Shown: piece after piece, positions 1 through 31,759 of the stretch
Layout: every line of letters begins with the position of its first letter
Position numbering within the stretch: the first letter of the stretch is position 1
Made by a program: the position numbers and the translations under genes
The notes under the pieces: generated by a model
Database searches by the model: none
The model's input: the letters and a program-made list of their open reading frames with translations, nothing else
What the model was told of the DNA's origin: nothing
Origin: a virus
Strand: one strand, 5' to 3'
Length of the DNA: 31,759 nucleotides
Virus record (IMG/VR): IMGVR_UViG_3300020446_000046
Span: 1 to 31,759 of that record

Positions 1-665
1 AACTTATATATCGATTGCCATGTGGATATAACAATAGCAGAGTCTACAGCTTTATCTTTGCCAGAATAAATTCTATGCATACCTCCTTCAGGCATACCGT
101 ACTTTATAAAATCGCTGTGCATTTGTTCTACCAATGATGTAGTAGGAACGATGATAAGAACTCTACCACCTTTAGGGTATCCACGTCCGTCACTTAAAAA
201 ATTTAACCAATACCTAGCTAATGCATATATCATGTAAGATTTACCAGAACCAGTAGGAGATAATAAAATCGCGCGTTTTCGTACTAAACCTTCGCCTACT
301 GATTGGTATTGATAATCACGTAAAGGAAATGGTAAATCTAAAGTATTTAAATAATCACTGAGCTGTGTTGGACTTATATGAGTTCTATCGTCTGCTTTAC
401 CATACTTGCTTTCTTCAGAAACTAATTCATAATCTCTTTTATCGCAAAATTCTTTTAAGTGGTAATATAGACCAACAGGCAAAGTTTTTTCGTTTAAAGC
501 GAATAAACGTATTTTACCATCCCACATCCTATTACGAAACGCAGGCATAAACTTATAGCCAGGCACAAAGAAAGAAAAGAACTCATTCAGTTCTTGAGCT
601 GTACCATTATCGCACGTAACGTTTAATGTAGAGTGATTTAATTTCCTGACTCGAACTGTTTCCAC
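1..665 (-). CDS. uvsW: UvsW-type recombination/replication DNA helicase, N-terminal part (cut by window edge)
   Basis: About 221 residues are in the window; the rest lies beyond the left edge. The first ~70 residues match the N-terminal domain of T4 UvsW in pattern (NEFFSFFVPGYKF, RMWDGKIRL, LPVGL). Superfamily 2 helicase motifs follow: Walker A SPTGSGKS at residues 136-143 (Lys142), motif Ia LIIVPTTSLVEQM, and ISTWQS near the edge. The DEAH box is outside the window. In T4, UvsW is an ATP-dependent helicase that remodels R-loops and recombination and fork intermediates. The start is a GTG at 665, the only start codon after the in-frame stop at 666-668 that keeps the conserved N-terminus. It overlaps the end of uvsY by 28 bases. 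A TATAAATA late-promoter core lies about 40 bases upstream inside uvsY. Identity is firm; the GTG start is inferred. Confidence 0.93.
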   Translation of the reverse strand, partial: METVRVRKLNHSTLNVTCDNGTAQELNEFFSFFVPGYKFMPAFRNRMWDGKIRLFALNEKTLPVGLYYHLKEFCDKRDYELVSEESKYGKADDRTHISPTQLSDYLNTLDLPFPLRDYQYQSVGEGLVRKRAILLSPTGSGKSYMIYALARYWLNFLSDGRGYPKGGRVLIIVPTTSLVEQMHSDFIKYGMPEGGMHRIYSGKDKAVDSAIVISTWQSIYK

Positions 666-1084
666 TTAATCATATTACCTATAGTTTGATGTCGCCAATT
701 AAGATTATTTATAATCTCTGTTAGCGTTTCAATTATGGTCTTATAGTACTGTATCTTTTCTTCAGACTTTTGTATCTCAGGATCTGAATCATAGTAATGA
801 TCCATTTCACCTTTTAATATTTTTAGACCATTAAAAGGATCCGGATTCCAACCTTTGTCCTTTAACTCTTCTTCTGACATCTTGCCATTATAATATAACC
901 ACTTGTCTTTTAATAAAGACTTTTGTGCAAACTCAGCACGTTTTAACATAAGCTTTGTGTGAGATAACATTTCTAGATATTTAGCATGCAACACTGGTGT
1001 AACACGCGATGATTCATCTAGATTAGTTTGTTTTATCTTGCAGTCTTCTGACCACATTTCATGTATTTGCTTTAAGTCAATCAT
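638..1084 (-). CDS. uvsY: UvsY recombination mediator
   Basis: The 148-residue product is close to the 137 residues of T4 UvsY and resembles it along its length: an N-terminal LKQIHEMWSEDCKI segment, a central K-rich stretch containing LYYNGKMS (T4 has LDYYSGRG here), and a C-terminal end IKWKQFESGN (T4 ends MRAFEAGK). In T4, UvsY binds ssDNA, gp32 and UvsX and loads the UvsX recombinase. The gene overlaps the GTG start of uvsW, so the two are probably co-expressed and translationally coupled, as expected for partners in recombination-dependent replication. A good sigma70-like promoter stands directly before the ATG, and no Shine-Dalgarno sequence is visible. Family assignment rests on pattern recognition from memory, not an alignment run. 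Confidence 0.9.
   Translation of the reverse strand: MIDLKQIHEMWSEDCKIKQTNLDESSRVTPVLHAKYLEMLSHTKLMLKRAEFAQKSLLKDKWLYYNGKMSEEELKDKGWNPDPFNGLKILKGEMDHYYDSDPEIQKSEEKIQYYKTIIETLTEIINNLNWRHQTIGNMIKWKQFESGN
706..713 (-). promoter_or_regulatory. T4-type late promoter core inside uvsY, upstream of uvsW
   Basis: An exact TATAAATA octamer lies on the minus strand within the uvsY coding sequence (codons for Ile-Ile-Asn). Its predicted start is about 700, giving a leader of about 35 bases to the uvsW GTG. T4 uvsW is known to be a late gene, so the placement makes sense. Chance occurrence inside AT-rich coding DNA cannot be excluded. Confidence 0.5.
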
Positions 1085-1090
1085 ATAGTT

Positions 1091-1119
1091 ATTATATCAT
1101 AATATGCCAGTAATGTAAA
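1091..1119 (-). promoter_or_regulatory. sigma70-type promoter for uvsY-uvsW
   Basis: Read on the minus strand, TTTACA (1119-1114) is followed by exactly 17 bases and then TATAAT (1096-1091). That is 5/6 and 6/6 matches to the bacterial sigma70 consensus. The predicted transcription start is near 1084, at or next to the A of the uvsY ATG. This is the best host-type promoter noticed in the window and fits early or middle expression of recombination genes. Confidence 0.7.
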
Positions 1120-1124
1120 CTTAT

Positions 1125-2588
1125 TTATGCAGCATTTCCGGAAGCGCCAGAACCATATGATCCAGATACACTGCCTAAGCTTCCGACCAGTGTAGCGTTG
1201 CTACCAGTCGCAATAACTCTTCTATCTATATCATTCCTAGCACCACTAGAAAGGTTGCCGTTCGCAAATCCGCCGGCATGTATAAAATAAGTTTTATCCG
1301 ACATAGCTAGCCCACCTTTTCTAGCACGGCTAATAGATCCACCACTAATTGCAGATGATCCTGTGTCATATGTTGTAGTAGTTAAACCACTGTAAACAGA
1401 AATTGTATTGGCATGCCCACCACCAGCAAATATAGCATGTGTTTCATCACCGGCCGCTGCAGGTCTAGTAGCATCATATCCTAAGTTACCAAAATTATAA
1501 GCCGAGCCGACAGTATCATATAAAACATAATTACATCTTGCAGTACCACCATAATCGCTACTATGTATTCCCATGCCAGATAATGCCTTTGTATCATTTC
1601 CGCACATAGCATCAGCAGTGTTAAATTGTGAAGAAAGATTAGAATGACTAGCGCATGTTGAACCACTGGTTAGTGCCATGTAATCGAACTTATTGTAATA
1701 ACTCGAATTACCTCCGCGCCATATTCCAATTGAACCATTACCCGCGGCAGAAGCGTAATCTGCATTTCTGTTAAAACGGCTGTTCGCAAAATTAGTCGCT
1801 GTTCCTGCAGTAGCCGAATTAATAGACCAAATATTACTATTTGATTGAGGCACAATTATCAATTCACCGGTACTAACAGCGTTATCGCCATTAGCGCATT
1901 GTCCAGGTAAATTGCTCATAGCAGTAACGCTTGTACCTGTAGCGATATCCATATAACCGGCATCATCTCTATCCATCCAGCTACCTAGAAAAAATCCTCG
2001 AGTTCCTGCCCAATCTATCCCACCACCGGCAGGATTATATGCTATAGTTACATCTTTACTAATATAGTTTATTCCGTCGCTCCATTTAAAGTTATAAATG
2101 AAATCGCCATTTGATTCTACTAAGTTACCTGCTGCAACTTCAATGCCTATTGAGTCTGCGCTTTTTGGCGTGAATGTCCAAACTGATGAATCGTTTGTAA
2201 TAGACACCATGTATTGTGCACTATCACCAATCACATTACTTTGATTAAGTAACGTAGTTCCATCTGAATCAGCAGCTAAGGCTGTAATAATTAATGGTGT
2301 AGCTGAATCGGTGATTGTAGCAGTGGTATCAGGCTCCGTAATCCACCGCGGATTGGCATTTACGTTGAATCCTACATTATACCAGCCGTTTCCATCTGTA
2401 AGGTATAATCGATTAACACTTTCAACTAATGCTTTTTGGCCAGGAACTAAATCACTGGCGGGTAAAGAATCTAAAGTAGAAAAAACTAAATTGCTGCCGG
2501 CCGCTAGAACACTTACTTCCGCTGAATCTAATCCAGCCGTGCGTTCTTCTCTTTGTCTATTCTTCCGTATGCTCGACAGAGTCGTCAT
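1125..2588 (-). CDS. Modular virion fibre protein with shared N-terminal module and kelch-like C-terminal head
   Basis: The product has 487 residues. Residues ~35-188 are the shared module also found in the genes at 3467, 27955 and 29556: LDSLP, NGWYN, DSATPLIITA, DSAQY, DSSVWTFTPK, SNGDFIYNFKWSDG. Residues ~190-487 are a Gly/Ser/Ala-rich beta region with kelch-like repeated turns (for example ETHAIFAGGGHANTISVYSG and KTYFIHAGGFANG), suggesting a beta-propeller. A tail-fibre or capsid-surface role is inferred from the module, the context and the absence of enzyme motifs. The start at 2588 follows AGGA about 9 bases upstream and overlaps the preceding gene by 32 bases. The gene is last in the late unit before uvsY. 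The exact virion location is unknown. Confidence 0.72.
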   Translation of the reverse strand: MTTLSSIRKNRQREERTAGLDSAEVSVLAAGSNLVFSTLDSLPASDLVPGQKALVESVNRLYLTDGNGWYNVGFNVNANPRWITEPDTTATITDSATPLIITALAADSDGTTLLNQSNVIGDSAQYMVSITNDSSVWTFTPKSADSIGIEVAAGNLVESNGDFIYNFKWSDGINYISKDVTIAYNPAGGGIDWAGTRGFFLGSWMDRDDAGYMDIATGTSVTAMSNLPGQCANGDNAVSTGELIIVPQSNSNIWSINSATAGTATNFANSRFNRNADYASAAGNGSIGIWRGGNSSYYNKFDYMALTSGSTCASHSNLSSQFNTADAMCGNDTKALSGMGIHSSDYGGTARCNYVLYDTVGSAYNFGNLGYDATRPAAAGDETHAIFAGGGHANTISVYSGLTTTTYDTGSSAISGGSISRARKGGLAMSDKTYFIHAGGFANGNLSSGARNDIDRRVIATGSNATLVGSLGSVSGSYGSGASGNAA

Positions 2589-3435
2589 TTGATTTATCCT
2601 GCACCAAACTCAAAATGTCGGTATTAGTTATATTATCTTTACCGAAAATTCTTTGAGTTGTTTTATCAGATTCCTTATAATATTTTTCAGCCATTGCATC
2701 TAAAAATTCTTCTAAATGATTAGAGTGCGGTATTTGATTATTCTTTATTAATTCATTAACAGCACCGATATAACCACTCACTTCGGTATGTCCTACTTGA
2801 GGATGTATACCATATTGTTGCATGTATTCGATAGTTGCAGTAGAAGCTCTGCCTCCATCCATCAAATTACGATACATCAATTCAAACCCACGTCGAACGT
2901 GATGTTTCTTTTCTGAGTTCTCAAATTCTTCTTCAGTCCAGTTATCAATATTATAATTTTTTTTGACATTATTATACGCAGTTATTAGTGTAGCGATATC
3001 TTTGAAAGAGCCATTTATCTTGCTTTCCATAGATTCAATACCAACATACGCAGCACGTAACTTAGCGTTTAAAACATTATTATCTGGATCTAAGAACAGT
3101 TTATCCTGTAACTTTTCAATTTTTTCAAGTGCTTTAGCATGCGTTACTTGTGCTTCTGCCAATGCCATTTTCCGCGTTTCTGTTTCAGCTAAAACTTGTC
3201 TTAATAATCTATGAGGTGAATGACCATTTAACATAGTCAAAGACATCATTGATAAAGTCGATTGTGAGTTACCTCTATCAAAGAATTTAGTTTTCTCATC
3301 AAGTTCTGGTAAAAACTCATTTACTAAAGCTACAGCCTTTGGATTAATTTTACTCCTTGATACTGGTGTAATGCCAAATGTAATTGGATCAGTTGGTTTT
3401 AATTCATTGCTTTCATGTTCTGTAAGTTCGTTCAT
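2557..3435 (-). CDS. Hypothetical protein, 292 residues, partly coiled coil
   Basis: I do not recognise a family. The protein is hydrophilic and mostly helical in character. Residues ~75-135 are rich in Ala, Glu, Lys and Leu with heptad-like spacing, suggesting a coiled coil. A conserved-looking segment follows (HPQVGHTEVSGYIGAVNEL), and the C-terminus is acidic. No signal peptide or membrane segment is seen. The gene sits between two modular fibre genes, has its own TATAAATA late promoter upstream, and its 3' end overlaps the kelch-like fibre gene by 32 bases, so the two are probably co-translated. A structural, assembly or fibre-chaperone role is possible but is only inferred from position. 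The ATG at 3435 has AAGGT upstream. Confidence 0.7.
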   Translation of the reverse strand: MNELTEHESNELKPTDPITFGITPVSRSKINPKAVALVNEFLPELDEKTKFFDRGNSQSTLSMMSLTMLNGHSPHRLLRQVLAETETRKMALAEAQVTHAKALEKIEKLQDKLFLDPDNNVLNAKLRAAYVGIESMESKINGSFKDIATLITAYNNVKKNYNIDNWTEEEFENSEKKHHVRRGFELMYRNLMDGGRASTATIEYMQQYGIHPQVGHTEVSGYIGAVNELIKNNQIPHSNHLEEFLDAMAEKYYKESDKTTQRIFGKDNITNTDILSLVQDKSNDDSVEHTEE

Positions 3436-3463
3436 AATATACCTTATAACTATTCTACCACAT

Positions 3464-3471
3464 TATTTATA
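3464..3471 (-). promoter_or_regulatory. T4-type late promoter core before the 292-residue gene
   Basis: An exact TATAAATA on the minus strand overlaps the last codons of the upstream fibre gene. The predicted start is about 3458, giving a leader of about 23 bases containing AAGGT before the ATG at 3435. It would drive the 292-residue gene and the kelch-like fibre gene. Confidence 0.65.
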
Positions 3472-4390
3472 GTGGAATGTTTCCTGCATTATTAGATCCC
3501 GCGGTTGATTCATTCGTGTAGCTTGGAGAACTAACACCGGTATTCCATATTTCATAGTTGTAATTTCCACCAGTCCATTGGTTAGATAAAGCGTAAGCAG
3601 TATACACTGTTCCATTCCATTCAACTCCTTGAGGAACAGTAACAACTAGACCTTGGTTACTAAAATTACTAGGAGAAGATGGGTAATTCAACGCGTATCT
3701 CCATGTACCAGGAGTTTGAGATGGCCAGTTAATAGGATACGCAAATCTGCGCTTTGAAAAGTCAGTTGGATCTGTCCACATTATATAAGGATCAGAATTA
3801 CTATTTGCCCATTGTAATGGCGCGCCGCCACCAGGCGCGTATTGAAGAGTTACTAATTTAGAAACAAAACCAATTCCGTCTGACCACTTAAATGTGTAAT
3901 TAACATCTCCATTTGAATCTGGTATATTACCAGCAGCAACCGCCGAACCTACCGCGGCTGCAGTTTTAGGTGTAAATGTAAACACCGAAGAATCAACAGA
4001 TACATCAAGTTTGTACTGAGCAGAATCAGATCCAAAACTTTGATTTACTAAAGTTAAATTAGAATTATCACTGTCAACAGCTTTAGCCGTAATTGTAAGA
4101 GGTGTGGCTGAATCTACGATTTCATACGTAGCGCTTGGTTCTGTTTGCCATCTAGGTGATCTATTAATTAAACCGGCGTTATACCAGCCAACACCATTTG
4201 AAACGTACATTCTTTGATTTGCAGCAACATAGGCTAAGTTACCAGCTGATAACGCGTTTCCTACAGGTAATGAATCTAGCGTTTCATAGTAAACTAATCC
4301 ACTAGCTTCAACGTTGTCCAAGTATTCAGATTGAACATCGCCGTCGTCATCTATAAGTTCGGCTAATAGCCTATTAATACTTTTTCCCAT
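3467..4390 (-). CDS. Short modular fibre protein with shared N-terminal module
   Basis: The product has 307 residues from the ATG at 4390 (MGKSINRLLAELI). A longer in-frame reading to 4483 exists but would overlap the giant upstream gene by 92 bases; the 4390 start lies just past that gene's stop and lines up with the paralogues. Residues ~30-190 are the shared module (ETLDSLP, GVGWYN, VDSATPLTITAKA, SDSAQY, SSVFTFTPKT, FKWSDG). The C-terminal ~115 residues are Asn/Ser/Trp/Tyr-rich with no recognised domain, which makes this the shortest head of the four paralogues. It lies directly after the 1901-residue protein in the same late unit. Virion surface or fibre function is inferred. Confidence 0.7.
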   Translation of the reverse strand: MGKSINRLLAELIDDDGDVQSEYLDNVEASGLVYYETLDSLPVGNALSAGNLAYVAANQRMYVSNGVGWYNAGLINRSPRWQTEPSATYEIVDSATPLTITAKAVDSDNSNLTLVNQSFGSDSAQYKLDVSVDSSVFTFTPKTAAAVGSAVAAGNIPDSNGDVNYTFKWSDGIGFVSKLVTLQYAPGGGAPLQWANSNSDPYIMWTDPTDFSKRRFAYPINWPSQTPGTWRYALNYPSSPSNFSNQGLVVTVPQGVEWNGTVYTAYALSNQWTGGNYNYEIWNTGVSSPSYTNESTAGSNNAGNIPL

Positions 4391-4391
4391 A

Positions 4392-7300
4392 TTAAGCCTG
4401 CGATTCGCCCCATGTAATTCTTGATGATGCAGTAAATGGCTGACTTGCGTTAATTGATGATGTATCAACAACTTGTACAGCAACTGTTAGAATATCAGGC
4501 CCGTTAGGGAAGATACCGTTACCGCCTAAGATTGAGTTACCCATATCAACCAAGTCTCCTAGTGAGAAGTTAGATGTAGATGAAGTACCATCGGCACCAC
4601 CCGAAGCTCTAAAGGAGAATACTTCGTTACCACCAGTAATTTGATCACCTGATTCATGTTTGATCAATTGTGACAATGATGGAGATCTAACATTTTCCCA
4701 AGAAACTGTACTAATATCACCATTTAAGATAAGTTTAACTTCGCAGTCATGCGTTAGAATCATACCAACTTCATTTAGTTTTAACTGCATTCGGTTAATG
4801 ATATCTCTTTCACCTAAATCACCAGTCAAGTTGTTATCAACAGATGGCGCAAGTCTAAGTGACACTAGCGGGATAACGTCTGTACCTAAGTTAACATCAT
4901 CTCCACCTGAAGCTGGTGCACCGATGTTGACTGTAGTTCCGCTACTAACTACTGGATAAGTACCTGAACCTGGAAAGCTATAACCAGAAGATATGTAAAT
5001 GTGAACTCTAAAAGTAGATCCACTATAGTCTGTATACGCAACTTCTTGACCATTCAACTCATTGTTTGAAGTATAGAGTTTTGTACCAGTGTTAAACTTA
5101 GATGCATCACTTGAACTAAACGGTAATCTTACATAGAAGTCATACTGTCTTGTACCTCTATTGTATCTGTAAGATAGAGATGAATTGCCATTAGTGTTAG
5201 CACTATTTGTTTGACCGTTTGTGAATGTTAAGTTTTTCGAAGGAGCAGTAAATAGATATGCATTATCGTCATCAAACGTACCATCCATGATAACCGATGT
5301 ACCCCAATGGAATAGCGTTGGAGCATACGTTGGATTTTCATCGTTTTCAATTTCATACTTAGCAGGTAAGTTACCAGATCTCATATAAGCTTCGTCCAAC
5401 CTGTTGTTGTGAATAAACTCATGAGCATATCTAACGTGACCTTTACGATCTTTAAATCCAAATCTAATTTTACCAGCACCGTACCATGAGTAATCCATGT
5501 ATGCCATTTGAATTTTAGATGTATTTAAATTAAATCCTTGTTTTCCGCTACCATCGCACTTATCTAAGTTCCAATCAGATTGTGCAACTCTAACATCAAC
5601 TGTTTTTGTAAGGATAATACCATCACTGGAAATACCTCTATATTGTGGCTGAACAAACAATTCTGTTCTACTATTAATTTTAACAATCTTATATGTTTGT
5701 CCACGGATAACTACTTTATCATTTCTTACAAGCTGCCCGCTAAAGTTAGTGTTTGTACCTACAATACGTCCACTTCCTTTAACTGCTTCTACTGTACCAG
5801 ATAACTGTGTAGTTGATGAACGTCTTACACAGTGTAGTACAGTGCCATCCCATTCAAAGAAGAATCCGTTTTGGTTATCAAACATACCAGCTCTAACAAA
5901 AGAACCTGAATACCCATTAACTACATACTGTATGATACCTGAAGGAATCGAAGCGTTAGGAGCTTGCGCAGCAGTGTAGGTAAAGTTATAATCATCTACG
6001 ACACTAGCTACTGATTGAACACCATTATACGCACCATCCGATGCACCTTCAATTGTTATTTGCATTCCAACTGCCAGTCTATGAGGATACTTTGTCCTAC
6101 ATCTAACTGTTGTATCTAGCGAGTTAATTGTTTCTAAAATAACAGGTGGGTTGAAGTTAATAGCTAATGATGTTTGAATACCTTTACCTGACTGATAACG
6201 GAAATATTTTCTTGTTTGTCTAGTAATCTGCGAAAGTGGTGCAGTACCAGCGCCAATTTCAACACCACCATCAAATGGTCTGTGTACTGAGTAGCCATCA
6301 GGTTTTGCGTAAATATTAGTTTTTACGAAGTGAGTAGCGTCAGATTTACTAAAGTTAGCCGGTGTTGTAAGTTCCATGTTTTCATCATCTGAAATAACAG
6401 CAATGGTATGCTCATCTAAACGACCTGGAGTTGATGAATCATTCTTAAAGAATATTGTATCACCAGATTTAAAGAATCGTTTAAAGAGTGTTTGGTTACC
6501 AGTAACCTTTTTGGATCCGTCTCTAACAATAACTGTACCAGACGCACCTGTTCTACCAGCAATCGATGTTGTTGTAATCTGATGGAGCTGTGCACCGCCC
6601 GCAGAGTCAGAAGCTAATTGAATTGGATTAATACCAACTATAGCATCTTGTCCGTTACCATGTAAGCTAAGATAGTTATCGTCAATTGCATGTACATAAT
6701 ATGTGTTGCCATTTTGTAAACCACCTAGTCCGCTGTCAGAAGAATGACTGTACACTACCTTTGTACCAGATAAGAAATTGTGTCCACCAAAAGTCTGTAT
6801 GGTAGAAGAATCAGCACTATCGGCTTTTAGTATTTCTGTATTACCTTCAACTAAGAAAGGTGTGTTAAGGGTAATAAATTCATCGCCTACAGATTCAGCA
6901 GAGTAAGATCCATCGGCTGCCCCTTGTACATCAGATAATGCAAACTTCATAAGGTTAGCACTATCAAAACCACTGCCGCTATCTGTTAGGTCTATTAAGG
7001 CTCCAGCATTTGAAACACTAAATCTATTGTTATTAATAACATTAGCAGTTAATGTATCACCTACAGTGAATGATGGATTTAAGAAATTCGCATCAACACC
7101 TTGAATGATAGCGTTAACTAAGTTAACCATTTTGCTGTTATTAAAGTTGAATGATGTGTTACCAGCAAAGAATAGTCTTACAGTAACTTCATCTTGGTTA
7201 TAACTGCTATTGTACAGATATGAATATGAGTTATATGAATTATATCGATAGTTATATGTGTACAATCCGCTACCGTTAGTGCTATAACCGGACCATCCTT

Positions 7301-10097
7301 TGTTCGGCGTAGTTTTACCGAATGTAAGCATTAATTGTACAAATTCAGAAGAATACTGCACGTTAACATAAGCTACTGACCAATGATATGTATCACCTGA
7401 TGTATTACCAACAGTACTACTCATGTATCGCGATGTAGAATAATGATCATACACGTAATAATACCGGTGATCCATGAATGTATAATTGTAGTATATCCAA
7501 TAATTACTAGAATTATACTGACCATCAGTAGCGCCATGCGCAGCATCAGAACCAAAGGTTACATCCATATAATAAGGTATTTGCGTATACTGTTGCCATG
7601 GAGTAGCAAGTCTGAAAATACCGTATGACTTAGCATCAGTAGTTTCAAATAAGTTTTTAGGTGTTGTAAGATCAAAATTACCTACATAAGTATCAGCGTA
7701 ATTGTAATAGCTTTGGCTCTTAACATACGAACCATTTTTAACAACGCCTAAGTAGTTTGATGAATATCTTGTATTAACATAATCAAAACCCGGTGTACTT
7801 AATCCGGCTTCACCACTTGATGTAAGTCTTTCTGAGTTACCACTATGGTTTGATGTTCTAAAGTCTTGATGATTGCTAAAATCACTGTGATTGTCAACGT
7901 GATTCTGTACAGCATCATTTATTGTTTGTGCGAAATATGGAGCATTACCTTGAGTACCTAATTTCCATCGTGGAGCCAATGCACCACTTGGTACGGCTGG
8001 TAAAGTAGGATTACCTACTTTGCTCAATACCATTTCATCTCCGTCAATAAGACCATGCTGATCGACATAGAATGAGTTAGCGTTTGGATTGGCAACGTTA
8101 CCTACAATATTGTAAGCTCCGTTTGAATCACCTACCGCGGTTGCTATTCTAGAACCACCTATTTTAAATCTATCAGGAGAAACAACATCAATAGTATAAT
8201 CACCATCAGCTAATGTTGTGTTGCTTCGAGTATCTCCCATATAACTACCAGAGTTAACTGTAGGTGCAGAACCTGATTTAGTAGCGAAAGTAATTGTGTC
8301 GCCTTGCGCTAATCCATGACTTTGAGAAAAGAATGTATCTGCTTCTTCATCGTATATGAATGGGAATACAAACATACGGCGAGAAGACCAATAGTAATTA
8401 TAAGTACCGGAATAGTAATATGTTTGAAATCTAAAATAGCCACTACTATATGTGTAGGTATAACTATTCCATGAGTAGCTTCTCCATCTACCAAAGTCTT
8501 CGATTGGATTCCATCGCGATGGATGGAGACTTGGTGTTTGGTTATCATACTCAGGAAAGTCTGTATATAAGTAGTGGTTACCACCATAAACGTTATAATA
8601 GTTTTGATATTCTGGTCTGTAATAATCCATCCATCTTGCGCTATAGCCAGGATACTGATAGTTACGAGTCATGACCATTAGGCCATCTTCTTTTTTATCG
8701 CCTAACCCGTAAAAAGTTTGTCCTGTGTTTGGATCTGACTTGCCTCCTTGACGCATATCGTAACCAGAATAATTAGCAGTACCATACCAGTAACCCCAAG
8801 TATAGTGATAAGTATATGAGTTTCTATAACTTTTACTTGAGTATCTTAATTCATATACTAGGTGCAATGAATGCTGTGCTACGGATGTATCTCCTGCACT
8901 GCTAAAGCTAATTGCACTACCGTTTTGTGAAGTTGTTAGCTGAATATTATTAGCATCTACTCTTTTTACATAATAGATTTCGAATCTATCTAAACCGCCT
9001 ATACCTTGAGCACCAGCTGGTGGGACATATAAAAGAGTGTAGTTGGTGTTCATATTGTGGCTAGGCCAGCTAATAGTATTAGAGGCTACGTCTACGTCTG
9101 AAGCAGGAAAGTATCGACTGTATCGACCACGTAATTCGTTTGTTTTTGTTTTAGATAAATCTAGAGGTACTTCTCTAGTAAATGTATTTCTTTTATCAAT
9201 AATAGGATCACCGTCTGGCGCAGTTTTATTATCTGTAATTTTAAGAGATTTAGATGCAATAGTATTAACTAAGTAAAACTGTGATCCTTCGACAAAACCA
9301 TGAACGTCCGGCGTATTAATTCTAAGGGTTGATGGATCTAATTCATTTGTTTCTAAACCCGAATCTTGAGCATATGGAATTTGAGAACCAGCATAAAACG
9401 ATCCAGGCGTAACAGCAGAATAAAGAGAACCGATAGCACCAGTAACAGTTTGAGGAGCATTTGCTCTATAAAAGAAATTATTTGAATCTGCAGAAATAAT
9501 TAGGAATTTACCTTCTGCAGTTCTAAAGTCTAGACCAGATACATCGATAGGCGTACCGACAACAAGATTATGAGCATCTGTACATGAAACTTTAATAACA
9601 TCAGAACCAGTAGTAGCAGTAATTGTTTCAACAATAGGTAAAGCAGTATCACCATCGGCAACGAAGAATGACGGAACGTTGTTTGATAGTTCTAATGTTT
9701 CCCATTTAGTTGGCTGCAATCCATATTCAAAGTCAGTATCGATTAAGTTTTCCGGAGTTGATACTCGAATCTTATGTACAGGATCAAGTAATGAGTCCGA
9801 GACTTCGATCTCCATTTCCGGATGATCAACAATAATTTGTACGTTAGATGTAGAATCAATAGCATATGCTGCTAAACTTGTTTCTAAATATAAAGTAGTA
9901 GTTTCATCTATCGTATTAAATACCGCGCCTTTATGTCCTTTAGCACCATCAGCAAAATTAAATATAATCGTTCCACCGCTATTAGGAGTAACATCTGTAA
10001 TTAATTGAAACTGTTCTGCTCGATAAAAGCCCTTTACGGTAATTGTATCACTATCAGAATTGATACTATAGTCTGTTGCTAAAATCTTCTTTGCCAT
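4392..10097 (-). CDS. Very large virion structural protein (1901 residues), marine T4-like fibre/baseplate-associated family
   Basis: No enzyme motif is visible. The C-terminal half carries signatures I recall from large structural proteins of marine T4-like phages: GAGTAPLSQITRQTRKYFRY with YQSGKGIQ (~1282-1308), NRMQLKLNEVG (~1768) and NGPDILTV (~1865). Six or more short units with an H-x-L/F-x-x-G pattern recur (near 175, 265, 593, 681, 1106 and 1339), resembling the small beta domains repeated in phage structural proteins. Two stretches, ~419-570 and ~775-970, are exceptionally tyrosine-rich. An AGGATAAAAG Shine-Dalgarno region precedes the ATG, 4 bases after the upstream gene. A role as a tail fibre, whisker or baseplate protein is likely, but the T4 counterpart is unknown. 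Its coding sequence takes about 18% of the window. Confidence 0.82.
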   Translation of the reverse strand: MAKKILATDYSINSDSDTITVKGFYRAEQFQLITDVTPNSGGTIIFNFADGAKGHKGAVFNTIDETTTLYLETSLAAYAIDSTSNVQIIVDHPEMEIEVSDSLLDPVHKIRVSTPENLIDTDFEYGLQPTKWETLELSNNVPSFFVADGDTALPIVETITATTGSDVIKVSCTDAHNLVVGTPIDVSGLDFRTAEGKFLIISADSNNFFYRANAPQTVTGAIGSLYSAVTPGSFYAGSQIPYAQDSGLETNELDPSTLRINTPDVHGFVEGSQFYLVNTIASKSLKITDNKTAPDGDPIIDKRNTFTREVPLDLSKTKTNELRGRYSRYFPASDVDVASNTISWPSHNMNTNYTLLYVPPAGAQGIGGLDRFEIYYVKRVDANNIQLTTSQNGSAISFSSAGDTSVAQHSLHLVYELRYSSKSYRNSYTYHYTWGYWYGTANYSGYDMRQGGKSDPNTGQTFYGLGDKKEDGLMVMTRNYQYPGYSARWMDYYRPEYQNYYNVYGGNHYLYTDFPEYDNQTPSLHPSRWNPIEDFGRWRSYSWNSYTYTYSSGYFRFQTYYYSGTYNYYWSSRRMFVFPFIYDEEADTFFSQSHGLAQGDTITFATKSGSAPTVNSGSYMGDTRSNTTLADGDYTIDVVSPDRFKIGGSRIATAVGDSNGAYNIVGNVANPNANSFYVDQHGLIDGDEMVLSKVGNPTLPAVPSGALAPRWKLGTQGNAPYFAQTINDAVQNHVDNHSDFSNHQDFRTSNHSGNSERLTSSGEAGLSTPGFDYVNTRYSSNYLGVVKNGSYVKSQSYYNYADTYVGNFDLTTPKNLFETTDAKSYGIFRLATPWQQYTQIPYYMDVTFGSDAAHGATDGQYNSSNYWIYYNYTFMDHRYYYVYDHYSTSRYMSSTVGNTSGDTYHWSVAYVNVQYSSEFVQLMLTFGKTTPNKGWSGYSTNGSGLYTYNYRYNSYNSYSYLYNSSYNQDEVTVRLFFAGNTSFNFNNSKMVNLVNAIIQGVDANFLNPSFTVGDTLTANVINNNRFSVSNAGALIDLTDSGSGFDSANLMKFALSDVQGAADGSYSAESVGDEFITLNTPFLVEGNTEILKADSADSSTIQTFGGHNFLSGTKVVYSHSSDSGLGGLQNGNTYYVHAIDDNYLSLHGNGQDAIVGINPIQLASDSAGGAQLHQITTTSIAGRTGASGTVIVRDGSKKVTGNQTLFKRFFKSGDTIFFKNDSSTPGRLDEHTIAVISDDENMELTTPANFSKSDATHFVKTNIYAKPDGYSVHRPFDGGVEIGAGTAPLSQITRQTRKYFRYQSGKGIQTSLAINFNPPVILETINSLDTTVRCRTKYPHRLAVGMQITIEGASDGAYNGVQSVASVVDDYNFTYTAAQAPNASIPSGIIQYVVNGYSGSFVRAGMFDNQNGFFFEWDGTVLHCVRRSSTTQLSGTVEAVKGSGRIVGTNTNFSGQLVRNDKVVIRGQTYKIVKINSRTELFVQPQYRGISSDGIILTKTVDVRVAQSDWNLDKCDGSGKQGFNLNTSKIQMAYMDYSWYGAGKIRFGFKDRKGHVRYAHEFIHNNRLDEAYMRSGNLPAKYEIENDENPTYAPTLFHWGTSVIMDGTFDDDNAYLFTAPSKNLTFTNGQTNSANTNGNSSLSYRYNRGTRQYDFYVRLPFSSSDASKFNTGTKLYTSNNELNGQEVAYTDYSGSTFRVHIYISSGYSFPGSGTYPVVSSGTTVNIGAPASGGDDVNLGTDVIPLVSLRLAPSVDNNLTGDLGERDIINRMQLKLNEVGMILTHDCEVKLILNGDISTVSWENVRSPSLSQLIKHESGDQITGGNEVFSFRASGGADGTSSTSNFSLGDLVDMGNSILGGNGIFPNGPDILTVAVQVVDTSSINASQPFTASSRITWGESQA

Positions 10098-10101
10098 TCT
10101 T

Positions 10102-10467
10102 TTATCCTAACGCAATTGCAAATGCTATAGCTTCGGCCTCAGAGACACCGCCGCCTCCACCACCTCCGCCACCACCAGCGAAATTCGGTAAATTAATTGT
10201 AGGTCCTAAGGCACTTAAGTTATTAAGAATTGTATTACCATCTACATCCAGATCTGTTGTAACATTTAAATCATTAGTTACGTTAACGTCTCTTGTAACA
10301 TTTGCATCTCTTGTAATATCAATATCTCTACCGACATGTATATCATTATCAATATGCATGTCGTTTGACATGTGAATGTCTCTAAACTTTAATGCTGTAT
10401 GTCCAAGGTCAGCATTGGTGTGACCAGGAATTAAACCATCTTCTACTCTAAATGCTGCTTTTGCCAT
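10102..10467 (-). CDS. Small hexapeptide-repeat fibre protein with polyglycine linker
   Basis: The product has 121 residues. From about residue 33 to 80 there are eight tandem six-residue units of the form x-x-D-h-x-h/N-V, such as DNDIHV, GRDIDI, TRDANV, TRDVNV, TNDLNV and TTDLDV. This period fits a trimeric beta-helix or beta-solenoid fibre shaft. A run of ten glycines follows and leads to a short Ala/Ile-rich tail (SEAEAIAFAIALG). The N-terminus (AAFRVEDGLIPG) resembles starts of short fibre or whisker proteins of marine phages. The start is set by AGAGG 7 bases upstream. A late promoter lies directly before the gene, and it precedes the 1901-residue protein by 4 bases, so the two may assemble together. 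Function is inferred. Confidence 0.75.
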   Translation of the reverse strand: MAKAAFRVEDGLIPGHTNADLGHTALKFRDIHMSNDMHIDNDIHVGRDIDITRDANVTRDVNVTNDLNVTTDLDVDGNTILNNLSALGPTINLPNFAGGGGGGGGGGVSEAEAIAFAIALG

Positions 10468-10489
10468 ATCAACCTCTTTAATTTGATTC

Positions 10490-10497
10490 TATTTATA
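10490..10497 (-). promoter_or_regulatory. T4-type late promoter core before the hexapeptide fibre gene
   Basis: An exact TATAAATA lies in the 33-base intergenic gap on the minus strand. The predicted start is about 10484 with a 17-base leader containing AGAGG. It would drive the small fibre gene, the 1901-residue gene and the short modular fibre. Confidence 0.7.
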
Positions 10498-10500
10498 TAC

Positions 10501-10935
10501 TTACGTCGTAACCGGCGTGTCAATTCTTTTAAATGAAAACTTCAATCCAGCATGTCCTTGAGGATCTGCTAGTAACGAAACCTGATCAGACCCGTCAATG
10601 CTACAATCGTACATTACTAAAGTTCCAGCTGCATGCAACAACGTACCATATGAAGTAAGAGTTGCACTATCACCGGTATGCGTTACAAATACCTGTCCAG
10701 CTTGATGATCACTGTCGCCCGAAGTTTGACATATGATATCATAGTGAGCAGCTCTAATCGTAGTTCCATCAAATGTATTAATTGCTGTTTCTGCTGAGTC
10801 TGCTATAGTAGCGCTTCCAGTAAATATTTCAGGAGCTTCCGGTGCAGCACTATCTGCAAATTCACCCTTTAATCTTATATCGCCAGTAGGCGTTGATGAA
10901 AAAGTTTGTGATAATAATCTTGCCTTTGTCGCCAT
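10501..10935 (-). CDS. Virion-associated beta-rich protein, marine phage family
   Basis: The product has 144 residues from the ATG at 10935 (MATKARLLSQ). An upstream ATG at 10947 exists, but the 10935 start forms a TAATG overlap with the previous stop and has TTGGAG 8 bases upstream, so I prefer it. The pattern of an exposed IRAAHYDI strand, HQAGQVFVTHTGDSATLTSYG, and SLLADPQGHAGLKFSFKR matches a beta-sandwich module I have seen recurrently in cyanophage and pelagiphage structural proteins. No T4 counterpart is known to me. It is the last gene of the unit that starts at the tube-fold gene. A structural role is inferred from family resemblance and context. Confidence 0.7.
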   Translation of the reverse strand: MATKARLLSQTFSSTPTGDIRLKGEFADSAAPEAPEIFTGSATIADSAETAINTFDGTTIRAAHYDIICQTSGDSDHQAGQVFVTHTGDSATLTSYGTLLHAAGTLVMYDCSIDGSDQVSLLADPQGHAGLKFSFKRIDTPVTT

Positions 10936-11276
10936 TATGAACTCCAAGTCTGTATTGCGCCACCGCCACCACTTTCGGCATTGGCAAGTTGTACTCTTAG
11001 TGTGCTTATTAAAGTATTTGCAGAGTCTGCTGATGCTTGTGCTGCTACAGCTGCGTCAGCAGCTTTAACTAGATAGATATCATTCGTAAAGTCTAGAACA
11101 TGATTATTATTATAAGAAGAATCTAGTGTTCCATCAGACTCAATTAAAATAATATCATTACTATTGTCTAGAACAGGAGAAGAATCGCCATAGATATAAT
11201 CATTGACATATCCGTCTTGATTCCATGGCGTATCTAAGTGATACGTTGAATCTGTATAACCCGTTCTTACTGGCAT
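10935..11276 (-). CDS. Small hypothetical virion-cluster protein, 113 residues
   Basis: No family is recognised. The N-terminal half is Asn/Asp/Tyr/Ser-rich (for example DNSNDIILIESDGTLDSSY and DFTNDIYLVK). Residues ~70-100 are Ala-rich with helical, coiled-coil-like character (KAADAAVAAQASADSANTL). The end is a glycine run followed by AIQTWSS. The stop overlaps the next ATG as TAATG, which implies coupled translation with the 144-residue beta-rich protein, so the two may be partners. A minor structural component is possible. Confidence 0.65.
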   Translation of the reverse strand: MPVRTGYTDSTYHLDTPWNQDGYVNDYIYGDSSPVLDNSNDIILIESDGTLDSSYNNNHVLDFTNDIYLVKAADAAVAAQASADSANTLISTLRVQLANAESGGGGAIQTWSS

Positions 11277-11279
11277 ATA

Positions 11280-12503
11280 TTAAGTTCCTGCTTCCGGAAA
11301 TAGATAAACTGCACTACGTGAATGTTCTTGAGAATAACCCCAACTGTAAGTATAACCAGTGTCTGATGATGTTGGAGATCCAACTTTATATGCTCTAAAT
11401 GCTCTATATGCATTGCCGTCGCCATCAGTAACACGTTCACCACTGTAGAAAGTATCGTCACCGGTTCTCCATATACCCATTAGTCTAGAGAATTCTTTAT
11501 AATCACTATGATAATAATTTGCAGTAACAGGTAGACCTATATGTGGCACATACAATAGAGGCTGCATTACAAATCCTGCGTTACCGTTTGCAACTGGTGT
11601 TCTACCAAGAATTTCATACCACGGTGGCGGAAATAAACTATTGTAACTATCATATGTAGTATTTGTTGAGTACTGACCCATTATATAAGAACTTGTATAG
11701 GAATCACTGCTATTATTTCCTGTTGGGTAGTATCTACCAAATCTCTGCACTTTACCAATATTATTTCCTGCTCGTTTACCGGAAGTACTAGTAGAACCTA
11801 CTGTGTTATTACTTTCTAAATTAAATTCTGAATGATATATTGCAACAGTAGGACAGTGATATTGAAATTGTGCTCGAGTATGATTGTCATAGTTTGCTTG
11901 ATATTCTTGGTCAGCCATAATAAAAATCATATCTGAATAACTACTACCTAATGGACTCATATTTAATTTAAGAACAAAAACTTTATCATTAAGAATTCCT
12001 TCAAGCGAATGCCAATAGTAAGGAGTAGTGTAACCAGCTGATGGATCATAAGTAGAACCAGCATCTAACCAGCCATTCAATGAATTAGGAAAATCATTGT
12101 TGATACCTGTCACAGAGTTTGTTACATCTGTTCCCATCCTAGGTGTCATGGCATAAGTATTTTCGCTCCTAATGTGAACAGCTCTTTGCATATCTGCATT
12201 AGTATTATCTTGAAGATATCCATGGTGTCTTTTATAAAACTGAATAAAATAATCATCACTGGTTGCAGATGATGAAGTATTTCTATTACAACCTGTTTCA
12301 TGATAGATACCTGTAGAAGGCCGTGTACCAGTAATTACTGATGATGATGTATTATGCACAGTAGTATTAAGTCCTGAAGTAGAAGTGATACTACCCATAA
12401 TCACGCCACGAAGATCTTCTAAAACATATCTCCTATATGATGCATAGTTTGTGTTGTTTGGCCCACCAAAACTTGTGCCGTTACTTACTAGTTTAAAATA
12501 CAT
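11280..12503 (-). CDS. Hypothetical Tyr/Ser/Asn-rich virion protein, 407 residues
   Basis: The start is the ATG at 12503 (MYFKLVSNG), which shares its A with the previous stop as TAATG and has GAGG upstream; an in-frame ATG at 12524 would add seven residues. No family is recognised. The sequence is rich in Tyr, Asn, Ser and Thr, with segments such as SYTSSYIMGQYSTNTTYDSY and YTYSWGYSQEHSRS that resemble in composition the tyrosine-rich parts of the 1901-residue protein. There is no signal peptide and no membrane segment. It sits in a late virion gene unit, so a surface, fibre or tail-associated structural protein is the likely role, without direct proof. Confidence 0.65.
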   Translation of the reverse strand: MYFKLVSNGTSFGGPNNTNYASYRRYVLEDLRGVIMGSITSTSGLNTTVHNTSSSVITGTRPSTGIYHETGCNRNTSSSATSDDYFIQFYKRHHGYLQDNTNADMQRAVHIRSENTYAMTPRMGTDVTNSVTGINNDFPNSLNGWLDAGSTYDPSAGYTTPYYWHSLEGILNDKVFVLKLNMSPLGSSYSDMIFIMADQEYQANYDNHTRAQFQYHCPTVAIYHSEFNLESNNTVGSTSTSGKRAGNNIGKVQRFGRYYPTGNNSSDSYTSSYIMGQYSTNTTYDSYNSLFPPPWYEILGRTPVANGNAGFVMQPLLYVPHIGLPVTANYYHSDYKEFSRLMGIWRTGDDTFYSGERVTDGDGNAYRAFRAYKVGSPTSSDTGYTYSWGYSQEHSRSAVYLFPEAGT

Positions 12504-12754
12504 TACTCTGTTACCTCTACGCAATCTGAGGAGAGCTGTATCTCTCCTGCCGAATCTTCGTATATAACAACACCGGTGAACAAGTCACCTTGCCATGTTG
12601 CAAAAGATCTCGGATGGTTAATATGTGAATTGGTGAATCTATTTGCTACTTTTTCCTGAGTGGCGTTTTCAATTTTGTACAGAACGATATTCTCGCTGCT
12701 GTCATAACCAAATTGTCTCGCCAATGCTGATTTGTGTTCTGCGCTTAACGCCAT
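12503..12754 (-). CDS. Small hypothetical protein, 83 residues
   Basis: A compact acidic protein with no recognised family and no signal peptide or membrane segment. The N-terminus is helical and charged (MALSAEHKSALARQFGYD); the C-terminal half looks beta-rich (TGVVIYEDSAGEIQLSSD). A TAGGAGA Shine-Dalgarno region precedes the ATG at 12754. The stop overlaps the next gene as TAATG, and it lies 10 bases after the cupredoxin-containing gene. Codon use and Asp-Ser content match its neighbours, which supports it as a real gene. Confidence 0.65.
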   Translation of the reverse strand: MALSAEHKSALARQFGYDSSENIVLYKIENATQEKVANRFTNSHINHPRSFATWQGDLFTGVVIYEDSAGEIQLSSDCVEVTE

Positions 12755-12764
12755 TGGTATTCTC

Positions 12765-14315
12765 CTATTTGTATACTATAACTAAACTTAAGTTGGCACC
12801 TGCTACTGTAGATCCAACTTGGGTGATATCAACTGTTAAGTAATCACCTGCATTCATTGTTTCTGTTAATCCTGTTAATGATCCACTTGTAGCACCTGCA
12901 GCAATAGAAGGTGTTGCAATAGATGAACCGTTTTTATTTACTCTAAGATTTAAACCGGCACCTGTTGGTGCAGTTTGTACATATGCAGCCATACTTTGTA
13001 ATGTAAGTGATCTTGGCGCATACCATCGTGCAGATCCATTCATTACGTATAATGTTAAGTTTTGAGTAAGTGTAGTATGTTGTTCTGTACTACCAACTCT
13101 TGCTGTTACATAATCTGAATCTATAACAGAGGTGACATCAGCTCTAGAACTTACGTAGTCTGAATCTACGATTGCAGAAACTGAAGCCGAGTCTACGCCA
13201 CTTACTCTAGCATTAATATATGCGGAGTCGATAAGACCTGCAGTGTATGCTGAATCTAATGCTGCGTCTCCAATTACCTCTTCTACTCGAGTTACGAATG
13301 ATGGAGTTAAATCCATGTAGTTTCGTAAATCTTGTGGAACATACTTTGCTTTTGTGCCATTCCATGTTAGACACATTTGTGGTACAATAGTAGGTGATTC
13401 TTTAATTCTTACACGAGTCTTATGCTGTTCTTGTGAATGTTGAAAATATAAGTATGTTTCACCGCTACCACTTGAATCTACTTTTAAATCTTTTATTGTT
13501 ATTGAACCATTCATTGCTTGGTGGTTACCACACTGGTAATCTAATGTGTCAGGCGCATCAGCCGGAACAACGAATGTCATAGTTGCAGTTGTGCCTGAAC
13601 TACCTTGAGCTCTTGAATTTGTAACACCCGAAGTATATTCACCGCCATAACTAGTTGCTGAATATTCTCCGTTACTATCTGTTGTCAAATAAAATGGATG
13701 TCCAGCTGTTGTAGAATCTAGTAAAAATTCGTATGTATTACCTCTATATAAAGGACCTAGTTCCGTGTTATTACCACTGGCGTTTCCGGAAAAAACGTAC
13801 GCGCCAGTAGTAGCACCAACATTATATTGAACTGTGGAGGTATTTAATGTTGGTGGGGTAAACGCGGCAGGAACTGACCACGTTAATCTTTGTGTTTTCT
13901 GAGGTGTTGATGTTACACCTTCAAACGCAATTGTGTTACTACTATCATATGTAACCCAATCAACTAAGTTTGCATCGCCTGGTTCTTCAATCCATTTTAA
14001 TTTTATCAAATGTGTTTGAGTAGAATTTCCATTTGTATTATATGCAGCAAAGTTATCTAGTTGATATGTACCTGCTTTATATAAAGGTATCTCACCTTCA
14101 TTCGATAATGTAATAGGAGCTCGAGCATATGGTAATGTAGTAGGATTCCATGACCACAACCAATGAGCATTCTGACCTGCACCTCGAACATCAACAGCAA
14201 AATTTAATGTTTCAGGTTCTATGGTATTATCAAATAAATTATTAAATTTTTCTACTGCTAATGCACCACTCGAATCTTTTATGGAAGCTGCTAGTTGTCT
14301 ATTTCTTGATACCAT
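12765..14315 (-). CDS. Virion structural protein with cupredoxin-like domain and DSAY repeats
   Basis: The product has 516 residues. Residues 1-155 form an N-terminal domain with a WLWSWNPTTLPYARAPITL signature seen in marine phage structural proteins. Residues ~160-275 look like a cupredoxin: HPFYL (His206), a TFVVPADAPDTLDYQC strand, and C262-x2-H265-x2-M268 in CGNHQAMNGSITI. These are the residues expected of a type 1 copper centre. Residues ~350-407 hold repeats around IDSAYINAR and VIDSDYVTAR. The last ~90 residues look like a beta-sandwich adhesion domain. It starts 2 bases after the tube-fold gene stop. A virion role is inferred from context; copper binding is predicted from the ligand pattern only. 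Confidence 0.75.
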   Translation of the reverse strand: MVSRNRQLAASIKDSSGALAVEKFNNLFDNTIEPETLNFAVDVRGAGQNAHWLWSWNPTTLPYARAPITLSNEGEIPLYKAGTYQLDNFAAYNTNGNSTQTHLIKLKWIEEPGDANLVDWVTYDSSNTIAFEGVTSTPQKTQRLTWSVPAAFTPPTLNTSTVQYNVGATTGAYVFSGNASGNNTELGPLYRGNTYEFLLDSTTAGHPFYLTTDSNGEYSATSYGGEYTSGVTNSRAQGSSGTTATMTFVVPADAPDTLDYQCGNHQAMNGSITIKDLKVDSSGSGETYLYFQHSQEQHKTRVRIKESPTIVPQMCLTWNGTKAKYVPQDLRNYMDLTPSFVTRVEEVIGDAALDSAYTAGLIDSAYINARVSGVDSASVSAIVDSDYVSSRADVTSVIDSDYVTARVGSTEQHTTLTQNLTLYVMNGSARWYAPRSLTLQSMAAYVQTAPTGAGLNLRVNKNGSSIATPSIAAGATSGSLTGLTETMNAGDYLTVDITQVGSTVAGANLSLVIVYK

Positions 14316-14316
14316 A

Positions 14317-14883
14317 TTATTGTCCTACCGTACCTGTAACACTAAAAGAATCTGTAATAGATCCTGTAGTTGCATTAACTGTTTTTAGTTCAAAGTAACT
14401 GAACCTAAATGTAGCTGGAAAGGTTATGAATTCTTGTCCGCCTGCTGTTGATAAGAATTGTATATCTCCTAATGATGTAGGCATTGCATCAACATATCTT
14501 ACTTGTACTGTCGTGTTATTATGACTTGATAGAATAGATAATGTTATGTCTGCATATGTAGGAGGCTTCTCTTTTCTTTGCATGGCTGTATGTGTATCAA
14601 GGTTCGTATGTTGATTCCTTAATATCCAACTATACATCTCTGTATAACTTTCCATGTTTTCATCTAAAAGTATTTCAGCCGATAGTTCATTAATAGTTAA
14701 TGACTCTCCAGGTAAAGGAATAGATTGCATTCTTCTAACCGGTACTTCGGCCGAAGGTATCAGTAATCCTGGATGCGTCACCTGCTGACAGAAGAACTCA
14801 AGGTTAGGAAAGTTCTTTCTATCAATAACTAGCTTAAAACTAGTAGGCTGTAAGTAATTAAAATTTTCTGTTAAGTTGCTCAT
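14317..14883 (-). CDS. Tail-tube-fold protein (gp19/gp54-like), 188 residues
   Basis: The layout parallels the tail tube protein at 20234: an N-terminal SFKLVIDRKNFPNLEFF strand, a QQVTHPG turn (compare VEAAELPG), VPVRRM, LPGESLTINELSAEILLDEN (compare GDRTFAEWTTTIINDTD), then a helix (YTEMYSWILRN) and closing strands. It therefore belongs to the tube-fold superfamily and is most likely a tube-end or baseplate tube protein (T4 has gp48, gp54 and gp3 besides gp19). Which of these it replaces cannot be decided here. It follows gene 23 after a strong terminator and has its own TATAAATA only 6 bases before the ATG. The fold call is firmer than the exact role. Confidence 0.75.
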   Translation of the reverse strand: MSNLTENFNYLQPTSFKLVIDRKNFPNLEFFCQQVTHPGLLIPSAEVPVRRMQSIPLPGESLTINELSAEILLDENMESYTEMYSWILRNQHTNLDTHTAMQRKEKPPTYADITLSILSSHNNTTVQVRYVDAMPTSLGDIQFLSTAGGQEFITFPATFRFSYFELKTVNATTGSITDSFSVTGTVGQ

Positions 14884-14888
14884 ACTGC

Positions 14889-14896
14889 TATTTATA
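14889..14896 (-). promoter_or_regulatory. T4-type late promoter core directly before the tube-fold gene
   Basis: An exact TATAAATA on the minus strand ends 6 bases before the ATG at 14883. With T4 spacing the transcript would begin at or next to the start codon, giving an almost leaderless mRNA. It would drive the unit from the tube-fold gene to the 144-residue gene. Confidence 0.65.
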
Positions 14897-14907
14897 CAAA
14901 AAGCAAG

Positions 14908-14935
14908 TTAAAAAAAAGAGGGCCGAAGCCCTCTT
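14908..14935 (-). terminator. Intrinsic terminator after gene 23
   Basis: On the minus strand the sequence reads AAGAGGGC, loop TTCG, GCCCTCTT, continuing into a run of eight T. This is a perfect 8-bp stem with a stable UUCG tetraloop and a U tract. It lies about 20 bases after the gp23 stop and separates the capsid unit from the next late promoter. Confidence 0.93.
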
Positions 14936-14957
14936 AGTGGAGATAGAACTTTTTTTA

Positions 14958-16298
14958 TTAAGAACCTAGAATATCGTCTACTCTGAAGATTCTGTAGTAT
15001 TGGTTTGATTTCGCTGCTGCAAGACCAGATGATGGTGATGAGCCTACGAATGGGTTTGACACCATGCCGTATCGAGTTTTGAAACCGATTTTTGGCTGGA
15101 ATGTATCTTCCCCAACTGCACGGACCATAGTTAGTGGTACGTATGGGCAGTAGAACAGACCTGCGTCATATGGGTTAGTACCTTTATAACCCACAGTGAT
15201 GTAGTTACCTACAGCATATGGATCAATGTATACTCTCATACGACCGTTAAGAACACCGGCGAATGTGTTGCCTGTGTCGTCAACTTGTAGATTTGTTGAC
15301 ATAGCTGGAGCGTAGTCCAACATGCCTGAAGCTGCAAGAGCAGAAGCAACGTCAGAAGAACAGATCATAAAGTTACCTTTACCTCTACGTGTCTCTTTTG
15401 CAATTACGTTAGCTTCACGTTCAATCTGTAGGATCAAACCTTTGAACTTCTCTACTGACCAGCGGCCATCGGCATCTGTTTGTAGATTGAAGATACCGTT
15501 AACAGCTGTGTTACCAGTGCCTGCACCAGTTTTAGCTTGTGAGTTAACTGTACGGATTACTTCACGGTTGATTTCTGACATGATTTCTGTTGAAAGAATA
15601 TTTGCCAACTCAGTTTCAGCGTCAAGACCATGAATCGCTTTCAAGTCTTGTGCTAATTCTAAGCTGTATTCTGCTTTCAACGCACGTGATTTTGCAGTCA
15701 CAGTTGCTTTTTCAATGGTAAAACCCATTTCAGCAAATGCTTCACCGCCAGTTGAGCCAAGAGCTTCAGCTTCGGCTGTATCGTACGCATCGCCAGCATA
15801 TGGGCCAGAACGCTCGTTGTCGATTGATGAGTCAGCGTTACCGTCTGTTACACCAACTAGACCTGATGGACCAGCTGCACCGTTACCAGTTGTAGCAGAA
15901 TCGCCTGAGAAACCAACTGCAGCTTCGTTGAAGAATGCTTCATCGCCTGCTGAAACACCAGCTTTGGTTGTTTCGTATGTTGACTTCATTGCGAAGATCA
16001 AGCCTGTTGGGCCTGACATTGGCTGAACACCACACATGTCGTATGCCATTAGGTTAGGCATAGCACGTCGTACAAGCGCGATTAATACTGGATTCCAGTT
16101 AGCCGCATTTGTTGTGTTGTTTGTAGGAGCAGCTTCTGTAAGCATAGCTTCTTCGTTAAAAGCGATCTCCTGGTTTTCTAGGATAGCAGCTGTAACTGCT
16201 TTACGGTGATGATCTTTAATGGAACCCGCTGATTCTTCGTTCAGTACCGGTGCCCATTTTTCGATCAACTTATCGTAAGATGAAAAATTAGTATTCAT
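14958..16298 (-). CDS. 23: Major capsid protein gp23
   Basis: The product has 446 residues (T4 gp23 has 521; marine T4-likes are shorter). It has the typical start region (YDKLIEKWAPVL) and the conserved core RRAMPNLMAYDMCGVQPMSG followed by PTGLIFAMKSTY, with a C-terminal YGMVSNPFV. A gp21-type cleavage motif L-T-E ends at Glu55 just before the conserved core, which predicts removal of about 55 residues and a mature protein of about 391. It forms the hexameric capsid lattice. GGGAG precedes the ATG, the gene follows scaffold gp22 after 15 bases, and a strong terminator follows it. No exact TATAAATA lies directly upstream, unlike T4 gene 23. Confidence 0.97.
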   Translation of the reverse strand: MNTNFSSYDKLIEKWAPVLNEESAGSIKDHHRKAVTAAILENQEIAFNEEAMLTEAAPTNNTTNAANWNPVLIALVRRAMPNLMAYDMCGVQPMSGPTGLIFAMKSTYETTKAGVSAGDEAFFNEAAVGFSGDSATTGNGAAGPSGLVGVTDGNADSSIDNERSGPYAGDAYDTAEAEALGSTGGEAFAEMGFTIEKATVTAKSRALKAEYSLELAQDLKAIHGLDAETELANILSTEIMSEINREVIRTVNSQAKTGAGTGNTAVNGIFNLQTDADGRWSVEKFKGLILQIEREANVIAKETRRGKGNFMICSSDVASALAASGMLDYAPAMSTNLQVDDTGNTFAGVLNGRMRVYIDPYAVGNYITVGYKGTNPYDAGLFYCPYVPLTMVRAVGEDTFQPKIGFKTRYGMVSNPFVGSSPSSGLAAAKSNQYYRIFRVDDILGS

Positions 16299-16313
16299 TT
16301 ATTGGACTCCCAA

Positions 16314-17393
16314 TTATTTGTTTGTTTTTTGAATTGCTGAAAGATACTGAGCCATTGTGTCTGTTGTAGCTTCGACGACGTTTGCACCGTCTTCAGATAC
16401 TTCTTCTTCAATGTCAGCGGCTTCAGTGGTTTTCTTAGTGAAGTATGATTCTTTGATTGTGTTTACTTTTTCTGCGAAAGTTTCTGCACTTTCAAAGTCA
16501 ACATCCTCAGCTAATTTTTTAAGTTTTTCAACTTGAGTAGCAGCCAAGCCTTCAGCCGCTTCAGCGATGATTGCATCACGCTTAAGGACTTCTAACTCTT
16601 CTTGCATTTCCATTGTACGTGCAATGGCTTTATCATGAGCTTCTTCAAGCTCTGCGTTTGCTGCAGCAAGTTCGTCAACTAAATCAACCTTAGCTTCCGG
16701 TACTTCGATATAAGATTCCGTGAACAAGTCTTTCAAATTGTTCATGAATTTTTCTGCAATCTCAGTGCGTAGACCAGTAGTGACGGCAACTTTGTTGTCC
16801 TCCATCCACTGTTCAACTACGTAGTTTAGGTAATTGTCGACCTTTTCGACGAGATCGGCTTTTGTTGAGGATACTTCCTCAGCTAGCTCTTCTTCGTACT
16901 TAGTTTCGAGACGATCAATCTCTTCTGACAGCTTTGACTTAATAGCTGCTTCAAAGATTGTTTCTGCTTTTGCTTTGAACTCATCGCTCAGTGTAGCTTC
17001 TTCGTTCACCAACGCTGTTAGATCTTCACCAAAGTCTGCCTTATAGTCAAGTTCTACTTTATCTTCTGCAATTGGTTCACCATCGAAAGCTTCTTCGTCT
17101 GTGCTCTGCATTAGAGTGCTTAACACACCGCCGAGTTTTTCTTTGGACATACCTTGCATTGCGCCAACCGCAGCAGACATCATACCTGCTTTAGTCTTTG
17201 GCATTGGATCTTGCTTAGTGTTGTCACCTTTACGTGCAGGAGCACGCTTGGTAGCTTCACCAGCTTTATCAGTCGCTTGCACTGATTGAGCCTCAGCATT
17301 TTTAGGATCATGAGCCTCTTCCACAACTTCGTCTGTTACTTCGTCATGGAGTTCGACATCCTGATCTTCTACTTGATTTTCATCAGTCATCAT
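16314..17393 (-). CDS. 22: Prohead scaffold core protein gp22
   Basis: The product has 359 residues, longer than the 269 of T4 gp22. The sequence is highly acidic and helical, with long Glu/Ala/Lys-rich coiled-coil regions (~110-330) and a disordered acidic N-terminus with a Lys/Arg-rich patch near residues 48-62. The family forms the inner prohead core around which gp23 assembles and is degraded by gp21 during maturation. The position between protease gp21 and capsid gp23 is diagnostic. TAGGAG lies 5 bases before the first of two consecutive ATG codons. Identification relies on context and composition more than on residue motifs, as is usual for this fast-evolving family. Confidence 0.9.
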   Translation of the reverse strand: MMTDENQVEDQDVELHDEVTDEVVEEAHDPKNAEAQSVQATDKAGEATKRAPARKGDNTKQDPMPKTKAGMMSAAVGAMQGMSKEKLGGVLSTLMQSTDEEAFDGEPIAEDKVELDYKADFGEDLTALVNEEATLSDEFKAKAETIFEAAIKSKLSEEIDRLETKYEEELAEEVSSTKADLVEKVDNYLNYVVEQWMEDNKVAVTTGLRTEIAEKFMNNLKDLFTESYIEVPEAKVDLVDELAAANAELEEAHDKAIARTMEMQEELEVLKRDAIIAEAAEGLAATQVEKLKKLAEDVDFESAETFAEKVNTIKESYFTKKTTEAADIEEEVSEDGANVVEATTDTMAQYLSAIQKTNK

Positions 17394-17399
17394 TGACTC

Positions 17400-18056
17400 C
17401 TATATTTTATGTTTAAGTAACGAGAGGAAATTCTTAAACTCACGAACCTGCGTCTCATAAAGACCGATACGTGGAGCTTTCTTAATTTCAGTCTCCATTT
17501 GTTCAATCTGTTTGGCTTCAATAATACCGTTGTTCCATACCCATTCAACACCTTCCATTATCCCATTAACAAAAGCGCTAGGTGCGGATGGATCTTGAAC
17601 GATGTCGACAGCATTCAACATAAAGTCTGGCTGTACGACCATAGCGTTATTACCTCTACTCAAACTTCCCATACCACGAGTCGATACGCCTAGATTGACA
17701 CCACCTTCGAGCAAACCTTCAACGATTTTACCCATAGGAGTTTCCAATATACGCGCTTTGCCCACAACGTCGTTCCCTTTCCAATCAAGGGATTCTATCT
17801 TGTGGGAAACCTTATCTAGATTTACGGTCGGTCCTTCAGGGTGGTTTAACTCACCAACTGCTCTGCCCTTAGCTACTTGTTCTTTGTCATATTTGCCAAC
17901 GGCTTTTTCCATGACAGCTCTAGGATATATCCGACCATTTCTATTTTTAGTTTCTGCTTGCATGAATATACCTTCAATAGCATAAGACTTCTTACCGTCT
18001 TTCGCTTCAGTAAGAACCTCCAAGTTCTGTTCGGTATACTCTGCAATCAGTTTCAT
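17400..18056 (-). CDS. 21: Prohead core maturation protease gp21
   Basis: The product has 218 residues, against 212 in T4. It has the herpesvirus-protease-like fold signatures of the family: an N-terminal IEGIFMQAETKNRNGRIYPR segment, His72 in GELNHPEGP, Ser125 in LGVSTRGMGSL, and an acidic D151 in NAVDIVQDPSAP. These are the probable catalytic residues. It cleaves scaffold and capsid proteins in the prohead, after motifs such as L-T-E in the gp23 of this window. The ATG overlaps the gp68 stop as ATGA, so the two are translationally coupled. Nothing appears truncated. Confidence 0.96.
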   Translation of the reverse strand: MKLIAEYTEQNLEVLTEAKDGKKSYAIEGIFMQAETKNRNGRIYPRAVMEKAVGKYDKEQVAKGRAVGELNHPEGPTVNLDKVSHKIESLDWKGNDVVGKARILETPMGKIVEGLLEGGVNLGVSTRGMGSLSRGNNAMVVQPDFMLNAVDIVQDPSAPSAFVNGIMEGVEWVWNNGIIEAKQIEQMETEIKKAPRIGLYETQVREFKNFLSLLKHKI

Positions 18057-18265
18057 TTCTTTAATACCTTTACCATTGCTTCAGCTGCTTTTTGAGCTTC
18101 TGCTTTTGATTTGTAAACATCTAATCGATCTCCGTCTATATAAGCTACAAAGCCTATTGATTCTTTATAGATCATTATCTGGATTCTGCCAACCTTTTTA
18201 TTAAGGACTATTTGCCCTTTTGGCTTCCTACCAGTTAGTTCTCTAATCTGATTAAATGTTTTCAT
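18053..18265 (-). CDS. 68: Prohead core protein gp68-like
   Basis: A 70-residue basic protein beginning MKTFNQIRELTGRKPKGQ, with a central FVAYIDGDRLDVYKSKAEAQ segment. This matches the short gp68-type prohead core proteins found next to gene 21 in marine T4-likes; T4 gp68 is longer (141 residues). It would be an internal scaffold component processed by gp21. The stop overlaps the gene 21 start as ATGA, and a TATAAATA late promoter lies directly upstream in the gap after gp67. Confidence 0.82.
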   Translation of the reverse strand: MKTFNQIRELTGRKPKGQIVLNKKVGRIQIMIYKESIGFVAYIDGDRLDVYKSKAEAQKAAEAMVKVLKK

Positions 18266-18277
18266 TTTGTTAACTAT

Positions 18278-18285
18278 TATTTATA
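18278..18285 (-). promoter_or_regulatory. T4-type late promoter core before gene 68
   Basis: An exact TATAAATA lies on the minus strand in the 23-base gap between genes 67 and 68. The predicted start is about 18272, leaving a leader of only about 7 bases. It is the nearest exact late promoter for the 68-21-22-23 unit, which ends at the terminator near 14908. Confidence 0.65.
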
Positions 18286-18288
18286 CAT

Positions 18289-18624
18289 TTACGATTCTTC
18301 AGGCTCTTCCGAATCTTCTTCAGGAATTTCATCTCCCTCAATATCTTCTTCAGCTTCGCCTTCTTCTGTGTCTTCTTCGGTCTCATCTTCTAAATCTAAC
18401 TCTAGTTGATCATCACCCATAATATCTTCTTCACTAGCAGGATCGGTTGCATTATTATAGATTGCATCCGCTAGTCTTGTTTTTTCTTGATCTAATAAGT
18501 CTTGTACCTTTAGCGACATAATATCACCAAAGACTTGATTAGCCTTATTAAAATCTTGGTCCATAGCATGTTGGACCATACCTTGTACATCATTATAGTC
18601 TTGTACGTCTTCTACTTCACTCAT
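18289..18624 (-). CDS. 67: Prohead core protein gp67-like (acidic)
   Basis: The product has 111 residues from ATG 18624 (MSEVEDVQDY). An in-frame ATG at 18633 lies immediately against the AAGGAG sequence, which leaves no spacing, whereas 18624 has a normal 9-base spacing. The first 60 residues are helical (AMDQDFNKANQVFGDIMSLK, then VQDLLDQEKTRLADAIYN), as in T4 gp67. The last ~45 residues are almost all Asp/Glu, also as in T4 gp67 (80 residues). This family is part of the internal prohead core, is processed by gp21 and affects head shape. It overlaps the end of gene 20 by 8 bases. Confidence 0.85.
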   Translation of the reverse strand: MSEVEDVQDYNDVQGMVQHAMDQDFNKANQVFGDIMSLKVQDLLDQEKTRLADAIYNNATDPASEEDIMGDDQLELDLEDETEEDTEEGEAEEDIEGDEIPEEDSEEPEES

Positions 18625-20176
18625 CTTTATCATCTCCTTGGACAGGTTTCAATTCATATTTTTGAGGTGGTGCTTCTTGCTGCGGCTCTTCATCTGGCTC
18701 TTCGTCTTCTTCACCACTCATTTGCTTTTGCATAGTTTCAATATCTTCATCATTCAACTGTAGCACATTTTTCATTACCCATTCTTTAGAATAGTAATCA
18801 CCGACATAGTTTTGTACTCGGTCTAAAGTTTCTAATCTATTTTGTAACATCTCTGCATCACGTAATTCAGTGAAATGGTTGTCTTTAATATAGTCAACCG
18901 TGATGTCATTTTTCCATTCTTCCCAATCATCCTCAGTACAAACACCTTTCATTACAAGTTGTTTCTTAAGGATGCCATAGAATAAATGAGAGAATCTCAT
19001 ACGAAGTCTATCAATAAACTTCTGGAATTTTAATTCATCTCTGTTAATTTCTGTAGATCTACCAAGTATACCTTGTACAGATTCAGTATCCATACGTGAA
19101 ATAGGAACGTTCAATGAACGATACATTCTCTTTTGGAAGTATACAATGTCTTCTATTTGTCCAAGATTTTCACCGCCTGGTAGAGTAGATATCTCTGTTC
19201 CTCTGCCACCTTCTCGTCTAGGTAACCAGAAATCTTCGAGAAGTGACTGGTGTTTCCTGTCGTCACGAATTTCGCCAGTCTTAGCATCATACACAAGCTT
19301 GTTTCGATATCTTGCCATGATGTCTTTCATGTATTGTTCAGACTTACCTCTTGGCAAGTTACCTACATCAATATAAAAGATTCTACGTTCAGGAGCTCGA
19401 GCTAATCTGTATATAACCAAAGCATCTTCCATCATCCTTAATTGGTTGATAGGCTTCAACGCTTTATGCATATGTGAAATAATTTTCTTACGATCTTCTG
19501 TTAATAAGCCTGATGTAACATATGATACAGAATCGTTTGTCATTTTAATTCCGCTCGTAGAACTACCTGGCTTTTCTTGATATATAAAAAATTCTTCTGT
19601 TTTTTCTACAACCTTTGCACCTGTAACAGGATCTTTTTTATACTTAACCTTTTTAACCTTACGCATTTTAGCAGCGTCGATAGGACGTATCTCTTGGATA
19701 CCTTCCTTAGGATTATCGTTATTAAGTACTAAGTGATGATATAAACGGCCATCAACATACCAACGACGAAAAATATCGTGGCCAAGTTCTTTAAAGTTTA
19801 ACATACCATAGATGTAGTCAAACTCTTCTTTAATTAGTTTTTTGATTTTGTCTGGTACTTTAACATCGTCTAAGTTAATATCTAAAGTTTGATCTAGTTC
19901 ACTACCAGTAATAGATTCATTTACAATATCTTCAATAGCATTGTCAACCTCAGGATGCATTGCATTGCCACGATATTTCATAATCAATTGATAGTTGTCT
20001 TTAGAATCGTCACCGTCTAAATTTAAATATTGTCCGTAATGTGTACCAGAAGCTGTGGCATAACTACCACCTTCGTCGTCCCGCGGAGGAACGATAGATG
20101 GTCGTTTCTCTTCATCTTTATTTTTAGCTCTTTTGATTTCAAAACCAAAAAGCTTTAAACCATCATTTTCTGCCAT
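18617..20176 (-). CDS. 20: Portal vertex protein gp20
   Basis: The product has 519 residues, almost the same as T4 gp20 (524). Typical family sequence includes FGFEIKRA near the start, EVDNAIEDIVNESI (~75-90), RAPERRIFYIDVGNLPRGKSE (~255-275), a YRNKLVYDAKTGEIRDDRK segment and SRMDTESVQGILGRSTEINR (~360-380). Twelve copies form the DNA entry and exit ring at one capsid vertex, bind terminase gp17 and later the neck. GAGG lies 6 bases before the ATG. The gene follows the hairpin after gene 19 and leads into 67, 68, 21, 22 and 23. Confidence 0.97.
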   Translation of the reverse strand: MAENDGLKLFGFEIKRAKNKDEEKRPSIVPPRDDEGGSYATASGTHYGQYLNLDGDDSKDNYQLIMKYRGNAMHPEVDNAIEDIVNESITGSELDQTLDINLDDVKVPDKIKKLIKEEFDYIYGMLNFKELGHDIFRRWYVDGRLYHHLVLNNDNPKEGIQEIRPIDAAKMRKVKKVKYKKDPVTGAKVVEKTEEFFIYQEKPGSSTSGIKMTNDSVSYVTSGLLTEDRKKIISHMHKALKPINQLRMMEDALVIYRLARAPERRIFYIDVGNLPRGKSEQYMKDIMARYRNKLVYDAKTGEIRDDRKHQSLLEDFWLPRREGGRGTEISTLPGGENLGQIEDIVYFQKRMYRSLNVPISRMDTESVQGILGRSTEINRDELKFQKFIDRLRMRFSHLFYGILKKQLVMKGVCTEDDWEEWKNDITVDYIKDNHFTELRDAEMLQNRLETLDRVQNYVGDYYSKEWVMKNVLQLNDEDIETMQKQMSGEEDEEPDEEPQQEAPPQKYELKPVQGDDKDE

Positions 20177-20196
20177 GTCAGTCCTCTGTTAAAATA

Positions 20197-20222
20197 GAAA
20201 GGCCGAACCTCTCCGGCCTTTC
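20197..20222 (-). terminator. Hairpin terminator between genes 19 and 20
   Basis: On the minus strand, GAAAGGCCG and CGGCCTTTC form a perfect 9-bp stem around an 8-base loop, followed by CTATTTTAA. The T tract is interrupted, so termination may be partial. It ends the sheath-tube unit, which is expressed at higher levels than the portal in T4-like phages. Confidence 0.8.
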
Positions 20223-20226
20223 CTAC

Positions 20227-20234
20227 TATTTATT
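20227..20234 (-). promoter_or_regulatory. Possible degenerate late promoter (AATAAATA) before gene 20
   Basis: AATAAATA on the minus strand is 7/8 identical to TATAAATA and overlaps the stop of gene 19. Initiation with T4 spacing would fall at the first base of the hairpin, giving gene 20 a structured 5' end. Genes 20 and 67 otherwise lack an obvious promoter and would depend on readthrough. Confidence 0.3.
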
Positions 20235-20761
20235 TAAGTTGTAGTATTGGATTCCCAGTACTGGTATGCCCATGTACATGTGAATCTTTCTATATTATCA
20301 TTGTCTCCGAATGACAATGCAATAGGTGAAAGATCTTGTGGGTATGATCCGCGGAAGTTATATGTCTTAATGATATCACCTTCACGGTCCAATTGCTCAA
20401 CTTTTAAATCAGCTTCATAAGCTACCGGTACAGCCAACCCTGTATTTTCATTGTGGTTGTTTATACCATTCATCCAACGCTCTAGAGCATCGCGTATTGC
20501 GAAGTCTGTGTCATTAATGATTGTTGTTGTCCATTCAGCAAATGTACGATCACCAGCCATTTTTAATTGGCGACCTCTGAATGGTACTACAATCTGACCA
20601 AAGGTTGAACCTGGAAGCTCAGCAGCTTCTACTAAGAATGATGTTAGTTCAGGGTTACCATCCGCAAATCCTGGATAGTTAATTGTTACCTGGAACAGAT
20701 TAGGACGAGCGCCCCCACCTCTTAGTTTTGCTTTAAAATCGTCTACTCCTAATATTGCCAT
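20234..20761 (-). CDS. 19: Tail tube protein gp19
   Basis: The product has 175 residues, against 163 in T4. It contains the family pattern ARPNLFQVTINYPG, VEAAELPGSTFGQIVVPFRG, GDRTFAEWTTTIINDTDF and a C-terminal FTCTWAYQYWE. Hexameric rings of this protein form the inner tail tube through which DNA passes. A strong AAGGAGGT Shine-Dalgarno sequence precedes the ATG, fitting a high-copy structural protein. It follows sheath gene 18 after 10 bases and is followed by a hairpin terminator. Confidence 0.96.
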   Translation of the reverse strand: MAILGVDDFKAKLRGGGARPNLFQVTINYPGFADGNPELTSFLVEAAELPGSTFGQIVVPFRGRQLKMAGDRTFAEWTTTIINDTDFAIRDALERWMNGINNHNENTGLAVPVAYEADLKVEQLDREGDIIKTYNFRGSYPQDLSPIALSFGDNDNIERFTCTWAYQYWESNTTT

Positions 20762-20771
20762 TGTTACCTCC

Positions 20772-22526
20772 TTACACCGTGCCTACGACTTCTTCGAAGT
20801 CAACACCGGTTCGAACAGCAACAAAGTTAAGAGTGACATAGTTGATCGAACGAGCCGGCTTAATAAAGATATTAGCTATAAACTCATTTCTGTCAACCAC
20901 GGACGCTGTATTGTTGGTTTCATCACAGACAACTCTAAAGTCTGTAATACCTCTTCGACCTTTTACTTCTCTAAGTACTGGTTCTACAATGTTGACAAAT
21001 TCTGCTCGAGTAAACTCATCGTTGAACTCAAACATAACCTGTTCAGCTGCTTTGCCGATAGCACGTTCTAAGACTAAGAATAGCCTTCGTACGTTAATCC
21101 TATCGAATGCAGATGGACGACCTAGTTTTGTTTTGTCACCAAACAGTAAGACACCTTGACCTGGAATATTTGCAATCGGATTTACACCTGCTTTATATAG
21201 TGTATCTCTTTGTGCTTTTGTTGGAGACCAACTAATTGCAGTGATTCCTAAGTATTGACCTCGCCGCGCACCAGCTGGTGAGAACCATGGAGCTCGGTTA
21301 AGATCTGTCGCAGCCATAATACCAGCGGTTGATGATGCTGCTGGAATTTGAATGAACTGATCATTATACTTATCGTATACTTTGATAAAGTTACCATCGG
21401 CAACTAAGTATGATGAGTTAGTCATTGCGGCTGATGTTGTCGTAATGTTTGATGTAATTGTTGCAGTGTTAGTCAAGTTAATTACATCTGATCTTGCAGG
21501 CGATGCTGTAACAACACAGTCTTTACGTAAGTTTTCTGCTGTTGCTATTAGATCATTAACCACAGTTACTTGATCGGTTCGTGATACCATTGAAGGTGCA
21601 ATTAAGAAATCAACTTCGGTGATATCTTTATCTTCAAATAGATCGTAACCTTGTAAGTATTCGCTTGTGCCTAATACGCCTGAGTTTGCACCTTTTGTAA
21701 AGGTGTGGTCTGTTGCTACTGTTAAGCCTGGATCAAAATTATCTCCAGAATCAACGGTACCGTTACCACGCGCAACGCTATAATCAGAATCAAAGTTTAC
21801 CCAATTGATATACTCTGATCTTCCGTTTACAACATCTTTAGCGTAGTTAGTTGTTCCGTCAGTATTTTTTGCATCTGATGCAACTGAAACAAATGGATAA
21901 CGTTCTAGTATTGTTCCTTTTGTTCCTGTAAGTTCTCCGCCATTGTCTACGACTACAACGTGAATTTCATCATTGGTTGCTGCTCTTGTTGATGCATAGT
22001 TAGATGTGCCTGGTGCGGCATCGAATTCATCTTTATATGACCATGCATTAAATGCAGAATCCCTAGGTGGACAGACGGAAACTCGTATTGAGTTACCTAG
22101 TGCACCAGGATATCGTGCGATAAGTGTGTGTGAATCGGAATCCAAGGCTGCTTCCTGTGCAGCGAAGTCATCTGCATTCTTTACCAATTCCATAGGTAAG
22201 GTACCGTCATTATCTGTTCCGAGCTGGCCAATAGTAGACCGAGCATTCTTAGCAGAAGATGTTACCTCACGTACAACTTGTAAAGAACCAGAGTAACGTA
22301 AGAAATAAGAAGCGCTATGGAAGTCGATGGTATTTGCTGAGTCTGGTGAAGCAAACGTTGATACTAACGATGTCTCGTTATCAATATCTATGCGTTGTTC
22401 AGCAGGCCCCCAGCGAAAGTTCCCAACAATTGCGCCAGTAGTTGACTGAACGTTTGGAACGCCACCAGTCAGATCTATTTCTTTGACGACAACCGCTGGA
22501 GAAGCAGACGGTGTTGAAAGTGCCAT
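20772..22526 (-). CDS. 18: Contractile tail sheath protein gp18
   Basis: The product has 584 residues (T4 gp18 has 659). The N-terminus (SPAVVVKEIDLTGGV, then AIVGNFRWGPAEQR) and the C-terminal ~130 residues (NVRRLFLVLERAIGKAAEQ, FEFNDEFTRAEFVNIVEP, TLNFVAVRTGVDFEEVVG) are characteristic of contractile sheath proteins and carry the conserved core that grips the tube. The middle is variable and Asp/Ser/Thr-rich, probably the exposed protruding domains. GAGGA precedes the ATG, and a late promoter lies in the intergenic space after gene 17. Confidence 0.97.
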   Translation of the reverse strand: MALSTPSASPAVVVKEIDLTGGVPNVQSTTGAIVGNFRWGPAEQRIDIDNETSLVSTFASPDSANTIDFHSASYFLRYSGSLQVVREVTSSAKNARSTIGQLGTDNDGTLPMELVKNADDFAAQEAALDSDSHTLIARYPGALGNSIRVSVCPPRDSAFNAWSYKDEFDAAPGTSNYASTRAATNDEIHVVVVDNGGELTGTKGTILERYPFVSVASDAKNTDGTTNYAKDVVNGRSEYINWVNFDSDYSVARGNGTVDSGDNFDPGLTVATDHTFTKGANSGVLGTSEYLQGYDLFEDKDITEVDFLIAPSMVSRTDQVTVVNDLIATAENLRKDCVVTASPARSDVINLTNTATITSNITTTSAAMTNSSYLVADGNFIKVYDKYNDQFIQIPAASSTAGIMAATDLNRAPWFSPAGARRGQYLGITAISWSPTKAQRDTLYKAGVNPIANIPGQGVLLFGDKTKLGRPSAFDRINVRRLFLVLERAIGKAAEQVMFEFNDEFTRAEFVNIVEPVLREVKGRRGITDFRVVCDETNNTASVVDRNEFIANIFIKPARSINYVTLNFVAVRTGVDFEEVVGTV

Positions 22527-22584
22527 GTTATCTTCCTCTATTAAAAATTATATGTCCCATAATACGATTAGTCAATTGTACTAT

Positions 22585-22592
22585 TATTTATA
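22585..22592 (-). promoter_or_regulatory. T4-type late promoter core before gene 18
   Basis: An exact TATAAATA lies on the minus strand in the 77-base gap between genes 17 and 18. The predicted start is about 22579, giving a leader of about 53 bases. It drives sheath and tube genes up to the hairpin at 20197-20222. Confidence 0.75.
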
Positions 22593-22603
22593 ATATTATA
22601 TAA

Positions 22604-24232
22604 TTACAAAGGCATATCATCAGGGTCCCACACAAACCGTTCTGTATCAGCCTCTCGTATCTTCCATGGATCCTCCTGATGCTCAATTGCTGCAATTGCA
22701 GCAGATCCGTCATCAATGAATCCAAATGGAACAACATCATTTTCTATATCTTTCATCTTTTGTTCGAACATCATTTGCTTTAAGTTAATGTCAGTCATAT
22801 CTGTAAAAAATTGTGTGGTTACAAAATAGCCAAACATAACTAAGTTCATCATTAAATCGTCATGGTTACCATCCGATGCTTCATAAGATTGTCCTTTGGC
22901 TTCAAAAGTAGATATTTCTAAAATAGTTTGTTCATCCACAATATTAAGTTTATTATTTTCTAATATATCTTTTATTGCAGAACAACCAAGCCTTTTTGTT
23001 TTTCTATTAATTTCAATTCCTATAGCATTTGCTTTTACGGAAGATTCAACATGCACATTCTCATATTCTAAATCATGATATAATCCATTACAAACTACGC
23101 CACCTTGATCATTTGATTCTACTACTACATAAGCTTCATTGTAGGGTTTAGCGTATTTATAAATAATATTTGGGAAGAGAATAGGCGAGATAGTGTTGTT
23201 GCGATATACAGCAACCTGTTTAAACGGGCGAACGCTAATATCGATCAGAGTAAAAGTAGAATAGTCCTGGCCTCTTCCCTTCGAAACATCTACAGTCATG
23301 ATGTAATCGTGTTTTTCTATAGGTTCTTCATATACTTTTAAGTTACCACCTTCCATATATCTTATGGCAGGCTTAGCTCTTAACCCTAATAAAGTTTCGG
23401 CATTGACAAGAGTATCGCCTGTACCAAAGAACGTATTACCAAACTCCTGATCAAATTGCAGTTGACTAGTATTTGCTACAGTTTCTATTTTCCATTTATC
23501 ATCTCTGCCTGGTACATCCCACCAATCAACTCTAAATGATTTAAACTCATTAATACCTTGTACAGATCCTTCCCATATCTTATGGAATTGATTGCCTATA
23601 CCATTTGCTGTTGAGGTGATTATAACCTTTGTATCTTTACCTGCAGATACAACTGGATATGTAGATGTATAAAATTCTGCAGCTCTTTCTACGAAAGCAA
23701 ATTCATCAAGATATAAAAGATTGACAGACATGCCGCGAATGGAGGAACCACTAGTAGCAGCAGCAAGTATACGTGAATTATTAGAGAATTCCAAGCTGCC
23801 TTTGTTAAGCGCTTTAGATCCTGGCTGCAAAAAGAAAGGTACGTTTTCCAGCATGAGTGTGATTCGCGATAACATTTCACGGGCAGTTGCTCCTTTGTTT
23901 GCTAATATGGCAATTGTCTTTTCAGGATTAAATAGTGCAAACCATAAGAGATAAGCACATGCTGATATTGATTTACCTGACTGTCTACATGCCAAAACTA
24001 CGTTAAATCTATTCTGTTGAAATTGATCAAACATTTGTTTTTGATATGGATACAGAAGAAAGGGAACTAAGCCTTGATCTAACGATATAACTTTGACATA
24101 CTTTTCAGCAAAGTATATCGGATCTGTCATACAACGCTTGTATTCTCTTAAAAGATCAGGTGTCCATTTTTGTAGTACACCATCTCTTTTAACATTAGGA
24201 TTCCCTAGGTACGATTCGTTCTGCATTAGCAT
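22604..24232 (-). CDS. 17: Terminase large subunit gp17 (packaging ATPase-nuclease)
   Basis: The product has 542 residues (T4 gp17 has 610). ATPase motifs: Walker A ACRQSGKS at 81-88 (Lys87), Walker B LLYLDE at 172-177, coupling motif TSTANG at 206-211. RNase H-like nuclease motifs: Asp315 in MTVDVSKGRGQDYS, Glu372 in VVVESNDQGG, and Asp458/Asp459 in GNHDDLMMNL. All catalytic positions look intact. The protein docks on portal gp20, translocates DNA by ATP hydrolysis and cuts it to headful length. The start overlaps the 3' end of gene 16 by 38 bases; a second in-frame ATG lies 6 bases downstream, so the exact start is uncertain by two residues. Confidence 0.97.
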   Translation of the reverse strand: MLMQNESYLGNPNVKRDGVLQKWTPDLLREYKRCMTDPIYFAEKYVKVISLDQGLVPFLLYPYQKQMFDQFQQNRFNVVLACRQSGKSISACAYLLWFALFNPEKTIAILANKGATAREMLSRITLMLENVPFFLQPGSKALNKGSLEFSNNSRILAAATSGSSIRGMSVNLLYLDEFAFVERAAEFYTSTYPVVSAGKDTKVIITSTANGIGNQFHKIWEGSVQGINEFKSFRVDWWDVPGRDDKWKIETVANTSQLQFDQEFGNTFFGTGDTLVNAETLLGLRAKPAIRYMEGGNLKVYEEPIEKHDYIMTVDVSKGRGQDYSTFTLIDISVRPFKQVAVYRNNTISPILFPNIIYKYAKPYNEAYVVVESNDQGGVVCNGLYHDLEYENVHVESSVKANAIGIEINRKTKRLGCSAIKDILENNKLNIVDEQTILEISTFEAKGQSYEASDGNHDDLMMNLVMFGYFVTTQFFTDMTDINLKQMMFEQKMKDIENDVVPFGFIDDGSAAIAAIEHQEDPWKIREADTERFVWDPDDMPL

Positions 24233-24551
24233 CTATTACATCATCTTCCTGTCTCAACATTTTTTGAATCTCTGCGGTCGATCCTAAATAAAAATTATTT
24301 TGTTGATTCTCAATCTGTGCAGGCTGTTCATCTTCCTGTGTCAATTGCTTTTGCTTTTTGTTTAAGTCTTGTAGTTTATCATTTACATCTGCTACGTTTT
24401 TTATAAGTCCGGACAAAACCTCATACGCTCGAGGATGTTCACTTGATCGTGCGACATCAATCATATCATCTAAAGCGTCTTTACCTTTTTCAATTAAATT
24501 GTAAAGAGTTTCCTTTGAATACTTATAATCATTATCTAGTTCGTCTGCCAT
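24195..24551 (-). CDS. 16: Terminase small subunit gp16
   Basis: The product has 118 residues, shorter than T4 gp16 (164). The N-terminal half is helical (YSKETLYNLIEKGKDALDDM, RAYEVLSGLIKNVADVND), followed by a Lys/Gln-rich coiled-coil region (LQDLNKKQKQLTQE) and an NFYLGSTAEIQKMLR segment typical of gp16 proteins of marine T4-likes. It forms a ring that recognises concatemeric DNA and regulates gp17. It overlaps gene 17 by 38 bases and shares one base with the stop of the upstream repeat gene. The short length suggests loss of part of the terminal regions seen in T4. Confidence 0.92.
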   Translation of the reverse strand: MADELDNDYKYSKETLYNLIEKGKDALDDMIDVARSSEHPRAYEVLSGLIKNVADVNDKLQDLNKKQKQLTQEDEQPAQIENQQNNFYLGSTAEIQKMLRQEDDVIDANAERIVPRES

Positions 24552-25138
24552 TAGAAGCCTCCGCCACCACCACCAGCAGAATCAAGTATCGTAGCACCAA
24601 TTGTTGATACAACTTTAAATGTGCCACCACTAAATACCGCAAGACATGCATCGCCGGCATTACCATCTGTAACATAAATTAACTGGCCTTCTACTCCAGT
24701 GCTAGGCGCAGATGCAACCGTAAATGGATTTAATAAAACTTGTTTCATTCTTGATTCAATGTGATCAGAATCAATTAAGGCAATTGTTTCAGCAGAATCT
24801 AAAAAATCTTGGTTAGGAGATATTGCTAAAATATAAGCTGAATCAACAATACTAGTAACAAAAGCAGAATCTCGTTGTAGATCTACTTGTCTTGCTTGTA
24901 TATACGCTGAATCAATAAGAGCAATAGCTTCAGATGAATCAAGTGAATTAGCAGCATTTACTCTATTGTTTACATATGCAGAATCAACGATACTTTCTAA
25001 ATATGCAGTATCAACTATTCCTTTTATATAACCGGAATCTCCGGTTGAATCTATTCTTCCGTCAAGGTGAGTGAAATTGGCGTCCAGTTCTGTAAACGTA
25101 AGTTCACTGCCTTTTGTATTTCTAAGTGTAATAGCCAT
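24551..25138 (-). CDS. DSAY-repeat fibre-like protein inserted between genes 15 and 16
   Basis: The product has 195 residues. The N-terminus ITLRNTKGSELTFTELDANF is a common opening of short tail-fibre or structural proteins in marine phages. Residues ~40-130 hold about five repeats centred on I-V/I-D-S-A-Y-h-x-x-R (IVDSAYVNNR, LIDSAYIQAR, SIVDSAYILAI, LIDSDHIESR). The C-terminal part (GQLIYVTDGNAGDACLAVFS, GGTFKVV) resembles a small beta domain, ending in six glycines and Phe. AAGGAG sits 6 bases before the ATG. T4 has no gene here. A virion fibre or whisker role is inferred; the repeat also occurs in the cupredoxin-containing protein at 12765. Confidence 0.75.
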   Translation of the reverse strand: MAITLRNTKGSELTFTELDANFTHLDGRIDSTGDSGYIKGIVDTAYLESIVDSAYVNNRVNAANSLDSSEAIALIDSAYIQARQVDLQRDSAFVTSIVDSAYILAISPNQDFLDSAETIALIDSDHIESRMKQVLLNPFTVASAPSTGVEGQLIYVTDGNAGDACLAVFSGGTFKVVSTIGATILDSAGGGGGGF

Positions 25139-25148
25139 TTACTTCTCC

Positions 25149-25943
25149 TTATGCGCTATCAAAGGCTAAATCGATTTCAGTACTAAAACCGAAATCGCTA
25201 TCGGGCATACCAATCGTAGTTAAGGGGTCGGGCGTGACCGTTATTGTTTCTAATAATTTATCAGAATCACCTTGTGCTCCAGTATCCATTAAGAATAGAT
25301 GTGGAACTGCTTTTCTAATTATATCACCTGTATTTATTGGACCGTAAAATACAACTTTCATTTCAAATGATAATGTATATATTATCGTTCTGCGATTACC
25401 GTAGTCTGCTTCAAAATCGTCTGAAAAGTTTACGCCAATAATTATTATAGGAATATCTTCTTTAAAAGTAGGATATTCATCTGGAAATGGTTTGATCGTC
25501 AAAGTGTATTGTGGATTGAATGTAGGTAGAATTTGTTCCACAATTTGTAATGCATCATCTTGATTTCTAGCGTATATGTTTAAATCAAATGTAAGAGTGT
25601 ATGGAACTGGTGTATTAAACTTCTGCCTTTTTCCAGGTTCAGTTCCTACTGTTTTAAAGTTACTTACTTTAGTTAATTGTCTAGTGTTATCGTATATAAA
25701 GCTAGTAATTTCAAATGACATACGTGGTAACTTAATCGCTACCTTTTCATCTGTATATAAATCCGGATTTTGTCTAAGTCTTTCTAAGTATTTCATACGA
25801 GGTGCATATGCTAAAGGCACCTTCAATTGATTGATAACTCCACCAGTAGAATTTTTACGCATAACATAAATGTTATTAAACATCCGTCCAAACAATGAAA
25901 CAGATTTTCTAATTTTCTCATGGTAGAAATATGTACCAAACAT
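25149..25943 (-). CDS. 15: Tail sheath terminator / tail completion protein gp15
   Basis: The product has 264 residues, nearly the length of T4 gp15 (272). It begins MFGTYFYHEKIRKSVSLFG, followed by FNNIYVMR, and contains RMSFEITSFIYDNTRQLTK, PYTLTFDLNIYARNQDDALQ, VEQILPTFNPQYTLTIKPFP and a FSDDFEADYGNRRTIIYTL stretch, all typical of the family. The hexamer caps the end of the contracted or extended sheath and binds the neck. The ATG shares its A with the gene 14 stop (TAATG), so translation is coupled. Confidence 0.95.
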   Translation of the reverse strand: MFGTYFYHEKIRKSVSLFGRMFNNIYVMRKNSTGGVINQLKVPLAYAPRMKYLERLRQNPDLYTDEKVAIKLPRMSFEITSFIYDNTRQLTKVSNFKTVGTEPGKRQKFNTPVPYTLTFDLNIYARNQDDALQIVEQILPTFNPQYTLTIKPFPDEYPTFKEDIPIIIIGVNFSDDFEADYGNRRTIIYTLSFEMKVVFYGPINTGDIIRKAVPHLFLMDTGAQGDSDKLLETITVTPDPLTTIGMPDSDFGFSTEIDLAFDSA

Positions 25944-27142
25944 TACTGTGGATCTCCAAATGGATTATCTTCGCTAAAGTCTAAGAAGTCATCACTTAAG
26001 TTTTCGAATATATCGTTCTGTTCTGTTTCAGATATTTTATTATCTTCAGTTACACCTACAATGGTTAAGCCGCGGCCAATGATTCCGCTTCTCGTAGTAT
26101 TTATCAATTCTCCACCAGCTGCGAATGTATGATATTGACCATCGTCTGTGCCAACGTGTGCAAGGAATAGACACATATCTGAATCACCAGCAGAATCAAG
26201 TACGATCCTTTGAATCTCACCACTGATTGTAGCAGTAGACGATAGTTGTTGTGCAACTGTATCGCCAACTCTGTAATCTGAATCTACACCTAGGTTTCCA
26301 CCGATAAACTGTATTGTAGGTAGTGTTGCATAATTCGTACCACTATCGGTTAGTGTAATACCAGTGACTGTTCCGGATGCAGCGTCAAACACTGCAGTAG
26401 CTGCAGCGCTATCACCTAATGTAAAGCTGCTGTCTCCGCCACCGACAAATCTAACTGAAGGTGCAGTTGTGTAGTATGCTCCACCTCTGTCTAGTGTAAT
26501 GAGTTTCACGCCACCAACAGATCCAATTGGACTATCGTAGGTTGTAAATCCAAGTTCCGCTGTAGCTTCTGCATCTGCAGTACCGGTAACACAAACTTTG
26601 TACTGGTAAGAACCTGTCTTCTCGATATCCTGTATACCTTCAATGCTTGTATCGAAATCTTCTCCAGTGTATTCGAATAGAGTACACCGCATTTTGTATA
26701 CAGGTAAATTTTCTATTTGATAGAAAGGTTGTTCATGTTCTACATGCTGTATCTCAAACATTTTGTTTGCTAAAGGTAAATAAATTAAATCACCTTCGGC
26801 CGGCCTGTCAACTGTTATCTCATTATCTGGTCTTCGAACCTGTGCAGAAAATCTAGTCCTAGCAACTACAAATGTTGCTTCATCTCTAATCTCTACACCA
26901 AACCTTGTGAATAGATCACCTTCTCCGTCAAAGCCTTCAACATTTTCAATGTACATTTCAATTTTATGAGATGTTGGAAATCTAGATGTTGGATCTTCAC
27001 CAAGTAAGTCATCTTCATTCATTAATTCACGAGGTAGATAATAAACATCTTGCCCGTATATTTTTAGAGCCTCTATAACCAGGTCGGCATAGAGATCCAT
27101 TTCTGATCTTACTTTTTCAGAGAAGTAAAGGTTACGGGCCAT
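25943..27142 (-). CDS. 14: Neck protein gp14 with an inserted glycine-rich repeat domain
   Basis: The product has 399 residues, well above the 256 of T4 gp14. Residues 1-200 match the family (RNLYFSEKVRSEMDLYADLV, EIRDEATFVVARTRFSAQVR, FEIQHVEHEQPFYQI, and the LFEYTGEDFDT region). Residues ~207-325 are an insertion with two tandem units of the form V-x-x-I-T-L-x-D-x-G-x-x-Y-x-x-x-P-x-h-x-F-h-G-G. The family C-terminus then resumes (ISETEQNDIFENLSDDFLDF). gp14 forms the neck with gp13, joining head and tail. The extra domain probably projects from the neck. It is 4 bases from gene 13. Confidence 0.95.
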   Translation of the reverse strand: MARNLYFSEKVRSEMDLYADLVIEALKIYGQDVYYLPRELMNEDDLLGEDPTSRFPTSHKIEMYIENVEGFDGEGDLFTRFGVEIRDEATFVVARTRFSAQVRRPDNEITVDRPAEGDLIYLPLANKMFEIQHVEHEQPFYQIENLPVYKMRCTLFEYTGEDFDTSIEGIQDIEKTGSYQYKVCVTGTADAEATAELGFTTYDSPIGSVGGVKLITLDRGGAYYTTAPSVRFVGGGDSSFTLGDSAAATAVFDAASGTVTGITLTDSGTNYATLPTIQFIGGNLGVDSDYRVGDTVAQQLSSTATISGEIQRIVLDSAGDSDMCLFLAHVGTDDGQYHTFAAGGELINTTRSGIIGRGLTIVGVTEDNKISETEQNDIFENLSDDFLDFSEDNPFGDPQ

Positions 27143-27146
27143 TATG

Positions 27147-27902
27147 TTATCCTATAAAGAAATCTACTGGCATTTCATGCTCTAGTCTAATGGATTCTCT
27201 TAACCTTTCTATTTCTGAAGTTCCATCATCGTATAGTTGTCTACCGTTAAAGGTTACACCACCAGGTAGCTGTACACCTTCGAATTTAATTAAATTCATA
27301 CCCCATTGTTGTTTAAACAATGCACATGTATAATCTTTTAGCCACATATCATTGTATATTGATGTATGTGTTTCTGGATCTATAATTGTATAAACTTCTG
27401 CAACTACAAACTCACCTGCTAAAATATCTTTATCTGCAAAGTCACCAAAGATATGTAATCTATCTTGATGTCTAGACCACTGTACTTGTGGTGTACCATT
27501 TAATTTCATATCAAGTATTGATAGGTATTGCTGCATCTGTTCGTAATAAGCTAGATCACCTGCAAAGTTTTGGAGATCGGCAATATCATTTAGCATCATT
27601 TGATATTTTATATCAAAGAAATTAAATGATGTACCAAAGGATGATGCCATTGGAAATAAACGCGTTACTGTCAATACATTCGAAGATATAGGAATGTATT
27701 CATTAGCAATATCAGTAGTAGTAATCTGATGTTTTAGGTATGTTCTAACCGTAGCGTCTGAATGAAATTCTTGATAGTATTGTAGAGCTTCATCTACACG
27801 ATCTTCCATTTGATCTTCGTCTACATTTATTTCTAGAACTGGATCACCAAGACGTCGCTTGGCATAATCTATAAGGTCCTGTCTTGATGCTGGGTTTGCC
27901 AT
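27147..27902 (-). CDS. 13: Neck / head completion protein gp13
   Basis: The product has 251 residues (T4 gp13 has 309). The N-terminus (DLIDYAKRRLGDPVLEINVD followed by EDQMEDRVDEALQYYQEFHS) is highly conserved in T4-like phages and unmistakable. The central part contains SILDMKLNG and the C-terminus SEIERLRESIRLEHEMPVDF. With gp14 it closes the filled head and provides the tail docking site. GGAG lies 7 bases before the ATG, and a late promoter core is located 32 bases upstream. The gene heads the 13-14-15-repeat gene-16-17 unit. Confidence 0.96.
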   Translation of the reverse strand: MANPASRQDLIDYAKRRLGDPVLEINVDEDQMEDRVDEALQYYQEFHSDATVRTYLKHQITTTDIANEYIPISSNVLTVTRLFPMASSFGTSFNFFDIKYQMMLNDIADLQNFAGDLAYYEQMQQYLSILDMKLNGTPQVQWSRHQDRLHIFGDFADKDILAGEFVVAEVYTIIDPETHTSIYNDMWLKDYTCALFKQQWGMNLIKFEGVQLPGGVTFNGRQLYDDGTSEIERLRESIRLEHEMPVDFFIG

Positions 27903-27933
27903 TAATAGTCTCCAAACTAAAATTATTTGGTAC

Positions 27934-27941
27934 TATTTATA
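27934..27941 (-). promoter_or_regulatory. T4-type late promoter core before gene 13
   Basis: An exact TATAAATA lies on the minus strand in the 52-base gap between the glycine-rich fibre gene and gene 13. The predicted start is about 27928 and the leader about 26 bases, with a GGAG ribosome site. Confidence 0.75.
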
Positions 27942-27954
27942 ACAGATGTGTCTT

Positions 27955-29559
27955 TTAATCTGTCCAGATTATCCACATTCCATGACCAGCGCGAGGATTA
28001 AGTCCTGTATTACCTGGGCTAGCCGGAGTTGGGTAGCTTGTAGGATTTGTGGCCTGCGAACCTTGACCATATTTACCAATAGGTCCTGAAGTAAAATCTG
28101 TCGCACCACTTTGTTGTCGAACATAATTCATTAAAGTATACTGGTTCCAATTTGCACCAGTTTGAGTTGCATCAGAACCATTATACTGTAGTAACGTTAC
28201 ATAGTTTGCATCTGCCCAACCAGATCCACCGCCACCTGGTCCACCAGTTCTGTAGTAGCCTCCACCACCACCTCCTCCGCCGTAACGGCCACCGCCTCCA
28301 CCTGATCCACCATCATATTGTGAATCAGATCCATCTCCACCTTGTAATTGAGATCCAGCAGTTGCGTTAGATGAGGAGTAAGAGTGTGACTCATATGCAG
28401 CATGCCCACCACTATTTACATTACCACCTCCACCATAATCTAGTGTAGGAGATCCAGTTCCATTTGTACCACCTTGATTAATACCGCCACCGTGTCCACC
28501 TTTAAAGTTAGTAGAGTTGCCTCCACCTCCGCCTCCACCAACTATTGCAACAAGGTCAGAAAATGTATTGTTTATGCCAGAAAAGAGCGCAGTGTAACCG
28601 CCACCTCCAACACTAAAATGATAAGATCCACTAGAGCCAGGATCACCCCCACCATAAAATCCATCATCACCACTACTTGCACCCTTACCTCCGCCACCTG
28701 CGTATAATGACATTTGAGTTACGCCTGGTGGTACAGTAACTTCTACCATGCCAACTCCACCATTGCCACCATAATTGGCGCGGTTAGAACTTGAATAACC
28801 TGATCCACCACCTGCACCTATCATCGCAAGATAAAATTTTCCTCCGGGTTCAGTATCAAAGTATGCTCTTGTACCTAAAGCATTATCTGGGTTTACCACT
28901 TGATTACTATAATAAAATGTTTGACCAGTTACAGATGACGTAAAACTACCTACTGTAATTCCTCCATTTTGTTCAGTAGGAGAAGATGAAAATCCTACAC
29001 CTGGAGCTCCAGGATTATATGCTATTGTAACAGCTTTTGATATAATGCTTATTCCATCTGACCATTTAAACGTATAGATGAAGTCACCGTTAGAGTCTGT
29101 TAAATTTCCTGCTGCAACCGCAGCCGCTATCTCGTTTTTTGTTTTAGGTGTAAACGTCCATACTGAAGAGTCATTGGATATAGTTGACATGTATTGAGCT
29201 GAATCACTTGCAAAACTTTGATTCAGCAATGTTGGATTATCAGAATCTGCAGGTTTAGCTATAATAGTAAGAGGAGTAGCCGAATCTGTAATTTCATATT
29301 CAGCACTTGGTTCGTTATCCCATGTTGGTGCTGCACTTGCTTCAAAATCTAGATTGTACCAACCTGATCCATTTGAAACAAATAATCTTTTGGTGCTTTC
29401 AACAAATGCAGCGTCACCTTTAGTAAGTCCTGAAACAGGTAAACTATCTAATGATGAGTAATAAACAACATCTCCACTGGTGACATTACTTAGACCAGTT
29501 GATTTTATATCACCGGTTGATCCAATTAATCCTGCTATTCTTCTGTTAAAACTAGTCAT
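27955..29559 (-). CDS. Modular fibre protein with shared N-terminal module and glycine-rich C-terminal head
   Basis: The product has 534 residues. Residues ~30-190 are the shared module (SSLDSLPVSGL, NGSGWYN, ITDSATPLTIIAKPADSDN, SSVWTFTPKT, DSNGDFIYTFKWSDG). Residues ~225-480 form a glycine-rich domain with runs of GGGG and a VEVTVPPGVTQMSLYAGGGG strand motif, the pattern of glycine-rich fibre or adhesin domains in phages and bacteria. The C-terminus ends GHGMWIIWTD. Glycine-rich heads of tail-fibre adhesins are known to mediate receptor contact in T-even phages, so host binding is a reasonable inference. The ATG overlaps the upstream stop as ATGA. Confidence 0.78.
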   Translation of the reverse strand: MTSFNRRIAGLIGSTGDIKSTGLSNVTSGDVVYYSSLDSLPVSGLTKGDAAFVESTKRLFVSNGSGWYNLDFEASAAPTWDNEPSAEYEITDSATPLTIIAKPADSDNPTLLNQSFASDSAQYMSTISNDSSVWTFTPKTKNEIAAAVAAGNLTDSNGDFIYTFKWSDGISIISKAVTIAYNPGAPGVGFSSSPTEQNGGITVGSFTSSVTGQTFYYSNQVVNPDNALGTRAYFDTEPGGKFYLAMIGAGGGSGYSSSNRANYGGNGGVGMVEVTVPPGVTQMSLYAGGGGKGASSGDDGFYGGGDPGSSGSYHFSVGGGGYTALFSGINNTFSDLVAIVGGGGGGGNSTNFKGGHGGGINQGGTNGTGSPTLDYGGGGNVNSGGHAAYESHSYSSSNATAGSQLQGGDGSDSQYDGGSGGGGGRYGGGGGGGGYYRTGGPGGGGSGWADANYVTLLQYNGSDATQTGANWNQYTLMNYVRQQSGATDFTSGPIGKYGQGSQATNPTSYPTPASPGNTGLNPRAGHGMWIIWTD

Positions 29560-31535
29560 AGTGTGCTAATATTTTCTGAAGAAACTGTAAGAGCTACAGT
29601 TGGTTCTATTGCGTAACTACCGCTGTTATAGTTAACAGTTTGAAATAAACTTCCAACATCAGTTCCAGAATAACTAACAAAGGTTAGAGCGCTTGGAGTA
29701 TGTGTGGCTTCCTCAGCTGTTTGATTAGAAATTATAAGATCACCGTAAGTTCCTGCAGTATCTAAAATAGATGTAGGCATTTTAATAGGTGATTGCTCAG
29801 TAGAAACACCACTGTAGTAGTGATAAAAGTTCATCAGTAAACTTCCATCTGAAGCAATTTGTAAAGCATTCCGCGACATGCTAAACTTATAGTTAGATAC
29901 ATTAGTATCAATCCCCCATTGATTCTGAATCGTTCCATTACTAGAATATTTACGTAGTTTAATTCTTGAAGGTGATTCATCCGCATCAATACTAAGTACC
30001 CATACGTTATCATTATTATCTATCGCAAGACCTTGATGACCCTCACCTTCATGTTTTTTACCCCATACTATACTACCATTATTCTTATTAAGTTTAAGCA
30101 ATGTTGCCGCTTCGGGATTAATATTATCATCGGTATGACCTACTATATATGGATTATTATTTGCATCTACTCTTACTATATATGCATTATCATCCTTATA
30201 CCAGTCATTTACACCATACATCTTAGCCCACTGAAAAGTCATCGAACTATTGAATTTTGCTATCAACATGGATGGAAAACCATAACCTGAGTGATCACGA
30301 TATTGTGCACCACAGACATAAATGTTATCATCTCCATCTATTACTATACTTTGGTCGCTTGCCTGCTCATCAGTATTGGAATTTAATTTCCACATTCCCA
30401 TTAAGGCACCAGTGCTTCCGTTTAGTTTTGCAATATAAAACTTTCTAATGGAGGTGTCACGCAATTGTTGACTTCCAACTGCTCCACTACCACCTCTTCT
30501 GCTAGTTCCTAGTACCCATAGATTACCAGAACTATCTAGTTGACCGCCACCTGGCTCAGGAACAAAGTTGTCATAATTAGTAGTAGTGGTAGTTGGTTTT
30601 ATTATCTTTGCCCACGTAATAGCACCTGCAGATGTCCATTTAATTGCCAGTGCTAACTGAGGATCAGGGTATCCCGACATGTTTTCTCCATACCCATAGT
30701 CGGCAGTCACCGTATAGGCAGAGGTTGAATCTGATGTAACGGTTTTTGGTCTGGCATAGTATGCATTAGCGTTTAAAGTTTTTCCCCACTGTGCCTCACC
30801 AGCAGAATTATACTTTGCTAAAAATGAGTTATTACTGCCACCAAAAACGTAAATATCACCGTTTGGCGCTTCAGAAATTCCTCGTCCTACCGAGGGAGAA
30901 ACAGTATACAGTAATCTATTCCACCAACCGGCCGCACCTGCAGTATTATATACAATAGTCACTGCTTTAGCTACGAAATTAGTTCCGTCTGACCATTTAA
31001 ATGTATAAACGAAATCACCGTTAGAATCTGTTAAGTTACCAGCTGATATTGCTGCAGCTAGTTGTGCTTTTGTTTTTGGTGTAAAAGTAAATACTGATGA
31101 ATCATTTGTTACAGTAGCCATATATTGCGCAGAGTCAGAACCAAAGCTTTGATTAACTAGGTTGGGATTATCCGAGTCATTTGCTTTTGCTATGATGATA
31201 AGAGGAGTTGCTGAGTCAATTATTGTTTTATCACTATCGCCTGGTTCTATTTCCCAATAAGGCGAAGAACTAATAACGTACTGTGTGTTGTACCAACCAG
31301 ATCCATTTGAAACATAATGTCTTCGATTGGCGTTAACAAAAGCTTGTTGACCTATTTCTAAATTATTTCCAGGAAGAGAATCTAGTGTATCAACATATAA
31401 CATAGGCACTGATTGAACGGCCGCAGAATCCATGCCACCACCTAAATCAGCAGAAGTAGTTATTAATCTAGAATTATTAGGATTATCGATCTCCGTAGCA
31501 CGAAGTATCTTAGCAATGTCTAATGACCTACTCAT
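29556..31535 (-). CDS. Modular fibre protein with shared N-terminal module and beta-propeller head
   Basis: The product has 659 residues. Residues ~45-200 are the shared module (DTLDSLPG, NGSGWYN, IIDSATPLIIIAKANDSDNP, GSDSAQY, SSVFTFTPKT, DFVYTFKWSDG). Residues ~205-560 contain repeated blades of the type D-x-x-x-N-x-Y/W-V-x-G followed by h-A-K-h-N-x-x-G-x-x-x-W-x-K (for example NGDIYVFGGSNNSFLAKYNS, DNIYVCGAQYR, NNPYIVGHTDD, DNVWVLSIDADE), resembling SBBP-type beta-propellers. The last ~100 residues look beta-rich. GAGGGA precedes the ATG at 31535. A fibre or receptor-binding role is inferred; propellers often bind sugars or proteins. Confidence 0.78.
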   Translation of the reverse strand: MSRSLDIAKILRATEIDNPNNSRLITTSADLGGGMDSAAVQSVPMLYVDTLDSLPGNNLEIGQQAFVNANRRHYVSNGSGWYNTQYVISSSPYWEIEPGDSDKTIIDSATPLIIIAKANDSDNPNLVNQSFGSDSAQYMATVTNDSSVFTFTPKTKAQLAAAISAGNLTDSNGDFVYTFKWSDGTNFVAKAVTIVYNTAGAAGWWNRLLYTVSPSVGRGISEAPNGDIYVFGGSNNSFLAKYNSAGEAQWGKTLNANAYYARPKTVTSDSTSAYTVTADYGYGENMSGYPDPQLALAIKWTSAGAITWAKIIKPTTTTTNYDNFVPEPGGGQLDSSGNLWVLGTSRRGGSGAVGSQQLRDTSIRKFYIAKLNGSTGALMGMWKLNSNTDEQASDQSIVIDGDDNIYVCGAQYRDHSGYGFPSMLIAKFNSSMTFQWAKMYGVNDWYKDDNAYIVRVDANNNPYIVGHTDDNINPEAATLLKLNKNNGSIVWGKKHEGEGHQGLAIDNNDNVWVLSIDADESPSRIKLRKYSSNGTIQNQWGIDTNVSNYKFSMSRNALQIASDGSLLMNFYHYYSGVSTEQSPIKMPTSILDTAGTYGDLIISNQTAEEATHTPSALTFVSYSGTDVGSLFQTVNYNSGSYAIEPTVALTVSSENISTL

Positions 31536-31537
31536 TA

Positions 31538-31759
31538 CTATCCCTCAAACGCAGCAGAAGGAACAGAATAATTTGCAGTGTATCTTGCTAATCCTTTTGT
31601 AATTCTAAAATCTTGCATGTACCCACCGAATGGGTAATTTCCAGAACTTGCACCACTTTGTCTATCACCTATATGAATATCAAAGTCAGTTGGAGGATAA
31701 TAAGATGATGCACTAGTTGCAGTATCCTTTAGAACACCATCAACAAACAATCTCAAAGT
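31538..31759 (-). CDS. C-terminal end of a LamG/concanavalin-like virion protein (cut by window edge)
   Basis: The reading frame is open to the right edge, so only the last 73 residues are seen; an apparent TTG start at 31756 is just an internal codon. The sequence (LFVDGVLKDTATS, DFDIHIGDRQSG, GGYMQDFRITKGLARYTANY, VPSAAFEG) is the typical end of a LamG/concanavalin A-like domain found in phage fibre proteins, which usually binds carbohydrate. The stop lies 2 bases before the beta-propeller fibre gene start. Whether it carries the shared N-terminal module cannot be seen here. Confidence 0.75.
   Translation of the reverse strand, partial: TLRLFVDGVLKDTATSASSYYPPTDFDIHIGDRQSGASSGNYPFGGYMQDFRITKGLARYTANYSVPSAAFEG

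Follow-up and report, generated by a model that had tools for sequence, protein, structure and literature searches.

Domain architecture of a tail-fibre-type protein

The window, i.e., the whole stretch of 31,759 nucleotides that was analysed (positions 1 to 31,759 of the IMG/VR virus record IMGVR_UViG_3300020446_000046), carries on its minus strand an open reading frame (ORF; 12765-14315), which encodes a tail-fibre-type protein of 516 amino acids of a marine T4-like phage. The ORF starts with ATG and is translated without an internal stop; the plus strand of this region is full of stops, and the reading frame is open on the minus strand only. The gene order major capsid protein, tail-tube-like gene, ORF 12765-14315 is kept in relatives at 53-100% identity, and the gene is duplicated in tandem in some relatives (L061, L072, L076 and L077).

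All features of the ORF lie on the minus strand. A first domain (residues 28-156; 13848-14234) was recognised by an hhalign comparison with the copper-type domain and by Foldseek matches to laccases. It is followed by a cupredoxin domain with a type 1 ligand set (residues 157-283; 13467-13847), which was delimited using the predicted structure and structural matches. The codon of the predicted first copper ligand, H206, lies at 13698-13700 within the motif GHPFYL and is invariant in the alignments A1, A2, A3 and A4, the third of which was rebuilt without five rows from phage records. The C-terminal ligand loop, C262-x2-H265-x2-M268 (13512-13532), has the spacing of amicyanin and was identified by a pattern match, its invariance and loop alignments. 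Model secondary structure and alignment A2 define a small beta element (residues 287-328; 13332-13457), in which Q292 and H293 are invariant and H298 and C315 nearly so in the same alignment; this element is perhaps a second metal site or a structural site. A linker with DSAY-type repeats, visible in the translation, comes next (residues 330-411; 13083-13328) and is modelled with low confidence (pLDDT mostly <50 in the full-length model).

The C-terminal end of the protein forms a C1q/TNF-like head (residues 412-516; 12768-13082), which matches gC1q domains with a Foldseek probability of 1.00 and the tail fibre of Agrobacterium phage 7-7-1 (9rkv_O) with a Z score of 9.6 over 110 residues. C1q/TNF-like heads are typical of trimeric fibre tips, and the ORF product thus ends in a head of the trimerising kind, as is found in trimeric tail fibres. 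The ORF product thus resembles a tail fibre or a baseplate-attached adhesin that would be trimeric, and architecture, synteny and homology suggest that it is part of the virion.

Further features were noted in other genes of the window. A second tail-tube-like gene (phrog_45; 14317-14883, minus strand) lies beside the major capsid gene, and the other one is found at 20234-20761. DSAY-type short repeats are present at 24551-25138 as well as in the linker (13083-13328, minus strand) and are recurrent in the fibre-like proteins of this phage. Four ORFs on the minus strand (1125-2588, 3467-4483, 27955-29559 and 29556-31535) have an N-terminal module of about 200 amino acids in common, which contains the motifs GWYN, DSATPL, DSAQY and KWSDG; their C-terminal parts differ, and one of them is glycine-rich.

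The cupredoxin domain and its predicted copper site

The initial annotation had placed a cupredoxin-like domain with flanking strands of plastocyanin/azurin type at residues ~160-275. Single-sequence searches of Pfam and of PDB sequences gave no match. Structure prediction and structural comparison, which had been proposed as a check, indicate with high confidence that the domain is a cupredoxin: the AlphaFold2 model of residues 155-284, built from 38 aligned sequences, has a pLDDT of 89 and a pTM of 0.84, and the best solved match is 2dv6_A (Z 11.1, 2.4 Å, 100 residues). The matching part of 2dv6_A is the N-terminal cupredoxin domain of the three-domain copper nitrite reductase of Hyphomicrobium. 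The domain model further matches rusticyanin with a Z score of 10.0, and all 50 matches listed are cupredoxin (copper) proteins. The domain is thus predicted to form a Greek-key beta barrel, its model can be superposed on solved cupredoxins, and this part of the annotation is supported; neither plastocyanin nor azurin, however, is the closest solved relative, but rusticyanin and the nitrite reductase domain are. The phage domain shares its fold with these two proteins over 100-106 residues (2.4-2.7 Å, Z 10-11), but the identity is only ~20% and its ligand loop is shorter. Moreover, rusticyanin and the 2dv6 protein are periplasmic redox proteins or enzymes, whereas the domain of the window is a module of a viral fibre. 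In a BFVD fold search, the fold of the domain was also matched by beta-sandwich proteins from records of Marseillevirus LCMAC and Pithovirus LCPAC.

The matched ranges also bear on the ligands. In the full-length model, residues 159-275 superpose on residues 35-155 of the rusticyanin chain (Z 10.3-10.8, 105 residues). The aligned range ends seven residues past M268 in the model and likewise seven past Met148 in rusticyanin, which places Met268 on Met148 provided that there is no gap in the last strand. Counted from the aligned start, H206 comes after 47 residues and rusticyanin His85, a copper ligand, after 50, i.e., within three residues. Judged from the model, the ranges are consistent with M268 lying on rusticyanin Met148 and H206 near the first histidine ligand. 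The sequence follows the order and loop lengths of type 1 copper sites (His...Cys-x(2-5)-His-x(2-5)-Met) with H206, C262, H265 and M268, and the ligand loop aligns with the C-H-M loops of the nitrite reductase 9cck and of the cyanophage plastocyanin PetE.

The His/Cys/His/Met ligand set of the initial annotation, including its numbering (H206 in GHPFYL and C262-GN-H265-QA-M268), was confirmed, and it is nearly universally conserved. At the DNA level, the pattern C-x2-H-x2-M is not unusual, with one match in the window versus 1.55 expected. Among protein sequences it is rare (8 occurrences in 3,773 unrelated ORFs with 499,363 residues in total), and none of these 3,773 ORFs contains the pattern with HP[FLIM] 35-80 residues upstream. 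It is the conservation of the motif that raises it above chance. In an alignment of 43 sequences, some of which had been retrieved with motif-containing patterns, only H206, P207, G230, Y260, C262, H265 and M268 are invariant, and the four ligands are invariant across sequences down to 27% identity. A second, motif-independent set comprises copies obtained via tblastn or HMM that cover both ligand regions (loci L089-L092, L114-L125, L137-L156 and L166-L168, with the two halves of L156 joined and three short fragments left out). All four ligands are present in 38 of its 43 copies, three of which have a loop that is one or two residues longer; the site is lost in three copies and one ligand is missing in two. 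In L146, the His, Cys and His residues are jointly replaced by F, A and V. The joint loss of several ligands is what would be expected of residues that act together in a single metal site.

Residues 28-156, the first domain, match the copper-type domain with an hhalign probability of 89% and an E-value of 2e-6 in a single comparison, but lack a cysteine and a methionine loop and contain one invariant histidine, H102. By its sequence, this domain is a diverged, ligand-poor paralogue of the cupredoxin domain, and the two are arranged in tandem within the protein. The earlier view that the fold is not simply a decayed one consequently applies to the second domain, whose ligands are invariant; the first domain is accepted as decayed. 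The tandem arrangement also accounts for the laccases among the top Foldseek matches of the full model, which span 316-356 columns. An identity as a multicopper oxidase or laccase was rejected: the overall rmsd is 18-20 Å, and the first domain has no cysteine and a single invariant histidine.

The fold neighbours of the domain are electron-transfer proteins and copper oxidases, which would suit a redox role of the site, either in electron transfer with the host surface or in a copper-driven oxidation during entry. Nevertheless, such a role is very unlikely, since type 2 or type 3 copper ligands or a partner domain were not recognised in the protein, the paired first domain is ligand-poor, and electron transfer needs a partner, none of which is apparent in the fibre.

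Family relationships and distribution of the domain

The Pfam search for cupredoxin profiles, likewise proposed with the initial annotation, left the domain of the window below the cut-offs of both relevant families: it scores 13.2 bits for PF00127 (plastocyanin/azurin; gathering cut-off 21.2) and 13.5 bits for PF25489 (At5g54830-like; cut-off 27). Among its 43 relatives, 25 match PF25489 at E<=1, the best with 3.5e-7. The domain resembles amicyanin in the C-x2-H-x2-M loop spacing and in local profile matches, but the best member reaches an E-value of only 1.1e-4 with the amicyanin model TIGR02657 (NCBIfam), far below the equivalog cut-off of 110.2 bits. The domain belongs to a cupredoxin family in its own right, whose loop is of the amicyanin type and which occurs as a module of marine phage tail proteins and of exported bacterial proteins. 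The C-terminal domain of gp9, the baseplate wedge-tail fibre connector of cyanophages (phrog_677), is the same cupredoxin-type domain. However, residues 121-276 of the window protein match only positions 262-410 of the 412 positions of the phrog_677 profile; the rest of gp9 is unmatched, and the window protein is of another architecture.

A copper-type domain in a phage particle had been called unexpected, but the domain is widespread in marine phages. Using the copy of P-SSM2 as query, tblastn detected it in 351 phage records, which are nearly all marine cyanophages and comprise Synechococcus, Prochlorococcus, cyanophage, 'marine' and Pelagibacter phages as well as one uncultured record. In most of the matches listed, it makes up the C-terminal end of gp9 (phrog_677), whose annotation is baseplate wedge-tail fibre connector; the carrier proteins of isolates bear this annotation or that of a tail fibre or tail spike. 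All 30 tested virus records already known to carry the domain contain one to four matching places. It is present with four ligands each in the controls Melnitz, Mosig and C48C1 and was not found, at the search sensitivity used, in T4, KVP40, HTVC008M, the freshwater cyanophage S-CRM01, DLP6 and phiN3.

The same four ligands are kept in exported single-domain proteins of bacteria (Verrucomicrobia, Proteobacteria and others). Judged by eye, five of these proteins have signal-peptide-like starts (L099, L101, L106, L108 and L110) and one has a lipoprotein-like start (L102). Going by their sequences, exported relatives with a full ligand set are what would be expected of extracytoplasmic copper proteins. 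The contigs L095, L096, L098 and L100 from metagenome-assembled genomes (MAGs) look like phage tail genes that were binned with bacteria.

A rival explanation is that the particle contains no copper: the residues could be kept for another metal such as zinc, for a thiol function or by descent in a recombining module. In its favour, the cytoplasm in which phage proteins are synthesised has hardly any free copper, so that zinc could occupy the site, and the module is mobile among tail proteins. This explanation is rather unlikely, as His-Cys-His-Met with an axial methionine is the classical copper set and all four ligands are retained both in sequences down to 27% identity and in the exported bacterial proteins. 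Overall, the domain is likely to bind a metal, and this metal is probably copper.

Cyanophages are known to carry petE as a metabolic gene (PMC3037559, PMC2984593). The tail-type domain has the same four ligand types as cyanophage PetE, and loop and histidine align; the global alignment of the two is weak (E 0.13), yet all four ligands are paired. A captured host plastocyanin was rejected as the source of the virion domain for three reasons. PetE proteins score 67-78 bits for PF00127 and the virion copies of the same phages <20; a separate petE gene is located elsewhere in the genome in 9 of 16 phages tested; and PetE forms one clade in the tree, on a very long and fully supported branch (3.6 changes per site). 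This tree, which is based on few columns, contains six changes of label between phage and bacteria, two of which are forced, and is compatible with one as well as with several acquisitions of the domain by phages from bacteria.

Possible roles of a bound metal

HxH motifs that hold iron have been described in phage tail fibres and discussed as a route to receptors (PMC11705849), and this precedent, together with the presence of the domain in tail fibre, baseplate and spike proteins, would support a role at the host surface. The metal or the domain might be recognised by an outer-membrane metal receptor or might bridge surface ligands, by analogy to the Trojan (Ferrojan) horse that has been proposed for iron. 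The iron fibres of T4 (gp37) and alterophage R22Y resemble the window protein in having a transition-metal site in a tail fibre (PMC11705849); their site, however, is an octahedral histidine site along the fibre trimer and not a cupredoxin. The domain occurs in marine phages that infect cyanobacteria, Pelagibacter and Methylophilales and was not found in T4, KVP40 and S-CRM01, which would also fit a host-related function. On the other hand, the presumed tip of the fibre is the C1q-like head and not the copper domain, the domain is found in proteins of several architectures and positions, and the pelagiphage HTVC008M lacks it. To our knowledge, no receptor for a fibre-borne copper domain is known. 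A host-surface role is therefore considered unlikely.

The preferred explanation is that of a stabilised spacer. Each chain of the trimeric fibre would contain two tandem cupredoxin-like domains, the first of which would have lost its metal site and serve as a spacer, while the second would have retained a type 1 copper site formed by H206, C262, H265 and M268. Folding and assembly would take place in the host cytoplasm without copper, and one copper ion per chain would be taken up after lysis in oxic seawater. The bound metal would then lend stability to its end of the barrel, in a fibre that stays exposed for a long time outside the cell. Seawater contains little dissolved copper, most of which is complexed by organic ligands, so that loading may be incomplete. 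Ligand-free copies of the domain, including the first domain of the ORF itself, speak against the stabilised spacer, since they indicate that the fold itself does not depend on copper. Weighing these points, stability or structure has close to an even chance of being the main role, and the explanation as a whole, with tandem domains, copper uptake after lysis and a trimeric fibre, falls just short of probable. The stabilising role is proposed by analogy, and the present evidence does not distinguish it from a host-surface role.

A large share of the sequenced marine T4-like cyanophages have a conserved, apparently intact putative copper site in their tail proteins. It could be speculated that the particles of many marine phages (cyanophages as well as some pelagiphages and methylophages) are copper metalloparticles, with type 1 sites on baseplate and tail fibre proteins, that the copper is picked up in seawater and matters for entry, and that these viruses form part of the ocean's pool of copper-binding ligands; this broader proposal is rather unlikely. 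If the sites of the tail proteins do hold copper, the metal would be a component of some of the ocean's most abundant particles and would join iron, which is already known in phage fibres. No published description of a cupredoxin or of copper in phage tails was found in the open-access literature searched, in which virion proteomes of cyanophages are available (PMC3037559, PMC9602691).

Two observations concern individual cyanophage genes. In S-SCSM2R, the protein annotated as PetE (XQU50115.1; L114:2794-3300) is a tail-type domain, and the true plastocyanin is located at record positions 79-321; the name PetE (plastocyanin) on a phage gene may hence hide a tail protein and not a photosynthesis gene. 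A large gene adjoining gp9 (L124:3319-6306, L125:3319-6312 and L121:3301-6291) contains a diverged copy of the domain with GHP and C-x2-H-x2-M, and the same gene has an additional ligand-less copy.
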